Assembly (NCBI RefSeq): GCF_024734405.1
Contig: NZ_CP059556.1
Span: forward strand, 558,001-622,000
Reading direction: 5' to 3'
From: Saccharopolyspora gregorii
Lineage (GTDB): Bacteria > Actinomycetota > Actinomycetes > Mycobacteriales > Pseudonocardiaceae
Length of the DNA stretch: 64,000 bases
Positions 1 to 64,000 of this stretch are shown one piece after another. Under the pieces are notes generated by a model. That model was not told the DNA's origin. It searched no databases and worked only from the letters and a program-made list of their open reading frames with translations. The first letter of the stretch is position 1. The number at the start of each line of letters is the position of its first letter. The translations under genes and the position numbers were made by a program.

Positions 1-840
<840 letters not shown>

Positions 841-842
841 GG

Positions 843-880
843 GCCCGCACCGCCGGGGGCACCCGATGAGCCGTGCGGGC
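843..880 (+). terminator. Candidate hairpin after citrate synthase
   Basis: GCCCGCAC (843-850) and GTGCGGGC (873-880) pair perfectly over 8 bp directly after the stop codon, but the loop is 22 nt and no T-run follows. It is a weak intrinsic terminator candidate. Confidence 0.35.
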
Positions 881-1005
881 TCGACGGGATCGGTCCACGG
901 CGGAGCTGAATCGAAAGCTGAATCGACCTAGCGGCTCCGGCCGCGGCGGGTATCGGCCCGTCGTCCCGCCCAGGCCCCGGTGTCCGGCTCCTCGCCGGCC
1001 CCGGG

Positions 1006-1184
1006 GCCGACTCGTGTCGGCTTTCTCGGTGGGCGCGGCGCCGACTCGTGTCGGCTTTCTCGGTGGGCGCGGCGCCGGCTCGTGTCGGCTTTCTCGGTGG
1101 GCGCGGCGCCGGCTCGTGTCGGCTTCCTCGATGGGCGCGGCGCCGGCTCGTGTCGGCTTCCCCGGTGGGCGCGACGCCGACTCG
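1006..1184. repeat. 34-bp tandem repeat array, five units, each with a hairpin
   Basis: The word CTCGTGTCGG or its close variants recurs at 1011, 1045, 1079, 1113 and 1147, exactly 34 bp apart, with a decayed sixth start (CTCGAGCCGC) at 1181. Each unit carries GCCGAC-TCGT-GTCGGC, a 6-bp stem with a 4-nt loop. In some units the A becomes G, which still pairs as G-U in RNA. Because 34 is not a multiple of three the array shifts frame at each unit, so it is not coding even though all frames stay open. It fills the gap between citrate synthase and the photolyase gene. Confidence 0.9.
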
Positions 1185-1291
1185 AGCCGCCCTTCCGCGC
1201 GGCCACGCGGGCCGGCTCGCCCGCGGCTTCCCGGCTGCGGCGGCGGTTCGTGCCCGGCCTCCGGCGGGCGCGGTGCGTAGGGTCGTCGGGC

Positions 1292-2656
1292 ATGAGCGCA
1301 CCTGCCGTCCTGTGGTTCCGGCGCGACCTGCGGGTCCGCGACCACCCGGCGCTGGCCGCCGCGGCGCGCGACGGCCGCCGGGTGATCGGGGTGTTCGTGC
1401 TGGACGAGGCGCTGCTCGCGCCGGCGGGCCCGCCCCGCCGCACCTTCCTGTACCGCTGCCTGCGGGAGCTCGACGCGAGCCTCGGTGGTCGGCTGCTGGT
1501 GCTGCGCGGTGCTCCGGCGCAGGTGCTGCCGGAGCTCGTTGCGGAGGTCGGCGCCGGTTCGGTGCACGTCTCCGCCGACACCGGGCCCTACGGACGGGAG
1601 CGCGACGAGCGGGTGCGGGACGCGCTCGGCGAGGTCGAGTGGGTCGCCACCGGTTCGCCGTACGCGGTCACCCCGGGACGCGTCACCAAGCGGGACGGCA
1701 CCGCCTACCAGGTGTTCACCCCGTTCCGGCGTGCCTGGGACGAGCACGGCCGGCCCGCGCCCGCGGACACCGACGGGTCCACGGCGGACTGGCTGCTGCC
1801 GCGGAAGGTGCGCGCCGCCGGGATCCCCGCGGACGAGGACCTGGGCGGCGTCGTGCTGCCACCGGCGGGGGAGCGGGCCGCGCTGGAGCGCTGGGACGAC
1901 TTCCGCGCTTCCGCGCTCACCGGCTACGACCGGGACCGGGACCGGCCGGACCGCGCGGGCACCAGCCGGATGTCGCCGTACCTGAAGTGGGGCTGCGTGC
2001 ATCCGCGCACCCTGCTCGCCGACCTGGCCTGCGAGGTCGGGGACGGCGCGAGCAGCTACCGGAACGAGCTGGCGTTCCGCGATTTCTACGCGGACGTGCT
2101 GTGGCACCGCCCGGACAGCGCCCGGCACAACTTCGACACCCGCTACGACCGGATCCGGCTGGACACCGACGCCGACGCCTGGGACCGGTTCGGCGAGTGG
2201 TGCGCGGGCCGCACCGGGTTCCCGATCGTGGACGCGGGGATGCGGCAGCTGCTCGCGGAGGGCTGGATGCACAACCGGGTGCGGATGGTGGTGGCGAGCT
2301 TCCTGGTGAAGGACCTGCACCTGCCGTGGTGGTGGGGCGCCCGGCACTTCATGCGGCACCTGGTGGACGGGGACCTCGCCTCGAACCAGCACGGCTGGCA
2401 GTGGGCCGCGGGTTCCGGCACCGACGCCGCCCCCTATTTCCGGGTCTTCAACCCGATCACCCAGGGCACCCGGTTCGACCCGGACGGCGCGTACGTCCGC
2501 GAGCACGTCCCCGAGCTGCGCGGGCTCGACGCGAAGAGCACCCACCGGCCGTGGACCCTGCCGGACGGTCCGCCGAACGGCTATCCGCCGCCGATCGTCG
2601 AGCACGGCGTTGAACGGCAGGAGGCGCTGGCCCGCTACGGCGAGATCAAGAACTGA
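1292..2656 (+). CDS. phr: Deoxyribodipyrimidine photolyase, class I
   Basis: A light-driven DNA repair enzyme of 454 residues that splits cyclobutane pyrimidine dimers using reduced FAD plus an antenna cofactor. The N-terminal alpha/beta antenna domain begins AVLWFRRDLRVRDHPAL. The FAD domain shows YLKWGCVHPRTLL, SYRNELAFRDFYADVLW, GFPIVDAGMRQL and the WMHNRVRM stretch, followed by SNQHGWQWAAGSGTDA and PYFRVFNP, all typical of class I enzymes. The frame is open further upstream through the 34-bp repeat, but that part is repeat-derived; the ATG at 1292 gives the canonical N-terminus. No strong ribosome binding site precedes it. A cryptochrome-like relative cannot be excluded, although the conserved NQHGWQW region favours a true photolyase. 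Confidence 0.95.
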   Translation: MSAPAVLWFRRDLRVRDHPALAAAARDGRRVIGVFVLDEALLAPAGPPRRTFLYRCLRELDASLGGRLLVLRGAPAQVLPELVAEVGAGSVHVSADTGPYGRERDERVRDALGEVEWVATGSPYAVTPGRVTKRDGTAYQVFTPFRRAWDEHGRPAPADTDGSTADWLLPRKVRAAGIPADEDLGGVVLPPAGERAALERWDDFRASALTGYDRDRDRPDRAGTSRMSPYLKWGCVHPRTLLADLACEVGDGASSYRNELAFRDFYADVLWHRPDSARHNFDTRYDRIRLDTDADAWDRFGEWCAGRTGFPIVDAGMRQLLAEGWMHNRVRMVVASFLVKDLHLPWWWGARHFMRHLVDGDLASNQHGWQWAAGSGTDAAPYFRVFNPITQGTRFDPDGAYVREHVPELRGLDAKSTHRPWTLPDGPPNGYPPPIVEHGVERQEALARYGEIKN

Positions 2657-2670
2657 CGTCCCCGGAACGC

Positions 2671-2709
2671 GGAACGGCCCGCACCCCGATGAGGGATGCG
2701 GGCCGTTCC
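2671..2709 (+). terminator. Terminator after phr
   Basis: GGAACGGCCCGCA (2671-2683) and TGCGGGCCGTTCC (2697-2709) form a perfect 13-bp stem with a 13-nt loop, 15 bp past the phr stop. Confidence 0.8.
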
Positions 2710-2776
2710 GAACGTCGTCCTAGCCGGTCAGCGGCAAAGTCCCTGACCGCCCGTCTCCGAACCTGCCCGGCGGGTC

Positions 2777-2948
2777 GTGTCCGTCTTCCTGTCAGCGGCG
2801 AAGCCGCTGAGCTGCCGACCGAGCACGCAACCGGACCACCCGCGGGTTCTCAGCGGTTCGCTCGCGAGGACAGCGATTTCTCGTGTGGCGGAGCCACTCG
2901 TGAAATCGATCCCGCAGCGAGGGGGCCGCTGAGGTTCCGCCACCCGAG
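2777..2948 (+). repeat. Structured intergenic repeat, copy A (full length)
   Basis: About 172 bp lying between the convergent phr and the T7SS gene at 2984-3718. It has three parts. First is a CAGCGGC-GAA-GCCGCTG hairpin (2793-2809). Second is a long stem with arms 2851-2865 and 2917-2931. Inside that stem lie GATTTC/GAAATC (2875-2880 with 2902-2907) and an inner GTGGC-GGA-GCCAC hairpin (2884-2896). It ends with GAGGTTCCGCCACCCGAG. Copy C at 62159-62329 aligns over the whole length, with paired substitutions in two stems. A minus-strand frame stays open through it but has no ribosome binding site, so I read it as a non-coding structured element. Confidence 0.85.
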
Positions 2949-2983
2949 CTCCTCGCCCGCCGAGTCCGAATACCACCGCGTGA

Positions 2984-3718
2984 TCAGTCGCCGCGGCGGA
3001 TGGGGCCGAGGATCTCCCGTTCCTTGGCGCCGGTGACCAGCGTGATCGGCTCCCACAGGTTGTCCCCGAGGGCGATCACCCCGTCGTCCTTGAGCTGGGT
3101 GAGGTGCTGGATCTGCTGCTGCCCGAAGTACCAGAACCGCGCGGCCAGCTGCGCCTGCTGCAACGGCAGGCGCTGCAGCAGGATCAGGTCGGCGGTGTTG
3201 GTGGCCGCACCGCTGCCCGCCTGCGGGTGCAGGTAGGGCAGCACGTACATGGTGGTCTGCCACGGGACGCGCGGCGGGAACATCTCCTGCGGCACCGCGC
3301 CGCCGTCGTGGATCAGCAGCAGCGGCGACTCCTCGGTGACCCGGGGGACGTCGTAGGGGGCGAGCTTGCGCAGGCTCACCACCGGGACCGGCTTGCCGTC
3401 GGGGGTGAGCCCCGCGGCCCGCTCCAGCACCCGCCACGCGCCGGGGCGGCCGGTGACCACGTGCACCCAGGCGCCCGCGGCCATGGCGCGCAGCGCGATC
3501 TGCCGCGCCAGGTACAGGCCGCCGACGGTGACCATGCGGGTCGGTTCGGGCCGCAGGATCGACGCGGTCAGCGGCTCCCCGGTCGGCCCGGCGCCGATGA
3601 TCATTCCGCCGCGGTCGCCGGGCGGGCTCACCAGGTCCAGCATCTCCGGCCGCACCAGGAACTCCGGCGCGGTGCCGGTGCTGTTGCCGGGGGTGTCGAG
3701 GGTTCGCGTCCGGCTCAT
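2984..3718 (-). CDS. Uncharacterised T7SS-linked protein
   Basis: A 244-residue soluble protein encoded directly downstream of eccE, with its ATG overlapping the eccE stop (ATGA at 3715-3718), so the two are probably translationally coupled. I do not recognise a domain. The N-terminal half has a GGMIIGAGPTGEPLTASILR segment and a VTVGGLYLARQIALRAMAAG helix followed by HVVTGRPGAW. This reads like a nucleotide- or ESX-membrane-protein-associated alpha/beta fold, but it lacks a clean Walker A motif. The C-terminal half (ADLILLQRLPLQQAQLAARF) is rich in Gln and Leu and may be helical. There are no signal peptide or membrane segments. A function in ESX secretion is inferred only from position. Confidence 0.6.
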   Translation of the reverse strand: MSRTRTLDTPGNSTGTAPEFLVRPEMLDLVSPPGDRGGMIIGAGPTGEPLTASILRPEPTRMVTVGGLYLARQIALRAMAAGAWVHVVTGRPGAWRVLERAAGLTPDGKPVPVVSLRKLAPYDVPRVTEESPLLLIHDGGAVPQEMFPPRVPWQTTMYVLPYLHPQAGSGAATNTADLILLQRLPLQQAQLAARFWYFGQQQIQHLTQLKDDGVIALGDNLWEPITLVTGAKEREILGPIRRGD

Positions 3719-5013
3719 GCCGCACCTCCCAGGGGCAGCGTTCCGGTCAGTCCCGCCAGCTGCATCCCGCGCAGCGGGGTGAGCGTCAGGTTAAGCTTGT
3801 TGCTGATGGCCCGCAGCTGGTGGTCCGCGGAGTTCAGCGCCTCCGGGGTGCGGCCGCTGATCCGCACCAGGCCGCGCAGCCCCACCTCGCCGTCCTCACC
3901 GGACGGTGCGATGGACAGCGCGATGCTGATGGACCGGCCGCGAACTCCGGTCAGCGCGTTGATGCCGTCGGTCATCCGGTTCGGCCAGCCGGTGATGGCG
4001 TAGCTGGCGTGCCGGTAGTTGTCGGCGATGACCCCGCTCCACCGCTCCCGCAACCCGATGGGCCGCTGCGAACCGAGCGCGTCCTGCAGCTCGGCGGAGG
4101 AGATGCCCGCCTGCAGCAGCTCGTCCGGGTCCAGCGGCCGCGCCGAAATGCCCTGGCTCGCCAGCGCGTTGCGCACCCGGGACAGCGCGCCGATCAGCGC
4201 CCGGTGCGCGCCGACGACCCCGCCGCCGCGTTCGCCGACGGCCTTCGCGCAGGTCTGCGGGTCCAGCCGCACCGCGACCCAGGTGGTGCGGCGCGCGGCT
4301 GCGGAGGAGGTCCCCATCAGCTCCAGGTAGGAGTTCAGCGCGGGCGAATCCGGCAGCAGCGCGGCACTTCCCGGGTAGCAGTGCCAGATCACCTGGATCG
4401 CGTCGAGCACCACGCCGCGGTCCTCCAGGCACGGCGTCAGCACGCCCAGCGGCAGGTTCGTCGCCTTGTCCGGGTTGCTGATCAGCGGCGGCGTCGGGTC
4501 CACCATGAGCACCGCGGTCCACTTGCCGTTGTGCCAGGACAAACCGACCGGGTTGCGGTCGTGGTCCTGGCCGCGCGCGACGACGAGGTCCTCGACCAGG
4601 ATCCGCAGCAGCGCCACCCGGTGGTTCTCGTCGGGCCCGATGATGCCGTCACCGTTGCGGTCCTCGACGAATTCGCTGACGTCCTCGGACGGCGGGACGG
4701 AACGGCGGATGTGGCTGCGCGTCCGGTATTCCAGGACGAGCCCGAACCACTGGGTGAACCAGCGACCGCGCCTGCGCAGCAGCGCGATGATCAGCGCGAG
4801 CGCGACGACGCCCGCGGACACCGGCCACAGCATCTCGTTGAGCAGCACCAGGATCAGGCCGAGTGCCAGGCCGACCTCGATGACGACGATGTTGGCCACC
4901 GGCATCGCCCCGAGGCTGGCACCGACCGTGCGACGCCGCGCTCGGATGCGCGTGCGAGCACCGCCGGTACCGGAGGCGTTCGGCTGGGCCGGATGTTGCG
5001 TGCTGACGGACAT
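3715..5013 (-). CDS. eccE: Type VII secretion protein EccE
   Basis: A 432-residue membrane component of the ESX translocon, where EccE sits at the periphery of the EccB-C-D-E complex. After a basic N-terminus (RIRARRRTVGASLG) come two adjacent membrane segments at roughly residues 38-85 (VIEVGLALGLILVLLNEM and VSAGVVALALIIALLRR). A long cytosolic domain follows, containing LVLEYRTRSHIRR and a variable C-terminus; this is the EccE layout. It is transcribed divergently from eccB at 5186. Mycobacterial ESX-4 lacks eccE, whereas several other actinobacterial ESX-4-type loci keep it, so its presence here suggests a complete translocon. Confidence 0.85.
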   Translation of the reverse strand: MSVSTQHPAQPNASGTGGARTRIRARRRTVGASLGAMPVANIVVIEVGLALGLILVLLNEMLWPVSAGVVALALIIALLRRRGRWFTQWFGLVLEYRTRSHIRRSVPPSEDVSEFVEDRNGDGIIGPDENHRVALLRILVEDLVVARGQDHDRNPVGLSWHNGKWTAVLMVDPTPPLISNPDKATNLPLGVLTPCLEDRGVVLDAIQVIWHCYPGSAALLPDSPALNSYLELMGTSSAAARRTTWVAVRLDPQTCAKAVGERGGGVVGAHRALIGALSRVRNALASQGISARPLDPDELLQAGISSAELQDALGSQRPIGLRERWSGVIADNYRHASYAITGWPNRMTDGINALTGVRGRSISIALSIAPSGEDGEVGLRGLVRISGRTPEALNSADHQLRAISNKLNLTLTPLRGMQLAGLTGTLPLGGAA

Positions 5014-5185
5014 CCGTTCGGTCTCTTCCCCTCGCAGGTAGTGCGCGCACGGGGCGCGCCAACCAGGTCGTTCGGCAGCCGTTCCAAGAGTTTGCGGAAG
5101 GGTTCCGTCGAACCGGACCCGTGCGGCGCCCCTCTCCGGCTATCCTGCGGAACCGTACCTCGGACGGGAGAGCTGTAGGCGAAGA

Positions 5186-6769
5186 ATGGCATCAACACCC
5201 ACAACGAAGTCACAGGTTCAGGCGTACCAGTTCGTCCTTCGCCGCATGGAATCGGCGTTGGTGCGCAAAGACGCGGTGATGCTGCACGACCCGATGGGCT
5301 CGCACAAGCGCGCCACCATCGCCGGTGCCATCCTCGCCTGCATCGGGCTGATCGGGTTCCTCGTCTGGGGCTTGTTCGGCGGGAAGGGGTCGATCCCCGA
5401 ACCGGGCAACATCGTCATCGGCAAGGACAGCGGCAGCGTGTACGTCGTCACCGCGGACGACGCCGCGCAGAAGCGGCTGATCCCGATGCTGAACATGGCG
5501 TCCGCGAAGCTCCTGGTGATGGCGCAGGGCGGAGGCCAGGGCGGGCAGCCCGTCCAGGCGACCACGGTGAAGGAGTCGGCGCTGGCGGACTTCCCGCGCG
5601 GCCCGCGCACCGGGATGGTCAACGCCCCCAACTACTTGCCCGCGGCGAACAACGTCGCCGAGCCCGCGTGGGCGATCTGCGACGTCGGGCAGGTCCGGGA
5701 CAACCTCGGCAGCGAGGAGCGGACGCAGCGCGCGACGAAGGTGGAGACCACCGTCATCGGCGGCGACGCGGACCACGGCGTCGAGCTCAAGCCCGACGAG
5801 TCGCTGTTCGTGCAGGACCAGAGCTCCGGGCAGGAGTACCTGATCTACCGGGTGGAGGACCTGCCGGGCCGGCCGCACACCAAGGTCGTCAAGGCGCAGG
5901 TGGACCGCTCCGAGCAGGCCGTGATGGACCTCTACGGGCTCAACGGGGTGGTTCCGCGGACCATCACCACGAACATGCTGAACTCGGTGCCGGACGCGCC
6001 GCCGTTGCAGATCCCGGACGCGCCCAGCGGCAGCGTGGACTACATGCTGAACCCGTACGACTCCGGTGACGTGGTCAAGCAGACCGTCGCCGGGGCACCG
6101 GACAAGTACTTCGCGCTGCTGCCCGAGGGCAAGCAGGAGATCAGCGCCGGTGCGGCCGCGGTGCTGCACGCCAGCAAGCGCGGCAGCCAGGAGATCCCGA
6201 ACTCCACCGGCACCATCACCGATGCGAAGACCGCGGAGACGCAGCGCCTCGACATGGACTCGTTCCCGACGGTCGTGCCGCACCCGCTGTCCTTCCAGCA
6301 GGCACCCACGTCCTGCCTCAGCTGGCACAACATCGGCGGCGAGCACCACGTCACGGTCACCGTCGGCAAGGACGCCCCCACGAAGACCGCCCCGGTGAAG
6401 CTGGCCCAGCACGACGGGACCGGCCCGAAGGTGGACTTCTTCTACATGCCCGCCGGGAAGGCGGCCGTGGTGCGCGGCGCGTCCAACGAGGCCGGTGCCG
6501 ACTCGGCCCCGATCTACCTGGTGTCCGACCAGGGCGTGATCTACGGGATCAAGGACGGTGCGACCGCGCAGGGGCTCGGCGTGGTGACCAACCCGGGTGC
6601 GTTGCAGGCCGGTCCGTCCGGGATCCTGCGGTCGCTGCCGAAGGGCGATCTGCTCGACCCGGCGCAGGCCAGCTACGTGTACGACTCCGTCCCGGTCCCG
6701 CCGGGCGGCGTGAACCGGCCGCCGCCGAACCCGCAGGCGCAGCAGCAGTCCGGCAGCACCGGCGGCTGA
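5186..6769 (+). CDS. eccB: Type VII secretion protein EccB
   Basis: A 527-residue single-pass membrane protein of the ESX translocon whose large domain is outside the cytoplasmic membrane. The N-terminus has the EccB signature TKSQVQAYQFVLRRMESALV and HDPMGSHKRA, followed by one membrane helix at about residues 42-64 (AGAILACIGLIGFLVWGLF). The extracytoplasmic part carries the R1-R4 type repeats with GNIVIGKDSGSVYVV and two cysteines (AWAICDV and TSCLSWHN) likely to form a disulphide. The C-terminal 25 residues are rich in Pro and Gln. The ATG at 5186 places the helix at the expected distance. A 16-bp terminator hairpin follows, separating it from the small T7SS-like genes. Confidence 0.95.
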   Translation: MASTPTTKSQVQAYQFVLRRMESALVRKDAVMLHDPMGSHKRATIAGAILACIGLIGFLVWGLFGGKGSIPEPGNIVIGKDSGSVYVVTADDAAQKRLIPMLNMASAKLLVMAQGGGQGGQPVQATTVKESALADFPRGPRTGMVNAPNYLPAANNVAEPAWAICDVGQVRDNLGSEERTQRATKVETTVIGGDADHGVELKPDESLFVQDQSSGQEYLIYRVEDLPGRPHTKVVKAQVDRSEQAVMDLYGLNGVVPRTITTNMLNSVPDAPPLQIPDAPSGSVDYMLNPYDSGDVVKQTVAGAPDKYFALLPEGKQEISAGAAAVLHASKRGSQEIPNSTGTITDAKTAETQRLDMDSFPTVVPHPLSFQQAPTSCLSWHNIGGEHHVTVTVGKDAPTKTAPVKLAQHDGTGPKVDFFYMPAGKAAVVRGASNEAGADSAPIYLVSDQGVIYGIKDGATAQGLGVVTNPGALQAGPSGILRSLPKGDLLDPAQASYVYDSVPVPPGGVNRPPPNPQAQQQSGSTGG

Positions 6770-6788
6770 CGGCTCCTCCCGCGAGGTC

Positions 6789-6826
6789 AACGGCCCGCTC
6801 GACCTTTCCCGGTCGGGCGGGCCGTT
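6789..6826 (+). terminator. Terminator after eccB
   Basis: AACGGCCCGCTCGACC (6789-6804) pairs with GGTCGGGCGGGCCGTT (6811-6826) over 16 bp with one G-U pair and a 6-nt loop. CGCGTTT follows. Confidence 0.85.
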
Positions 6827-6961
6827 CGCGTTTCCCGCCCAGCGGACGGGAACCGCGGTGCCGGTGAGCACGTCCCAGGGACGGTGTGCTCGTGCCCGAG
6901 CGCGGGCGCGCCCACCGGCCCGCTGGGGTGGCCGGTGTCGTCGACTACCGGGAGGTGCCGG

Positions 6962-7267
6962 ATGGCGGGGATCCGGATCGAGACCGACGAGCTGGTGGCG
7001 CGCGCGGACGCGCTGCGCGCCGCCGGGGAGCTCGTGGGTGAAGTGGGGCGCGGACTGGGGGACGCGCCCGGTGGCGCCGATTTCGGGGAGTGGGGCGAGG
7101 CGGCCGCCGAGTCCTACGACGGGCTGGCCGGGGCGCTGCGGGAGCGGATCTTCGGCCTCGGCCACGCCGTCGCCGACGCGGGGGACGAGCTCACCGCGGT
7201 CGTCGAGCGGCACGCGACCGGGGACGCCGAGCACGCCGCCGGTTTCGGCCGGGAGGGCGAGGCGTGA
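6962..7267 (+). CDS. Small EspC/WXG100-like T7SS-associated protein
   Basis: A 101-residue acidic helical protein. The N-terminal pattern (IRIETDELVARADALRAAGELVGEV) followed by a W-G pair (EWGEAAAESYDGLAGAL) and a second amphipathic helix resembles EspC-like and WXG100-like secretion substrates, which form helical hairpins. The ATG at 6962 has GGGAGG seven bases upstream, which decides the start over upstream GTG codons. The stop overlaps the start of the next gene (TGATG at 7265-7269), so the two are likely translated together and may form a heterodimer. Specific family membership is inferred from length, helicity and location in the ESX locus. Confidence 0.7.
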   Translation: MAGIRIETDELVARADALRAAGELVGEVGRGLGDAPGGADFGEWGEAAAESYDGLAGALRERIFGLGHAVADAGDELTAVVERHATGDAEHAAGFGREGEA

Positions 7268-8514
7268 TGGGGGAACCGGGCGGGATGTTGCAGTCGAACG
7301 ACCTGCGCGCGGTGCGCGCGGCCAGCGCGGCGGAGGCGGAGCGGACTTCCGCGCCCGCGGCCGACGTCGGAACGGCGGCGGTCGCACCGGGGGCCGATCC
7401 GGTCGCACCCGGATCCGGTTCGCCCGCAACGGGAATCGAGCCGCTGGCGCCCGGGTCCGCGGCCGTCGCACCGGAATCCGCCGCGCCCGCACCGGGAACC
7501 GAGCCCGCCGCGTTCGCCGCCGACCGGGCCGAGCTGCCGGTGCAGCTGGACTTCCTGCACCAGTCCGTCGAGGTGCTGGAGGTGCCCGACCCGTTCGGCC
7601 CGGAGTTCGCCGTCGCGGGAGGGGAGTGGCGGGCGCTGCCGCCCGCCGCCGAGTTCTGGCGCGCCGCGGCGGAAGCCCTGCGCGAAGGCGCCTCCTCGGC
7701 CGCCGACCAGGTGAGCGGTGTCGAGGCGAGCTGGGACGGCGCGGACGCCGACGCGTTCGCCGCCGCGCTGCGCCGGATCGGCGCGAGCGGCGCGGCGCTC
7801 GCCGAGGTGGCGGACGCGCTGGCCGCGGAACTCGACGCGGCGGCCGGTGCGCTGCGCGAACTGGCCGGGGAGATGCGGCTGCTCGTCGCCGAGGTCGCGG
7901 CCCAGGTGCACGCGGCCCTGCGCGAACCGGGCCCGGACCTGCCCGCGGCCCGCGAGCACCTGATGCGGGTCCGGCGCCCGGCGGCGGGCCTGGCCGAGTC
8001 GGTGCGCGAGGTGCTGGCCCGGCTGCACCGGTTCTGCGCCGCGCAGCGGGACGTGCTGCCGCCGGTGCCGACCGTCACCGCGGACGGGCCGCGGAATCCG
8101 TTGTGGACAGAGCTCGCGGCTGCGGGGGAACCGCGCGCCGGAGCGGCCCCGGCCACGACCAGCCCGGCCACGACCAGCCCGGCGACGACCACCCCGGCCA
8201 CGACCAGCCCGGCGACGACCAGCCCGGCCACGACCAGCCCGGCCCAGGCCGGGGACGCCGAGCAGGCGGGCGACGCCGAGCAGTCCGACGGCGGCACCTC
8301 CGCGGCCACCACCGGTGCCGTGCTCGGCGGCGGGATGGTCGGCGGCATGATGCCGCTCGCCGGGATGGCGGGCCTGGCCGGTGCGGGCGGCGGGACGGGA
8401 CGTCGCCCGCAGCAGCGGCCGCGGCCGAAGGCCGACCCGGCCGAGCTGTTCGGCACCCCGCCGCCCGCCGCCGACCCGGTGCTCGGCGACACGAGGAAGA
8501 AGCGCCCGGAATGA
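7267..8514 (+). CDS. Large WXG-motif T7SS-associated protein with PATTS repeats
   Basis: A 415-residue protein with low-complexity Ala/Pro/Gly ends around a helical core. The core (about residues 115-260) begins EFWRAAAEALREGASSAADQ and contains ASWDGADADAFAAALRRIG, a W-x-G turn between helices as in WXG100 and PPE-like substrates. Then come six PATTS-type pentapeptides and a Gly/Met-rich stretch (GGGMVGGMMPLAGMAGLAG). Its start overlaps the stop of the preceding EspC-like gene. It is probably an ESX substrate or a substrate-linked cell-envelope protein; no enzymatic domain is visible. The repeat and Gly-rich tail resemble those of the 885-residue protein at 24083-26740, suggesting a shared family in this genome. 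Confidence 0.7.
   Translation: MGEPGGMLQSNDLRAVRAASAAEAERTSAPAADVGTAAVAPGADPVAPGSGSPATGIEPLAPGSAAVAPESAAPAPGTEPAAFAADRAELPVQLDFLHQSVEVLEVPDPFGPEFAVAGGEWRALPPAAEFWRAAAEALREGASSAADQVSGVEASWDGADADAFAAALRRIGASGAALAEVADALAAELDAAAGALRELAGEMRLLVAEVAAQVHAALREPGPDLPAAREHLMRVRRPAAGLAESVREVLARLHRFCAAQRDVLPPVPTVTADGPRNPLWTELAAAGEPRAGAAPATTSPATTSPATTTPATTSPATTSPATTSPAQAGDAEQAGDAEQSDGGTSAATTGAVLGGGMVGGMMPLAGMAGLAGAGGGTGRRPQQRPRPKADPAELFGTPPPAADPVLGDTRKKRPE
8149..8238 (+). repeat. 15-bp in-frame tandem repeat (PATTS x6)
   Basis: Six 15-bp units encoding Pro-Ala-Thr-Thr-Ser (one unit ends in Thr) lie inside the WXG-motif gene. The length in whole codons makes unit gain or loss tolerable, so copy number may vary between strains. 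Confidence 0.9.
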
Positions 8515-8532
8515 CCGGGGGCTGATCCGACG

Positions 8533-8569
8533 AGGCCCGGTGGAGTCCGAAGTGGACGCCACCGGGCCT
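8533..8569. terminator. Bidirectional terminator between convergent genes
   Basis: AGGCCCGGTGG (8533-8543) pairs with CCACCGGGCCT (8559-8569) over 11 bp between the plus-strand gene ending at 8514 and mycP ending at 8589. Confidence 0.75.
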
Positions 8570-8588
8570 TCGTCGTCGTACGCCGGGA

Positions 8589-9980
8589 TCAGTCGTCGTC
8601 GCCGCCCGCGCGGCGCGCGCGGACCGTGCGCACCGCGTTGATCAGGAACGCGGTGAACAGCACCGCCCCGATGCCGCCGAGCGCCCCGCCGAACGCGACG
8701 GTCATCGCCGCCCAGTCCGGCTGCGGGATGACGTCCGCGCCGAGCCGCGCCGGCTTCGCCGGGGCGGGCTGCGCGCCGTGCTCGGCGGGCACCACGTCGC
8801 TCAGCGCCGCCATCGGGTCGATCATGCCGTGCCCGAGGATGTCGTTGCGCCCGTTCGGCCCGCCGGGGCTCAGCGAGGTCTGCTCGATCCGGTCCATCAC
8901 CTGCTTCGCGGTGAGCTCCGGGAACTTCTGCTTGATCAGCACCGCCAGCCCGGAGACGTACGGGGCGGCGAAGCTGGTGCCCTGGATCGGACCCGGCTCG
9001 CCCTGCGGCCCGGTCGCGAGCTGGTTGACCACGCCGGTCCCCCCGCTGCCCGGGTCGAGCGCCGTGAGGTCCTCGCCCGGTGCCGCGACGTCCACCCACG
9101 GGCCGGGAACGGTGAACTCGGAGGCCTGGCCCTGCTGCCCGACCGACGCCACCGTCAGCACGTACTCGTCGAACCAGGCGGGCAGCACCGCGGTGACCGG
9201 GTTGCCGGGCGGGTTCTTCTGGCAGCTGTCCTGGGTGTTGCCCGCCGCGGCGACCACGACGACGCCCTTGTCGTAGGCGTTCTTCACCGCGTTGTGCAGC
9301 CGGTTGTTGTGCCCGCCGCCATCGGCCATCGCCGCGGCCATCGTCTGGCAGGACGACTGCGAGATGTTGATGACGCTGGCGCCCTGGTCCGTGGCGTACT
9401 GCACGGCCTGCGCCATCGTGCGGGTGTCACCGATCGTCTTGTTCTGCTGCTTGTCCTGGAACAGCGCGGACGACTGCCGGATCGACATGATCTGCGAGTC
9501 CGGGGCGACCCCGACGAACCCGGTGTCCGGGGAGGGCGCCGCCGCGATGATCCCGGCCACCACCGTGCCGTGGCCGTCGCAGTCGCGGTTCGCGCCGCCG
9601 TCCGGCACCGCGCTGCCCCCGCCGCCGGTCAGCTTCAGCCGCGGGTGCTCGTTGACGCCCGTGTCGATGACCGCGACGGTCGCGCCCTGCCCGGTGAGCC
9701 CCTCGGAGTGCGCGCGTTCGAACCCGAGCGTGAGCTGGCTCCACGGCTTCTCCACGACGGAGGCGCCGCTGCTGTTCGCCTGCATGCAGCCCTGGGTGGG
9801 CTCGTAGTTGCCCGACGGGGACAGCGGCCCGGTCGGCGGCGCGTCGGGGACGAGCGGCGGTGGCTGGAACTCGGTCTCGTCCGCCAGTGCGGGCTGCACC
9901 GGGCCGAGCGCGGTGATGCCCAGCACGGCCACCAGCGCCATGCCGCGCCGCAGCGCGCCGTTCCGCGAGTTGAAACCCAT
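8589..9980 (-). CDS. mycP: Mycosin, ESX-associated subtilisin-like protease
   Basis: A 463-residue membrane-anchored serine protease that stabilises the ESX translocon. A signal peptide (about residues 10-33, ending in ALADE) precedes the peptidase S8 domain with Asp106 (AVIDTGV), His137 (DGHGTVVAG) and Ser336 (GTSFAAPYVSG). A C-terminal membrane helix (about 425-447, GGALGGIGAVLFTAFLI) is followed by a basic tail. The extra cysteines near the N-terminal extension (EPTQGCM and RDCDGHG) match mycosins. The start at 9980 has AGGACC upstream and lies only 11 bp after the eccD stop, so eccD and mycP form one operon. Confidence 0.95.
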   Translation of the reverse strand: MGFNSRNGALRRGMALVAVLGITALGPVQPALADETEFQPPPLVPDAPPTGPLSPSGNYEPTQGCMQANSSGASVVEKPWSQLTLGFERAHSEGLTGQGATVAVIDTGVNEHPRLKLTGGGGSAVPDGGANRDCDGHGTVVAGIIAAAPSPDTGFVGVAPDSQIMSIRQSSALFQDKQQNKTIGDTRTMAQAVQYATDQGASVINISQSSCQTMAAAMADGGGHNNRLHNAVKNAYDKGVVVVAAAGNTQDSCQKNPPGNPVTAVLPAWFDEYVLTVASVGQQGQASEFTVPGPWVDVAAPGEDLTALDPGSGGTGVVNQLATGPQGEPGPIQGTSFAAPYVSGLAVLIKQKFPELTAKQVMDRIEQTSLSPGGPNGRNDILGHGMIDPMAALSDVVPAEHGAQPAPAKPARLGADVIPQPDWAAMTVAFGGALGGIGAVLFTAFLINAVRTVRARRAGGDDD

Positions 9981-9991
9981 CTCGGCGGTCC

Positions 9992-11410
9992 TCAGAAGAA
10001 GTTCAGGTTGAGGTCGCGGATCGTCATGTACAGGTCCATGACGCCCAGCGCGAGCGGCAGCACCAGCGCGATCAGCACCGCCTCCAGGATGTCCACCATG
10101 CGCCGCTGCACCGGCGAGAACCGGCGGTTCGGGAACACCACGCCGAACACCAGCGCGCCCACGCTCAGCAGCAGCAGCGGCGGGAACACCCAGGCCACGG
10201 CCATCGGCGCCACCGCGGTCTGCACGAGCAGCCCGGCGGCCACGCCGACCGAGGCGAGCAGCCCGCTGATCAGCAGCGCCACCGCCTGGCTGCCGTTGGC
10301 GTAGTTGCGGCCGCGCAGCAGCAGCACCGCGGCGACCACGATCGCGAACAGGGCGCCGAAGACGCCGCCGTTGGCCAGCGTGATCGCGAGGATCGCGCCG
10401 AGCGCGGCGGTGAGCCCGCAGCCGATGATCAGCCCGGTCATGTACTGGTGGGCGAGGCCGGTGCGGCGCTCGATCATCAGGTAGTCCGGGAAGCCCTCGT
10501 CCTCCTTGAGGTCGTCGGCGTTGCCCGGCACGTGCGGCAGCGGCAGCTTCGCCAGCTGGATCGTCAGCCGCGGCAGCAGCGAGATCCCGGCGAGCCCGAT
10601 GGCGCCGGCCCCGGCGGCGACACCGGCGGCGCTCGCCCCGCTCGGCAGCAGCAGGGCGGCGATGAAGGCGAGCACCGCGAACGTGGAGACGGTCGCGGCG
10701 GCGATGAACGTGACGATGCCGGTGCCGATCACCATCAGCGAGATCGACGCGAAGATGAGCACCAGCGCGCTGGCCAGCAGCAGCTTCGGGGTGGGGTCGT
10801 TGCCGGGGACCGCGTTGAGCCCGGCGACGAACGCCATCGGCAGCGCGCCCGCCCCGGCGATCACGGTGCCGGTGGTGGCGGCGCCGTAGGCGCGGGTGAC
10901 GACCGAGCCGATGCCGGTGGCGAACACGGCGACCACGAGCGCGATGATCGCGGTGATCGCGTGGAAGAGGACCCCACCGGCCTGTCCGGACAGTCCTAAC
11001 GCGGCGGCGGCGGCGACGAACCCGAGCACGCCCGCGGCGTGCCCGATCTTGGCGGCGGTCTCCTTCGTCCACGGCCGGTAGCTGCCCGGTTCCGCCTCGG
11101 CGAGCGCGTCCACCACGTCGTCGTAGAGCGGGGGCGGCGGGTCGTCCGAGCGGCGGCGCAGCTGCAGCAGTTCGCCGTCGACGACGCCGAGCGAGGACAG
11201 CGTCTGGCTGTTCTCCAGCGGTTCTTCACCCAGCTTCGCCAGGCACCAGCCACCGTGCCGCGAGCCACCGTCCGTGCTGCCCTCGCGGGCCATGTCCAGC
11301 AGCATCGGCAGCAGATCCGCCACCGCGACGTCGGCGGGCAGCGCCAAGTCGATGCGAGTATTCGGCGCCACCACTGTCACGCGGCTGAACACCGTGGTCC
11401 CGGTCGCCAC
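9992..11410 (-). CDS. eccD: Type VII secretion integral membrane protein EccD
   Basis: A 472-residue channel-forming component of the ESX translocon. The first ~95 residues form the ubiquitin-like (YukD) cytosolic domain, including VTVVAPNTRIDLALPADV and SLGVVDGELLQLRRR. A linker with PWTKETAAKIG follows, and then about eleven closely spaced hydrophobic segments, e.g. GVLFHAITAIIALVVAVFA and FIAALLLPSGASAAGVAAG. The protein ends NLNFF with almost no cytosolic tail. It is first in the eccD-mycP operon, transcribed divergently from eccC. The assignment is firm from domain order and neighbourhood. Confidence 0.95.
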   Translation of the reverse strand: MATGTTVFSRVTVVAPNTRIDLALPADVAVADLLPMLLDMAREGSTDGGSRHGGWCLAKLGEEPLENSQTLSSLGVVDGELLQLRRRSDDPPPPLYDDVVDALAEAEPGSYRPWTKETAAKIGHAAGVLGFVAAAAALGLSGQAGGVLFHAITAIIALVVAVFATGIGSVVTRAYGAATTGTVIAGAGALPMAFVAGLNAVPGNDPTPKLLLASALVLIFASISLMVIGTGIVTFIAAATVSTFAVLAFIAALLLPSGASAAGVAAGAGAIGLAGISLLPRLTIQLAKLPLPHVPGNADDLKEDEGFPDYLMIERRTGLAHQYMTGLIIGCGLTAALGAILAITLANGGVFGALFAIVVAAVLLLRGRNYANGSQAVALLISGLLASVGVAAGLLVQTAVAPMAVAWVFPPLLLLSVGALVFGVVFPNRRFSPVQRRMVDILEAVLIALVLPLALGVMDLYMTIRDLNLNFF

Positions 11411-11730
11411 TGAGGCCCCCTACTTCCTAGGTCCTTGCACTTGGGTCCTTCTGCGTTCGATCCGGCCCGGTGCGGCTTTTCTCGCCGAAAGCGGCCCGCC
11501 CGGCCGAAGAGCGCCCCTAGTATGGCCGCACCGACCTCGCAGGGGTGAAGGGTTTGGTCGAACTCGTGCCAACGGGTTCGCAACCGGTTGGTCACGGACG
11601 GACCGGAACCGCCTGGACCCCGCTGACGTCGGTGTCGTGGACGGTACAGAATGCCGCCTGCGGCAGTAGGGGCGTCGTGACGTGAGCCCGCCGCTCCACA
11701 TTGCTACGACAGGAAAGGTTGCTGCCTCCG
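11411..11730. promoter_or_regulatory. Divergent eccD/eccC intergenic region
   Basis: 320 bp between the divergent starts of eccD and eccC must hold promoters for both. I see TAGTAT at 11519-11524 as a possible minus-ten hexamer, but no convincing minus-thirty-five. AGGAAAGG at 11711-11718 is the eccC ribosome binding site. No small gene is evident. Confidence 0.4.
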
Positions 11731-14700
11731 GTGAGCACGCTGCAGTTCAAGCGATTGCCGCGCATGGCCGCTCCGAGGCCGCCTGGCGGGGAGGTGCACC
11801 TCGAACCGCCACCCGAGATCCCGCGGGTGATCCCCGGCAACATCGTTCAGAAGGTGCTGCCAGGCGTCATGATCGTCGCATCCCTCGGGATGATGGTCTT
11901 CATGCTTCAGCGGGCCAAGGACAACCCGATGATGATGATGATGCCGATGATGATGCTCGTCTCGACTTTCGGGATGATGGCGGGCGGCGGCAAGGACGGC
12001 GGTCAGAAGAAGGCCGAGATGAACGAGGACCGCAAGGACTACCTGCGGTACCTCGGTCAGATGCGGGATCGCGCCCGCGAGGCCGCGGACGAGCAGCGCC
12101 TCGCCCGGGAATGGGTCCACCCGGACCCGCAGACGCTGTGGTCGCTGGCGAACGGCACCCGGCGGATGTGGGAGCGCAGGCCGAACGACAACGACTTCTG
12201 CCAGGTCCGCGTCGGCCGCGGCTCGCAGCGGCTGGAGACGCGGCTGGTGCCGCCGCAGACCGGGCCGGTCGACGAGCTGGAGCCGATCACCACGTTGGCG
12301 CTGCGCCGCTTCGTGCGCGCCCACTCGCTGGTGGCCCAGCTGCCGATCGCGACCTCGCTGCGCGGTTTCGCCGCGGTCGGGCTGCAAGGCGACCGGGTGC
12401 TCACCCGCGGGCTCGCGCGAGCGATGCTGGCCCAGCTGGCGACCTTCCACTCGCCGAACGACGTGATCATCGCGATCGCCTCCAGCGGCCGGTCGCGCAC
12501 CGAGTGGGACTGGGTGAAGTGGCTGCCGCACGCGCAGCACCCCACCGAGACCGACGGCATCGGCCCGATGCGGCTGATGTCCGGTTCGCTGTGGGGCATC
12601 GAGGAGATGCTCGCCGAGCAGCTCGACGAACGCCCCCGGTTCCAGCGCAACGCGGCCCCGCCGGAAGGCCAGCCGCACATCGTGATCGTGCTCGACGACG
12701 CCGAGATCAGCCGCGAGGAGCAGCTGATCGTCGAAGGCGGGCTCGCCGGGGTGACGATCATCGACCTGTCCGATGTGCTCGGTCCGATGACGCAGCGCCG
12801 CGGCATGCGCATCGTCGTCGAGCCGGACCGCATCGGCGCCCGCGGCCAGAACAGCGTGGAGTGGTTCGGCGAACCGGACGCGCTGACCATGGAGGAGGCC
12901 ACCTCGCTGGCCCGCCAGATGGCGCGGTACCGCATCGCCTCCGGCCCGGCGGCCGTGGAGGACAGCGGCGGCTTCGAACCGCTCACCACGCAGCTCAACT
13001 ACATCGAGCAGCTCGGCCTTGCGGGCGACCCGGTCACCTTCGACCTCAACGAGGCCTGGCGCCCACGTCCGCGGGACGACATGTACCGCGTCGCGATCGG
13101 CCCCGGTGAGCAGGGCGAGATCGTGCACCTGGACATCAAGGAGACCGCCTCCGGCGGCATGGGCCCGCACGGCCTGTGCATCGGTGCGACCGGTTCCGGC
13201 AAGTCCGAGTTCCTGCGCACCATCGTGCTGGGCCTGCTGGCCACGCACTCCTCGGCGGCGCTGAACTTCGTGCTCGTCGACTTCAAGGGCGGTGCGACGT
13301 TCAAGGGCTTCGACAACGCCCCGCACGTCTCCGCGAGCATTTCGAACCTCGGTGACGACAGCACCCTGGTCGACCGCATGCAGGCCGCGCTCGAAGGCGA
13401 GATGAACCGCAGGCAGGAGGTGCTGGACAAGGCGGGCGCGAAGAACGTCTGGGACTACCGGAAGCTCTATGAGGCCGGGCACGACAACGCCAAGGACCCG
13501 CTGCCCGCGCTGTTCGTGGTCATCGACGAGTTCGGCGAGCTGCTGCAGCAGAAGCCGGAGTTCGCCGACCTGTTCACCATGATCGGCCGGCTGGGCCGGT
13601 CGCTGCAGGTCCACCTGCTGCTCGCCTCGCAGCGCCTGGAGGAGGGCAAGCTGCGCGGCCTGGACTCGCACCTGTCCTACCGGATCGGCCTGAAGACGTT
13701 CAACGCCTCCGAGTCCCGCGCCGCCATCGGCATCCCGGACGCGGCGGACCTGCCCTCCAACGGTGGGCACGGGTACCTGAAGCACCCCAACGGCATGGAG
13801 CGGTTCCGCGCGGCCTATGTCTCCGGGCACGACCACCAGACCAGCGGGCGCCGCCCGATCGGCCGGGCGGCGTCGCCGGTGACGGGGGAGAAGCGGCCCC
13901 GGTTCTTCATCCCGGACTTCGTGGAGAAGCCCCCGGAGCCGGAGGCCCCGGTGGTCGAGGAGGAGCCGAAGAAGAAGGACGACCTGGCGCCGACCGACTT
14001 CCAGCTGGTCATCAGCAAGGTCGAGGGCCAGTGGCCGCCGGCGCACATGGTGTGGCTGCCGCCGCTGGACGCCCCGCCCACGCTGGACGGCCTGCTGCCG
14101 CCGCTGCAGGCGACCGACGACCGCGGCTACACCGCCGTCGGCCACCCGGGCAGCGGCAAGCTGGAGGTGCCGATCGGGCTCATCGACGTGCCCTACCACC
14201 AGCGGCAGGACCCGCTGGTGCTGCGCTTCGCCAACGGTGCCGAGGGCAACGGCGCCGTGGTCGGCGGTCCGCAGACGGGCAAGTCGAACCTGCTGCGCAC
14301 GATGATCGCGTCGATGGCGCTCACGCACACCCCGCAGGAGGTGCAGTTCTACTGCGTCGACCTCGGTGGTGGTTCGCTCTCGGCGCTGCGGAACCTGCCG
14401 CACGTCGGCGCGTACGGCAACCGGCGCGACCCGGACACAGTGCGGCGCACCATCGCCGAGGTCAAGTCGCTGCTGGCGGCGCGCGAAGGCCGGTTCCAGG
14501 AGGCGGGCATCGACTCGATGGCCGACTTCCGCAACCGCAAGCGCCGCGGTGAGATCACCGACGACCCGTACGGCGACGTGTTCCTCATCGTCGACGGGTG
14601 GGAGGCGTTCCGCGCCGAGTCCGAGTTCGAGCCGCTCGAACCGGAGATCAACAACCTGGTGCAGCAGGGCCTCGCGTTCGGCATCCACGTGTTCATCGGC

Positions 14701-15822
14701 GCCAACCGGTGGGCCGCGATCCGGCCGCAGCTCAAGGACGCCCTCGGCACCCGCATGGAGCTCCGGCTCGGTGACCCCGGCGAGTCCGAGGTCAACCGCA
14801 AGGTCGCGGTGACGGTGCCGCTGGGCCGCCCGGGCCGCGGGCTGCACGCCACGCAGCTGCACTACCTGACGGCACTGCCCCGGGTGGACAGCGAGAAGCT
14901 CGGCGACCGGATCCCCGCGGAGGCGGCGCGCGCCGAGGCGGCGAACGAGAAGCACCCGCGCCCGTCGTGGGAGCTCTACAACGACGACCTCGCCGACGGC
15001 GTCGCCGACCTGGTCAACCGGGTCCGCAGCTCGTGGAAGGGCCGTCCGGCGCCGCAGGTCCGGCTGCTGCCGAACCTGCTGCCGTACGAGCAGCTGCCCG
15101 CCAAGGAGCAGCAGCCGCGTCCGCACCTGGTGCCGATCGGCATCAACGAGGACGGGCTCAACCCGGTCTACCTGGACTTCAAGGCCGAACCGCACTTCTA
15201 CGCGTTCGGCGAGCGCGAGTCCGGGAAGACGGCGCTGCTGCGCACCATCGTCAACGGCATCACCAGCCGGTACACCCGCGAGCAGGCGCTGATCCTGCTC
15301 GTCGACGTGCGCCGCACGATGCTGGGCGTGGTGCCGGACTCGCACCTCATGGAGTACACGGTCACCGCGGACCAGCTGAAGAACAACGTGCGGGACATCG
15401 CCGCCGCGTTGAAGAAGCGGCTGCCCGGCCCGGACGTCACCCAGGAGCAGCTGCGGGACCGCTCCTGGTGGAAGGGCGCGGACCTGTTCATCGTGATCGA
15501 CGACTACGAGCTGATCTCGCCGCAGGGCAGCAACCCGCTGGCACCGCTGGCGGAGTTCGTCGCGCAGGCCTCCGACGTGGGGCTGCACATGGTGATCGCC
15601 CGGAACTCGGGCAACGCCAGCCGTGCGCTGTTCGAGCCGATCATCGGCAAGATGCGGGAGGTCTCGGCGCCCGGTCTCGCGATGAGCGCGAACAAGGACG
15701 ACGGGCAGCTCGTCGGCAACGTCAAGTCCCGGCAGCTGCCGCCGGGGCGCGGGACGCTGGTCAGCCGCTCGTTGCGCGGCGGCCCGCAGCTGATCCAGAC
15801 GGCGTACTCGCAGCCGCAGTGA
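11731..15822 (+). CDS. eccC: Type VII secretion FtsK/SpoIIIE ATPase EccC (EccCa-EccCb fused)
   Basis: A 1363-residue motor ATPase of the ESX translocon, with the two halves that are separate in some ESX systems joined. Two N-terminal membrane helices near residues 40-85 include a run of methionines (PMMMMMPMMML). Three FtsK-type nucleotide-binding domains follow. The first has GATGSGKSEF near residue 485 and an acidic VVIDEFGE Walker B. The second has GGPQTGKSN near 845 with FLIVDGWE, and the third GERESGKTA near 1158 with FIVIDDYE. Only the first shows a full DE Walker B, in line with EccC proteins, where the first domain does the hydrolysis. I prefer the GTG at 11731, 12 bases after AGGAAAGG, over an upstream TTG at 11701. 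Confidence 0.96.
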   Translation: MSTLQFKRLPRMAAPRPPGGEVHLEPPPEIPRVIPGNIVQKVLPGVMIVASLGMMVFMLQRAKDNPMMMMMPMMMLVSTFGMMAGGGKDGGQKKAEMNEDRKDYLRYLGQMRDRAREAADEQRLAREWVHPDPQTLWSLANGTRRMWERRPNDNDFCQVRVGRGSQRLETRLVPPQTGPVDELEPITTLALRRFVRAHSLVAQLPIATSLRGFAAVGLQGDRVLTRGLARAMLAQLATFHSPNDVIIAIASSGRSRTEWDWVKWLPHAQHPTETDGIGPMRLMSGSLWGIEEMLAEQLDERPRFQRNAAPPEGQPHIVIVLDDAEISREEQLIVEGGLAGVTIIDLSDVLGPMTQRRGMRIVVEPDRIGARGQNSVEWFGEPDALTMEEATSLARQMARYRIASGPAAVEDSGGFEPLTTQLNYIEQLGLAGDPVTFDLNEAWRPRPRDDMYRVAIGPGEQGEIVHLDIKETASGGMGPHGLCIGATGSGKSEFLRTIVLGLLATHSSAALNFVLVDFKGGATFKGFDNAPHVSASISNLGDDSTLVDRMQAALEGEMNRRQEVLDKAGAKNVWDYRKLYEAGHDNAKDPLPALFVVIDEFGELLQQKPEFADLFTMIGRLGRSLQVHLLLASQRLEEGKLRGLDSHLSYRIGLKTFNASESRAAIGIPDAADLPSNGGHGYLKHPNGMERFRAAYVSGHDHQTSGRRPIGRAASPVTGEKRPRFFIPDFVEKPPEPEAPVVEEEPKKKDDLAPTDFQLVISKVEGQWPPAHMVWLPPLDAPPTLDGLLPPLQATDDRGYTAVGHPGSGKLEVPIGLIDVPYHQRQDPLVLRFANGAEGNGAVVGGPQTGKSNLLRTMIASMALTHTPQEVQFYCVDLGGGSLSALRNLPHVGAYGNRRDPDTVRRTIAEVKSLLAAREGRFQEAGIDSMADFRNRKRRGEITDDPYGDVFLIVDGWEAFRAESEFEPLEPEINNLVQQGLAFGIHVFIGANRWAAIRPQLKDALGTRMELRLGDPGESEVNRKVAVTVPLGRPGRGLHATQLHYLTALPRVDSEKLGDRIPAEAARAEAANEKHPRPSWELYNDDLADGVADLVNRVRSSWKGRPAPQVRLLPNLLPYEQLPAKEQQPRPHLVPIGINEDGLNPVYLDFKAEPHFYAFGERESGKTALLRTIVNGITSRYTREQALILLVDVRRTMLGVVPDSHLMEYTVTADQLKNNVRDIAAALKKRLPGPDVTQEQLRDRSWWKGADLFIVIDDYELISPQGSNPLAPLAEFVAQASDVGLHMVIARNSGNASRALFEPIIGKMREVSAPGLAMSANKDDGQLVGNVKSRQLPPGRGTLVSRSLRGGPQLIQTAYSQPQ

Positions 15823-15848
15823 TCGGCGGGTCCCGTGCGGACCGCTGG

Positions 15849-15883
15849 CGGCCCTCCCCCGTCCTCGTGGCGGGGGAGGGCCG
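15849..15883 (+). terminator. Terminator after eccC
   Basis: CGGCCCTCCCCCG (15849-15861) pairs perfectly with CGGGGGAGGGCCG (15871-15883) over 13 bp with a 9-nt loop. Confidence 0.85.
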
Positions 15884-15952
15884 TCGTCGCTCTCGGTGAA
15901 TGACACGATCGAGCGAAGATCTTCCTCGGTGTTCGCGCTTATGGTGTGGGCC

Positions 15953-16840
15953 ATGTCAGACACCCCCCGAGCCCGCGCGCTGGGAAAGGAATTGCGTGCC
16001 GTTCGCGAGCAATCCGGACTGACCTTGCGCCAGCTCGGCGATCTGATCGGCTGCTCCGAAGCGAAGGTGAGCCGAATGGAGACGGCCCGCCGCCGCCTCG
16101 CCCCGAATTCCGTGCGGGCCTTCCTGGACGCCGTGGACGTGCGCGGTGCTAACCGCGACCGGTTGTTGCGCCTCGCCTACGACATCGACGAACCGGTGTG
16201 GTGGGAATCGGGCATCGGATTGCCCGCGCAGCTCACCGAACTCATCGACGCGGAGAAACGCGCGGTGTGCATCACCGAGGCGTCCGAAGTCCTCGTTCCC
16301 GGACTGCTGCAGATCCCCGACTACGCCCGCGCGCTGTTCAACGCCACCGGTGTTCCGGCCGAGCAGGTCGACCGGCTCATCGGGGCCCGCTTGGCCCGGC
16401 AGGGCATCCTGCACCGCGCCGAACCGACCCGGTACGTGGTGCTGCTGGACGAGGCCGCGCTGTGCCGAGCGGTCGGCGGGCCTGCGGTGATGGCCGCGCA
16501 GCTGAACGCGATGTGCGCGGTGTGCCGGGAGCCGAACATCTCCCTGCACGTGGTGCCGTTCACCGCGGGCGCGCACACCGGACTGGACGGCCCGTTCCTC
16601 CTGCTGGAGTTCGTCCGGAGCAGGCCGGTGGTCCATTTGGAACAGCGCAGGTGCGGTGCATTCCTCGACGACCCGGAAGATGTAACGCCCTTTTTGCACG
16701 CGCGATCTAGTCTGTGCCGGACAGCGCTGAGCCCTGATCGTTCCCTGGAACTCGTAGCGGCTTATGCGCGCAGGTACGAGTGCGGGGAGGACACTGGTCA
16801 TGGGGACGGGGCGTTGGCGGAAATCGAGCTACAGCGGTAG
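15953..16840 (+). CDS. XRE-family regulator with DUF5753 domain
   Basis: A 295-residue cytosolic DNA-binding protein. An N-terminal helix-turn-helix at about residues 10-65 (LRAVREQSGLTLRQLGDLIG, then SEAKVSRMETARR) is followed by the DUF5753 ligand/partner-binding domain typical of actinobacterial regulators paired with DUF397 proteins (VPGLLQIPDYARALF and HVVPFTAGAH). Its 3' end overlaps the DUF397 gene at 16800 by 41 bp in another frame. The ATG at 15953 gives the normal N-terminus. In Streptomyces such pairs act in development and antibiotic control; here the pair interrupts the ESX locus, and whether it regulates it is unknown. Confidence 0.88.
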   Translation: MSDTPRARALGKELRAVREQSGLTLRQLGDLIGCSEAKVSRMETARRRLAPNSVRAFLDAVDVRGANRDRLLRLAYDIDEPVWWESGIGLPAQLTELIDAEKRAVCITEASEVLVPGLLQIPDYARALFNATGVPAEQVDRLIGARLARQGILHRAEPTRYVVLLDEAALCRAVGGPAVMAAQLNAMCAVCREPNISLHVVPFTAGAHTGLDGPFLLLEFVRSRPVVHLEQRRCGAFLDDPEDVTPFLHARSSLCRTALSPDRSLELVAAYARRYECGEDTGHGDGALAEIELQR

Positions 16841-16976
16841 TCAATCGGCGTGCGTGGAAGTCGGTTCGATCGCGATGCGGGTGGATGTGCGCGATTCGAA
16901 GGACCAGTCCGCGGTGCTGTGCTTCCGGCGTGATCAGTGGCGAACTTTCCTGGCCGAGATCAAGTACTCGGATTGA
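16800..16976 (+). CDS. DUF397 small protein, partner of XRE regulator
   Basis: A 58-residue protein with the DUF397 signature: WRKSSYSG, a CVEV motif, VRDSKD and WRTFLAEIK. These small proteins are usually encoded beside XRE/DUF5753 regulators and are thought to act as their antagonists or partners. The ATG at 16800 lies after GGGGAGGA, inside the end of the preceding regulator gene, so the two are co-expressed. Confidence 0.88.
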   Translation: MGTGRWRKSSYSGSQSACVEVGSIAMRVDVRDSKDQSAVLCFRRDQWRTFLAEIKYSD

Positions 16977-17283
16977 TCCCGGCCGGGCTGCTCGGGTCGG
17001 GTGCGGGGGCGTGCCGGCCGGGCCCCGCACCCGGTGCCCGCGGAGCGCGGGAACCTCGGACACGGTGCGTCAAGAGGTTGCCACGAAAGCCACCCGATCG
17101 AGGGCAGACTGTTGAACTGCGCGCACCCTCGGCCTCTAGGGTGCTGGGGTGGATTCGGGATCGGAGCCCGACTCGCGCGAACCGTTCGGGGGAATTCGGG
17201 TTCGCGCCCGGTTCGTCCCGCCGCACCGGCGGCCCGGCGAAGACACCGACGCGACCCCGCGGCGGTGCGCGAAGGAGTAGTGG
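16977..17283. promoter_or_regulatory. Intergenic region upstream of the Hsp70-like gene
   Basis: 307 bp without a gene. TTGAAC at 17112-17117 and TCTAGG (17135-17140) or TAGGGT (17137-17142), 17 or 19 bp later, form a plausible promoter with a leader of about 130 nt before the GTG at 17284. Nothing else stands out. Confidence 0.4.
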
Positions 17284-19104
17284 GTGTCCCTGCACGTCTC
17301 GGTCGACTTCGGCACCTCGAGCACTTGCACCGTGGTGTCCGTCGGCGGCGGTGAGCCGCAGGTGGTGGTCGTCGACGGCCAGCCCCTGGTGCCCTCCGCG
17401 GTGTTTGCCGCGGCCGACGGCACGTTGTTCGTCGGCCACGAGGCGGAGCGGCAGGCCGCCGTCGACCCGTCCCGGTTCGAACCGCACCCCAAGCGCCGCA
17501 TCGACGAGGGCGAGCTGCTGCTGGGCAGCAGCGTGCTGCGCGTCGGCGACGTGGTGCGCGCGGTGCTGCAGCGGGCCGTCGGCGAGGCCCGCCGGTTCGC
17601 CGCGGGCGCGGGCGTGGACCTGCTCGTGCTCACGCATCCCGCGGACTGGGGTTCGGTCCGCGCCGGGGTGCTGCGCCAGGCCGCGGCCGGGCTGGCGAAG
17701 GAAGTCGTGCTGGTGCCGGAACCCGTCGCGGCCGCGGTGTTCCACTCCGCCGGGCACGGGCTGCCCGATGGCGGGGCGCTCGCCGTGCTCGACCTGGGCG
17801 GCGGCACCGTGGACGCCAGCGTCGTCTGCAAGCAGGGCCGCGCGTTCCGGGTGCTGGCGACGAAGGGCGAGCCGAACTTCGGCGGCGCCGACATCGACCA
17901 GGCCCTGCTGGAGCACATCGGTTCCGTCGTGTCCGGAATGGACCCGGCCGCGTGGCACAAGCTCGTCGAGGGTCGCGACATGGCGGACCGGCGGCGCCGC
18001 CGGGTGCTGCGCCAGGACGTGCGCGGCGCGAAGGAGACGCTGTCCCGGCACACCTACACCGACGTGCCGATGCCACCGCCGTTCTCCGACGCGCACGTCA
18101 CCCGCGCCGACCTGGAGCGCCTGGTGGCGGCACCGCTGGCGAAGTCCGCCGACCTGGTCTCGGCGACCTTGCAGGAGGGGCAGGTGCCGCGGGACCGGCT
18201 GGCCGGGGTGTTCCTGGTCGGCGGTTCCAGCCGGATCCCGCTGGTGGCCCGGCTCATCCACGAGCGCACCGGGGTGCTGCCGACCACCTTGGACCAACCG
18301 GAGACGGTGGTGGCCCGCGGTGCGCTGCGGGCCGTGCGGCTGGACCCGGAGCGCACCGGTGGGCTCGCGCCCGCGGGCGCGCACCGCGGCGCGCGCGCAC
18401 CGGCCGCGCGCCCGCAGCACGCGGGCGTCCCGCGGCAGCAGTGGGCGCAGCAGCCCGCCGTTGCTCCGCCGGGCGATTCGCTCAGCCGCGCCTCCACCAT
18501 CGTCATCGGCGCCGGCGACCAGACCCGGCCGGTGTTCCACACCCCGGTGCCCCGGCGGACCGGGGTGCGGCCGTGGGTGTGGGGCGCGGGCGCGGCGGCG
18601 GCCGTGGTCGTCGCGGTGGTGGTCGCGGTGCTGCTCTCGCAGGTCACAGGCGGGCGGGCGGCGGCGCCACCGCGGCACGTCGCGCAGTACGAGTACGGCT
18701 TCGACTACCCGGCGGGCTGGCGGCAGACCGGCGGTGATCCGCAGCTGTGGCAGACGGTGGTCGCGCCGCGGTCCGACGGAGACGACCTGATCGTCGTGCA
18801 GCAGGGCGACCTCGGCTACGACGTGGCGGCCGGGCGGGCCCGCGCGGTCGCGGACCTGCGCGCCGAGTACGACCGGTTCAACGCCGATGGGGGGCGGTTC
18901 TCCGGTTTCGACGCCTCGGCGACCTTCGCGGGCCGGGACGTCGTGTACTACCGGGAGGACCTGCCGGGCGCGACCGCGGAGTGGTTCGTGGTGCACCGCG
19001 GGCAGTACCAGGTGAGCGTGGGCTGCCGGTACACCCCGGCCGGGAAGTCCGAAGTGGAGCGGGCCTGCGAGCAGGTCGTCTCCTCGCTCTCGGTCACCGG
19101 GTGA
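17284..19104 (+). CDS. Hsp70-fold T7SS-associated membrane protein (Rv3446c-like)
   Basis: A 606-residue protein joining an Hsp70/actin-type ATPase domain to a membrane anchor and an extracytoplasmic domain. The ATPase domain (about 1-360) has the phosphate-1 motif VDFGTSSTCTVV, phosphate-2 VLDLGGGTVDASVV and adenosine motif VFLVGGSSRIPLV. There is no classical substrate-binding domain. Instead comes a Pro/Gln linker, one membrane helix (about 431-453, GAGAAAAVVVAVVVAVLL) and a folded C-terminus with YGFDYPAGWRQ and VGCRYTPAGK. This matches the type VII secretion-associated Rv3446c family next to ESX-4. The GTG start follows AAGGAG. It lies between eccC and the WXG100 genes, as in mycobacterial ESX-4, so a role in substrate handling is a reasonable inference. 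Confidence 0.85.
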   Translation: MSLHVSVDFGTSSTCTVVSVGGGEPQVVVVDGQPLVPSAVFAAADGTLFVGHEAERQAAVDPSRFEPHPKRRIDEGELLLGSSVLRVGDVVRAVLQRAVGEARRFAAGAGVDLLVLTHPADWGSVRAGVLRQAAAGLAKEVVLVPEPVAAAVFHSAGHGLPDGGALAVLDLGGGTVDASVVCKQGRAFRVLATKGEPNFGGADIDQALLEHIGSVVSGMDPAAWHKLVEGRDMADRRRRRVLRQDVRGAKETLSRHTYTDVPMPPPFSDAHVTRADLERLVAAPLAKSADLVSATLQEGQVPRDRLAGVFLVGGSSRIPLVARLIHERTGVLPTTLDQPETVVARGALRAVRLDPERTGGLAPAGAHRGARAPAARPQHAGVPRQQWAQQPAVAPPGDSLSRASTIVIGAGDQTRPVFHTPVPRRTGVRPWVWGAGAAAAVVVAVVVAVLLSQVTGGRAAAPPRHVAQYEYGFDYPAGWRQTGGDPQLWQTVVAPRSDGDDLIVVQQGDLGYDVAAGRARAVADLRAEYDRFNADGGRFSGFDASATFAGRDVVYYREDLPGATAEWFVVHRGQYQVSVGCRYTPAGKSEVERACEQVVSSLSVTG

Positions 19105-19350
19105 CGGTCGCCCGCGAAATCGGTAGCGGGTGCAAATCGCTTTCGCGAATTCCGCGTGCGATCCGCCGAGAACTCGGCACGAGCGGATTCTTTCGCAATC
19201 GCTAATCCGCGTGTGACCAGCGATTTCATCCTTCCGCGTTCACAGCCGCAACCGTTTCCGGAAAAAGCTGGGACAGGGCGGAACCGGACGTGGCAATGTC
19301 TGCGTCGTAGGTTCATCGATCTTCGAGCAACGAATGAAGGGGGCTCACCT

Positions 19351-19662
19351 ATGAGCGGGATGGGTACCGACGCGGACCTGATGGCGAAGGCCGCGGGTCA
19401 GGTCGAAGAGGTTCGGGGCAACGTCGAGAACGCGGTGAGCACGCTGGACGGGCAGATCGCGCCGGTCCTGGCCTCCTGGAAGGGCGGGGCGTCCGACGTC
19501 TTCCGCCGCCTGATGGACGCGTTCCAGGAGAACGCCAAGACCATCAACCAGAAGCTGGGCGAGATCAGCGAGAACATCCAGTCCTCGGGGCAGGCGTACA
19601 CCCAGAACGAAGAGGAGCAGGCGGCCGAGATCTCCAAGATCGAGGGCATGCTCGGCGGCTGA
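19351..19662 (+). CDS. WXG100 secretion substrate (EsxB/EsxT-like)
   Basis: A 103-residue helical-hairpin protein secreted by the ESX system. The turn motif is SWKGGASDVF (W-x-G) and the C-terminus carries YTQNEEEQ, fitting the Y-x-x-x-D/E secretion signal that normally sits on the CFP-10-like partner. The ATG at 19351 follows a GAAGGGGG ribosome binding site. It is 61 bp upstream of the second WXG100 gene, and the products presumably dimerise. Confidence 0.9.
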   Translation: MSGMGTDADLMAKAAGQVEEVRGNVENAVSTLDGQIAPVLASWKGGASDVFRRLMDAFQENAKTINQKLGEISENIQSSGQAYTQNEEEQAAEISKIEGMLGG

Positions 19663-19723
19663 GCCCGCCTCCGACGTTCTTTCTCCACCTTCTTCCGACC
19701 ACTTCACGTGAGGGGACTTCACC

Positions 19724-20011
19724 ATGGAAATTCGGGTTGATTTCGGCCAGCTGAGCCAGGCCGCCGACGACCTGGGCGGTGCCGCCACCAAGATCCAGGC
19801 CGAGCTGGACGAGCTGGAGAACATGCTCAAGCCGCTGGTCAACACCTGGGAAGGCCAGGCGCAGGAGGCGTACCGCGCCGCGCAGTCCGAGTGGGACAAG
19901 GCCGCCCAGAACATGATCGAGATCGCCGCGAAGATGGGCATGGCCGTCAACGCCGCGAACGAGTCCTACCAGGCCGGTGAGGCGAAGAACGCCGGTCGCT
20001 TCGGCGGCTGA
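19724..20011 (+). CDS. WXG100 secretion substrate (EsxA/EsxU-like)
   Basis: A 95-residue partner of the preceding protein with the turn motif [15 protein letters not shown] and a C-terminal SYQAGEAKN that also fits Y-x-x-x-E. It starts at the ATG following AGGGGA. Its position between the Hsp70-like gene and rplM reproduces the esxT/esxU location of mycobacterial ESX-4, which supports the ESX-4 classification of the locus. Confidence 0.9.
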
Positions 20012-20029
20012 TCTCCGCGCCGCGCCGAT

Positions 20030-20067
20030 CGCCGACCCCGGACGCCCCTCGCGGCCCGGGGTCGGCG
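20030..20067 (+). terminator. Terminator after the WXG100 pair
   Basis: CGCCGACCCCGG (20030-20041) pairs with CCGGGGTCGGCG (20056-20067) over 12 bp, 19 bp past the stop. Confidence 0.8.
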
Positions 20068-20426
20068 GTGTTCCGGGGCGGGTGCCCGGGGCTCCCGGGC
20101 CGCCCGGTAGCATCCACTCGGCGACTCGGCACGCCGACGGCGTTCCCCCGACGAAGGGGACCCCGTATCGGTGGGTCTTTTCGCCAACGAGTACCCTGAT
20201 TGTTTGTTGTGCGGTGCGCGACTGCGGTGTTGGAGCGGTGACCGGCCCAACGGAAAGCCCGGCGAGAGCCGAGGCCGAACCGGGCCACAGGTCTCTGGTG
20301 ACACCCAGGACGTGCCGGTTCCCCGGCCAGATCGGGGATTCCGACCCGGCACGGTTCCGATGGGCTCCCCGGAGGAACACGGGGTCCGCACCGAGATTCC
20401 GACGCGAACGACGACGAGGTAGATCC
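20068..20426 (+). promoter_or_regulatory. Promoter and leader region of rplM-rpsI
   Basis: About 360 bp with no gene. Around 20175-20225 the composition drops locally (TCTTTTCGCC, then TACCCTGATTGTTTGTTGTG), which fits a strong ribosomal promoter with TACCCT as the minus-ten. This would leave a leader of roughly 210 nt before the rplM GTG. I did not find a convincing L13-binding mimic by eye. Confidence 0.4.
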
Positions 20427-20872
20427 GTGCGCACGTACAGCCCGAAGGCCGGCGAGGTGACCCGCGCCTGGCATGTCATCGACGCCGAGGACGTGGTGCT
20501 CGGCCGGCTGTCCACCCAGGCCGCCCTGCTGCTGCGCGGCAAGCACAAGCCGACTTACGCCCCGCACATCGACACCGGCGACTTCGTCGTCATCGTCAAC
20601 GCTGAGAAGGTGGCGCTGACCGGCAAGAAGCGCGAGCAGGCGTTCCACTACCGGCACAGCGGTTACCCGGGCGGTCTGCGCAAGCAGTCCCTGGGGCAGG
20701 TTCTGGACTCGAAGCACCCGGAGCGCGTGCTCGAGAAGGCCATCAAGGGCATGCTGCCGAAGAACAAGCTCGGCCGGGCCATGGGCAAGAAGCTCAAGGT
20801 CTACGCAGGCCCGGAGCACCCCCACGCGGCCCAGAACCCGCAGCCGTACCAGATCAACGCGAAGGTCGAGAA

Positions 20873-20876
<4 letters not shown>
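20427..20876 (+). CDS. rplM: Ribosomal protein uL13
   Basis: A 149-residue large-subunit protein that binds 23S rRNA early in assembly. Family motifs include [48 protein letters not shown] and the C-terminal [12 protein letters not shown]. The GTG at 20427 gives the standard N-terminus (RTYSPK). The rpsI start overlaps its stop codon (GTGA at 20873-20876), the usual rplM-rpsI operon. Confidence 0.98.
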
Positions 20877-21445
<569 letters not shown>

Positions 21446-21458
21446 CCTTTCGTACGAT

Positions 21459-21513
21459 TCACGGGAGCAGCCGTGGCGTCCGCGCGACGCCGGGGCTGCT
21501 CCCGTGATCTTTT
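21459..21513 (+). terminator. Strong terminator after rpsI
   Basis: TCACGGGAGCAGCC (21459-21472) pairs with GGCTGCTCCCGTGA (21494-21507) over 14 bp, with an inner GGCGTC/GACGCC stem, followed by TCTTTTT. It is the most classical intrinsic terminator in the window. Confidence 0.92.
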
Positions 21514-21572
21514 TCCGGGCCGGGTCCGGCCTGACAGTGGCCCTGCCGTCGATCCAGGAGGATTCGCTGCAC

Positions 21573-22907
21573 ATGTCCCGGCTGTTCGGCACCGACGGGG
21601 TGCGAGGTCTTGCGAATTCGGACCTCACGCCGGAACTGGCGTTGTCCGTGGCGGCCGCGGCGGCCCGCGTGCTCTACGACCGCGACGACTCCCGGCGCCG
21701 GGTGGCGCTGGTCGGCCGCGATCCGCGGGCCAGCGGCGAGATGCTGGAGGCGGCGGTCACCGCGGGGCTGACCTCGGCGGGCATGGACGTGCTGCGGGTC
21801 GGCGTGCTGCCGACGCCCGCGGTCGCCTACCTGGTCGGTGAGCTGGGCGCCGACATCGGCGTGATGATCTCCGCCTCGCACAACCCGATGCCGGACAACG
21901 GGATCAAGCTGTTCGCCGCGGGCGGCCACAAGCTGCCGGACGCGGTGGAGGACGAGATCGCCGCGCGCCTCGACGAGGACGTGCAGCGCCCCACCGGCGA
22001 GCACGTGGGCCGGGTGCGGGACGTGCCGGACGCGGTGCAGCGCTACGTGGACCACCTGCTGGTGGCGACGCCGCAGCGGCTGGACGGCATCCGCGTCGTG
22101 GTGGACTGCGCGAACGGCGCGGCCTCCGGTGCGGCCCCCGAGGCCTACCGGCGCGCGGGCGCGGACGTGATCGCGCTGCACGCCGACCCGGACGGCATCA
22201 ACATCAACGACGGCGTCGGCTCGACCCACCTGGACAACGTGCGGGCCGCGGTGCTGGAGCACGGCGCCGACCTGGGCATCGCGCACGACGGCGACGCGGA
22301 CCGCTGCCTGGCGGTCGACGCGGCCGGGCAGGTCGTGGACGGCGACCAGATCCTCGCGGTGCTCGCGGTGGCGATGAAGGAGTCCGGCGAACTCGCCGAC
22401 GACACGCTGGTCGCGACCGTGATGAGCAACCTGGGCCTGCACCTGGCGATGCGCGACCACGGCGTGAAGCTGCGCACCACCAAGGTCGGCGACCGCTACG
22501 TGCTGGAGGAGCTGCGCGCCGGCGGGTTCTCGCTGGGCGGCGAGCAGTCCGGGCACGTGGTGCTCCCGGGGCACGCCACCACCGGTGACGGGCTGCTCAC
22601 GGCGCTGCGGCTGATGGGCCGGATGGCCGCGACCGGCGAGCCGCTGGCCGAGCTGGCGACCACGATGCGCCGGCTGCCGCAGGTGCTGGTGAACGTGCGA
22701 GTGGTGGACAAGGCGCAGGCCGTCTCGGCTCCCTCCGTGTCCGACGCCGTCGCGGTCGCGGAGGCCGAACTCGGTGAGCAGGGCCGGGTGCTGCTTCGCC
22801 CGTCCGGTACCGAACAGCTCGTGCGGGTGATGGTGGAGGCGCCGAGCGAGGCGATCGCCGACGCCACCGCGCAACGGCTCGCCGGGGTCGTTGCTGCCAT
22901 CCGGTGA
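21573..22907 (+). CDS. glmM: Phosphoglucosamine mutase
   Basis: A 444-residue enzyme that converts glucosamine-6-phosphate to glucosamine-1-phosphate for peptidoglycan precursor synthesis. It begins [10 protein letters not shown], has the phosphoserine loop [12 protein letters not shown] with Ser102, the metal-binding DGDADRC loop, GGEQSGH in the sugar-binding region and [11 protein letters not shown] in the C-terminal phosphate-binding domain. The ATG at 21573 is 11 bases after AGGAGG. glmS lies 6 kb downstream on the same strand, so the two consecutive steps of UDP-GlcNAc synthesis are near each other but in separate transcripts. Confidence 0.98.
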
Positions 22908-22941
22908 AGCTGTGATCCAGGTCTCCCCGCGCGGGCAGATG

Positions 22942-22959
22942 TGTGAGACGCTGCTCACA
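22942..22959. promoter_or_regulatory. Palindrome overlapping the start of the small membrane protein gene
   Basis: TGTGAG-ACGCTG-CTCACA is a perfect 6-bp inverted repeat ending on the first base of the ATG at 22959. It could be an operator or a start-codon hairpin. The spacing does not match the CRP consensus. Confidence 0.35.
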
Positions 22960-23123
22960 TGGGTGCCATCGTCGTCGCCATCATCGTCGGACTCGTCGCG
23001 GTCGGGCTCGTCATCGCCGTCCTCGTGTTCTCCGCTCTCGGCATCGCCGGGACCAAGGCCATCAACGCCGTGCACGACGGCGGTCAGTGGTGGGTGAACC
23101 GGCGGGCGCGCCGACATGGCTGA
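22959..23123 (+). CDS. Small single-pass membrane protein, 54 aa
   Basis: A short gene starting MGAIVVAIIVGLVAVGLVIA, with one long hydrophobic helix at residues 3-30, a short polar loop and a basic end (RRARRHG) that should stay in the cytoplasm. Third positions are almost all G or C, as in real genes here. Its stop lies inside the start region of the next small gene (overlap 23116-23123). The family is not recognised. Confidence 0.6.
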   Translation: MGAIVVAIIVGLVAVGLVIAVLVFSALGIAGTKAINAVHDGGQWWVNRRARRHG

Positions 23124-23238
23124 GCGGGTGCGCGCGGCGCGCGGGGAGTGGCTCGCGAACGTGGTCATGCTCGTGCTGCTGCCGCTGGCCGGGATGGTGC
23201 TGGCGGTGATCCTCGCGATGGTGATCATCTCGTACTGA
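23116..23238 (+). CDS. Small single-pass membrane protein, 40 aa
   Basis: ATG at 23116 inside the last codons of the previous gene. The product begins MAERVRAARGEWLANVVMLV and continues as one hydrophobic helix (LLPLAGMVLAVILAMVIISY). Overlap of 8 bp suggests coupled translation and possibly a two-subunit membrane micro-complex. The family is not recognised; the call rests on codon pattern, overlap and the clean helix. Confidence 0.55.
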   Translation: MAERVRAARGEWLANVVMLVLLPLAGMVLAVILAMVIISY

Positions 23239-23322
23239 GCGGCGGTGCGGCAGGCCCGCCGGGCGGCCGCGAGCCGCCGGAGGTCCGGGCGATACCTTGG
23301 GCGCGAGCCGAAGGGGGACCCC

Positions 23323-23631
23323 GTGTACTGGATTTTTCTGCTCGTGAGCATTCTCGTCGGCGCTGGGGCCGGCGCGCTGGCCGCGGCGCTCGTGGTGAAG
23401 GTGAAGCTCGACCAGCTGACGCCGAAGCCCGGCCCCCAGCAGCAGTTCGGCCCACCGTTCCCGCAGCCCTACCCGCAAGCCCAGGGGCCGCAGCCGCAAG
23501 GACCGCCGTCGCAGCCGTTCCCGACGGCCCAGCCGCAGCAGTTCGGCCAGCCCTTCCCGCAGTCGCAGCCGTTCCCGCAGCAGGCCCCGCCGCAGCCCTA
23601 CCCGCCGCAGGGGCCCTACCCGCCGCGGTGA
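23323..23631 (+). CDS. Membrane-anchored Pro/Gln-rich protein
   Basis: A 102-residue protein with an N-terminal membrane helix (residues 2-28, WIFLLVSILVGAGAGALAAA) followed by a disordered tail made almost only of Pro, Gln, Phe and Gly (QPFPQSQPFPQQAPPQPYP). The GTG start at 23323 follows AAGGGGG. It lies between two small membrane protein genes and two T7SS-like genes and may belong to the same surface-related set. Function unknown. Confidence 0.6.
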   Translation: MYWIFLLVSILVGAGAGALAAALVVKVKLDQLTPKPGPQQQFGPPFPQPYPQAQGPQPQGPPSQPFPTAQPQQFGQPFPQSQPFPQQAPPQPYPPQGPYPPR

Positions 23632-23771
23632 GCCTTCGCGTATGCAAGGAGATCATCGGATCCCGCCCGTGCGCCGCTCCCGCCTGCCAGGGTGAGGAAC
23701 CTGGCGCCACCACCTGACGTCGCATTCCGTGCGCGCGTCGGTGGGGGCGTGAAGTGCGAGGAGGGGCAACG

Positions 23772-24083
23772 ATGTCAGGTTTCGGGACGAACTCGGGGGA
23801 GTTGGTCGCCGCCGGCAACAGCATCCGGGGTACGGCGGACCCGGTGCGCGACGAGCACGCCAAGAAGGTCGGGGAGCTCGGTCTGGGGGCCGAGGACTTC
23901 GGGCGCGTGCACCAGCAGGCCTTCGGCGGCTACCAGGAGGCGATGACCAAGCTGTCGAAGTGCGTCTCCTCGATGGCAGACGCCATGGACGACTTCGCCG
24001 GGAAGCTGGAGAAGACCGGGCAGGGTTACGACTGGTCCGACGCTGATGCGGCGGAGACCGTCGGGAAGTCGGGGAACAGCTGA
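23772..24083 (+). CDS. WXG100/EspC-like protein upstream of large substrate
   Basis: A 103-residue helical protein without a clear W-x-G but with the length, helix pattern and a C-terminal YDWSD segment that fits the Y-x-x-x-D secretion motif. Residues 50-85 (FGGYQEAMTKLSKCVSSMAD) look amphipathic. Its stop overlaps the start of the 885-residue gene (TGATG at 24081-24085). I infer that it is the small partner of that protein. It corresponds in position to uncharacterised mycobacterial genes between glmM and glmS, though orthology was not tested. Confidence 0.65.
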   Translation: MSGFGTNSGELVAAGNSIRGTADPVRDEHAKKVGELGLGAEDFGRVHQQAFGGYQEAMTKLSKCVSSMADAMDDFAGKLEKTGQGYDWSDADAAETVGKSGNS

Positions 24084-26740
24084 TGGCCGACGAGCAGAAG
24101 TTCCCCTCCGTCGACGAAGTCAAAGCCATCATGGACGACAGCTCGGTCTCCGAGGACGCCAAGGTGACCTTGCTCCTCGACTACCGGCGTTCGGGCGGTG
24201 ACGACCCGAACGACGTGCTCGACGCGTACATGACGAAGTACGACAACGGCGCCGGGGTGCAGCAGGTGCCGTACGAGAGCGGTGGCACCAGCACCAGCCA
24301 GCGCGTCAAGGATTCCTACGCCGGGGCGAAGAAGCAGGCTGACGAGGGCGCACAGGCGCGCCGCGAGCACGGCGAGGCGATCGAGAACGGCAAGTCCACG
24401 ATCGGTGACACCCAGCGCCGCGCTGACAACGGGGAAGGCGCGGGCGCGGCGGATTCCGATCAGCTGCTCAACGCGGGTGCTCCGGGGCTGAGCCTGCTGA
24501 TCGACCTCGTGAAGCTGTACGGGAAGATCAAGAGCATCAAGCACGCCGGCGTCGGGGTCGGCGACGAGGCGAAGGTCAAGGCCCGCTACGACGAGCAGCG
24601 CGACATCAAGTTCGCCAAGTTCGACCAGATCATCGGTGACCTGGAGAAGGCCGACCGCGGTACCGGGGAAGCGTACAGCGCGATGTCCGACCGGCTGGGG
24701 CAGTTGCGGCAGGGGTGGACCGGCGCCGCCTCGGAGAGCGCGCAAGGGTTCTTCGACGAGAAGTTCACGCCGACCGCCCAGGATCGCGTGATCGAGCGGC
24801 TGCGCACGTCGGCGCAGGTCACGAAGGAGTCGATCAAGGCCGTCGGCGATCTGTGCCGGGAGAAGGCCCGCTTCGTCCTCGAACAGGACGGGCGGCGTGC
24901 GGCGGTCTTCCAGCACAAGAGCATCCCGGACTGGGAGGTCACCATCGACCTCGCCAACGGGAACGACGACGACCTGGTGATCCGCAAGGTCGCGAGCATC
25001 TGGCAGATACCGATCGACGAGAGCTGCGGCGACGCCGACGGAGCGACGAAGGATGCGGCCAGGAACAAGGCCAACTCGGTGGTCCTGCAGTTCGCCGAGT
25101 CCATCGAGACGGAGTGGAAGAACTTCGTCCAGAAGTGCGATGACACCAAGACCGCCGTGGACGACGCGTGGAAGAAGCTGAACGAGGAGCTCGGCAAGGC
25201 CGAGGAGAACCCGTTCAGCAACCCCGGTCCGGCGCAGGACGAGTCCGGTCCGCAGGGGTCTGACCAGCAAGGCGCAGGTCAACAGGGCCCTGGCGGCTCG
25301 CCGGGCGGCTCTCCCGGCGGCTCTCCGGGTGGTTCGCCCGGTGGTTCCCCCGGTGGTTCGCCTGGTGGTTCCCCGGGTGGTTCGCCCGGCGGCGCGCCTT
25401 CGATGCCGGAGACGCCGGCGATGCCCGAGACCCCGAAGCCGCCGGAGCCCCCCGAGACGCCCGAGGTGCCGGGCATGCCGCAGCCCGGCGCGGACGGTTC
25501 GGGCGGACCGGGAGCCGGCGAGCCCGCGGTGGAGACGATCGGCGAGGGCGAGAACGCCGTGCAGGTCCAGGAACCGGACCAGCAGGGCACCTCGAAGGTC
25601 ACGATCATCGGCGAGGACGGGCAGCCGAAGACCTACGACGTGCGGTTCGGCCCCGAGGGCGGTCTGCCGGGCGTGGGCACGAACCCGACCCCCGGCACGA
25701 TGCCGGGGCAGGCGGGCCTGCCCGGCGTGAGCACCCAGCCCGCCCCGGGCCCGGCGCCCGGTGAAGGTGGTCTGCCGGGCGTCGGCACGAATCCCGCCCC
25801 GGGCGCGATGCCGGGTGCGCCGGACCCCGCCCAGCAACCGGGCATCCCGGTCCAGCCGGGCGAGGACGGCAAGGCGGTGATCCACGAGGGCGACCGCACG
25901 ATCACCTTGGAACGGGCCCCGGACGGCAGCATCCGCGTCGACGTGGACAACGGGCCCGGCCGGCCGCCGGTGCAGCAGACCGTCGACTTCGCCGGGGACA
26001 CCGCTGGTGCCGAGCAGCGGCTCGACGCGGTGCCGGGCGCGGTGCCCGGGCCGGCTCCGGCCGAGCCGCCCGCGATGCCGGGGGCGGAGCCGGACGCCGC
26101 GGCGAGCGCACCGGTCGGCCGCGATCCGGTCGCCGGATTCGATCCGTCGACGCCGGTCGGCACGCCACCGCAGGTCGGCGGCTACGAACCGCCCGCTTCC
26201 GGCGGGACCGCGCCGGTGGCACCGGCGGCGTACGCGGCGTCGACCGATTCGCCGCCGGACCCGCTGACCCCCGCGCCGACCGCTCCGCAGTCGGCCGGGC
26301 TGGGGTTGGCGAGCGCGTTCACCGGCGACCACGTGCCCGGTTCGTTCACGACGATGTCCGGGCAGCTGTTCTCCGGTGACCTCGCCGATCCGCCGCCCGC
26401 GCACCCAGGCCCGTTCGGGGACGCCCAGCCGCAGGCCGGCGCGACCAGGATGGCCAGCGCGGACGACGCGGCTTCCGGCAGTTCGCAGGGCGCCACCGGG
26501 CTCGGCACCATGGGCGACCCGGCGGGCGGGCAGGGTGCCGCGCAGCAGTCCGGCGGCATGGGCGGCGGCATGATGGGCGGCATGGGTGGCATGGGCGGCG
26601 GCCAGCAGGGCGGCGGCTCGGGTGATCAGGAACGGACGAACTCCAGCCCGTGGCGCACCCAGGGGCAGCTGTTCGACGACGGCGTGGACGAGTCCGGTGC
26701 CCGGCACCGGGCGGTGTTCGGCGAGGACCGGCGGGGATGA
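24083..26740 (+). CDS. Large T7SS-like substrate with GGSP repeats
   Basis: An 885-residue protein. Residues 1-380 are helical and charged and include a W-x-G turn (LRQGWTGAASESAQGFF near residue 211) and a lysine-rich region (EWKNFVQKCDDTKTAVDDAW). From residue 404 nine GGSP-type tetrapeptides begin a Pro/Gly-rich half with several blocks of the form LPGVGTNPxPGxMPG, ending in a Gly/Met-rich patch (GGMGGGMMGGMGGMGGGQQ) and a charged tail. There is no signal peptide or membrane helix. The pairing with a small helical gene upstream and the helix-plus-low-complexity layout suggest a PPE-like ESX substrate. No enzymatic function can be read from the sequence. Confidence 0.7.
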   Translation: MADEQKFPSVDEVKAIMDDSSVSEDAKVTLLLDYRRSGGDDPNDVLDAYMTKYDNGAGVQQVPYESGGTSTSQRVKDSYAGAKKQADEGAQARREHGEAIENGKSTIGDTQRRADNGEGAGAADSDQLLNAGAPGLSLLIDLVKLYGKIKSIKHAGVGVGDEAKVKARYDEQRDIKFAKFDQIIGDLEKADRGTGEAYSAMSDRLGQLRQGWTGAASESAQGFFDEKFTPTAQDRVIERLRTSAQVTKESIKAVGDLCREKARFVLEQDGRRAAVFQHKSIPDWEVTIDLANGNDDDLVIRKVASIWQIPIDESCGDADGATKDAARNKANSVVLQFAESIETEWKNFVQKCDDTKTAVDDAWKKLNEELGKAEENPFSNPGPAQDESGPQGSDQQGAGQQGPGGSPGGSPGGSPGGSPGGSPGGSPGGSPGGSPGGAPSMPETPAMPETPKPPEPPETPEVPGMPQPGADGSGGPGAGEPAVETIGEGENAVQVQEPDQQGTSKVTIIGEDGQPKTYDVRFGPEGGLPGVGTNPTPGTMPGQAGLPGVSTQPAPGPAPGEGGLPGVGTNPAPGAMPGAPDPAQQPGIPVQPGEDGKAVIHEGDRTITLERAPDGSIRVDVDNGPGRPPVQQTVDFAGDTAGAEQRLDAVPGAVPGPAPAEPPAMPGAEPDAAASAPVGRDPVAGFDPSTPVGTPPQVGGYEPPASGGTAPVAPAAYAASTDSPPDPLTPAPTAPQSAGLGLASAFTGDHVPGSFTTMSGQLFSGDLADPPPAHPGPFGDAQPQAGATRMASADDAASGSSQGATGLGTMGDPAGGQGAAQQSGGMGGGMMGGMGGMGGGQQGGGSGDQERTNSSPWRTQGQLFDDGVDESGARHRAVFGEDRRG
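25292..25399 (+). repeat. 12-bp in-frame tandem repeat (GGSP x8 plus GGAP)
   Basis: Nine 12-bp units with varied third positions encode Gly-Gly-Ser-Pro. The synonymous variation between units argues for selection on the peptide rather than recent slippage alone. Confidence 0.9.
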
Positions 26741-26767
26741 GCGTGACGCAGGGGAGTGCGGGCTGAG

Positions 26768-27211
26768 ATGAGCACCGAGACACCGGCGGCACGCGCCTTC
26801 CGGGAGTCGATGACCAAGCTGGTCAGCGACGACGTGAACCGCAGCCACGAGCTCACCCGGAGTTCCCGGGAGAGCGCGGAGAAGGCCAAGGCGGGCATCG
26901 AGAGCACGGTCGCCACGGCGAAGAAGATGGCGGAGCGGGTCCGGGAGCGGGCCCAGCGCGAGAACGCCGAGCGCAACCGGGTCGCGGAGATCGACGTGGG
27001 CCTCCCGGACGACGAGGAGGAGTACACCGATCCGCCGCCCCGGCCGGTCGAGCAGCAGGACCGCAAGCCGCGCCCGGAACCGGTGGCGCCGGAGCCGCGG
27101 GGCTGGCAGCAGCCGCCGCCGCGGCCCGCACCGCGACCGGCGTCCCGCCGCCGCCCGGTCGTCCAGGACGACGAGGACGACGACTTCTCGAACCGCACCT
27201 GGCTGAGGTGA
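26768..27211 (+). CDS. Hydrophilic coiled-coil protein linked to T7SS-like genes
   Basis: A 147-residue highly charged protein. Residues 1-75 form a probable coiled coil (KLVSDDVNRSHELTRSSRES, then ATAKKMAERVRERAQREN). Residues 76-135 are Pro/Arg-rich and disordered, and the tail DDEDDDFSNRTWLR is acidic. It starts 27 bp after the large substrate gene and is probably in the same transcript. The acidic C-terminus with a final TWLR is reminiscent of the C-terminal tail of the upstream protein. It could be a cytosolic helper or an additional substrate; the family is not recognised. Confidence 0.65.
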   Translation: MSTETPAARAFRESMTKLVSDDVNRSHELTRSSRESAEKAKAGIESTVATAKKMAERVRERAQRENAERNRVAEIDVGLPDDEEEYTDPPPRPVEQQDRKPRPEPVAPEPRGWQQPPPRPAPRPASRRRPVVQDDEDDDFSNRTWLR

Positions 27212-27256
27212 GCACCGGGCCGCGTCCCCGCCGGGGCGCGGCCCGATCTCATCGGC

Positions 27257-27898
27257 TCACCTGTGCGACCAGGGCGCTGGTCGCGCCGCCACGCTCCTGC
27301 TGATCGCGGGGACGAAGGAGAGCAGCGTCGCCGCCAGGCCGATCACGAGGAGAGCGGTGAAGCGGTTGTCGAAGAAGTGCCCGATGCCGAACCGGAACCC
27401 GCCGTGCACCAGGTCGTGCATCTCGTAGGCGGCGCTCATGAGGTAGGCGAGACCGCTCGCGGCCGCCGGGCCGACGGCGAGGATCCGCGCGGCGGGGTTG
27501 CGCGCGAAGCAGAGGATCGCGGCGACGAGGGCGACCAGCCCGCCCGGCACGATCAGGGCGCCGCGCGCGATCGCCAGGACGTTGTTCAACCCCGCCTGGG
27601 CCTGGCCGGACACGACGACGCGGCCGGCTCCGACGCTGTCGATGATCGAGGTGGTGCCGTCCACGATGAAGAAGATCCCGACCACGCACAGCACCACGCC
27701 GTAGGCGATGCGCGGCCGGTTCGAAGCCGGGCGCCACGGCGGACCGGACGGGCGAGGTCGCATCGGCGGTGGCCCGTACCCCCACTGCCCACCCGGGCCG
27801 GGCGGAGGTAGCCCGTACCCCCACTGCCCACCCGGGCCGGGCGGGGGCGGCGTGCCGTGCGGGAAGGGTGGTCCTGGCGGTCGCTGCGGAACGTTCAC
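27257..27898 (-). CDS. Proline-rich four-helix membrane protein
   Basis: A 213-residue protein whose first 60 residues are Pro/Gly-rich and contain the direct repeat GPGGQWGYG twice. Four hydrophobic segments follow (e.g. IAYGVVLCVVGIFFIVDG, GALIVPGGLVALVAAILCFA, and LLVIGLAATLLSFVPAI near the end). The layout resembles small actinobacterial membrane proteins with Pro-rich cytosolic heads. The GTG at 27898 has only a weak ribosome binding site, so the start is uncertain. Convergent to the T7SS-like group and tandem with the hydrolase gene upstream. Confidence 0.65.
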   Translation of the reverse strand: MNVPQRPPGPPFPHGTPPPPGPGGQWGYGLPPPGPGGQWGYGPPPMRPRPSGPPWRPASNRPRIAYGVVLCVVGIFFIVDGTTSIIDSVGAGRVVVSGQAQAGLNNVLAIARGALIVPGGLVALVAAILCFARNPAARILAVGPAAASGLAYLMSAAYEMHDLVHGGFRFGIGHFFDNRFTALLVIGLAATLLSFVPAISRSVAARPAPWSHR

Positions 27899-27962
27899 GA
27901 GCGGTGATTCTCGCTGCCGCGCCGCCGCCGCGAGGCGTTTCCGGCTGATCGCCGGCCGGAAC

Positions 27963-28781
27963 TCAGGCGGTGAGGGCCGCGCTGCGGGTCCGGGCTTCGT
28001 CGATTGTGGCGCCGGAGACGTCGGAGTCGAGCAGCGCGCCCCACCGCCCGTCCCCGTCGAGGTGGCGGAGCAGGAACGCGGTGAGCAGCGCGCGGGCGGT
28101 GCGCTGGGTGCGGTACTCGGCCTTGCCGTGCAGCACGAGTTCCGTCCAGTGCCTGCCCTCGGTGAACCCGAGGTGGCTGGCCTTCGGCAGGGTGCGCAGC
28201 TGCACCGGCCCGCCCCAGGCGGCGGCGATCGGTTCGGCGTTGGCGACGGACGGCGCGAGCAGGTCCTTGCCGCCGGTGAGGTGCAGTCCGGGCGCGGTGA
28301 CGCGGTGCGCGGCGGCCAGCGCCGAGGGCATCGTCTCGGTGACGGCGAAGGTGCCGACGGCGCGGACGCGCGGGTCGTCGGCGGCGGCGAGCACGGCGCT
28401 GCCCCCGCCGAGCGCGTGCCCGGCGACGGCGAGCTTGCGGTCGTCGACGCTGAGCTGCCCGTCACCGAGCCGCACGCCGGTGCAGATGTCGAGCGCGGTG
28501 CGCAGGTCCGCGGCCAGCATCCGGTGCGAGGCCAGCGGCCCGCGCTGGGTGCCGGGCGCGGCGGCGACGATCCCCCAGGAGGCCAGGTGGCGCAGCAGTC
28601 CCGCGTACCGGCGGGGCGACTGCAACCAGCCGTGGCCGAACGCGACGGCGGGCAGTCCGCGCCCGCTGCGCGGCGTGCACACGATGCCGGGCAGGCCGAC
28701 CAGCGCGAGATCGCCGTGCAGCACCTCGTGCGGCCCGCGGTGGGACAGTTCTTCCAACGCCTTCTTGGCATTCCGCGCCAT
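27963..28781 (-). CDS. Alpha/beta-hydrolase-fold protein lacking the nucleophile serine
   Basis: A 272-residue cytosolic protein of the dienelactone hydrolase/cutinase-like group: AFGHGWLQSPRRYAG corresponds to the oxyanion-hole strand and loop, GGKDLLAP to the acid region and KASHLGF to the catalytic histidine. The nucleophile elbow, however, reads VAGHALGGGSAV, with alanine (codon GCG) where the GHSxGG motif has its serine. Unless the Ser three residues downstream substitutes, ordinary ester hydrolysis is unlikely, so it may be a pseudo-enzyme or bind a ligand. It is divergent from glmS across 269 bp. Confidence 0.75.
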   Translation of the reverse strand: MARNAKKALEELSHRGPHEVLHGDLALVGLPGIVCTPRSGRGLPAVAFGHGWLQSPRRYAGLLRHLASWGIVAAAPGTQRGPLASHRMLAADLRTALDICTGVRLGDGQLSVDDRKLAVAGHALGGGSAVLAAADDPRVRAVGTFAVTETMPSALAAAHRVTAPGLHLTGGKDLLAPSVANAEPIAAAWGGPVQLRTLPKASHLGFTEGRHWTELVLHGKAEYRTQRTARALLTAFLLRHLDGDGRWGALLDSDVSGATIDEARTRSAALTA

Positions 28782-29050
28782 GGTGGGTCACGGTAGCCGA
28801 CGCGGGCGCGACCGCGCCCACGCGAGGTGCGCGGTTCGTCACGTGGCGGATGCCTCGCTCGCGGCCGCCGGGCCGGCGCACCGCCGGAACTCCCCAGGCG
28901 GGGACCGCGACCGCGGGTGCCGGGACCGGGCGCGGGCCGTTGACCGGCGGTGATGGGCGTCGCCGGGTCGTGGCGGCGGGGTTCGCGCCGTCAGGTGCGG
29001 CTGCCCTGCCCGTTCTGAGGCGTTCGGCGGCGGTGGCTACGCTGACTCGG

Positions 29051-30913
29051 GTGTGCGGCATCGTGGGTTACGTAGGACATCGTCAGGCGCTGGACGTGGT
29101 GCTGGACGGGCTCAGGCGGCTTGAGTACCGGGGTTACGACTCGGCGGGCGTCGCGATGCTCGACGGCGCGGGCGGTCTCGCGGTCGAGCGGGCGGCGGGG
29201 GCGCTGTCGAACCTGGAGGGCAAGCTCGCCGGGCAGGACGGTTCGCGGTTCGCGGCGACCAGCGGCATGGGCCACACCCGGTGGGCGACGCACGGTGCGC
29301 CGACCGACCGCAACGCGCACCCGCACCGGGACGCGGCGGGCAAGGTCGCGGTGGTGCACAACGGCATCATCGAGAACTTCGCCGCGCTGCGCGCCGAGCT
29401 GGAGTCCGCGGGCGTGGAGATGGCCAGCGAGACCGACACCGAGACCGCGGCGCACCTGGTGGCCGCCGCGTACGCCTCCGGTCCGACCGCGGGTGACCTG
29501 AGCGCCAGCACCCGCGCGGTGGCGCGCCGGTTGGAGGGCGCGTTCACGCTGCTGGTCACGCACGCCGACGTGCCGGACGAGATCGTGGCGGCGCGCCGCT
29601 CCTCGCCGCTGGTGGTGGGCGTCGGCGAGGGGGAGCACTTCCTGGCCTCGGACGTGGCCGCGTTCATCGAGCACACCCGGGACGCGGTGGAGCTCGGCCA
29701 GGACCAGGTCGTCACGATCGACCGCGCCGGCTACCGGGTCACCGACTTCGACGGCGTCGAGGTGCAGGCGAAGCCGTTCACGGTGGACTGGGACCTGTCG
29801 GCCGCCGAGAAGGGCGGCCACGACTACTTCATGCTCAAGGAGATCGAGGAGCAGCCCGAGGCGCTGGAGAACACGCTGCGCGGGCACTTCTCGGGCGGCG
29901 GCATCGTCCTCGACGAGCAGCGGATGACCGAGCAGGACCTGAGGGACATCGACAAGGTCTTCGTCGTCGCCTGCGGCACCGCCTACCACTCGGGCCTGCT
30001 GGCGAAGTACGCCATCGAGCACTGGTGCCGCATCCCGGTCGAGGTGGAGCTGGCCAGCGAGTTCCGCTACCGCGACCCGGTGCTGGGCCGCGACACCCTG
30101 GTGGTGGCGATCTCCCAGTCCGGCGAGACCGCGGACACCCTGGAGGCGGTGCGGCACGCGCGCACCCAGCGGGCCCGGGTGCTGGCCATCTGCAACACCA
30201 ACGGCGCGCAGATCCCGCGCGAGTCGGACGCGGTGCTCTACACCCACGCCGGCCCGGAGATCGGGGTGGCGGCGACGAAGACGTTCCTGGCGCAGATCAC
30301 CGCGAACTACCTGGTGGGGCTGGCGTTGGCGCAGGCGCGCGGCACGAAGTACTCGGACGAGGTGGCGCGCGAGTTCGAGGAGCTCGCCGCGATGCCGCAG
30401 GCCGTCCGGCAGACGCTGTCCACCGTGGACCAGGTGCGCACGCTGGGCCGGGAGCTGGCCGACTCGAAGGCGGTGCTGTTCCTGGGCCGCCACGTCGGCT
30501 ACCCGGTGGCGCTGGAGGGCGCGCTGAAGCTCAAGGAGCTCGCCTACATGCACGCGGAGGGCTTCGCGGCGGGCGAGCTCAAGCACGGGCCGATCGCGCT
30601 GATCGAGGACCGGCTGCCGGTGGTCGTGGTGATGCCGTCGGCGAAGGGCCGGGCGCTGCTGCACTCGAAGATGCTGTCCAACATCCGCGAGATCCAGGCC
30701 CGCGGCGCCCGCACCATCGTCATCGCCGAGGAGGGCGACGAGGCGGTGCGCCCGTTCGCGGACGAGCTGATCGAGATCCCCGCGGTGGCGACGCTGCTGC
30801 AGCCGCTGGTGTCCACGGTCCCGCTGCAGGTGCTGGCGGCGGAGATCGCCCGGGCGCGCGGCTACGACGTGGACAAGCCCCGCAACCTCGCCAAGTCCGT
30901 CACGGTGGAGTGA
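29051..30913 (+). CDS. glmS: Glutamine-fructose-6-phosphate aminotransferase
   Basis: A 620-residue enzyme making glucosamine-6-phosphate from fructose-6-phosphate and glutamine, the first step to UDP-GlcNAc. The N-terminal glutaminase domain begins CGIVGYVG with the catalytic Cys2 and has RLEYRGYDSAG and GHTRWATHG. Two SIS domains follow, with ISQSGETADT and GRHVGYPVALEGALKLKE, and the protein ends KPRNLAKSVTVE. The GTG at 29051 follows TACGCT (29038-29043) by seven bases with no ribosome binding site, so the mRNA may be leaderless or nearly so. I saw no glmS ribozyme, which is typical of Firmicutes. Confidence 0.98.
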   Translation: MCGIVGYVGHRQALDVVLDGLRRLEYRGYDSAGVAMLDGAGGLAVERAAGALSNLEGKLAGQDGSRFAATSGMGHTRWATHGAPTDRNAHPHRDAAGKVAVVHNGIIENFAALRAELESAGVEMASETDTETAAHLVAAAYASGPTAGDLSASTRAVARRLEGAFTLLVTHADVPDEIVAARRSSPLVVGVGEGEHFLASDVAAFIEHTRDAVELGQDQVVTIDRAGYRVTDFDGVEVQAKPFTVDWDLSAAEKGGHDYFMLKEIEEQPEALENTLRGHFSGGGIVLDEQRMTEQDLRDIDKVFVVACGTAYHSGLLAKYAIEHWCRIPVEVELASEFRYRDPVLGRDTLVVAISQSGETADTLEAVRHARTQRARVLAICNTNGAQIPRESDAVLYTHAGPEIGVAATKTFLAQITANYLVGLALAQARGTKYSDEVAREFEELAAMPQAVRQTLSTVDQVRTLGRELADSKAVLFLGRHVGYPVALEGALKLKELAYMHAEGFAAGELKHGPIALIEDRLPVVVVMPSAKGRALLHSKMLSNIREIQARGARTIVIAEEGDEAVRPFADELIEIPAVATLLQPLVSTVPLQVLAAEIARARGYDVDKPRNLAKSVTVE

Positions 30914-30929
30914 TCCACCGGCGCTGATC

Positions 30930-30957
30930 GGGCCGCTCGACCGCTGGTCGGGCGGCC
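30930..30957 (+). terminator. Terminator after glmS
   Basis: GGGCCGCTCGACC (30930-30942) pairs with GGTCGGGCGGCCC (30945-30957) over 13 bp with one G-U pair around a loop of 2-3 nt, followed by TTCTCGTC. Because the loop is that tight, the innermost pair may be open. Confidence 0.8.
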
Positions 30958-31039
30958 CTTCTCGTCCGATGGGCGATGATCGGGTAGGACGGTGCCAGGC
31001 CGCGAACGGACGGTGCCAGCCGCGAACAGGAGGTCGCCC

Positions 31040-32542
31040 GTGCAGGGAGCGTGGACCCCGGACCAGGTCCGGGACGCCGAGCGCAGCGTGTTCACCAGCA
31101 CCCCGGAACCGGTGGTGATGCGCCGCGCCGCGTTCGCGGTGGCGGTGCACGGCGCCCGGCTGCTGGCGGAGACCGCGGGCGCGGTCGCGGGCAGGCACGT
31201 GGTGCTGCTGGTGGGGGCGGGCGGCAACGGTGGCGACGCGCTGTGGGCCGGGGTGGAGTTCCGGCGCCGCGGTGCGGGTGTGACCGCGCTGCTGCTGTCC
31301 CCGGACAAGGCGCACCCGGCGGGTTCGGCGGCGCTGCGCCGCGCGGGCGGCGTGCTCGTGGACGCGGCGGGTCCGGGAGCGGACACCGCCGGGGTCGGCG
31401 CGGCCGCCGCGGGTGCGCTGGAGCGCGCGGACCTGGTGGTCGACGGGATCGTGGGGCTCTCGGCGCGGGGAAGCCTGCGTCCGCTGGCCGCGGAGCTGGT
31501 GTCCCGGGTGGCGGCGCCGGTGGTGGCGGTGGACCTGCCCTCCGGCGTCGACCCGATCACCGGTGCGGTGGACGGGCCCGCGGTGGACGCGGACCTGACG
31601 GTGACGTTCGGCGGCCGCAAGCCGGGCCACGTGCTCGGCACCGGGTCGGTGCGGTCGGGTGCGGTGGTGGTGGCAGGCATCGGCGTGGCCGAGCACCTGC
31701 CGGAGCCGGACCTGTTCGTGCTGGACGCGGCGGACGTGGGCGCGGGCTGGCCGGTCCCGCGGCCGCAGGACGACAAGTACTCGCAGGGCGTGGTGGGCGT
31801 CGCCGCCGGTTCCGCGACGTACCCGGGTGCGGCGGTGCTGGCGACCGGCTCGGCCGTGCAGGCGACCTCGGGCATGGTGCGCTACGCGGGTTCGGCGGCG
31901 GACCTGGTGCGCTCGCACTGGCCGGAGGTGGTGGCCACCGGCTCGATCACCGACGCCGGCCGGGTGCAGGCGTGGGCGGTCGGGCCGGGCATCGGCACCG
32001 GCGCCAGCGGCCGCGAGGTGCTGCGGCACGCGCTGGAGTCGGGGCGGCCGGTGTGCGCGGACGCCGACTCGATCACCCTGCTCGCGGAGGACCCGACGCT
32101 GTGGGACGCGCGGGACCCGGACGCGGCGGTGGTGCTGACGCCGCACGCCGGGGAGTTCCAGCGGCTCGCGGGCGAGGTCGGTGCGGACCGGGTCGCCGCG
32201 GCGCGGGAGGTGGCGCGGCGCTTCGACGTGGTGCTGCTGCTCAAGGGCAACACGACGGTGGTGGCGGCCCCGGACGGCCGGGTGCTGGTGAACCCCTCGG
32301 TGCACGCCTGGCCCGCCACCGCCGGATCGGGTGATGTGCTGACCGGGTTGATCGGCGCGCTGCTGGCGGCGGGCATCGATCCGTGGCTGGCCTGCGGCTA
32401 CGCGGCCCACGCGCACGCGCTGGCGGCCGAGCTCGCCGCGTTCGGGCCGGAGGCCGGGGACGATCCGGTGGGTGCCCCGATCGGCGCGTCGGCGCTGCTC
32501 AGGTCGGTTCCGGCGGCGATCCGGGCGCTCCGCGCGAGCTGA
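31040..32542 (+). CDS. nnr: Bifunctional NAD(P)H-hydrate epimerase/dehydratase
   Basis: A 500-residue metabolite-repair enzyme. The N-terminal YjeF_N domain epimerises damaged NAD(P)HX (VVLLVGAGGNGGDALWAGVE and AVDLPSGVDPITGAV). The C-terminal carbohydrate-kinase-like domain dehydrates it in an ADP/ATP-dependent way (LTPHAGEFQRL, LLKGNTTVVAAPDG and the HAWPATAGSGDVLTG active-site loop). The GTG at 31040 is preceded by AGGAGG with 6-bp spacing, which decides it over earlier in-frame codons. It stands between glmS and alr as in other actinobacteria, with its own promoter implied by the terminator upstream. Confidence 0.95.
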   Translation: MQGAWTPDQVRDAERSVFTSTPEPVVMRRAAFAVAVHGARLLAETAGAVAGRHVVLLVGAGGNGGDALWAGVEFRRRGAGVTALLLSPDKAHPAGSAALRRAGGVLVDAAGPGADTAGVGAAAAGALERADLVVDGIVGLSARGSLRPLAAELVSRVAAPVVAVDLPSGVDPITGAVDGPAVDADLTVTFGGRKPGHVLGTGSVRSGAVVVAGIGVAEHLPEPDLFVLDAADVGAGWPVPRPQDDKYSQGVVGVAAGSATYPGAAVLATGSAVQATSGMVRYAGSAADLVRSHWPEVVATGSITDAGRVQAWAVGPGIGTGASGREVLRHALESGRPVCADADSITLLAEDPTLWDARDPDAAVVLTPHAGEFQRLAGEVGADRVAAAREVARRFDVVLLLKGNTTVVAAPDGRVLVNPSVHAWPATAGSGDVLTGLIGALLAAGIDPWLACGYAAHAHALAAELAAFGPEAGDDPVGAPIGASALLRSVPAAIRALRAS

Positions 32543-32635
32543 CGGGCCGGTCCGGGTCCGGCGTTGATCTCGGGGCGGGGGTGGGTCACATGTGCGGGCC
32601 TTCGTCCGGTTTCCGTGTGCGACGATGTGCGCGCC

Positions 32636-33781
32636 ATGACCGAACAGCCCGTGCACCGCGCCGACCTGCGCATTGACGTCGACGCGCTCCGCAACAACGT
32701 CGCCCTGCTGGCCGAGCGCGCCCGGCGTTCCGGTGCTCGCACGATGGTGGTGGTGAAGTCCGACGGCTACGGCCACGGCGCCGCGACCGTCGCGCGCGCC
32801 GCGCTGTCCGCGGGCGCCTCCGAGCTGGGCGTGGCCGCGATCGGCGAGGCGCTGCGGCTGCGCGCGGACGGCATCACCGCGCCGCTGCTGTGCTGGCTGC
32901 ACGCCCCGGGCGACGACTTCGACGCGGCCGTCGCCGCGGACGTGCAGCTCGGCGTCTCCTCGGAGGCGGAGCTGCACGCGATCGCCGCGGCCGCGCAGGC
33001 GCGGTCGACGACCGCCCGGGTGCACCTCAAGATCGATACCGGGTTGAGCCGCAACGGCTGCCCACCGGAGCTGTGGCCGTCGCTGGTGGAGCGGGCGGCG
33101 AAGGCGCAGGCCGCGGGTGTGGTCGAGGTCGTGGCCGTGTGGTCGCACCTGGCGTGCGCCGACGAGCTCGGGCACCCGTCGATCGACGCGCAGGCCGCTC
33201 GCTTCGACGCGGCCTACCGGCAGGCGCGCGCCGCCGGGCTCGACCCGATCCGGCACCTGGCGAACTCGGCGGCGGTGCTGACCCGCCCCGACCTGCACTT
33301 CGAGCTGGTGCGCCCCGGCATCGCCGCCTACGGGCTGGACCCGGTGCCGCAGGACGGCGACCACGGGCTGGTCCCGGCGATGACGTTCCGCTCCACCGTG
33401 GTGCTGACCAAGCGGGTCGCCGCGGGCGAGAGCGTGTCCTACGGCCACCGGTGGACCGCGGACCGCCCGTGCACGCTGGCGCTGGTCCCGGTCGGCTACG
33501 CCGACGGCGTGCCGCGCAGCCTCTCCGGCCGGATGGACGTGTGGCTGGCGGGCCGCCGCCGTCCCGTCGTGGGCCGGGTGTGCATGGACCAGCTGGTGGT
33601 GCGCTGCGACGACGACCCGGTCGCCGCGGGCGACGAGGTGGTGCTGTTCGGCGCCGGTGAGCAGGGCGCGCCGACCGCCGCGGAGTGGGCGGAGGCGCTC
33701 GGCACGATCCACTACGAGATCGTCACCGGCATGTACCGGCCGCGGGTGACGCGCACCGCGGTGGGGACGGAGGCGACATGA
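32636..33781 (+). CDS. alr: Alanine racemase
   Basis: A 381-residue PLP enzyme that interconverts L- and D-alanine for peptidoglycan. The PLP lysine is Lys41 in VVVKSDGYGHG. The LKIDTGLSRNG stretch, the catalytic tyrosine in SVSYGHRW and the VGYADGVPR and GRVCMDQLVV motifs are all present. The ATG at 32636 gives a normal N-terminus. Its stop overlaps the start of the hydrolase gene (ATGA at 33778-33781), and that gene overlaps tsaE in the same way, so the three form one tightly coupled operon. Confidence 0.97.
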   Translation: MTEQPVHRADLRIDVDALRNNVALLAERARRSGARTMVVVKSDGYGHGAATVARAALSAGASELGVAAIGEALRLRADGITAPLLCWLHAPGDDFDAAVAADVQLGVSSEAELHAIAAAAQARSTTARVHLKIDTGLSRNGCPPELWPSLVERAAKAQAAGVVEVVAVWSHLACADELGHPSIDAQAARFDAAYRQARAAGLDPIRHLANSAAVLTRPDLHFELVRPGIAAYGLDPVPQDGDHGLVPAMTFRSTVVLTKRVAAGESVSYGHRWTADRPCTLALVPVGYADGVPRSLSGRMDVWLAGRRRPVVGRVCMDQLVVRCDDDPVAAGDEVVLFGAGEQGAPTAAEWAEALGTIHYEIVTGMYRPRVTRTAVGTEAT

Positions 33782-34884
33782 GACCGGTGTGGCAGGCGCT
33801 CGCCTGGACCAGCGGGGTGCTCGGGGCCGCGGTGACCGGTGCGGTCGTCGGCGTCGCCGCGCACAGCTCGCGCATCGCCACCCAGCGCCAGGACGAGGAC
33901 GACCCGCACGCCGAGGAATCGCTGGGCAAGCTGCGACCGGACCGGCAGTCCACGGTCGCCGCCGACGACGGCGTCCCGCTCGCGGTGCAGGAGATCAAAC
34001 CGGCGGACGGCGGGCACGCCGACCTGACGGTGGTGCTGGTGCACGGCTACGCGCTGGATTCGCGATGTTGGCACTTCCAGCGCCGCGACCTGCCGAAGAT
34101 GACCGATCCGCGGGTGCGGGTGGTGCAGTACGACCAGCGCAGCCACGGCCGCTCCGGGCATTCCTCGCGGCGCGGCAGCACGATCGAGCAGCTCGGCAAG
34201 GACCTGGACGCGGTGGTGCGGGCGACCGCGCGGCGCGGGCCGGTGGTGCTGGTGGGGCATTCGATGGGCGGCATGGCGATCATGGCGCTGGCCGAGCAGC
34301 GGCCGAAGCTGTTCCGGGACCGGGTGTGCGCGGTGGCGTTCATGAGCACCTCGGCCGGGGAGATCGGCGCCTCCGGCTTGCCGAAGCCGTGGCTGTCCCG
34401 GCACAACCCGCTGACCCGCGGCCTGGGCGTGATCGCCGGGTTGCAGCCGGAGCTGGTGGAGCGGGTGCGGCGCACCGGCGGGCAGCTGGCGTGGAGCATC
34501 GTGCGGGCGCTGTCGTTCGGCGACCGCGAGGTCAGCCCGTCGCTGGTGGACCTGATGAACAAGATGATCTCGGCGACCACGGTCGAGGTGGTCACGGACT
34601 TCCTGGAGACGCTCGGTTCGCACGACCGCAAGGCCGCGCTGGCCGGGCTGCGGCACACCGAGGTGCTGGTGCTCAGCGGCGATCTGGACCGGATGACGCC
34701 GTTCTCGCACTCCGAGGTGATCGCCGGGGAGCTGCCGGACGCCGAGCTGGTGCGGGTGGAAGGCGCCGGGCACATGGCGATGCTGGAGCGGGACGAGCTG
34801 GTGACCGGGCACCTGGAGGCGCTGATCAGGCGCGGTGCCCGCCGCGCCGCGGAGGGCGAGACGAAGGTGGGCGGCCGGTCATGA
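33778..34884 (+). CDS. Alpha/beta hydrolase with N-terminal membrane anchor
   Basis: A 368-residue protein. An N-terminal hydrophobic segment (about residues 5-27, ALAWTSGVLGAAVTGAVVGV) anchors or exports it. The hydrolase domain shows VLVHGYALDSRCWHFQ, the nucleophile elbow VGHSMGGMAI, an acid candidate in SGDLDRMTPF and the catalytic histidine in EGAGHMAML. A lysophospholipase- or epoxide-hydrolase-like substrate is possible but cannot be read from the sequence. It is coupled by ATGA overlaps to alr upstream and tsaE downstream, an arrangement common in actinobacteria. Confidence 0.88.
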   Translation: MRPVWQALAWTSGVLGAAVTGAVVGVAAHSSRIATQRQDEDDPHAEESLGKLRPDRQSTVAADDGVPLAVQEIKPADGGHADLTVVLVHGYALDSRCWHFQRRDLPKMTDPRVRVVQYDQRSHGRSGHSSRRGSTIEQLGKDLDAVVRATARRGPVVLVGHSMGGMAIMALAEQRPKLFRDRVCAVAFMSTSAGEIGASGLPKPWLSRHNPLTRGLGVIAGLQPELVERVRRTGGQLAWSIVRALSFGDREVSPSLVDLMNKMISATTVEVVTDFLETLGSHDRKAALAGLRHTEVLVLSGDLDRMTPFSHSEVIAGELPDAELVRVEGAGHMAMLERDELVTGHLEALIRRGARRAAEGETKVGGRS

Positions 34885-35342
34885 GCACCGTCGAGTTGGC
34901 GACTCCGGAAGCGGCGCTGGAGTTCGGCAGGCGCCTCGGCGCCGGCCTGCGCGCGGGTGATCTGGTGGTCCTGGACGGCCCGCTGGGCGCGGGCAAGACC
35001 GTGCTGGCGAAGGGCATCGCCGCGGGCATGGGCGTGACGGGCCAGGTCACCTCGCCGACGTTCGTGATCGCCCGGGTGCACCACCCGGCGGCGGACGGGC
35101 CGCCGCTGGTGCACGTGGACGCCTACCGGCTGGGCGGCCTGGAGGACGTGGACGACCTGGACTTGGACACCGACCTCACCGATGCGGTGGTGGTCGTGGA
35201 GTGGGGCGCGGAGGTCGCGGACCGGCTCGCCGACGAGTTCCTGCTGATCAGGCTGCACCGCCGCGCCGATGACGTGCGCGAGGCGGAGCTGGAGCCGCAC
35301 GGCGCGGACTGGCCGCAGCGCTTGGCCGCGGTCCGCGGCTGA
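34881..35342 (+). CDS. tsaE: tRNA t6A biosynthesis ATPase TsaE
   Basis: A 153-residue P-loop protein that supports TsaBD in forming threonylcarbamoyladenosine at position 37 of ANN-decoding tRNAs. Walker A is DGPLGAGKT (Lys39, Thr40), followed by QVTSPTFVIARVH and HVDAYRLGGLEDV, the family signature. In most actinobacteria tsaB, rimI and tsaD follow directly. Here the operon ends at 35342 and unrelated genes follow, while tsaD is found on the other strand at 62923-63981. Confidence 0.95.
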   Translation: MSTVELATPEAALEFGRRLGAGLRAGDLVVLDGPLGAGKTVLAKGIAAGMGVTGQVTSPTFVIARVHHPAADGPPLVHVDAYRLGGLEDVDDLDLDTDLTDAVVVVEWGAEVADRLADEFLLIRLHRRADDVREAELEPHGADWPQRLAAVRG

Positions 35343-35541
35343 CCGCGCGAGGGATGCTCCTGCGATTCACCGGCGGGACCGTTCCCGCCCCGATCTCCCG
35401 GTAGGAAGGGTGCGGGCGGCACCGCGCCGCGGGTGCGGCCTCCGCGGCGACGGCGTCCACCCGCCCGTGCGGTGACCGGTGGGGCCGAGCGCGGTCCCAC
35501 CGCCGCGGTGCGCGGATTCGGACGGTGCGGAGGGGCGCTCG

Positions 35542-35748
35542 GTGGTCGAGCACGTGATGGGCTTGCCGGTGCCGGTCCTGCTGGTGGTGGCGGCGGTGGT
35601 GCTGGTGCTGGAGTCGGGTTCGCCGCTGGGCGTGCTGCTGCCGGGTCCGCCGATGCTGCTCGCGCTGGGGCTGCTGTCCCGGCAGGGGGCGGTGCTGCTG
35701 GTGCGGCGGCGCCGGGCCGCGCGGATGGCGCGCTCAGGCGCCGTGTGA
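35542..35748 (+). CDS. Small hydrophobic protein resembling a DedA N-terminus
   Basis: A 68-residue protein starting at GTG 35542 after GGAGGGG. A first hydrophobic helix (VPVLLVVAAVVLVLESG) leads to SPLGVLLPGPPMLLALGLLS, which resembles the N-terminal re-entrant segment of DedA/VTT proteins with its E-x-G and P-G motifs. It then ends in a basic stretch instead of the rest of that domain. It may be a truncated DedA-like remnant or a genuine small protein. Its last 15 bp overlap the 3' end of the IclR gene on the other strand. Confidence 0.45.
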   Translation: MVEHVMGLPVPVLLVVAAVVLVLESGSPLGVLLPGPPMLLALGLLSRQGAVLLVRRRRAARMARSGAV

Positions 35749-36513
35749 GGCGGTGCGCAGTTCGGCGGCGAGCTTCTCGGCGAGGCGTTGCATGAGCGGG
35801 ACGAGGGTGTCGGTGGACATGCGGGTCATCCGCCCTTCGGGACCGCTGATGGAGATCGCGGCTCCGGCGGGCGCCCCGGGCAGGGCCACCGCGTAGCAGC
35901 GGACGCCGACCTCCCGCTCGCCGTCGTCGACGGCGTAGCCCTGCTCGCGGATGCGGGCGAGCTCGTCCTGCATGGCGCCGACGCTGGTGATGGTGCGTTC
36001 GGTCTGCGCGCGCATCCCGGAGCGTTCGAGCAGCTGCGCGACGCTGTCGGCGGCGAGGTCGGCGAGCACGGCCTTGCCGACGGCGGTGGCGTGCGCGTCG
36101 ACGCGGCGGCCGACCTCGGTGAACATCCGCATCGAGTGCTGCGAGGGCACCTGGGCGACGTAGACGACCTGGTCGCCGTCGAGGACCGCCATGTTGGAGG
36201 TCTCCCCGGTGGCTTCGGTGAGTTCGGCGAGGTAGGGCCGCGCCCAGGACCCGAGCGACCGGCTGGCGGTCTCGCCGAGCCGGATCAGCCGCGGGCCGAG
36301 CGAGTAGCGCCGGGACGGCTGCTGGCGGGCGTATCCGCTGCTCACGAGGGTCCGCATGATCCGGTGGATGGTGGGCAGCGGCAGCCCGGAGGTCTCGGCG
36401 AGTTCGGAGAGCGCGACTTCGCCGCCCGCGTCCGCCATCAGTTCCAGCAGGTCGAAGGCGCGCTCGATGGACTGCACCCCTCCGCCTTGGTTGGCACGAC
36501 GTGGCCCGGTCAT
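35734..36513 (-). CDS. IclR-family regulator, likely of aceB/allantoin use
   Basis: A 259-residue repressor-type protein: N-terminal winged helix (SIERAFDLLELMADAGGEV, then GLPLPTIHRIMRTLVSSGYA) and a C-terminal effector domain (TGETSNMAVLDGDQVVYVAQ, VGRRVDAHATAVGKA, and GVRCYAVALPG). It is divergent from aceB across 182 bp that contain a TGGA-N8-TCCA site. In Streptomyces coelicolor an IclR regulator (AllR) lies near malate synthase and allantoin genes and responds to pathway intermediates. I infer a similar role with glyoxylate or an ureide as effector, but this rests on position. Confidence 0.85.
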   Translation of the reverse strand: MTGPRRANQGGGVQSIERAFDLLELMADAGGEVALSELAETSGLPLPTIHRIMRTLVSSGYARQQPSRRYSLGPRLIRLGETASRSLGSWARPYLAELTEATGETSNMAVLDGDQVVYVAQVPSQHSMRMFTEVGRRVDAHATAVGKAVLADLAADSVAQLLERSGMRAQTERTITSVGAMQDELARIREQGYAVDDGEREVGVRCYAVALPGAPAGAAISISGPEGRMTRMSTDTLVPLMQRLAEKLAAELRTASHGA

Positions 36514-36591
36514 CGCTGCGGTCCCTTCGGGTCGGTCTGGTGATCGAGTCTAGTCGGCGGTGCCCGAGCTCATGTTGCCTCGGGCCACATG

Positions 36592-36607
36592 TGGAAACTA
36601 ACATCCA
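36592..36607. promoter_or_regulatory. Candidate IclR operator between iclR-type gene and aceB
   Basis: TGGAAACTAACATCCA resembles the E. coli IclR box (TGGAAAT-N-ATTTCCA) in its outer TGGA/TCCA arms. It lies about 80 bp from the start of the regulator and 90 bp from aceB, so one site could control both divergent genes. Confidence 0.5.
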
Positions 36608-36695
36608 CGATGCAGAAAAGCACTGAAGCGTTCTGGCGCTGCCGAGCGGGCCCCGGCTCGGCGGCGAGCGCAGGTACCGAGAGAGGTGGGCTTCC

Positions 36696-38294
36696 ATGTC
36701 CGACACGACCCCGACGACGAGCGTGCAGGTGCTCGGCGGCCCCGTGGAGCGCGGCGACGAGATCCTCACCGCCGAGGCCCTCGACTTCGTCGCCGGTCTG
36801 CAGCGGAAGTTCGGCGCCCGCCGCGACGAACTGCTGGCCCGCCGCGTGCAGCGCCGCGCCGAGGCCAAGCGCAACGGCAGGCTCGACTTCCTGCCGGAGA
36901 CCAAGGAGGTCCGCGAGTCCGACTGGCAGGTCGCCGCGCCGCCCGCCGACATCGCCGACCGCCGCGTGGAGATCACCGGCCCCACCGACCGCAAGATGTC
37001 GGTGAACGCGCTCAACTCCGGTGCCCGCGTCTGGCTGGCCGACCTGGAGGACGCGAACACGCCGCACTGGTCGAACGTGGTCAGCGGCCAGGTCAACCTC
37101 TACGACGTGGTCCGCAAGCAGGTGGAGCTGACCACGCCGGAGGGCAAGCAGTACAAGCTCCGCGACGACGTGCAGCACGCGGTGCCGCTGGTGCGCCCCC
37201 GCGGCTGGCACTTCGACGACAAGCACGTGCTGGTCGACGGCAAGCCGATCGTCGGTGCGCTGCTGGACTTCGGGCTGTACTTCTTCCACAACGCCCAGGA
37301 GCTGGTGAACCGCGGCAGCGGGCCGTACTTCTACCTGCCGAAGATGGAGAGCCACCTCGAAGCGCGGCTGTGGAACGACGTGTTCACCCACGCCCAGCAG
37401 GAGCTCGGCATCCCGCACGGCACGATCCGCGGCACGGTGCTCATCGAGACGTTCCCGGCCGCGTTCGAGATGGAGGAGATCCTCTACGAGCTGCGCGACC
37501 ACTCGGCCGGGCTGAACGCGGGCCGCTGGGACTACCTGTTCAGCGTCATCAAGACCTTCCGCGACTCCGACCAGTACGTGCTGCCGGACCGCAACACGGT
37601 CGGCATGACGGCGCCGTTCATGCGCGCCTACACCGAGCTGCTGGTGCGCACCTGCCACAAGCGGGGCGCGTTCGCGATCGGCGGCATGGCCGCGTTCATC
37701 CCGAACAAGAAGGACCCGGAAGCCAACGACAAGGCGATGCAGAAGGTCCACGACGACAAGAACCGCGAGGCCGGTGACGGTTTCGACGGTTCCTGGGTGG
37801 CGCACCCGGGCCTGGTGGAGATCTGCTTCGAGGAGTTCGACGCGGTCCTCGGCGACAAGCCGAACCAGATCGACCGCAAGCGCGCCGACGTGTCGATCAC
37901 CGCGGACGACCTGCTCGCGGTGAACAAGACGCCCGGCGACAAGACCATCGAGGGCCTGCGCGCGGCCGTGGACGTCGGCGTCCGCTACATCGTGTCCTGG
38001 CTGGGCGGCAACGGTGCGGCGGCCATCCACAACCTGATGGAGGACGCCGCGACCGCCGAGATCTCCCGCTCGCAGATCTGGCAGTGGCTGCACAACGACG
38101 TGGTCCTGGCCGGTGGGGAGCAGGTGACGGTGGAGCTGGTGCGCCAGGTCCTCGCCGACACCGAGCAGGCGCTGCGGGCCGAGGCCGGGTTCCCGACCGA
38201 GAACCTCGCCGCCGCGGTGGAGCTGTTCGAGCAGGTCGCGGTCGCCGACGAGTTCGTCGACTTCCTGACCCTGCCCGCTTACGAGCGGATCTGA
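36696..38294 (+). CDS. aceB: Malate synthase A
   Basis: A 532-residue enzyme condensing glyoxylate with acetyl-CoA to malate. The sequence shows the malate synthase A features VNALNSGARVWLADLEDANTP, MESHLEARLWNDVF, the signature GTVLIETFPAAFEMEEILYE, DGSWVAHPGL and a C-terminal helical plug with QIWQWLHNDVVL. The length fits the A isoform rather than the 720-residue G form. The start follows GAGAGG. No isocitrate lyase gene lies nearby, and the IclR regulator and allantoin genes elsewhere in the window suggest that glyoxylate from ureides is a main substrate. Confidence 0.97.
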   Translation: MSDTTPTTSVQVLGGPVERGDEILTAEALDFVAGLQRKFGARRDELLARRVQRRAEAKRNGRLDFLPETKEVRESDWQVAAPPADIADRRVEITGPTDRKMSVNALNSGARVWLADLEDANTPHWSNVVSGQVNLYDVVRKQVELTTPEGKQYKLRDDVQHAVPLVRPRGWHFDDKHVLVDGKPIVGALLDFGLYFFHNAQELVNRGSGPYFYLPKMESHLEARLWNDVFTHAQQELGIPHGTIRGTVLIETFPAAFEMEEILYELRDHSAGLNAGRWDYLFSVIKTFRDSDQYVLPDRNTVGMTAPFMRAYTELLVRTCHKRGAFAIGGMAAFIPNKKDPEANDKAMQKVHDDKNREAGDGFDGSWVAHPGLVEICFEEFDAVLGDKPNQIDRKRADVSITADDLLAVNKTPGDKTIEGLRAAVDVGVRYIVSWLGGNGAAAIHNLMEDAATAEISRSQIWQWLHNDVVLAGGEQVTVELVRQVLADTEQALRAEAGFPTENLAAAVELFEQVAVADEFVDFLTLPAYERI

Positions 38295-38366
38295 TGCACT
38301 GGTCGTGATCCACTGGTGCGGAGGGGGCGGTGCGAGCCGCCCCCTCCGACGTTCCCGGAGGTGCGC

Positions 38367-39617
38367 GTGAGGACTTCGCTGGACGCCGAGCAGGTTCGGC
38401 GGCGGTTGAACCGGTTGTCGGTGGTGGACGAGGACCGGGCGCGGCGCCACCCGGGAGCGGGATCCGCGCGGCAGCCGGTGCACACCTGCTACGTGCCCGC
38501 GTCGGCGGTGGACGCGGACGTGCTGCGGACGTGGGCGAGCACCGCGCTGGACGCGTTCGACGAACACCTGCCGGACCCGGCCGCGCTCGGCGCACTGCTG
38601 GGGATGGCCGATCCCGTTGCGGCCGCGGTGCATCCGCGGGTGCGGGAGAAGCTGGCCGGTGCCCCGGTCGAGGACCTGCGAATCGACTTCGAGGACGGCT
38701 ACGGTTCGCCCGGCGACGAGGCCGAGGACGCCGACGCCGAACGCACCGCCGGGATCGTCGCCGGGTGGCTGCGGGACGGGGAGCAGCCGCTGCACTTCGG
38801 GCTGCGCGTGAAGTCCTTCGACACCCCCGAGCTGCGGGCTCGATCGGTGCGCACGCTGGACGTGTTCCTCACCGCGCTGCTGCGGCGGTGGGGGAGCCTG
38901 CCCGCCGGCTTCGTGCTCACCTTCCCGAAGGTCGTGGACGTCGCGCAGGTCGAGGTGCTGGTGGAGCTGCTGGAGCTGTTCGAGCAGCAGCTCGGGCTGG
39001 CCTCCGGGTCGCTGCGCTTCGAGATCCAGGTGGAGACCACTCAGTCCATCGTGGACGGTGCGGGCCGGTTGGCGCTGCCCCGGTTCGTCGAGGCCGGGCG
39101 GCGGCGGGTGAGCGGGCTGCACTTCGGCACCTACGACTACACCGCGAGCTGCGGGCTCACCGCCGCGCACCAGCACCTCGCGCACCGCTCCTGCGACTTC
39201 GCCCGGCACGTGATGCAGGTGTCCGCGGCCGGGACCGGGATCTTCCTGTCCGACGGGTCCACCAACGTGCTGCCCGTCGGCGACCAGGTGCGGCACGGCT
39301 GGCGCAACCACTACGAGCTGGTGCGGCGCTCGCTCGCGCACGGCTTCTACCAGGGCTGGGACCTGCACCCGGCGCAGCTGGTGAGCCGGTACGCCGCCGC
39401 GTTCGCGGAGTTCCGGGAGAGCGCACCGGCGCAGGCCGAGCGGCTCGCCGCCTACGTCGGCTCCGGGAGCGGCGCGGTCCTCGACGAGCCCGCCACCGCC
39501 CGCGCCCTGGCGACCGCGTTCGTGCGCGCCCTCGACGGCGGGGCGATCGACGCGGCGGAGGCGCGGGAGCTGACCACGGTCGACGAGGCCGGGCTGCGCG
39601 CCCTCGCCCGCCTCTGA
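38367..39617 (+). CDS. DUF6986 protein, HpcH/CitE-aldolase-like
   Basis: A 416-residue protein 72 bp downstream of aceB on the same strand. The middle reads like the HpcH/HpaI-CitE TIM barrel: DLRIDFEDGYG supplies an acidic metal-binding cluster, LRFEIQVETTQSIVDG corresponds to the usual E-x-E metal strand, and GLHFGTYDYTASCG to the barrel closing loop. The family is known beside malate synthase in Streptomyces, but its reaction is not established. A C-C lyase or ligase acting on a glyoxylate-derived acid is a fair guess. The GTG at 38367 follows GGAGG with 5-bp spacing. A cluster of inverted repeats follows the stop. Confidence 0.75.
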   Translation: MRTSLDAEQVRRRLNRLSVVDEDRARRHPGAGSARQPVHTCYVPASAVDADVLRTWASTALDAFDEHLPDPAALGALLGMADPVAAAVHPRVREKLAGAPVEDLRIDFEDGYGSPGDEAEDADAERTAGIVAGWLRDGEQPLHFGLRVKSFDTPELRARSVRTLDVFLTALLRRWGSLPAGFVLTFPKVVDVAQVEVLVELLELFEQQLGLASGSLRFEIQVETTQSIVDGAGRLALPRFVEAGRRRVSGLHFGTYDYTASCGLTAAHQHLAHRSCDFARHVMQVSAAGTGIFLSDGSTNVLPVGDQVRHGWRNHYELVRRSLAHGFYQGWDLHPAQLVSRYAAAFAEFRESAPAQAERLAAYVGSGSGAVLDEPATARALATAFVRALDGGAIDAAEARELTTVDEAGLRALARL

Positions 39618-39630
39618 CTCCTGCTTCGTC

Positions 39631-39811
39631 GAGTGAACGGACCGTTCGTCCCATCTAGTTGGTCGAACGGTCCGTTCACTCGTGCCGTTCGTCAGGGGTG
39701 AACGGACCGTTCGCCTCGTCTGGTTGGTCGAACGGTCCGTTGACCCGGGCTGTTCGTCGCGGGTGAACGGACCGTTCGTCCGGTCTGGTTGGACGAGCGG
39801 TCCGTTCACCC
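39631..39811. repeat. GAACGGACCGTTC inverted-repeat cluster 1 (three copies)
   Basis: Three units at 39631-39681, 39698-39744 and 39761-39811. Each has arms built on GTGAACGGACCGTTCG and its complement around a 15-nt loop ending in TAGTTGG or TGGTTGG. In the first unit 18 bp pair perfectly; the third has one G-U substitution and the second one mismatch. Between the units run short spacers. Location 14 bp after the DUF6986 stop would suit tandem terminators, but there is no T-run and the same element recurs in two other clusters. Confidence 0.9.
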
Positions 39812-39861
39812 GGCGCGGGCGGCTAGGGTCGGTGGGAGTCCGATCGGCCTGGGGAGGCGGC

Positions 39862-40200
39862 ATGTCCGGCAGTGACGAGCTCGTGACGGCGGAGGACGCG
39901 GTCGCCGCGCTCACCGCGGAACTCCGCGAGGGCCAGGTGTTCGGCCCGGCGGTGCAGCAGGACGGCACGACGCTGCTGCCGGTGGTGCAGGTGCGCCGGG
40001 GCGGCGGGGTGAGCGGCCGCCGCAAGAACCGTTCGGGCGGAGGCGGCACGATCGCGAAGCCGGTGGGGGCGTGGGCGGTGACCGCGCAGGGCGCCGTGTG
40101 GCACCCGGCGGTGGACGTGAACCGCATCGTGCTCGGCGGCCAGGTGGCGTTGACCGCGGTCGCCGTGGCGCTGGCGGTGGCGTTCCGCCGCAAGCGCTGA
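39862..40200 (+). CDS. GerW/YtfJ-family protein with C-terminal membrane helix
   Basis: A 112-residue protein. VFGPAVQQDGTTLLPVVQVR, followed by a Gly-rich stretch (RGGGVSGRRKNRSGGGGT) and KPVGAWAVTAQGAVWHPAVD, matches the GerW (YtfJ) domain. A membrane helix (VALTAVAVALAVAFRRKR) ends the protein. GerW affects spore germination in Bacillus; actinomycete homologues are of unknown role. The ATG at 39862 follows GGGGAGG. Confidence 0.75.
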   Translation: MSGSDELVTAEDAVAALTAELREGQVFGPAVQQDGTTLLPVVQVRRGGGVSGRRKNRSGGGGTIAKPVGAWAVTAQGAVWHPAVDVNRIVLGGQVALTAVAVALAVAFRRKR

Positions 40201-40221
40201 CCGACCGGGCTTCCCGGCCCA

Positions 40222-40430
40222 CCCCGGAATCCCCAGTTCGGGTTTCCCACCTGGCCCGAAATCCCCGGCCGAGCTTGAAATCCCCGGCATGGCCCAAAAT
40301 CCCTGGCCGAGCTTGGAACCCCCGGCGCGGCCCGAAACCCCCGGCTCGGCCTGGGATCCCGGCGCGAAACCCCACCCCGGAATCCCCGGTCCAGCCCGGA
40401 ATTCCGCCCGGCCGTGGCCGGAGAACACCG
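40222..40430. repeat. Degenerate ~19-20-bp tandem repeat
   Basis: About ten imperfect units of the type CGAAATCCCCGGCCGAGCTT run from 40222 to 40430 (variants GAAACCCCCGGCTCGGCC, AAAATCCCTGGCCGAGCTT). Spacing varies between units, and there is no coding signal. It fills the whole 240-bp gap between the GerW-like gene and the TetR gene. Confidence 0.7.
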
Positions 40431-40442
40431 TGGCCGGAGAAC

Positions 40443-41051
40443 TCAGTGCAGCACGGTGAGCAGTCCTTCGACCCCGCGCTGGAAGGCGGCGCCGACGTTC
40501 TCCGCGCCGTCGATGTGCGCGCCGGTCATCGCGCCGTCGCGCATCATCAGGAAGTGCCGCGCGGCGTGCTCCGGTTTGCCGCGGCGCGGTGAGTCCCCGA
40601 AGACCTGCGCGAACAGCGCGGTGAGCTCGGCGACGTACCAGGCGCGGTGGTCGAGCACGACCTGGCGCACGGGGTTGCCGGGTTCGGGGTATTCGTTGGC
40701 GGCGTTGAGGAATGCGCAGCCGCGGAATTCGGGCCTGCCGAGGTCGGCGGCGACTCCGTCGCCGATCGCGCGGACCGCGTCGGCGGGGCTCGGCGCGGTG
40801 TCGACGGCGGTGCGCACGCCGGCGCGGATGTGCGCGTCGACGTCGCGGAGGTAGGCGAGCACGAGCGCTTCCTTGGAGGGGAAGTGCCGGTAGAACGTGG
40901 CTCGCGTGGTCGGCGCTTCGGCGAGGATGCGTTCGACGCCGACGGCCCGGATGCCTTCGCCGTAGAACAGCGCGCTGGCGGTGGCCAGCAGCCGGTCGCG
41001 GGCTTCGGACCGGCCGCGCGGGTTCGGGTCCTCGGTGCGCGTCGTCGCCAT
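40443..41051 (-). CDS. TetR-family repressor
   Basis: A 202-residue regulator with an N-terminal helix-turn-helix (LATASALFYGEGIRAVGVER, then PTTRATFYRHFPSKEAL) and a ligand domain containing FRGCAFLNAANEYPEPGNPV, typical of TetR_C_16-like regulators. It is divergent from the DUF308 membrane protein gene, with a perfect 16-bp palindrome between them that overlaps its own promoter region. Autorepression and control of the neighbour are therefore likely. Confidence 0.88.
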   Translation of the reverse strand: MATTRTEDPNPRGRSEARDRLLATASALFYGEGIRAVGVERILAEAPTTRATFYRHFPSKEALVLAYLRDVDAHIRAGVRTAVDTAPSPADAVRAIGDGVAADLGRPEFRGCAFLNAANEYPEPGNPVRQVVLDHRAWYVAELTALFAQVFGDSPRRGKPEHAARHFLMMRDGAMTGAHIDGAENVGAAFQRGVEGLLTVLH

Positions 41052-41068
41052 GCGGCCACCGTAGCAGA

Positions 41069-41084
41069 AAGAACGATCGTTCTT
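41069..41084. promoter_or_regulatory. Perfect TetR operator
   Basis: AAGAACGATCGTTCTT is a perfect 16-bp palindrome 17 bp from the TetR start. A diverged second site, GAGAACGGTCTTTCTT at 41127-41142, lies closer to the DUF308 gene; two sites suit control of both divergent promoters. Confidence 0.75.
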
Positions 41085-41184
41085 GCGTTCTGCGGAGCGG
41101 TCTGCCACGCTTCCCCCATCGGGAGAGAGAACGGTCTTTCTTCCTCGGGCTCGATGTGAGCCTCCTCGATGAAGGGAACCCGCC

Positions 41185-41736
41185 ATGACCACCGCCACCG
41201 CCCCCGCCGCTCCGACCGGTGTCGCGGCGACGCTGCGCCGCCTCTACTTCGTGCGCTTCGGCTTCGCCCTCGTCTGGGCGGTCCTGGTGTTCCTGACCGC
41301 GTCCAGCCTCGGTCCGCTGACGGCGGTGCTGCTGGTGCTGTACCCGGTGTTCGACGTGGCGGCGGCGATCGTCGACGCCCGCTCGTCCCGGGGTTCCGCG
41401 GCGGGGCTCTACGTGAACATCGCGATCAGCACGCTGGCCGCGGCCGGTCTGATCGTCGCGATCACCTCGGGCATCCCGGCGGTGCTGCGGGTGTGGGGCG
41501 TGTGGGCGGTCGTGGCCGGTGCGGTGCAGCTCGGAGTGGCCGTGCGACGACTCCGGCTGGGCGGGCAGTGGGCGATGATCGCCAGCGGTGGCATCTCGGT
41601 GCTGGCGGGCGCCTCGTTCTTCCTGATGGCGGGGAAGCCGGACGCGTCGCTGGCGAACGTCGCCGGGTACGCGCTGCTCGGCGGGATCTTCTTCCTGGTC
41701 TCGGCCGTGCGCCTCGGTTCCGCGCCGCGCTCCTGA
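41185..41736 (+). CDS. DUF308/HdeD-like six-helix membrane protein
   Basis: A 183-residue protein with about six hydrophobic segments, e.g. FGFALVWAVLVFLTAS, LTAVLLVLYPVFDVAAAIVD, GVWAVVAGAVQLGVAVRRL and MIASGGISVLAGASFFLMAG. This spacing matches the HdeD/DUF308 family, associated with acid or general stress in enterobacteria. It is under likely control of the divergent TetR regulator. A long terminator follows. Confidence 0.8.
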   Translation: MTTATAPAAPTGVAATLRRLYFVRFGFALVWAVLVFLTASSLGPLTAVLLVLYPVFDVAAAIVDARSSRGSAAGLYVNIAISTLAAAGLIVAITSGIPAVLRVWGVWAVVAGAVQLGVAVRRLRLGGQWAMIASGGISVLAGASFFLMAGKPDASLANVAGYALLGGIFFLVSAVRLGSAPRS

Positions 41737-41740
41737 ACCA

Positions 41741-41786
41741 CCGCGGGGAACGGCTCGTCCGATCGCGAGCGGGCCGTTCCCCGCGG
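41741..41786. terminator. Bidirectional terminator, DUF308 gene and kinase gene
   Basis: CCGCGGGGAACGG (41741-41753) pairs perfectly with CCGTTCCCCGCGG (41774-41786), with an inner CTCG/CGAG pair. It ends 2 bp before the kinase stop codon at 41788. Confidence 0.85.
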
Positions 41787-41787
41787 G

Positions 41788-42690
41788 TCAGACCGCGGGG
41801 TCGACGCCGGACCAGGTGATGATGCGGTCCGCGACCTCGGTGGTGGTGGGGCGGGCGCCGGGGTCGGGCGCGAGGCAGGCGTCGACGGTGCGGGACAGCC
41901 GCGCCGGCAGCCGCCGCCGGGTCCGCAGCGGCGGTGGGGCGGACGTGAGCTGCGGGTAGTGCCGCACCCCGTCCGCGCCGCGGTGGTGCGAGTGCTCCGC
42001 CCACGGCGGAGCTCCGGACAGGGCCTCCCACAACGTGATCCCGAGGCCCCACACGTCGGTCGCCGCGGTCATCTCCCCGCCGCGCGCCTGTTCCGGCGAC
42101 AGGTAGTCGAAGGTTCCGGCGGAGCTGCGCTCCCCGATGCGGCAGGCGAGGCTGAGGTCGAGCAGCACGGCCCGGCCGCCGGTGGAGATCACGTTCGACG
42201 GCTTCACGTCGAGGTGCGCCCAGCCCTTCCGGTGCAGGTAGCCGAGCGCGGAGCACAGCTGCACGCCGAGGATCGCCGCGTCGACCGGCCGCAGCCGCTC
42301 GTGCTCGTCCAGCAGGTGGCTCAGCGTCGCGCCGGGCAACGTCTCGGTGATCACCGCGGGCCGCTTGGGCTCGCCGCTGAGCAGGGTCTCGTAGCCGCGC
42401 ACCAGGTTCGGGTGGGTGAGCGACCCGAGCAGCGCCCCCTCCTCGCGCAGCCGTTCGGCGGCGGTCGGGTCGGCGGCGCGCTCGGGGCGCAGCGTCTTGC
42501 CGATGCAGCGGCAGTCGCGCTCCTCGCTCCACAGGTCGTAGACGTCGAGGCGATTTCCCCGCCGCAGCAACGAGATCACGCGGTATCCGGGGGCCAGGTG
42601 CTCGCCCGGTTCGAGGGCGGGCCCGGGCGGGCCCCAGTCGCCTTCGTCGTAGTACGAGCTGGCTTCTTCCGGGGCCGGTGCAGCGCTCAA
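41788..42690 (-). CDS. Serine/threonine protein kinase domain protein
   Basis: A kinase of about 300 residues with no membrane helix. A degenerate Gly-rich loop (ISLLRRGNRLDVYDLW) is followed by the ATP lysine (CIGKTLRPE), the helix-C glutamate region, the catalytic loop HLDVKPSNVI, a DLS in place of DFG (LLDLSLACR) and FDYLSPEQARGG with DVWGLGITLWE. The start is unusual. I choose TTG at 42690, which overlaps the stop of the upstream 62-residue gene (TTGA). Extending the frame further upstream would run out of phase through that gene, with poor third-position GC. Translation by coupling, or a frameshift fusing the two, is possible. Confidence 0.75.
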   Translation of the reverse strand: MSAAPAPEEASSYYDEGDWGPPGPALEPGEHLAPGYRVISLLRRGNRLDVYDLWSEERDCRCIGKTLRPERAADPTAAERLREEGALLGSLTHPNLVRGYETLLSGEPKRPAVITETLPGATLSHLLDEHERLRPVDAAILGVQLCSALGYLHRKGWAHLDVKPSNVISTGGRAVLLDLSLACRIGERSSAGTFDYLSPEQARGGEMTAATDVWGLGITLWEALSGAPPWAEHSHHRGADGVRHYPQLTSAPPPLRTRRRLPARLSRTVDACLAPDPGARPTTTEVADRIITWSGVDPAV

Positions 42691-42875
42691 CTGCGGCTGC
42701 GGTGGCGTCGGCGGCCGGATCCGCTGCGGCTGGAGCTGTCGCGGCGACGGCGGCGGTGGTCGCTGCTGGACCCGCTGTGCCCGCGGTGGTGGCGGTGCCG
42801 GTCGCTGCTGTCGCGGGAGGAGCGGTGGCTGTGCTTGGCGGGGGACAGCGAGTTGAACAGCTTGCCCAAGTCCAT
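42687..42875 (-). CDS. Arg/Ser/His-rich small protein upstream of kinase
   Basis: A 62-residue protein beginning MDLGKLFNSLSPAKHSHRSS and continuing as an Arg-Ser-His repeat-like tail (SGSGRRRHRSRS). The ATG is preceded by AGGAGG with 6-bp spacing (CCAGGAGGTCCACA), the best ribosome binding site in this part. Nearly every third base is G or C, so this frame, not the kinase frame, is the coding one over this segment. The basic tail could bind nucleic acid or serve as a substrate of the kinase encoded by the overlapping gene. No family is recognised. Confidence 0.65.
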   Translation of the reverse strand: MDLGKLFNSLSPAKHSHRSSRDSSDRHRHHRGHSGSSSDHRRRRRDSSSRSGSGRRRHRSRS

Positions 42876-42987
42876 TGTGGACCTCCTGGTGGCGGCCGGT
42901 GCCGATCTCGGTTCCCGAGATCATCTCCTGCCAGCGTACGCGAGGAACGGGCATACCGGACGGCTCTGGAGCGCCGCTCGCCGCGGG

Positions 42988-43095
42988 TGAACGGACCGTT
43001 TGCCTCGTCTAGTTGGACGAACGGTCCGTTCAGCTGTGCTGGGTGGGGAGTGAACGGACCGTTTGCCTCATCTGGTTGGACGAACGGTCCGTTCG
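42988..43095. repeat. GAACGGACCGTTC inverted-repeat cluster 2 (two copies)
   Basis: Units at 42988-43032 and 43051-43095 with arms TGAACGGACCGTTTG and CGAACGGTCCGTTCA around a 15-nt loop containing TAGTTGG or TGGTTGG. The T-G pair inside the arm (TTTG against CGAA) is a wobble found again in cluster 3. The cluster lies between the small RS-rich protein gene and the TetR gene, both on the minus strand, so it is downstream of the TetR gene. Confidence 0.9.
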
Positions 43096-43118
43096 CCCCT
43101 GTCGCGGGTGGTGGCGCG

Positions 43119-43700
43119 TCAGCGTCCGCGGATCCCGTCCAGGAGGTACGTGGTGCGGCGGTCGTAGTCCTCCCGGAGCGGCCGCCGGCCGTGCTTGAGG
43201 GCGAGGGCGTTGTCGTGGACGAGCGCGTGCAGGTCGCTCGCCGTGAACTCCGGCCGCAGCGCGCCGGAGGTGCGGGCCGCCGCGACGAGTTCCTCGTTGG
43301 CCTCGCTGCCGGCGCGGCAGATCTCCACGAGCTGCGGCGAGTCCGGGTACGTCTGCAGCAGGACGTCGTTGAAGGCGGGCTGGCGGTACTGGAGGTCGCG
43401 GATCGCGGTGAGGTAGTGCTCGATCCGCTCACCGGCGTCGTCGATGGCCCGCGCGCGGTCGATGACGGCGAACAGCTCGTTCGTCACGACCTCTTCGATG
43501 ACGGCTTCGATGAGGCCGATCCGCCCGCCGAACCGGTTGAAGATCGTCGCCTTGCTCACGCCCGCCGCCTTGGCGACCTCTTCCAGCGGCACGGCCAGGC
43601 CTCGTCCCCGGAAGGCGCCGATCGCGGCGGAGCGGATCTGCTCGGAGTTGCGCCGGGCGTCGGCGCGCAGCTGGGGTTCCGGGGGTACCGCGCCGGGCAT
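43119..43700 (-). CDS. TetR-family repressor beside NmrA gene
   Basis: A 193-residue regulator with the helix-turn-helix LEEVAKAAGVSKATIFNRFG near residues 40-60 and a helical ligand domain (EHYLTAIRDLQYRQPAFNDV). It is divergent from the NmrA-type gene, and the 146-bp gap holds inverted TTGACT/AGTCAA words, so it probably represses that gene and itself. NmrA/QorB-type reductases paired with such a TetR often respond to redox-active or quinone compounds, though this is inference. Confidence 0.88.
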   Translation of the reverse strand: MPGAVPPEPQLRADARRNSEQIRSAAIGAFRGRGLAVPLEEVAKAAGVSKATIFNRFGGRIGLIEAVIEEVVTNELFAVIDRARAIDDAGERIEHYLTAIRDLQYRQPAFNDVLLQTYPDSPQLVEICRAGSEANEELVAAARTSGALRPEFTASDLHALVHDNALALKHGRRPLREDYDRRTTYLLDGIRGR

Positions 43701-43730
43701 CGTCGCCTCTTCCTGTCGTGCGCTGGTCTT

Positions 43731-43799
43731 AACTTGACTCTCCTGGTCAGTCTACTTACGGTCGGGGCCGGAAGTGAAACTGACTAATCGAGTCAACTT
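43731..43799. promoter_or_regulatory. Divergent promoter with inverted TTGACT words
   Basis: AACTTGACT (43731-43739) and AGTCAACTT (43791-43799) are exact complements. TTGACT at 43734-43739 with TACGGT 17 bp later could be a plus-strand promoter. An inner pair, GTCAGT and ACTGAC (43746 and 43779 regions), adds symmetry and suggests a TetR operator. Confidence 0.5.
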
Positions 43800-43846
43800 G
43801 TGCGGAGCGTCGGCCACCTGGGCGGATGCTCGGAAAGGTCGAGAAG

Positions 43847-44701
43847 ATGATCGTTGTCACCGGCGCTACCGGTGGGCTGGGCGCTGCCGTCGTCGAGCAC
43901 CTCCTGGAACGCTTGCCCGCCGAGCGGATCGGCGTCAGCGTCCGCGACGTCACCAAGGCGCAGCACTTCGCCGACCGCGGCGTGCGGGTGCGCCGGGGCT
44001 CCTACGAGGACCCGGCAGCCCTGCGCGACTCGTTCGCCGGTGCCGAGCAGGTCCTCCTGGTGTCCGGCAACGATCCGGCCGCCGACGTCGTCGGCCTGCA
44101 CCGCGGCGCCGTCGAAGCCGCGGTCGCGGCCGGTGCCCGGCGGATCGTCTACACGAGCCAGCACGGCGCCGTCCCCGGCAACCCGTACCGCCCCTCGGAC
44201 ATCCACGTCGCCACCGAGGCGTTCCTCGCCGGATCCGGAGTCGACTGGACCGCGCTGCGCAACGGTGCTTACGGCCCGCTCGACCAGGTCCTGGGCCCGT
44301 GGCGGCGGACCGGCGTGATCGCCGGGCCGGACGACGGGCCCGTGGCGTACACCGACCGCGACGAAGTGGCCGAGGCCACCGCGGCCCTCCTCGCCGGTGA
44401 CCGCGTCCTCGACGGTCCCGCCACCCTCGCCGCGCCGAACGCCGTCACCTTCGACGACCTCAGCCGGATCGTCTCCGACATCACCGGCCGCACCGTCGAG
44501 CGCATCGTCGTGGACGACGAGCGGTGGGTCGCCGACCAGATCGCGGGCGGTGTGCCGGAGCCGGCGGCTCGGCTCCTGCTCACCTACTACCAGGCGGCGC
44601 GGGAGGGGTACTTCGCCGAACCGGGCTCGCTGCTGGCCGAACTCCTCGGCCGCGAACCCCGCACCGCCGCGGATCGGCTCACGGCGGACCTCACCGCCTG
44701 A
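43847..44701 (+). CDS. NmrA-type NAD(P)H-dependent oxidoreductase
   Basis: A 284-residue atypical short-chain dehydrogenase. MIVVTGATGGLGAAVVEHLL is the dinucleotide-binding loop; RRIVYTSQHGAV and WTALRNGAYGP follow the QorB/NmrA pattern. The C-terminal part (DLSRIVSDITGRTVERIVVD) matches the substrate domain. Likely a quinone or flavin reductase or a redox-sensing protein; the substrate is unknown. The ATG at 43847 after GGAAAGG is preferred to the upstream ATG. Under likely control of the divergent TetR. Confidence 0.85.
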   Translation: MIVVTGATGGLGAAVVEHLLERLPAERIGVSVRDVTKAQHFADRGVRVRRGSYEDPAALRDSFAGAEQVLLVSGNDPAADVVGLHRGAVEAAVAAGARRIVYTSQHGAVPGNPYRPSDIHVATEAFLAGSGVDWTALRNGAYGPLDQVLGPWRRTGVIAGPDDGPVAYTDRDEVAEATAALLAGDRVLDGPATLAAPNAVTFDDLSRIVSDITGRTVERIVVDDERWVADQIAGGVPEPAARLLLTYYQAAREGYFAEPGSLLAELLGREPRTAADRLTADLTA

Positions 44702-44810
44702 ATCCGAGCTCGGCTCCGGTCGTCTCCTGCCCTCGGCCGGTGCGGTGGGCGCGGTGGGGAGCGGCTGCCGCCGCGGAACCCCGGTGGGAGGTGGACGACC
44801 CGCGCCTGCG

Positions 44811-44969
44811 TTGGTCGAACGGTCCGTTCACCTCGTCCAGCCCGGAAGCAGGTCGGGGTGAACGGACCGTTTGCCTGATCTGGTTGGTCGAAGGGTCCGT
44901 TGACTCGGGGAGTCGGGTGGGGGTGAACGGACCGTTTGCCTCATCTAGTTGGTCGAACGGTCCGTTCAC
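44811..44969. repeat. GAACGGACCGTTC inverted-repeat cluster 3 (two and a half copies)
   Basis: A half unit at 44811-44834 has only the right arm (TTGGTCGAACGGTCCGTTCA). Full units follow at 44858-44904 (arms with two mismatches) and 44923-44969 (GTGAACGGACCGTTTG with CGAACGGTCCGTTCAC). The cluster fills most of the gap between the NmrA-type gene and the small minus-strand gene at 45070-45339. The half copy indicates loss of an arm or incomplete insertion. Confidence 0.9.
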
Positions 44970-45069
44970 TCCGGGGTGGTGGCCGGGCGCTGGTCGGAGG
45001 GGGTGCGCCCGGCCACCGGCCGGTCCGGGGCGGTGTCGGGGAGGTCCCGCCGCGGACCGGGTCAGGGGC

Positions 45070-45339
45070 TCAGAAGTCCCAGGTGAGCAGGAGGTAGTCG
45101 TGCTCCGCCGCGAACTCGGCGCATTGCGGGCAGCGCGCCGTGATGTCGGCGGAGCGCGGCCGGCGCGGCGGTGGCGTGTCGAACGGGACGCGGATCCGAT
45201 CGCCGCACAACGTCGCGGCCCGCTCCCCACCGGGCAGCGCGCCCGGCCGGGACGGGGTGGCGTGCCGCAGGTGCAGCGCCAGGCCGACGATCCAGAACGC
45301 CACCGGCCTGCTGCACCGGTACGGATGGGGCAACGCCAC
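45070..45339 (-). CDS. Small hypothetical protein with C-x-x-C motif
   Basis: An 89-residue protein. The N-terminal part reads RCSRPVAFWIVGLALHLRHA, a middle segment TLCGDRIRVPFDTPPPRRPR follows, and then CPQCAEFAAEHDYLLLTW. The pair of C-x-x-C or single cysteines could bind zinc. I choose GTG at 45339 because AGGAGG lies 6 bp upstream; an ATG six bases earlier would overlap that site. It is divergent from the XRE regulator gene at 45508, which suggests a partner role. Unrecognised family. Confidence 0.55.
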   Translation of the reverse strand: MALPHPYRCSRPVAFWIVGLALHLRHATPSRPGALPGGERAATLCGDRIRVPFDTPPPRRPRSADITARCPQCAEFAAEHDYLLLTWDF

Positions 45340-45507
45340 GACCATCCTCCTTTCGGTTCGATCACCGGGCGAACCGCTGACGAATCGAAAGGTAGATCGC
45401 TATCTTCTGGCCCAGCGAATGTGTGACACCGCAGTTCAGCGGATTGTCTCGCTGCAAATCCGGTCAGTTCTCGAACCGACCCCGCGCTGGAATCCGGAGG
45501 TCATGGA

Positions 45508-46377
45508 ATGCGGCAATCAGAAGCCCTGCGTCAGCTCGGGCTCGGCGTGCGACTGCGCACCTTGCGGGAGAACCGCGGAATGACCACCCGATCGGTGGCG
45601 GCGGCCCTGGGTGTCTCACGTTCCTCGATCAGCCGGACCGAGCGCGGCACGCGCGCCCCGGATCGCGAGGAGGTGAGCGCGCTGTGCGCGTTGTTCGGCG
45701 TCGTCGGTGACGACAAGCAGGAATTGCTGGACCGCGTCGGCGAGTCGAACGAGACGTCCGCGTGGCTGGCGCTGGGCGACGGCATGTCCGAGCAGCTCGC
45801 AAGCCTGCTCGTGCTGGAACGCGAAGCCGCGAAGATCACGTGTGTGGAACTGGCCTTGATCCCGGGCTTGGCGCAGGCGCCTGACTACACCCGTTGCCTG
45901 ATGGCGAGCGCCGGTCTGCAACCGCGAGAAGTGGAACGCCGGGTGGCGTCGAGGCTCGGCAGGCAAGCAGTGCTGTCCAGGCCGAGGCCTCCGCACGTCC
46001 GCTTCGTGATCGACGAGTCCGCGTTGAGCAGGACCCTGGGCAGTGAAACGGCGCTGAGGTTGCAGCTCGAGCACCTGATCAGCATCGGGCGCCGACCGAA
46101 CGTCGAGATCCGCGTGATTCCGTTGTCCGCTCCGGCACACCGGGTGTTGAACGGGGCGTTCAGCTACTTCGAGCTCGCGGACGGCACGGGCTACGCCTTC
46201 GTCGAGTCGCAGGGTTTCGCCGTATGCCTCGCCGAAGCTGTCGATCTGCGACTGGTCGTGGAAACCTGCAACGAAGTGGACGATATCGCGCTGGGTGAGC
46301 GCGAATCACTGGTGTTGATCAAGAAAGCCGCGGAGGGACTGTCCGATGAGCGACTGGGTGTGGCGGAAGAGCTCTAG
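45508..46377 (+). CDS. XRE-family regulator with DUF5753 domain
   Basis: A 289-residue DNA-binding protein. The helix-turn-helix is at residues 10-65 (LRTLRENRGMTTRSVAAALG, then VSRSSISRTERGTR), and a DUF5753 domain follows (LIPGLAQAPDYTRCLM, RVIPLSAPAHRVLNG and FVESQG). Its 3' end overlaps the first of four DUF397 genes by 32 bp. This is the second such regulator in the window, and it differs in having several small partners instead of one. Confidence 0.88.
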   Translation: MRQSEALRQLGLGVRLRTLRENRGMTTRSVAAALGVSRSSISRTERGTRAPDREEVSALCALFGVVGDDKQELLDRVGESNETSAWLALGDGMSEQLASLLVLEREAAKITCVELALIPGLAQAPDYTRCLMASAGLQPREVERRVASRLGRQAVLSRPRPPHVRFVIDESALSRTLGSETALRLQLEHLISIGRRPNVEIRVIPLSAPAHRVLNGAFSYFELADGTGYAFVESQGFAVCLAEAVDLRLVVETCNEVDDIALGERESLVLIKKAAEGLSDERLGVAEEL

Positions 46378-46549
46378 GAGCAACGCTTACCACAACTGCG
46401 TCGAGGTGGCGTTATCGCCGACGTCCGTGGCGGTCCGGGACTCCAAGGATCGCACGGCCGGTTCCCTGTCGTTCTCGAGGCGGGAATGGCGGAGGTTCCT
46501 GGCGGGCCTCGATGCCGGACGTTCTGGTGGTGAGCCGGACGATGGCTGA
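46346..46549 (+). CDS. DUF397 protein 1 of 4
   Basis: A 67-residue protein with the DUF397 motifs VWRKSSRSN, NCVEVAL, VRDSKDR and WRRFLAGLD. It starts inside the 3' end of the XRE gene and ends 8 bp inside the next DUF397 gene, so translation of the series is probably coupled to the regulator. Confidence 0.88.
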   Translation: MSDWVWRKSSRSNAYHNCVEVALSPTSVAVRDSKDRTAGSLSFSRREWRRFLAGLDAGRSGGEPDDG

Positions 46550-46793
46550 ACCGAACTGGCGGACGAGCACGTACAGCGGTGACTACAACTGCGTAGAGGT
46601 CGCCCTTTTGCCTGAGTCCGCGGCCATTCGGGATTCGAAGGATCGCGCGGCAGGGTTCTTGTCGTTCTCGTCGCGCGCGTGGCAACGTTTCCTGTTCGGG
46701 ATCAAAACCTCCCACTGCGAATGTTGGGCGGAAGGGGAACGACATCATGACCGAACCGACGTGGCGAAAGAGTTCGCGGAGCAACGCATTTGA
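46542..46793 (+). CDS. DUF397 protein 2 of 4, with C-terminal extension
   Basis: An 83-residue variant: NWRTSTYSGDYNCVEVALLP, IRDSKDR and WQRFLFGIK, followed by a tail of about 25 residues with two cysteines (SHCECWAEGERHHD). It is the most divergent of the four. The tail overlaps the start of copy 3 by 47 bp and reads partly through that gene's first codons in another frame, which suggests a lost stop codon. Confidence 0.8.
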   Translation: MAEPNWRTSTYSGDYNCVEVALLPESAAIRDSKDRAAGFLSFSSRAWQRFLFGIKTSHCECWAEGERHHDRTDVAKEFAEQRI

Positions 46794-46935
46794 CAACTGC
46801 GTGGAGGTGGCGTTGTCGCAGGACGCGGCAGCGGTCCGGGATTCCAAGGATCGCGCGGCCGGTTCCCTGTCGTTCTCGACGCGGGACTGGCGGCGGTTCC
46901 TGAGCGGGGTCGGCGAAGGCCACTACGACCGATGA
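46747..46935 (+). CDS. DUF397 protein 3 of 4
   Basis: A 62-residue protein, very similar to copy 1 (TWRKSSRSN, NCVEVALSQ, VRDSKDRAAGSLSFS, WRRFLSGVG). The stop overlaps the start of copy 4 (ATGA at 46932-46935). Confidence 0.86.
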   Translation: MTEPTWRKSSRSNAFDNCVEVALSQDAAAVRDSKDRAAGSLSFSTRDWRRFLSGVGEGHYDR

Positions 46936-47117
46936 GTGAGCTGAACTGGCGGAAGAGCAGTCGTAGCAACCAGTACAACTGCGTGGAAGTGGCGTTATCG
47001 CCCCACTTCGTCGCGGTGCGGGACTCGAAGGCGGTCGAGGGCGGGCGGCTCACCGTCTCCCCGGCCCGCTGGGCTTCGTTCCTCCGCGGCCTCGGATCGG
47101 GCCGCTTCGACCGCTGA
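46932..47117 (+). CDS. DUF397 protein 4 of 4
   Basis: A 61-residue protein (NWRKSSRSNQYNCVEVALSP, VRDSKAVEGGRLTVSPARWA). The segment after VRDSK differs from the other three copies, which share DRAAGSLSFS-like wording, so it is likely the oldest duplicate or under a different constraint. Confidence 0.86.
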   Translation: MSELNWRKSSRSNQYNCVEVALSPHFVAVRDSKAVEGGRLTVSPARWASFLRGLGSGRFDR

Positions 47118-47148
47118 GCCCTGACCGCTGAGCCCTGAGCCGAACCGT

Positions 47149-47183
47149 GGTGGGCGACCCGACCCGATGACGGGCCGCCCACC
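47149..47183. terminator. Bidirectional terminator
   Basis: GGTGGGCGACCCG (47149-47161) pairs with CGGGCCGCCCACC (47171-47183) with one mismatch, between the DUF397 series and the convergent protease gene. Confidence 0.65.
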
Positions 47184-47189
47184 GCGGGG

Positions 47190-48248
47190 TCACGGCTGCG
47201 GGATCGGCTGCGCGACCGCGGCGGCGGCGTCGATGACGCCGTGCCCGGTGAGCAGACTGAACTGCCCGGTCTTGTCGCTGCCGGGTGCGTGCGCGGTGTC
47301 GATCAGCGCCTGCTCCACCTGCTCGGCGGTGCGGCCCTGGGCGGTGAGCAGCGCGGCGACGCCGGTGACCATCGGCGCGGCCATCGAGGTGCCGGCGAGC
47401 GCGTCGTAGTCGGCGTCCCCGCACTTGGTGCCGGTGCCGCGCGGGACGGTGGAGGCGATGTCGCCTTCGCAGGTGCCGTCGCCCGCGCCACCGGGTGCGG
47501 CCACGGCCTTGAAGTCGAGCTTGAGGCCGAAGTTGGAGTACGAGGCCTTCTTCTCGGCGCGGTCGGTGGCGGCCACGCACATGGCGCCCCGCTCCCACGC
47601 GGGGGTGTCGCACAGCGGTGCGGTCTCGTTGCCCGCCGAGGCGATGACGACGACGCCCTTGTCGCGGGCGTACTCGACGGCGTCCTTCGCCTGGGCCTGG
47701 AGCCCGAGCAGCGTCAGCAGCTGGGAGCCGGGCTGCGCGCCGAGGCTCAGGTTGATGACGTCGGCGCCGTGGTCGGCGGCGTAGCGGATGCCGGCGCCGA
47801 TCTCGGCGAAGTCGCCCTGGCCGTCTTCGAGGACCTTCACCGGCATGATCTTCGCGTCGGGCGCGACACCGGCGCCGCCGACGCCGTTGTTCGCGGCGGC
47901 CGCGGCGATCCCGGCCACGTGCGTGCCGTGCACGTCGGTGTCCTGGCCGACGCCGTCCGGCCCGCGCCAGTCGCCGTTGCCGCACGGCGCGGGACCGCCG
48001 CCGCAGGTGAACGTGGCGCCCGGGACCAGCTGCGAGCGCAGGTCGGGGTGGTCGAGGTCGACGCCGGTGTCGACGACGGCGACGACCTGGCCGGCGCCGG
48101 TGCTGGTCTGCCAGGCCTGCTCGGCGTGGATCTGGTCGAGACCCCACTGCGCGCCGGCGAGGGGATCGTGGGTGGTGGCCGCGAAGGCGGACGGCGCGGC
48201 GAGCGCGGTCAGGCCTGCGACCGTGATTGCGAGGGCCCGTAAACGCAT
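47190..48248 (-). CDS. Secreted subtilisin-like serine protease (S8)
   Basis: A 352-residue extracellular protease. A signal peptide (residues 1-23, ALAITVAGLTALAAPSAFA) precedes a short propeptide-like stretch and the catalytic domain: Asp in VVAVVDTGVDLDHPD, His in DVHGTHVAGIAAA, Asn in ASAGNETAP and Ser in AGTSMAAPMVTGVA. Cysteine pairs (FTCGGGPAPCGNG and CEGDIASTVPRGTGTKCGD) imply disulphides. Unlike mycP there is no C-terminal membrane anchor, so it is released. The ATG at 48248 follows GGAGCAG. Confidence 0.93.
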   Translation of the reverse strand: MRLRALAITVAGLTALAAPSAFAATTHDPLAGAQWGLDQIHAEQAWQTSTGAGQVVAVVDTGVDLDHPDLRSQLVPGATFTCGGGPAPCGNGDWRGPDGVGQDTDVHGTHVAGIAAAAANNGVGGAGVAPDAKIMPVKVLEDGQGDFAEIGAGIRYAADHGADVINLSLGAQPGSQLLTLLGLQAQAKDAVEYARDKGVVVIASAGNETAPLCDTPAWERGAMCVAATDRAEKKASYSNFGLKLDFKAVAAPGGAGDGTCEGDIASTVPRGTGTKCGDADYDALAGTSMAAPMVTGVAALLTAQGRTAEQVEQALIDTAHAPGSDKTGQFSLLTGHGVIDAAAAVAQPIPQP

Positions 48249-48579
48249 GGGCTGCTCCCGGAGTTCGGTGAAAAAGTTCAGGCGATCAACGACAGCCTGA
48301 CCACCGACGTTCCGGCCCGATACACGTCCGAGTCCAGAATGGGACGCGCGGTGCAGCGAATTGCGCCGAACGGAGCAGCGTTGAACGGGCAAAGCGGACC
48401 CGACGTCCACAGAGGACATCGGGTCCGCTCCCTCCCTCGCCCCATCCGGTTGCCGCGCAACGAGATCGCGCGTCGACCGGCGGGACTGATCCGAACGATA
48501 GTCCGGGGCAGCCCGGGGCAGAACTGCCCGGACGCTGCACGATCGGGTGGATCACCCTAATCGTTGAAGAGGAAATTTC
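48249..48579. promoter_or_regulatory. 331-bp intergenic region, protease promoter and GH43 terminator
   Basis: Apart from the strong hairpin at 48393-48429 nothing is evident. The protease promoter should lie in 48250-48390 on the minus strand, but I could not choose a minus-ten element. No open frame looks coding. Confidence 0.4.
48393..48429 (-). terminator. Hairpin downstream of GH43 gene
   Basis: AGCGGACCCGA (48393-48403) pairs with TCGGGTCCGCT (48419-48429) over 11 bp, extended by an inner GTCC/GGAC stem. It lies 150 bp after the GH43 stop, so it may instead be linked to the protease leader. Confidence 0.7.
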
Positions 48580-49554
48580 CTACCGCAGTACGGGATTCAG
48601 CCCGTCCCAGGACAGTTCCGCGACCCACATCCCGCGGTCCCCGGGCGGCTCGGCGAGGTCCCCGTGGAACGCGATCAGCTCGCCGTCGTCGAACACGTCC
48701 TGCCCGCCGGGGTTCGTCACCGCGCCGCCCAGGACCTCCCGGCTCAGCAGCGCGCCCGGCGCCTTCGTGAACGGTCCGGTCGGGCTCGGCGCGGTCGCGA
48801 AGTTCGTGAAGTAGTCGCCGCTGTCGAACGTGTTCCCCGAGTACAGCAGCACGTAGCCCTGCGGGCGCCGCAGCAGCGTCGGCGCCTCCACCACCCCGGA
48901 CTCCTCGGGGCGGTCGGCGCCCAGCAGCGGGACGTCCTTCCCGGCGGGCGTGATGCCGTCGGCCGCGACCGGTCGCATGTGGATGGTGGACGGGCCGCTG
49001 CGCGCCCGGCTGCCGCGCGAGTCTTTGTACAGCAGGTACCGGCTGCCGTCGTCGTCCACGAAGCTCGCCGGGTCGATCACGTCGCCCTGGCCGGGTGCGC
49101 AGATCAGCGGTTCGGCGCTCGTCGGTTCGAAGGGCCCGGTGGGGGATCCCGCGACGGCGGCACCGATGCACTGGCGGCCGGAACCCGTGTGGTGCGCGGT
49201 GTAGTACAGCAGGAAGGTGCCGTCGGAGCGCTCGCTCACGTCCGGTGCCCACACGTTCAGGCTGCCGGTGTGCGACGGGCCCACCCACGGCGGCAGCTGC
49301 GGCAGCGCGTCGGCCCGCTGTTCCCACGGGCCTTCCGCGTCGGTGGCGGTCGCGAGCTGCACGTTGTACCCGGCGGTGTTCGTGGCGTACGCGTAGTACT
49401 GCCCGTCGTGGTCCAGCACGTCCGGGTCCGGGAAGTTGCGGTCGATGACCTGTCCGGCGCTCCCGGCGGCGCGCTCGTCGGCGAGCGCGGCCGGTGGCGC
49501 GAGCAGCAGCAGCACGGCGGCGGTCAGGCTCAGGTGGCGGCACGTTCGCAGCAC
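48580..49554 (-). CDS. Secreted glycoside hydrolase family 43 protein
   Basis: A 324-residue protein with a signal peptide (LSLTAAVLLLLAPPAALADE) followed by a five-bladed beta-propeller hydrolase. The catalytic Asp lies in NFPDPDVLDHDGQYYAYAT, the pKa-modulating Asp in GDVIDPASFVDDDG and the acid Glu in SGVVEAPTLLRRP, the GH43 order. Typical substrates are arabinan or xylan side chains; which one cannot be read. The GTG at 49554 after GAAGGGG is preferred over an upstream ATG, as it starts the signal peptide cleanly. No sugar transporter or regulator lies next to it. Confidence 0.85.
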   Translation of the reverse strand: MLRTCRHLSLTAAVLLLLAPPAALADERAAGSAGQVIDRNFPDPDVLDHDGQYYAYATNTAGYNVQLATATDAEGPWEQRADALPQLPPWVGPSHTGSLNVWAPDVSERSDGTFLLYYTAHHTGSGRQCIGAAVAGSPTGPFEPTSAEPLICAPGQGDVIDPASFVDDDGSRYLLYKDSRGSRARSGPSTIHMRPVAADGITPAGKDVPLLGADRPEESGVVEAPTLLRRPQGYVLLYSGNTFDSGDYFTNFATAPSPTGPFTKAPGALLSREVLGGAVTNPGGQDVFDDGELIAFHGDLAEPPGDRGMWVAELSWDGLNPVLR

Positions 49555-49793
49555 GGGTTCCCCTTCTTCGGCGGCCCCACCAGTGCACCGGCGCCCCGTG
49601 CGTCCCGCCGGACACATTCACCTCACGAGTGACACTCGATCAGGTCGTCCAGCGTGCGAGCCGCAGCGCGGGCCGACCTCCGGTCACCGTTGCCGGGAGT
49701 CGTCGACCTGCGAGATCCACCCGGTGACCGGGCCACCAGCCCGAGCGCGCCCCGGCGGGTGCGCGGAGCCGGACGCCGAGATCGGGTGGCGGG

Positions 49794-51158
49794 TCACCCA
49801 CCGGGCGACGGATCCGGGGGCGCAGCGTGATCAGCGGTGGCGCGGCGGTGGAACAGGGCGTTCAACGCCAGCGCCGCCAAGCAACCCGTGCTGATCCCCG
49901 AATCCAGCACAGCGCGCAGCGCCGCGGGCGCGTGCGCGTAGAAGTCCGGCTGCACCACCGGGATCAGCCCCACGCCCAGCGATCCCGCCACCACCAGGGC
50001 CTGAGCCGGATCACCCAGATCGGCCCGGCCCAACGTGCGGATCCCGCCCGCCGCCACCGAACCGAACAGCACCAGCGCCGCGCCGCCCAGCACCGGCTGC
50101 GGCACCAGCGACACCACCGCCCCGGCGACCGGGAACAACCCGAGCAGCACCAGCACCCCGCCACCGGTCGCCACCACGTACCGGCTGCGCACCCGGGTCA
50201 TCGCCACCAGCCCCACGTTCTGCGCGAACGCGCTGCAGGTGAACCCGCCGAACACGGCGCTCAACGCGCTGCCCGCGCCGTCCGCGCGCAACCCGGCCGC
50301 GATGGTGCGCTCATCGGCGGGCCGCTCCACGATCTCGCCCAGCGCGATCATGTCCGCGGTGCTCTCCAGCATCGCCACCAGCATCACCACGCACAACGAC
50401 AGCGTCGCGCTCCAGCTGAAGCTCGGCGCCCCCAGCGCGAACGGCACCGGCGCGCTGAACACCGGCGCCTGCGCGAACGTCGTGGCGTCCACGAACCCGA
50501 ACGGCCACGCCAGCACCGTGCCCGCCAGCAACCCGAGCAGCAGCGAGATCCGGTTCCAGAACCCCCGCAGGAACCGGTTCCCCAGCAGCACCAGCGCGAA
50601 CGTCGCCGCGCCGAGCGCCACCCGGCCCGGCGCGGCGTGGTCCGGCGCCGCCGGGTCCCGTCCCGCGATCCAGCCGACGGCGACCGGCAGCAGCGACAAC
50701 CCGATCAGCGTGATCACCGCGCCGGTCACCACCGGCGGGAAGAACCGCACCAGCCGGGAGAAGTGCGGCGCCAGCAGGAAACCCAGCACCCCGGCCACCA
50801 GCACCGCCCCGTACACCACCGACAGCGGGTTCCCGTCCGCCGACTGCGCCACGATCGCCAGGATCGGCGCCACCGAACCGAACGTGACCCCGTTGACGAA
50901 CGGCAGCCGCGCCCCGATGCGCCAGATCCCCCACGACTGCAACAAGGTCGCCATCCCGGCGGTGAGCAGGCTCGCCCCGATCAGCAGGGTCCGCTGCTGC
51001 CCGGGCATCCCCAGCGCCTCGCCGACGATCAGCGGGGGAGCGACGACGCCCGCGTACATCGCGGCCACGTGCTGCGCGCCGAACGCCAGCATCCGGCCCG
51101 GGGGCGGGATTTCGTCGACGGGGTGGACGTCGGTGCCTGCGTGCTCCTCGAAGGCCAT
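49794..51158 (-). CDS. NCS2-family urate/xanthine permease
   Basis: A 454-residue transporter with about 14 membrane segments. LAFGAQHVAAMYAGVVAPPL is the N-terminal QH motif region, and MLESTADMIALGEI holds the acidic substrate-binding segment of TM8. GFTCSAFAQNVGLVAMTRV is the family signature with the Asn of TM10. The residues and its position immediately downstream of uricase favour urate, although xanthine is possible. It is transcribed together with uraD, hiuH and the uricase gene (91-bp gap), after which no close gene follows. Confidence 0.9.
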   Translation of the reverse strand: MAFEEHAGTDVHPVDEIPPPGRMLAFGAQHVAAMYAGVVAPPLIVGEALGMPGQQRTLLIGASLLTAGMATLLQSWGIWRIGARLPFVNGVTFGSVAPILAIVAQSADGNPLSVVYGAVLVAGVLGFLLAPHFSRLVRFFPPVVTGAVITLIGLSLLPVAVGWIAGRDPAAPDHAAPGRVALGAATFALVLLGNRFLRGFWNRISLLLGLLAGTVLAWPFGFVDATTFAQAPVFSAPVPFALGAPSFSWSATLSLCVVMLVAMLESTADMIALGEIVERPADERTIAAGLRADGAGSALSAVFGGFTCSAFAQNVGLVAMTRVRSRYVVATGGGVLVLLGLFPVAGAVVSLVPQPVLGGAALVLFGSVAAGGIRTLGRADLGDPAQALVVAGSLGVGLIPVVQPDFYAHAPAALRAVLDSGISTGCLAALALNALFHRRATADHAAPPDPSPGG

Positions 51159-51249
51159 GCGGGCTCCTCGGCGGGGAACGGGATTCGGTGCTGCTACCGG
51201 CGCGCTCCCGCCCGCACCACCGCGGGACCGTGGCGGGCGCCCCGGCGGG

Positions 51250-52140
51250 TCAGAACTCGGGGAGGCCGTACCAGGCGATCGGCGCCTCGGGCACGTCGTC
51301 GCGGGTGACGATCCCTTCGATCAGGCCGTACGGGCGGTCCGCGGCGAAGAAGACCTCGTTGTCGTTGTCCAGCCCGAACGGTTCCAGGTCGACGCGGAAG
51401 TGGTGCTTGTTCGGCAGCGACAGCCGCACCTCCGCGATGCCCGGGTGCGCCTCCAGCACCGCCTCGCCCATCGCGTGTAGCGTCTGCTGCAGCGCGAGGC
51501 TGTGCGTCGTCGCGAACGCGGACAGCAGCGCGGCACGCACCGAGGCGAAGCTCTCCGACCACGCCACCTCGGTGCCCAGGTGCCGCCAGCGCGCCGACAC
51601 CGCGGTCGCCAGGATGCGGTCCGAGGTCTCGGGAAGCGTCGTGTACTCGTCCCTCGGGAAGCCGTGGAACTCCGAGCCGGTGGACTTGAGCACCACCAGG
51701 CCCTCGACACCGCTCACCACGTGCGCGTCGTCGCCGTCCACCGTGACCGCCGCAGTCCGCGTCTCCGCACCGCCGCGGCGGAACGCGTGGTCGTGCCCGG
51801 CGCCGTCCACCTCGATGCGCTCCCACGCGTGCTCGGCGACGAGGATCCGCGCGCCCCGCACCGGTTCCCGGGTGCCGACGAAGTGCTTTCCCAGCCGCAG
51901 CGCGAAATCCTCGACCTCACCGATCGGGTGGCGCTTCGCGAACGCGTAGGCCGTGTTCTTCTGCGAGTCCGTCGGCAGCACGTTCGCGTTGTCCCCGGTG
52001 CGGTGCGCGGCCGCGAAGTCCCCGCGCAACGCGGTGCTGATCGTGAGGTCCCGGATCTCGTGCCGAGCGGTGCCGCGGTCCACCGCGACCAGCCGGATCT
52101 CGGCCTTGCCGTACTGGTTCGGTCCCGGCACGATGCCCAC
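51250..52140 (-). CDS. uao: Uricase (urate oxidase)
   Basis: A 296-residue cofactor-free oxidase that turns urate into 5-hydroxyisourate and hydrogen peroxide. The N-terminal YGKAEIRLV carries the catalytic Lys, LPTDSQKNTAYAFAKRH the catalytic Thr, and SLPNKHHFRVDLEPFGLDND the substrate-binding and flap residues. The GTG start lies five bp after the hiuH stop, so the genes are coupled. Gene names differ between organisms (pucL, uox, uaZ); the symbol is a generic choice. Confidence 0.96.
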   Translation of the reverse strand: MGIVPGPNQYGKAEIRLVAVDRGTARHEIRDLTISTALRGDFAAAHRTGDNANVLPTDSQKNTAYAFAKRHPIGEVEDFALRLGKHFVGTREPVRGARILVAEHAWERIEVDGAGHDHAFRRGGAETRTAAVTVDGDDAHVVSGVEGLVVLKSTGSEFHGFPRDEYTTLPETSDRILATAVSARWRHLGTEVAWSESFASVRAALLSAFATTHSLALQQTLHAMGEAVLEAHPGIAEVRLSLPNKHHFRVDLEPFGLDNDNEVFFAADRPYGLIEGIVTRDDVPEAPIAWYGLPEF

Positions 52141-52145
52141 GTCGA

Positions 52146-52466
52146 TCAGCTCCCTCGGTAGGTGGAGTAGGCGAACGGGCTCAGCAGCAGCGGAACGTGG
52201 TGGTGCTGGGCCGGATCGGTGATGCGGAAGGTGATCTGCACCAGCGGGTAGAAGGATTCGGTGCCGCGCGCCGCGAAGTAGGCGCCGGTGTCGAAGGTCA
52301 ACCGGTAGTCGCCGGGCGCCAGCTCGTCCGGGCCGAGCGAGCCGATGCGGCCGTCGTCGTCGGTGACGCCTTCCGCGATCGGCCCCGCCCCCTCCAGCCG
52401 GACCGCGATCCCGGCGGCCGGGCGGCCCAGCGCGGCGTCCAGCACGTGCGTGGTCACGGCACTCAT
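52146..52466 (-). CDS. hiuH: 5-hydroxyisourate hydrolase
   Basis: A 106-residue transthyretin-like enzyme that opens 5-hydroxyisourate to OHCU. It shows THVLDAALGRPAAGIAVRL near the N-terminus and the invariant C-terminal YSTYRGS, with catalytic His near residue 7, Arg around residue 40 and the last His in HHHVPLLLSPF. The start overlaps the uraD stop (ATGA at 52463-52466). Confidence 0.95.
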   Translation of the reverse strand: MSAVTTHVLDAALGRPAAGIAVRLEGAGPIAEGVTDDDGRIGSLGPDELAPGDYRLTFDTGAYFAARGTESFYPLVQITFRITDPAQHHHVPLLLSPFAYSTYRGS

Positions 52467-52960
52467 GCGATCACCTTCTCCAGGCGCAGCAACGCGATCT
52501 TGCGCAGCTCGTCGGCGACCACGCCCAGTTCGGTGCGCGGGTCGTTGTGCATCCGGGAGCGCAGCACCGCCAGCAGCTCGGCGCCACCGCGGCCGCCCGC
52601 GCACACCAGGTACACGTGGCCGAACTTCCGCTCGTAGGCGGCGTTGCCCTCCCGCAGCGCGGTCCGCAGTCCCTCGTCGGCGAAGTCCACACCGGACTGC
52701 TCGGAGCGGGACCAGGTGGCGGAGGTCGCCTCGCCCGCGGGCCGTTCCCCGATGCGGGGGTGCGCGGCGAGCGCGGCGTCGACCTCCTCCGGGGTGAGTT
52801 CGCGGGCGGCGGCGTCGGCGGCGGCGAGCACCGCCGCCGCGGAGTCGTACGGCCGCGCGTCGCAGACCCGTCGGGCCCAGCGCGGCACGTCCAGGCAGGC
52901 GCGCAGCTCGGGCAGCAGCTCGGCGCGGGGAACGGCGTTGAAGCGGTCGGGTGCGGACAT
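52463..52960 (-). CDS. uraD: OHCU decarboxylase
   Basis: A 165-residue enzyme that decarboxylates 2-oxo-4-hydroxy-4-carboxy-5-ureidoimidazoline to S-allantoin. The catalytic histidine is in LAAHPRIGERP, and the family words WARRVCDARPYDSAAAVLAA, EQSGVDFADEG and NAAYERKFGHVYLVCAGGR follow. The ATG at 52960 follows AAGGGGAGG. First gene of the uraD-hiuH-uricase-permease operon, whose order follows the later steps before the first one. Confidence 0.94.
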   Translation of the reverse strand: MSAPDRFNAVPRAELLPELRACLDVPRWARRVCDARPYDSAAAVLAAADAAARELTPEEVDAALAAHPRIGERPAGEATSATWSRSEQSGVDFADEGLRTALREGNAAYERKFGHVYLVCAGGRGGAELLAVLRSRMHNDPRTELGVVADELRKIALLRLEKVIA

Positions 52961-53067
52961 GGCCTCCCCTTCGGGCCGGCTGCGTCTCGGCTGATCCGCG
53001 GTCCGCCCACGCCGGGCGACCGGCGGCGCACCGTGCCAGCTGAAGCTACGACCGGCCTCACCAGGTG

Positions 53068-53082
53068 TCAACACTTTGTTGA
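53068..53082. promoter_or_regulatory. Palindrome upstream of uraD operon
   Basis: TCAACA-CTT-TGTTGA is a perfect 6-bp inverted repeat about 110 bp upstream of the uraD start and beside the stop of the regulator gene at 53095. It is the best operator candidate for control of the urate genes. Confidence 0.55.
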
Positions 53083-53094
53083 ACTAGCAGGTGA

Positions 53095-53454
53095 TCAGGG
53101 GTGCTGTTCCCGGTTCAGGTAGTTGTAGACCGTGAAGCGGCTGACGCCCAGCGCCTTGGCCACCGACTCCACGCCCTTGCGCAGCGTGAACGCGCCGCGC
53201 TCCTCCAGCAGCCGCACCGCGCGCTGCTTGTCCGCCCGCGACAGCTCCGGCAACCTGCCGCCCAGCTCCGCCTCCACCCCGGCGATCAACCGGTCCAGCG
53301 CGCTCGTCAGCTCCGCGCCCGGCAACCGCACCGCGACCGCCGGTTCGCCCTCCCAGTGCAGCAGCACGTCGGACGGCTCCCGGTCCTCGACGGGAACGGT
53401 CGTGGCGCCGAGCCGCGCCAGCAGCGGCGCGATCGCGGAAGCGAGCGGATGCAC
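53095..53454 (-). CDS. YheO/DauR-type helix-turn-helix regulator
   Basis: A 119-residue protein. The C-terminal 60 residues (LSRADKQRAVRLLEERGAFT, then SVAKALGVSRFTVYNYLNRE) match the HTH_22 domain of YheO-like regulators. The N-terminal half (LLHWEGEPAVAVRLPGAELT) is short and lacks the usual PAS domain, so the protein may be a minimal version. It lies directly upstream of uraD on the same strand and probably controls the urate operon. Confidence 0.75.
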   Translation of the reverse strand: MHPLASAIAPLLARLGATTVPVEDREPSDVLLHWEGEPAVAVRLPGAELTSALDRLIAGVEAELGGRLPELSRADKQRAVRLLEERGAFTLRKGVESVAKALGVSRFTVYNYLNREQHP

Positions 53455-53463
53455 GCCGACAGC

Positions 53464-53736
53464 CTAGAAGCCCGCCCCGGGAGCCGTCGGGCGGTCGACC
53501 GTGACCTGCAAGGTGATGCGGTGCGCGCCCGCCGCCAGCGCCGCGTCGCACACCTCCGCCAGCGCGGGCAGCACCACGTCCCGCGAGCCGCGCACCGAGG
53601 TGCCCAGCGGACCGAAGTCCGGCTCCAGGCCCGCCGCGCGCAACCGGTCCCGGGCGGCCACCGCGTGCTCCGGCGGCTCGCCCTCGCCGCGGAACGGTTC
53701 CGTGGTGAACTCCGCCGTCACCTGCGGTTCGGGCAT
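53464..53736 (-). CDS. MTH1187/YkoF-type thiamine-binding protein
   Basis: A 90-residue protein that binds thiamine or a thiamine-like compound, of the DUF77 family. It reads VTAEFTTEPFRGEGEPPEHA, and later LEPDFGPLGTSVRGS and GAHRITLQVTVDR, a ferredoxin-like fold forming dimers or tetramers. The ATG at 53736 follows CGGAGG with 5-bp spacing. It is 9 bp before the HTH regulator gene on the same strand and could be cotranscribed; the connection to urate use is unclear. Confidence 0.82.
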   Translation of the reverse strand: MPEPQVTAEFTTEPFRGEGEPPEHAVAARDRLRAAGLEPDFGPLGTSVRGSRDVVLPALAEVCDAALAAGAHRITLQVTVDRPTAPGAGF

Positions 53737-54053
53737 GGACGCCTCCGAGAGTTCGGGAGCAGATCGGCCCACTGTACGGGCGCCGCGGCCCCGGTCGCGG
53801 AAAAGGCGCCGTGCCACCGGAATCGGCCCCGTGACCGAGATGTGATCGCCGTGACGGCGAGCGCCGTTCCCGGCCGCGCGTACCCGGGCGGACCGGAAAC
53901 AGCAGGCGGGGAAGGCCCTGCCGCCCGCGGGCGCGCGGTGACCCGCTCGGCGGGCGCGGCTCGGTCAGCTGAACGGCGCCTGCCGGGCTTCCCCTGATCG
54001 GGCGAGTCGGGTGGAATGTGCGAGTCACCGCCGCAAGCCCGAGGGAGAGCACT
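53737..54053. other. 317-bp intergenic region without recognised feature
   Basis: Divergent gap between the thiamine-binding gene and glycerate kinase. TACAGT on the minus strand near 53772 could be a minus-ten for the former. GAGGGAGAG at 54041-54049 is the kinase ribosome binding site. No other structure or gene is seen. Confidence 0.4.
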
Positions 54054-55166
54054 GTGCCCGGTCCCGTCCTGATCGCGCCGGACAAGTTCAAGGGGTCGCT
54101 CACCGCCCCCGAGGTGGCGAACGCGCTCGCCGCGGGACTGCCCGGCGTCGAGGTGCGGCTCGCGCCCATCGCCGACGGCGGGGACGGCACCGTCGACGCC
54201 GCGATCGCGACCGGGTACCGGCGGATGCAGGCGCGCGTCACCGGGCCCGTCGGGGCGCCGCTCGCCGCCGACTTCGCGCTCCTCGGGGACCAGGCCGTCG
54301 TCGAGCTCGCCTCCGCGTCCGGGCTCGCGCTGCTGCCCACCCGGGAACTCGCGCCGATGACCGCCTCCAGCTTCGGCACCGGAGAGCTGATCCGCGCCGC
54401 CCTCGACGCGGGCGCGCGCACCATCGTGCTCGGCGTCGGCGGCAGCGCCTGCACCGACGGCGGCGCGGGCATGCTCGCCGCGCTCGGCGCCCGGCTGCTC
54501 GCCGACGCCGGACGTCCGCTGCCCCCCGGTGGCGGCGGGCTCGTCGAGCTCGCCGAGGTCGACCTCAGCGGACTGGACCCGCGGCTCGCCGACGCCGACA
54601 TCGTGCTCGCGTCCGATGTGGACAACCCGCTGCTCGGGGAGCGCGGCGCCGCGCACGTGTACGGACCGCAGAAGGGCGCCGACCCCACCCAGGTGCGGCT
54701 GCTCGACGCCGCGCTGCGCAGCTGGTCCGGTGCCGTCACCCGCGCAGGCGGGCGGGAGGCCGCCGACGAGCCGGGGGCCGGGGCCGCCGGTGGCGTCGGC
54801 TACGCCGCGCTCGCCGTCCTCGGCGCGCGGCAGCGCCCCGGTGCGGACCTCGTGCTCGAACTCGTCGGCTTCGACGCCGCGCTGCCCGGCGCCGGGCTCG
54901 TGCTCACCGGTGAGGGGTCCGTCGACGAGCAGACGCTGCACGGCAAGGGGCCCGCCGCCGTCGCCGCCAGGGCCGCCGCCGCCGGAGTGCCCGCCATCGC
55001 CGTCGCCGGGCGCTGCTCGCTCGCGCCGGAACGGCTCCGCGACGCCGGGTTCGCCGACGTCTTCGCGCTCACCGACGTCGAACCCGACCCGCAGCGCTGC
55101 ATCCGCGAGGCGGCCGACCTGCTGCCGCAGCTCGCCCGGCACATCGCGGCGAAGTGGCTCGTTTGA
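54054..55166 (+). CDS. glxK: Glycerate kinase
   Basis: A 370-residue kinase that phosphorylates glycerate, the product of the glyoxylate carboligase and tartronate semialdehyde route. It begins VLIAPDKFKGSLTAPEVANA and contains the GGDGTVDA loop, VGGSACTDGGAGMLAALGA, GAGAAGGVGYAAL, and VLTGEGSVDEQTLHGKGP, all landmarks of the GlxK/GarK family. The GTG at 54054 follows GAGGGAGAG. The adjacent GntR regulator and downstream allantoin genes suggest it serves carbon from ureides, although gcl and glxR are not in the window. Confidence 0.92.
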   Translation: MPGPVLIAPDKFKGSLTAPEVANALAAGLPGVEVRLAPIADGGDGTVDAAIATGYRRMQARVTGPVGAPLAADFALLGDQAVVELASASGLALLPTRELAPMTASSFGTGELIRAALDAGARTIVLGVGGSACTDGGAGMLAALGARLLADAGRPLPPGGGGLVELAEVDLSGLDPRLADADIVLASDVDNPLLGERGAAHVYGPQKGADPTQVRLLDAALRSWSGAVTRAGGREAADEPGAGAAGGVGYAALAVLGARQRPGADLVLELVGFDAALPGAGLVLTGEGSVDEQTLHGKGPAAVAARAAAAGVPAIAVAGRCSLAPERLRDAGFADVFALTDVEPDPQRCIREAADLLPQLARHIAAKWLV

Positions 55167-55299
55167 ACGAGTCCGCGGCCCGCCGCGTTCCGCGTGGTCG
55201 GCGGCTCCGCGGCTGACGGGACCGCGGGGCGTGGCGGGCGGGGCCGGACCGCCCCGGGTTCGTAGAGTGGGGGCGGGAACTCGGGGGAGGGGTGCGCCG

Positions 55300-55947
55300 G
55301 TGGCGGATGCCGTGAACGGCCGGACGCCGCTGCGCGAGCAGGTGCGGCGGGCGTTGCAGGACCGCATCAGCGACGGCCGCCTCCGGCCCGGCGACCGGCT
55401 CTACGAGCAGGAGATCGCCGCGGAGTTCGGCGTCTCCCGGGTGCCGGTGCGCGAAGCGATCCGCATGTTGCAGAGCGAAGGGCTCGTGGACGTGGCGCCG
55501 AACCGGCGCGGCGTGTTCGTGCGCAGCCTCGACCGCGCGCAGGTCGAGGAGCTGTTCGACGTCCGCGAAGCCCTCGAAGCGCTCGCCGCCCGGCTCGCCG
55601 CGTCCCGCGCCTCCGCGGACGACGCCGAACGGCTCGGCGTGCTCGCCGAACGCGCCCGGCGGGCGTGGGCGGGCGGGGACGTGGACGCGATGTCCGCGGC
55701 CAACACCGAGTTCCACGACCGGATCGTGGCGCTGTCCGGGAACGCGCTGCTCGCCTCGGTGCTGGAGCCGCTGCACGGCAGGCTCGCCTGGCTGTTCCGG
55801 CTCAACCTGGAGCCGGAGCGGGTGTGCCGGGAGCACGACGAGCTGCACGCCGCCATCGCCGGCGGTGACAGCGACCGGGCCGCCGAGCTCGCGCTCGGGC
55901 ATGTTCGGGCCAGCAGAACGATGGTCCTCGACAAGATGCTCTTCTGA
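55300..55947 (+). CDS. GntR/FadR-family regulator of allantoin genes
   Basis: A 215-residue regulator. Winged helix: LRPGDRLYEQEIAAEFGVSR, then VPVREAIRMLQSEGLVDV. The FCD-type helical effector domain follows (FDVREALEALAARLAA, NTEFHDRIVALSGNALL and LEPERVCREHDELHAAIAGG) with metal-binding His/Asp positions. The GTG at 55300 follows GGGGGAGG. It precedes the NCS1 permease-racemase-allB-alc operon on the same strand, and a GTATAC-N6-GTATAC site lies between, so it is the likely repressor of that operon. Confidence 0.85.
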   Translation: MADAVNGRTPLREQVRRALQDRISDGRLRPGDRLYEQEIAAEFGVSRVPVREAIRMLQSEGLVDVAPNRRGVFVRSLDRAQVEELFDVREALEALAARLAASRASADDAERLGVLAERARRAWAGGDVDAMSAANTEFHDRIVALSGNALLASVLEPLHGRLAWLFRLNLEPERVCREHDELHAAIAGGDSDRAAELALGHVRASRTMVLDKMLF

Positions 55948-55962
55948 GCTCTTCTCGTCCGG

Positions 55963-56007
55963 GGTGAGCGGCCCGCCCATCCCGGTGCGGGGAGTGGGCC
56001 GCTCACC
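55963..56007 (+). terminator. Terminator after the GntR gene
   Basis: GGTGAGCGGCCC (55963-55974) pairs perfectly with GGGCCGCTCACC (55996-56007) over 12 bp. A diverged half (GGTGAGCGGTCC near 56024) follows. Confidence 0.8.
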
Positions 56008-56108
56008 TGAGTTGCTTCCACGGGTGAGCGGTCCGGGTGCCCGGTCTGGTGGGGGCTCATCTCGGGGACGTGGTGGTTGACCGGGGGCGGGAACCGGCCT
56101 ACTTTTCC

Positions 56109-56126
56109 GTATACGTTTAAGTATAC
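56109..56126. promoter_or_regulatory. GntR operator of the allantoin operon
   Basis: GTATACGTTTAAGTATAC has two self-complementary GTATAC words 6 bp apart, 27 bp before the permease start. It is the most AT-rich spot in the region and fits a FadR-type dimer site. Confidence 0.7.
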
Positions 56127-56152
56127 TTCCGCTATGTGGAACCGGAGCGGCC

Positions 56153-57640
56153 ATGTCCCCGGATCGTGCCGAAGCCGCCACCACGCCGGGAGCCCCCAGC
56201 CCCCGGCTCTACAACGCCGATCTGGCCCCGCCCGCACAACGCCGCTGGAAGACCTACAGCATCTTCGCGCTGTGGATGAACGACGTGCACAACATCGGCA
56301 ACTACACCTTCGCCGCCGGCCTGTTCGCCCTCGGGCTCGGCGCGCTGCCGTCGCTGATCGCGCTGCTGCTCGGCATCCTCGTCGTGTTCTGGGGCATGAA
56401 CCTGATGGGCCGCATGGGGCAGCGCACCGGCGTCCCGTTCCCCGTGATGGCGCGGATCTCCTTCGGCGTGCACGGCGCGCAGCTGCCCGCGCTGATCCGC
56501 GCCGTCGTCGCCATCGCCTGGTACGGCATCCAGACCTACCTGGCCTCGCTCGCCGTCGTCGTGCTGGTGCTGCGCATCGAACCCGCGCTCACCCCCTACG
56601 CGCAGGACTCGATCCTCGGGCTCTCCAGCCTCGGCTGGATCTGCTTCCTCGCGCTGTGGGCGGTGCAGCTGGTGATCCTCAGCTTCGGCATGGAGATCAT
56701 CCGCCGGTTCCAGGACTGGGCCGGGCCGATCGTGTGGGTCGTGATGCTCGCGATGGCGATCTGGGTGCTGGTCCTCGCGGGCGGGCGGATCTCCTGGAAC
56801 CCGCCGAACGCGCTCAGCGGCACCGCGATGTGGTGGGAAGTGCTCGGCGCGGCCGGTCTCACCATCGCCATCTACGGCACGCTGATGCTCAACTTCTGCG
56901 ACTTCTCCCGGTTCGCGCCGGACCGGAAATCGGTCGTGCGCGGGAACTTCTGGGGCCTGCCGGTGAACTTCACCGCCTTCGCGATGGTGTCCATCATCGT
57001 CACCGCCGGGACGCACACCCTGTTCGGCGAGATCATCACCGACCCGGCGGAGATCATCGCGAAGGTGCCGAACACCTTCGTGCTCGTCGTCGGCGCGCTG
57101 CTGTTCGCGCTCGCGACCATCGGCGTGAACATCGTCGCGAACTTCGTCTCGCCCGCCTACGACCTCGCCAACCTCGCGCCGAAGCACATCGGCTTCCGGC
57201 GCGGCGGGCTGATCAGCGCGGTGCTCGCGGTGGTGGTGCTGCCGTGGAACCTCTACGGCAGCCCCGCCACCGTGGAGTACTTCCTCGGCGGGCTCGGCGC
57301 GGTGCTCGGGCCGCTGTTCGGCGTGATCATCGTGGACTACTGGCTGCTGCGGCGCGGCCGGATCAACGTGCCCGACCTCTACACCGAGGATCCCGCCGGC
57401 GAGTACGCCTACCGGCGGGGCGTGAACCCGCGGGCCGTCGGCGCGCTGCTGCCCGCCTCGGCGGTCGGCATCGCGCTCGCCGTGGTGCCCGCGTTCGCGG
57501 TGCTGTCCTCGTTCTCCTGGTTCATCAGCGCGCTGCTCGGCGGCGGGCTCTACCACCTGATCGCCGACCGCGGCCGCGACTTCACCGACGTCCCCGGCGA
57601 CCACCTCGCGCGGACCACCACCGCAGAAGGAATCCACTGA
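56153..57640 (+). CDS. NCS1-family allantoin/hydantoin permease
   Basis: A 495-residue transporter with about 12 membrane segments. Near the N-terminus LYNADLAPPAQRRWKTYSIF and WMNDVHNIGNYTFAAGLF match the NCS1 family's substrate-coordinating region (TM1). FGVHGAQLPALIRAVVAIAW follows, and LMLNFCDFSRFAPDRKSV is the conserved TM6/loop. Because it opens an operon with a racemase, allantoinase and allantoicase, allantoin is the most likely substrate. There is no ribosome binding site of note. Confidence 0.9.
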   Translation: MSPDRAEAATTPGAPSPRLYNADLAPPAQRRWKTYSIFALWMNDVHNIGNYTFAAGLFALGLGALPSLIALLLGILVVFWGMNLMGRMGQRTGVPFPVMARISFGVHGAQLPALIRAVVAIAWYGIQTYLASLAVVVLVLRIEPALTPYAQDSILGLSSLGWICFLALWAVQLVILSFGMEIIRRFQDWAGPIVWVVMLAMAIWVLVLAGGRISWNPPNALSGTAMWWEVLGAAGLTIAIYGTLMLNFCDFSRFAPDRKSVVRGNFWGLPVNFTAFAMVSIIVTAGTHTLFGEIITDPAEIIAKVPNTFVLVVGALLFALATIGVNIVANFVSPAYDLANLAPKHIGFRRGGLISAVLAVVVLPWNLYGSPATVEYFLGGLGAVLGPLFGVIIVDYWLLRRGRINVPDLYTEDPAGEYAYRRGVNPRAVGALLPASAVGIALAVVPAFAVLSSFSWFISALLGGGLYHLIADRGRDFTDVPGDHLARTTTAEGIH

Positions 57641-57675
57641 CCGCAGCCACCCGACTCGTGCCGCGGGGGCGGGCG

Positions 57676-57783
57676 GTGTCTCTTTCTTGTCAGCGCGAAG
57701 CGCTGAGCCGCCGACCACACACGCAGAACGACCACTCGCTGGGGTTCCGCCACCCCAGCGCTCCGCAAACCGAGTTCGAAGAC
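57676..57783 (+). repeat. Structured intergenic repeat, copy B (short form)
   Basis: A 108-bp relative of copies A and C in the 161-bp gap inside the allantoin operon. It keeps the GTGTC start, a shortened first hairpin (CAGCGC-GAA-GCGCTG at 57691-57705) and the 3' CGCAAACCGAGTTCGAAGAC word (57764-57783). In place of the nested long stem it has a simple 9-bp hairpin (CGCTGGGGT with ACCCCAGCG). It ends nine bases before the racemase ribosome binding site. Confidence 0.8.
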
Positions 57784-57801
57784 AAAAAGCCAGGAGAGCA
57801 C

Positions 57802-58527
57802 GTGCGGATTGTCGTTGCCAATGTCAACACCACCGAAGCCGTGACCGAGGTGATCCGGGCGCAGGCCGTCGCGATCGCCGCACCCGGCACCGAGGTCCTC
57901 GCCGTCACCCCGCGCTTCGGCCCGCCCTCGGTGGAGGGGAACTTCGAGAGCTACCTGGCCGCGGTCGCCGTGATGGACCGGGTGCGGGCCGTGCCCGAAC
58001 CCTTCGACGCGGTGGTGCTGGCCGGGTTCGGCGAGCACGGCAAGGAAGGGCTCGCGGAGCTGTTCGACGTGCCCGTCGTGGACATCACCGAAGCCGCCGC
58101 GCACACCGCGAGCCTGCTCGGCCGCCGGTTCTCCGTCGTCACCTCGCTGGCGCGCACCACCGGCCAGATCACCGACCGGCTCGCGCTGACCGGGCTGAGC
58201 TCGCGGTGCGCCTCGGTGCGCGCCACCGGGATGGCCGTGCTGGAACTGGAGACCGATCCGGAACGCGCCGGGGACCGGCTCGCCGCCGAAGCCGTGCGCG
58301 CCGTCCGCGAAGACGGCGCCGAGGTGATCTGCCTCGGCTGCGCGGGCATGGCGGGCCTCGCCGAACAGGTGCGTGACGCCGCGGGCGTACCCGTCGTCGA
58401 CGGCGTCCCCGCGGCGGTCGGTCTCGCGGAGCTGCTGGTGCGGCAGGGCCTCAGCACCTCGAAGGTGGGGGGCTGGGCCGCGCCGCTGCCCAAGGAGATC
58501 ACCGGCTGGCCGATCAGCGGGGCCTGA
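57802..58527 (+). CDS. Asp/Glu/hydantoin racemase-family protein, likely allantoin racemase
   Basis: A 241-residue protein of the racemase family, probably interconverting allantoin enantiomers between uptake and hydrolysis. It begins RIVVANVNTTEAVTEVI and has SVVTSLARTTGQITDRL and VICLGCAGMAGLAEQV, whose Cys is the second catalytic residue. Where hydantoin and allantoin racemases have a first catalytic Cys (ACFGDPG), this protein has AGFGEHG, with Gly instead. The GTG at 57802 follows AGGAGA. It lies between the permease and allB. Confidence 0.82.
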   Translation: MRIVVANVNTTEAVTEVIRAQAVAIAAPGTEVLAVTPRFGPPSVEGNFESYLAAVAVMDRVRAVPEPFDAVVLAGFGEHGKEGLAELFDVPVVDITEAAAHTASLLGRRFSVVTSLARTTGQITDRLALTGLSSRCASVRATGMAVLELETDPERAGDRLAAEAVRAVREDGAEVICLGCAGMAGLAEQVRDAAGVPVVDGVPAAVGLAELLVRQGLSTSKVGGWAAPLPKEITGWPISGA

Positions 58528-58560
58528 CCCCGCCCCCGGAACGACGAACAGGAGGTCGCG

Positions 58561-59907
58561 GTGTCCCCCGACCCGTACGACGTGGTGATCCGCGCGCGGC
58601 GCCTCATCGGCCCGCGCGGCGAGACCGCGGGCAGCGTCGCCGTCCGCGACGGGCGCATCGCCGCCGTCGCACCGCACGACGCGCCGCCGCCCGCCGCGCG
58701 CACCGTGGAGCTCGCCGACGACGAGGTGCTGCTGCCCGGCCTCGTGGACACCCACGTGCACGTCAACGACCCCGGCCGAGCCGAGTGGGAGGGCTTCCCG
58801 ACCGCCACCCGCGCCGCCGCCGCGGGCGGCATCACCACGCTGCTGGACATGCCGCTGAACAGCCTCCCGCCGACCGTCGACCCCGAATCCCTCGCGGTGA
58901 AGCGGGAATCCGCGCGCGGCAGGGTGCACGTGGACGTCGGGTTCTGGGGCGGTGCTGTCCCCGGCAACCGGGAGCACCTCGGGCCGCTGCACGACGCCGG
59001 GGTGTTCGGGTTCAAGAGCTTCCTGCTGCACTCCGGCGTCGACGAGTTCCCGCCGCTGGACGCCGCCGGCCTGGAGGCGGCGCTGGCCGAGCTCGCCGCC
59101 CGCGACGCGCTGCTGATCGTGCACGCCGAGAACGCCGAGGCCATCGACGCCGCACCCGGCCCGCACGGCGAGCACTACCGCGACTTCCTCGCCTCCCGCC
59201 CGCGCGGCGCGGAGGACGTGGCCATCGCCCAGGTCCTCGACCTGGCGCGGCGCACCGGCGGGCGGGTGCACGTCCTGCACCTGTCCTCCTCGGACGCGCT
59301 GCCGATGATCGCCGCCGCGAAGGCGGACGGGGTGCGGGTGACCGTGGAGACCTGCCCGCACTACCTCTGCTTCACCGCCGAGGAGATCCCGGACGGCGCC
59401 ACCCAGTTCAAGTGCTGCCCGCCGATCCGCGAAGCGGCCAACCGCGAACGGCTCTGGCAGGGGCTCGCCGACGGCACCATCGACTGCGTCGTCAGCGACC
59501 ACTCGCCCTGCACGCCGGAGCTGAAGCGGCTCGACACCGGCGACTTCGGCGTCGCCTGGGGCGGCGTGTCCAGCCTGCAGCTGGGGTTGTCCGCGGTGTG
59601 GACGCAGGCGCGGCTGCGCGGGCACGGGCTGGCGGACGTGGTGCGCTGGATGGCCGGGCGCACCGCGGAGATCGCCGGGCTGCACCGCAAGGGCGCCGTC
59701 GAACCGGGCGCCGACGCCGACCTGTGCGCGTTCGCCCCCGACGACGCCTTCGTCGTCGACGCCGCCGGACTGCACCACCGCAACCCCGTCACCGCCTACC
59801 AGGGCCGCGCGCTCGCCGGACGCGTCCGGCGCACCTGGCTGCGCGGCGAACCCGTCGACGTCGCAGGTCCACCACGAGGAACGTTGCTGAGCAGGGGAGA
59901 AGCATGA
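58561..59907 (+). CDS. allB: Allantoinase
   Basis: A 448-residue cyclic amidohydrolase converting allantoin to allantoate. Metal ligands: [11 protein letters not shown], the carbamylated lysine in [31 protein letters not shown] and [11 protein letters not shown]. The C-terminal part ([19 protein letters not shown]) closes the composite domain. The GTG at 58561 follows AGGAGG. Its stop overlaps the allantoicase start (ATGA at 59904-59907). Confidence 0.96.
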
Positions 59908-61031
59908 ACGACCGGTCCGCGCTGCCCGACCTCGCCTCGCGCGCCGTCGGCGGCGCCGTCGTGCACGCCAACGACGAGCTGTTCGCCGAACGCGAGAACC
60001 TGATCAAACCCGCCGCGCCCGCCTACCAGCCCTACACGTTCGGCCACAAAGGACAGGTCTACGACGGGTGGGAGACCCGGCGGCGTCGCGAACCGGGCCA
60101 CGACTTCGCGCTGATCCGCCTCGGGCTGCCCGGGATCGTGCGGCGGCTCGTGGTGGACACCGCGTTCTTCACGGGCAACTACCCGCCCGAGGTGTCCGTG
60201 CAGGGCGCGGCCGTGGACGGGTACCCGAGCCCGGCGGAACTCCTCGACGCCGACTGGGTGGAGCTGCTGCCCGCCTCGCCGGTCCGCGGCGACACCGAGA
60301 ACTCCTTCGACGTGGACACCGCGCTGCGCTGCACCCACCTGAAGCTGTGCATGCACCCGGACGGCGGCATCGCCCGGTTGCGCGCCCGCGGCGAACCCGT
60401 CGCCGACCCGCGGTGGGCGCGCGGCGAGTTCGACCTGGCCGCGCTGGAGCACGGCGGGCACGTCACCGGGTGCAGCAACATGTTCTACAGCTCGCCGTCG
60501 AACCTGCTCGCGCCCGGCCGGGCCGCCGTGATGGGCGAGGGCTGGGAGACCGCGCGGCGCCGCGACGACGGCAACGACTGGGTGGAGGTGGGGCTCGCCG
60601 CCGCCGGCGTGCTCACCGCCGCCGAGCTCGACACCAGCCACTTCGTCGGCAACGCGCCCGGCTGGGCGACTCTGTCCGGTGTGGACGGACGGGTGGCCGA
60701 TCCGGCGGATCCCGCGGCGTGGCGGGAGATCCTGCCGCGCACCCGGTTGCAACCCGACACCCGGCACCGGTTCCGGCTGCACTCCGGCGCCGAGTTCACC
60801 CACGTGCGGCTCGACGTGCACCCGGACGGCGGCATGGCGCGGCTGCGGCTGCACGGCACCGCCACCGCCGACGGGCACGCCGACCTGGTGCGCCGCTGGT
60901 CCGCCGCGGTGCCGCCGGAGTACGCGCGGGCCGTGCTGCTCGACTGCGGGGTCCCGGCGGACACCGCCGCCGAGCTCGCCGCCGCGTCCGGTCCCGACGC
61001 CGACACCGCGCTGGCGGCGGCTTTCCGCTGA
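59904..61031 (+). CDS. alc: Allantoicase
   Basis: A 375-residue enzyme that splits allantoate into ureidoglycolate and urea. Two jelly-roll repeats are visible: [20 protein letters not shown] and [20 protein letters not shown] open each, and [16 protein letters not shown] and [19 protein letters not shown] close each. After the second repeat, about 55 residues (ending [20 protein letters not shown]) extend past the usual end. The extension ([20 protein letters not shown]) faintly recalls the N-terminus of OHCU decarboxylases. No ureidoglycolate lyase gene is in the window. Confidence 0.94.
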
Positions 61032-61155
61032 GCGGCCGGCCTTTCCGCCCGACCGGCCTGGCTTTTCGCCGACCGACCGGAGCGGGCACCGGAAGTCGGG
61101 TGCGCCGCGGCACCGCCGACCTAGCGTGGTGGGCACCAGGAGGAAGGAGGACCCG

Positions 61156-62016
61156 GTGCTGGATCGGCTGAACGCGGCCCTGGACCACGCGGAGGAGCAC
61201 CTCGGCGACACCGTCGACGTGGGCGAGCTCGCGCGGATCACGGCCACCTCCGAGTACCACTTCCGGCGGATGTTCTCCGCGCTGGCGGGCATGCCGTTCT
61301 CGGAGTACCTGCGGCGCAGGCGGCTCACCCTCGCCGGGGCGGAAGTGCTCGCCGGGCGGCGGACGTTGCTGGACATCGCCGTCCGGTACGGCTACGGCTC
61401 GGGGGAGGCGTTCGCGCGGGCGTTCCGCGCGGTGCACGGCGTCGGCCCCGGCGAAGCCCGCCGCGACGGCGCCGCGCTGCGGTCCCAGCAGCGGATCTGC
61501 TTCCGGCTCATCGTCGAAGGGAGCAGCGAGATGCGCTACCGCATCGTGCGCCGCGAGGCGTTCCACGTCGTCGGCCGGAAGGCGCGGGTACCGCTCGTGC
61601 ACGAAGGCCCCAACCCGGCGATCGTCGAGCACGTCCGCGGCATCGGCCCGGACGAGCTGCGGCGCATCGCCGCCCTGTCCGACCAGGAACCGGCCGGTGT
61701 CATCGCCGCCACCGACGACCTGGACGACAGCCGTGCCGAGGGAACCACGCTCGACTACTACCACGGGGCGGTGGCCCGGGATCCCGGGCCGGACGACCTG
61801 GACTCGCTGGCCGTCCCCGCCGGGGCCTGGGCGGTGTTCGAGGTCTCCGGCGAGTTCCCGCACGCGATCCAGTACCTGTGGCGCGACGTCTACACCGAGT
61901 GGTTCCCGTCGAACCCCTACCGCAGCAGGCCCGGCCCGGAACTCCTCCGCACCGAGGTGTCCGAGGACGGCACCCGCGGCGAAGCCGAGCTGTGGATCCC
62001 GGTCGAAGAGGCCTGA
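61156..62016 (+). CDS. AraC-type regulator fused to GyrI-like effector domain
   Basis: A 286-residue protein in the Rob-type arrangement: N-terminal AraC/XylS double helix-turn-helix (GELARITATSEYHFRRMFSA and DIAVRYGYGSGEAFARAFRA) and a C-terminal GyrI/SOUL-like ligand domain (RYRIVRREAFHVVGRKARVP, LDYYHGAVARDPG, WAVFEVSGEFPHAIQYLW). Such proteins sense diffusible drugs or lipophilic compounds. The GTG at 61156 follows AGGAAGGAGG. It stands alone after alc, with its own leader, and is unlikely to belong to allantoin metabolism. Confidence 0.88.
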   Translation: MLDRLNAALDHAEEHLGDTVDVGELARITATSEYHFRRMFSALAGMPFSEYLRRRRLTLAGAEVLAGRRTLLDIAVRYGYGSGEAFARAFRAVHGVGPGEARRDGAALRSQQRICFRLIVEGSSEMRYRIVRREAFHVVGRKARVPLVHEGPNPAIVEHVRGIGPDELRRIAALSDQEPAGVIAATDDLDDSRAEGTTLDYYHGAVARDPGPDDLDSLAVPAGAWAVFEVSGEFPHAIQYLWRDVYTEWFPSNPYRSRPGPELLRTEVSEDGTRGEAELWIPVEEA

Positions 62017-62030
62017 CGAACTGGTTCCCC

Positions 62031-62076
62031 GTCTTCGAACTCGGTTTGCGCCGGGCTCGGGTAGCGGAACCTCACC
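62031..62076 (-). repeat. Structured repeat, inverted end fragment (copy D)
   Basis: GTCTTCGAACTCGGTTTGCG (62031-62050) is the exact reverse complement of the 3' end of copy B (57764-57783). It is followed by CTCGGGTAGCGGAACCTCAC, the complement of the conserved GAGGTTCCGCCACCCGAG with one change. Only the 3' end of the element is present; it lies 83 bp before copy C in opposite orientation. Confidence 0.75.
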
Positions 62077-62158
62077 GGTTCCCTCGCCGCCCGCGTTCCC
62101 GGTGTGGCCGCGATTTCTGAGCTACCGGTCCGCTGATTTCCACCCGTGCCCCGCAGTC

Positions 62159-62329
62159 GTGTCCGTTTCCCGTCAGCGGCGAAGCCGCTGAGCCGCCGAC
62201 CGAGCACGCAGCAGGACCACCCGCGGGTTCTCAGCGCCCTCCTCGCGAGGACAGCTTTTTCGCCTGTGGCGGAGCCACCGGTGAAAAAGATCCCGCAGCG
62301 AGGAGGGCGCTGAGGTTCCGCCACCCGAG
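62159..62329 (+). repeat. Structured intergenic repeat, copy C (full length)
   Basis: A 171-bp element between the AraC and MarR genes that aligns with copy A over its whole length. Hairpin 1 is CAGCGGC-GAA-GCCGCTG (62174-62190). The long stem (62232-62246 with 62298-62312) has arms CAGCGCCCTCCTCGC and GCGAGGAGGGCGCTG, perfectly paired. Inside are CTTTTTC/GAAAAAG (62255-62261 with 62283-62289) and the GTGGC-GGA-GCCAC hairpin (62266-62278). Compared with copy A, G-C becomes C-G at one base pair of the long stem and GATTTC/GAAATC becomes CTTTTTC/GAAAAAG, keeping the pairing. Confidence 0.87.
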
Positions 62330-62359
62330 TGCTACGCAAGCGGAGTGGAACACCATCTT

Positions 62360-62379
62360 CATGTCAGAATGCTGACATG
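62360..62379. promoter_or_regulatory. MarR operator overlapping its own start codon
   Basis: CATGTCAG-AATG-CTGACATG is a perfect 8-bp inverted repeat whose right arm ends in the ATG at 62377. A bound MarR dimer would block translation initiation or an adjacent promoter, which suggests tight autoregulation. Confidence 0.7.
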
Positions 62380-62823
62380 AGTGGTTCCGGTGTTGAGCTG
62401 GAGACGTCCCTGGGCTACCTGCTCAAAGAGGTGTCGAGCACGCTCCGCGCAGCCGTGGAGGAGGTGCTGCGGCCGCTCGGGATGACCGTCACGCACTACT
62501 CCTGCCTGGAGCTGCTGGCGCAACGGCCGGGCCTGTCCAACTCCGAGCTCGCGCGGGGCGCGTTCGTGACGCGGCAGTCGATGAACGTGCTGCTGCGGAA
62601 CCTGGAGCGCGACGGCTACGTGACCAGGCCCGCCGAGGCGCCGGTCGGCAAGGCGCTGCCCGCACGGCTCACGCCCAGCGGCCGGCGCAGCCTGGAGCAG
62701 GCCAGCGCGGCCGTCCGGGACGTCGAGCGCCGGATGCTCGGCGAGCTGACCGAAGCGGAGCAGGCTGAGGCGTTCCGGCTGCTCAAGAGCATGATCTACT
62801 CGCTGCGGGAGCGGTCCGGCTGA
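62377..62823 (+). CDS. MarR-family regulator
   Basis: A 148-residue winged-helix regulator: LGYLLKEVSSTLRAAVEEVL, the recognition helix segment FVTRQSMNVLLRNLERDGYV and the wing RPAEAPVGKALPARLTPSG. The ATG at 62377 sits inside a perfect palindrome (62360-62379). No target gene is adjacent, since tsaD downstream is convergent, so it may act on distant genes. Confidence 0.88.
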   Translation: MSGSGVELETSLGYLLKEVSSTLRAAVEEVLRPLGMTVTHYSCLELLAQRPGLSNSELARGAFVTRQSMNVLLRNLERDGYVTRPAEAPVGKALPARLTPSGRRSLEQASAAVRDVERRMLGELTEAEQAEAFRLLKSMIYSLRERSG

Positions 62824-62922
62824 TCGGTCGCCGGGCTCGTCCGGCTGTCCGGGTTCGACCGGTCGGCCAGCTCGACCGGCTGTCCGGTCCGATCGGCTGC
62901 CCGGTCCGACCCTGCGGGCCGG
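62824..62922. repeat. Short irregular CCGGCTGTCCGG-type repeats
   Basis: The 99-bp gap between the convergent MarR and tsaD genes consists of overlapping words such as CCGGCTGTCCGG and GACCGGTCGGCC with partial dyads. It may terminate from both sides, but no single dominant hairpin emerges. Confidence 0.4.
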
Positions 62923-63981
62923 TCAGCTCAGGACGATCGTCTCCACCGGCAGGCCGGGCGTGGCGGAGAGGTCCAGCGGGGACGGCTTCGCGCCTGCGGC
63001 CACCACGTGCGCGCCGAGCGCGGCGATCATCGCGCCGTTGTCGGTGCACAGCCGGGGCCGCGGCACCCGCAGCTCGATCCCCGCCGCCGCGCACCGCTCC
63101 GCGGCCAGCGCGGACAGCCGCGAATTCGCCGCCACGCCACCGGAGATCACCAGCGTGCCCACCCCGAGGTCCTGCGCCGCGCGCACCGCCTTGAACGTGA
63201 GCACGTCCGCCACGGCCTCCTGGAACGAGGCGCACACGTCGGCGACCGGGATCTCCCGCCCGGCCCGCTGCTCGCCCTCGACCCAGCGGGCCACCGCGGT
63301 CTTCAACCCGGAGAACGAGAAGTCGTGCCGCGAATCGCGCGGCCCGGTCAGCCCGCGCGGGAACGCGATCGCCTTCGGATTCCCCTGCTCGGCCAGCCCG
63401 TCGATCGGCGGCCCGCCCGGGTACGGCAGGTCGAGGATGCGGGCGACCTTGTCGTAGGCCTCCCCGGCGGCGTCGTCGATGGTGGAGCCGACCTGGGTGA
63501 TCCGCTCCGCGATGCCCTCGACCAGCAGCAGCTGGCTGTGCCCGCCGGAGACCAGCAGCGCCAGGCAGCGCGGCGGCAGCGGACCGTGCTGCAAGGTGTC
63601 CACGGCGACGTGCCCGCCGAGGTGGTTCACCCCGTACAGCGGGACGTCCAGCGCCACCGAGTAGGCCTTGGCGGCGGCGACGCCCACCATCAGCGCACCG
63701 GCCAGGCCGGGTCCCGCCGTCACCGCGATGGCGTCCACATCGGACAGTTCGAGCCCGGATTCGTCCAGCGCGCGGCGCATCGTCGGCGCCATCGCGGTCA
63801 GGTGCGCCCGGCTGGCGATCTCCGGCACGACCCCGCCGAAGCGGGCGTGCTCGTCGACGCTGGAGGCCACGGCGTCCGCGAGCAGCTCCACCGAGCCGTC
63901 CGCGCCGAGCCGCACCAGCCCGACCCCGGTCTCGTCGCAGGAGCTCTCGATGCCGAGCACGATCCGGTCGGTGGTGGTCAT
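62923..63981 (-). CDS. tsaD: tRNA N6-adenosine threonylcarbamoyltransferase
   Basis: A 352-residue ASKHA-fold enzyme transferring the threonylcarbamoyl group to A37 of tRNA, acting with TsaB and TsaE. It starts with [16 protein letters not shown] and has [17 protein letters not shown], the metal-binding NHLGGHV, the [15 protein letters not shown] loop, [18 protein letters not shown] and the C-terminal [10 protein letters not shown]. Its ATG lies within TCATGA, with a short frame (reading EGGGAS before a stop) ending in the overlap, so an upstream gene, probably rimI, should follow beyond the window edge at 64000 on the minus strand. Confidence 0.96.
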
Positions 63982-64000
63982 GACGCACCACCTCCCTCCG

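Follow-up and report, generated by a model that had tools for sequence, protein, structure and literature searches.

A candidate non-autonomous mobile hairpin element, dispersed in genomes of Pseudonocardiaceae and oriented beside stop codons

The window analyzed here is a stretch of 64,000 nucleotides of the Saccharopolyspora gregorii chromosome (contig NZ_CP059556.1, positions 558,001 to 622,000), and it contains four copies, A to D, of one structured element (Table 1). Copy A is flanked by a photolyase gene and a convergent gene lacking any Pfam match, copy B by same-strand permease and Asp/Glu racemase genes, and copy C by same-strand genes for AraC-type and MarR-type regulators, in line with the varied gene contexts described in an earlier reading of the letters alone (hereafter, the sequence-only reading). 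Copies A and C were recovered where that reading had placed them, and the three-part fold that it had proposed for both (hairpin 1 with its GAA loop, then a long stem enclosing an inner stem and a GTGGC-GGA-GCCAC tip) was seen, at energies far below those of shuffled sequences (z -4.3 for copy A and -6.6 for copy C; 0/200 shuffles equal in each case). The paired differences that it had noted between the stems of A and C are real as well. Copy B, as had been described, keeps hairpin 1 and the 3' end and has a short hairpin in place of the nested stem; taken alone, it folds no better than chance (z -0.9, 42/200 shuffles equal). The inverted 3' end, D, had been reported to match copy B exactly over 20 nt, and this stretch is visible within the 47-nt match.

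Table 1. Copies of the element in the window and the features of copies A and C. The covariance model was built from 29 copies, A and C among them; the E-values of these two are not independent of the model.
Feature	Position	Strand	Evidence
Copy A, structured core	2791..2947	+	cmsearch 175.7 bits, E 1.6e-37; model positions 1-156
Copy A, hairpin 1 (8-bp stem and GAA loop)	2792..2810	+	fold; helix 1 with 98.4% of cells paired, 116 distinct copies
Copy A, long nested hairpin	2842..2940	+	closing stem 2842-2865 with 2917-2940; inner stem and GTGGC-GGA-GCCAC tip inside
Copy A, 3' tail, from core to stop codon of convergent gene	2948..2983	+	weakly conserved tail profile; distance 36 nt
TGA stop of convergent 244-aa gene (2984-3718), adjoining copy A	2984..2986	-	alignment with relatives
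Copy B, short form (hairpin 1, spacer, 9-bp hairpin, tail)	57676..57783	+	cmsearch 57689-57757, 37 bits, E 1.4e-6
D, inverted 5'-truncated copy (element 3' end)	62031..62077	-	inverted repeat with copy B, 85% over 47 nt
Copy C, structured core	62172..62328	+	cmsearch 179.5 bits, E 2.3e-38
Copy C, long nested hairpin	62223..62321	+	fold and cmsearch

With up to three mismatches, the hairpin 1 motif occurs twice and the 3' motif four times in the window, versus 0.01 and 0.16 expected, both motifs having been derived from these copies. Known structured RNAs in Rfam are similar to the element in having conserved internal loops and covarying stems; however, no Rfam family matched the window at its gathering threshold. 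Six loci from other genera, scanned at E<=1, gave three weak matches far below the gathering scores, one of them to MIR820 (32 bits versus a gathering score of 196) over the element in locus L068. The window also holds a second repeat family, consisting of near-palindromic 69-nt units around GTGAACGGACCGTTCG...CGAACGGTCCGTTCAC in seven to eight copies (39619-39817, 42973-43104, and 44810-44977), and a similar sequence is present at the site of copy A in the relatives G004 and G005. At 46346-47031, four successive related copies, spaced 182-208 nt apart, encode by eye an NCVEVA...RDSK-like motif, which we take to resemble DUF397 proteins.

The dispersed structured element proposed from the window proved to belong to a large family. 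The covariance model gave at least 144 matches (E<=0.01) in the 6.34-Mb chromosome, with the best 150 of 10,766 candidates scored; this number is a lower bound, and copy B, for example, is absent from the set. For the analyses of genomic context, the 127 copies of at least 69.5 bits were used and the 17 weaker ones were dropped. A BLAST search with copy A, in which 40 of 252 candidate places were scored, returned 46 matches, corresponding to 40 copies, five reverse-strand matches at those copies, and D. All five same-genus relatives searched carry the element. Under stricter filters, 13 of 60 genomes matched, all of them within the same family (13/36, S. gregorii included), and none of the 24 genomes from other families of the order did; in a wider draw of the family, 38/150 genomes and 13/46 genera matched, again with S. 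gregorii included. Since these searches scored the best 50, 150, or 20 candidates per genome, the copy numbers in relatives are lower bounds, with at least 64 matches in Saccharopolyspora spinosa NRRL 18395 (Pseudonocardiaceae) and at least 10 in Pseudonocardia sp. CNS-004. Plasmid and phage collections contained no match to the element, and viral contigs none to one strict pattern. Titles and the openings of abstracts yielded no description of such a family, which does not prove its absence from print; apparently, this is a large repeat family of Pseudonocardiaceae that is new to the literature.

The core of the element measures about 156 bp, or roughly 200-245 bp with its weakly conserved tails, and its fold is conserved. 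In an alignment fitted to the model, with 116 distinct S. gregorii copies drawn from 117 matches at 100 loci, 98.4% of cells were paired and 303 cells carried two-sided changes, against 74.9±12.1 after shuffling and no more than 93 in any slid control; within helix 2, 10 of 23 pairs showed such a change. When copy A was aligned, blind to structure, with 34 of the 44 other-genus copies (the ten left out being lower-scoring or cut), its own fold comprised 41 pairs, 22 of them with two-sided changes. The proposal that pairing is maintained by changes on both partners, which had been made from A and C together with that of a covariance-model search in related genomes, is thus borne out across genera, and changes of one arm without the other, the opposite pattern, are not the rule. 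A protein-coding element was judged unlikely, as the differences fall as matched pairs on both arms. Unpaired segments (internal loops and the 3' motif) are conserved too, both among the copies of the genome and between genera. The core is the best conserved part and the ends are the least conserved, with a steep fall at the core edge, from a consensus of 93-99% inside to 51-80% over the next few bases; the 3' tail is A/G-rich, T-poor, and weakly conserved. A stem closing the element through its flanks was rejected, as the matched flanks of the best 110 copies showed no excess of complementarity (z +0.55; p=0.71, one-sided). Among minority pairs, G-U outnumbers C-A by 65 to 36 (binomial p=0.005, from copies that are related), a lean in favor of the given strand as the folded one.

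The copies occupy a characteristic position with respect to genes, the gene calls being those of our own codon-usage caller trained on the window rather than the annotation. A copy typically has its 3' end beside a site containing a stop codon and lies antisense to the gene that ends there. The downstream gene is antisense to the element in 104/127 S. gregorii copies (69 convergent and 35 tandem), while 17 of the others are tandem the other way and 6 divergent. In 91/127 copies, the stop of the opposite gene falls 0-60 nt from the core 3' end, and in 81 of these at 20-37 nt. The same arrangement is found in 33/42 other-genus copies (with 21 of these 33 stops at 28-39 nt), in 16/19 copies of G004 and G005, where three stop distances came out negative, and in 6/9 copies of G001-G003. 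On the other side of the element, the stops of upstream sense genes are spread from 8 nt to 400 nt (the range scanned), with a mild peak at 40-49 nt (17/83). An upstream sense stop at 25-62 nt was observed in 33/127 copies; thus, some copies adjoin the end of a gene on their 5' side as well. A 5' CTGA is enriched only where a sense gene ends (18/33), because it is the stop of that gene; as a motif of the element itself it was rejected, with 12/94 at the copies where no sense gene ends versus 11/94 in control windows.

The clustering at gene 3' ends (convergent 69, tandem 52, and divergent 6 of 127) would also be expected if the element were a 3'-end RNA structure useful to the host, acting as terminator, RNase barrier, or insulator in a transcript antisense to the neighboring gene and selected site by site. 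The steep fall of conservation at the core edge fits such site-wise selection equally well, and in this it counts against a mobile element; the lean of the G-U pairs, from related copies, points the same way, as does one locus at which four species hold the element with different yet matched arms, the fold being kept. However, the upstream gene is off the strand of the element in 41/127 copies, which leaves the supposed transcript doubtful, and the sites differ between relatives (see below). Moreover, a simple consensus scan of positions 2600-3050 found no promoter-like or terminator-like site and no U-tract terminator, which likewise gives no support to the attenuator and small-RNA-gene options of the sequence-only reading. 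All in all, we consider a host-useful RNA an unlikely, though serious, alternative.

The type of stop codon beside the element is biased as well. In S. gregorii, 89/91 of these stops are TGA versus 126/142 background stops (p=0.011), whereas the bias is toward TAG in Pseudonocardia sp. CNS-004 (5/5 versus 4/16 background, p=0.006) and in S. spinosa (5/10 versus 2/29 background, p=0.007; there, an antisense stop at 5-60 nt was called at only 10/20 loci). TAG accounts for 4/11 in other genera, and G004 and G005 show no stop-type bias (TAG in 3/12 versus 4/22). The tetranucleotide CTAG lies 28-37 nt after the core in 7/8 CNS-004 copies, where 0.07 would be expected for the whole set, and precedes the core by 14-21 nt in 3/8. 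Judged from these sequences, the landing site looks directed by sequence motifs that overlap stop codons. A palindromic CTAG target leaves the orientation bias unexplained by itself; a one-sided insertion that is obliged to leave the stop in place would explain it. A stop codon supplied by the element was rejected for copy A, as five relatives without a full copy at that site have the identical TGA stop in the alignment. On the scale of the chromosome, 93/127 copies read toward the origin (p=1.6e-7, assuming the terminus at 3.17 Mb and dnaA at coordinate 1), and copy orientation is mixed within about 0.95 Mb of coordinate 1. Insertion according to replication strand was not retained as the prime cause, since the antisense-to-gene rule may account for the origin-ward bias.

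Comparison of individual sites indicates that the element moves. Of the 145 S. gregorii copies tried (the 144 and copy B), 17 had matches to both flanks in the stretches fetched from relatives. Four of these sites hold a same-orientation copy in relatives (1248187, where an inverted copy is present too, 2419204, 2076947, and 536319), two an inverted copy (121749 and 983477), and ten, including those of A, B, and C, no model match; one is equivocal (1927188, with hairpin 1 alone at the site and an inverted copy about 1 kb off). Because most of these stretches had been chosen for the copies that the relatives themselves carry, the 4:2:10 split should not be read as a rate of turnover. In locus L063 of G002, the site of copy 1927188 has the form of a solo hairpin 1. 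An apparent inverted remnant is seen at site A in G001; the site matched to B in relatives shares no more than 69-74% identity with it and could be paralogous, and at site C the downstream flank match starts more than 500 bases away. At one further site, with flanks 98-99% identical, G004 carries a copy and G005 gives no match to the model, but this is not a clean insertion, other changes lying beside it. It is from these occupied, inverted, and empty sites among relatives that movement is concluded, in agreement with the mobile, REP/MITE-like option raised from the window. Elsewhere, at 15030-15936 of locus L292, near an element site, about 886 bp are extra in G005 and absent from G004; by eye, this segment may be an insertion sequence. 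In G004, copies of the element sit at the ends of contigs or close to them (C10:103-271 and C12:45515-45670 of 45,768), as if the repeats had broken the assembly there.

Some IS5-type elements use TNA or CTAG as targets, and bacterial MITEs of this type are small and non-autonomous, as the element is. A few copies show further likeness. Terminal repeats, ACTGCCTGTC.../...GACAGGCAGT, a motif derived from the S. gregorii copies, are present at both ends within one mismatch in 5/188 copies, three of which have matching TAA, TGA, or TCA flanks; in addition, CTAG is found within 60 nt on both sides in 4/42 other-genus copies (2/8 in CNS-004, 2/14 in others, and 0/20 in S. spinosa). The element could be a conventional MITE, derived from a DDE insertion sequence, non-autonomous, and bounded by terminal inverted repeats and a short target duplication of TNA or CTAG. 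Yet the repeat pair is missing in 183/188 copies, the core is the most conserved part and the ends the least, the reverse of what is usual for MITEs, and a palindromic target gives no orientation bias, whereas the bias and the oriented position are strong here. A pattern search of the S. gregorii genome for the terminal repeat revealed no evident autonomous partner. Target-site duplication, a check suggested by the sequence-only reading, likewise showed no general signal: outside the three copies with matching TNA flanks, no longer duplication was detected in the 127 S. gregorii copies, and 40 other-genus copies had a small excess (mean longest flank match 5.8 versus 5.4, sd 0.15). We thus give the conventional MITE a low probability.

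The transposase family searched was PF01797 (Y1_Tnp) alone. The S. gregorii genome has no match to it; membership in the RAYT/REPIN system was rejected for this genome, in which a REP-associated tyrosine transposase as mover, a candidate that the sequence-only reading had wanted checked, is not supported either. Y1_Tnp was matched in 6/15 carriers searched (G004, G005, G010, G017, G030, and G060) and missing in 9 (G000-G003, G018, G019, G031, G035, and G061). REPINs (PMC3116915) are dispersed extragenic hairpins, non-autonomous, with common compensatory stem changes among 101 GI copies aligned in one genome, and the element shares these traits. Unlike REPINs, which go with RAYT, the element occurs in a genome without a Y1 match, its hairpin 1 and long hairpin are unlike each other instead of being two inverted copies of one short REP, and it has a fixed, oriented position beside stop codons. 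A further comparison is offered by the palindrome-associated elements derived from IS200/IS605, which have hairpins near both ends and insert in an orientation-specific manner at a one-sided target without duplication. The one-sided, fixed distance to TGA and TAG stops and the lack of a longer duplication in the S. gregorii copies resemble such insertion, which would account for the stop rule, given that the gene is spared only if insertion takes place 3' of the target. The patchy presence of Y1_Tnp among the carriers and its absence from S. gregorii are differences from this group, and the CTAG on both sides of a few other-genus copies has to be set beside it too. The element therefore resembles REPINs and MITEs in its behavior and is a tested member of neither.

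The two-sided change had been taken, in the sequence-only reading, to imply selection on an RNA or single-stranded DNA form. For two-sided change by itself this is not supported, given that G004 and G005, whose genomes are about 99.5% identical, already differ by matched two-arm changes. In 11 orthologous pairs of copies (a twelfth could not be aligned), 42 differences were counted in about 2,430 element columns versus 39 in about 6,380 flanking ones, with four pairs having none in the element columns. Several of the differences are matched changes on both arms, mostly between variants carried by other copies; the CTCAC/GTGAG change in L278, however, was not seen in the other 20 rows compared. 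Within S. gregorii, association is strong between the two arms of a stem (z 22-31), weaker between the neighboring inner stem and tip (z 8-13), and almost absent between arm and tail (z 0.3-1.4), which argues that segments are shuffled among copies while pairing is maintained. That template switching can give rise to compensatory changes has been described (PMC8794818). Since matched arm changes arose at the same loci of near-identical genomes, gene conversion or template switching must share the credit with selection.

Carried further, this would make the covariation a mutational by-product, with template switching at replication keeping long, imperfect palindromes paired, gene conversion homogenizing the copies, and little selection on the fold. 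Two independent substitutions are unlikely to have arisen so fast between G004 and G005, the L278 change is absent from the other 20 rows, and template switching can yield such changes (PMC8794818). Nevertheless, correction of palindromes leaves the conserved unpaired segments (internal loops and 3' motif) unexplained, and hairpin 1 is conserved jointly with the long stem. We regard a pure by-product as improbable.

We favor, with moderate confidence, a family of non-autonomous mobile hairpin elements, REPIN/MITE-like and moved by an enzyme acting in trans, as the reading that brings together the dispersal, the conserved fold, the fixed oriented position, the differing sites, and the segment shuffling. 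An enzyme supplied in trans would recognize the folded single strand (DNA or RNA) and copy it to new sites, where landing beside a stop codon would spare the gene. Within a genome, segments would pass between copies through gene conversion or template switching, and arms that fail to pair would be eliminated because the mover needs the fold. The enzyme may have been lost from S. gregorii or may be of a different kind, and a barrier between neighboring transcripts could be a side benefit. A more specific version, a mobile structured RNA that travels through an RNA or single-stranded intermediate and homes antisense to stops without Y1, as a bacterial counterpart of SINEs, is compatible with the fixed 3' end, the A/G-rich and T-poor tail, 5'-truncated copies such as D, the lack of a general duplication, and the G-U lean, and we hold it to be very unlikely.

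This element should serve as a check on pipelines in which covariation counts as proof that an RNA is functional. It is a natural system for weighing selection against template switching and gene conversion in RNA-like covariation, a long-standing question of RNA evolution, and it suits such a measurement since matched arm changes distinguish even near-identical genomes. For the high-GC actinobacteria, it adds a large and apparently unnamed repeat family, whose placement rule (antisense, some 30 nt away from a stop codon) extends across genera and calls for a mechanistic explanation.
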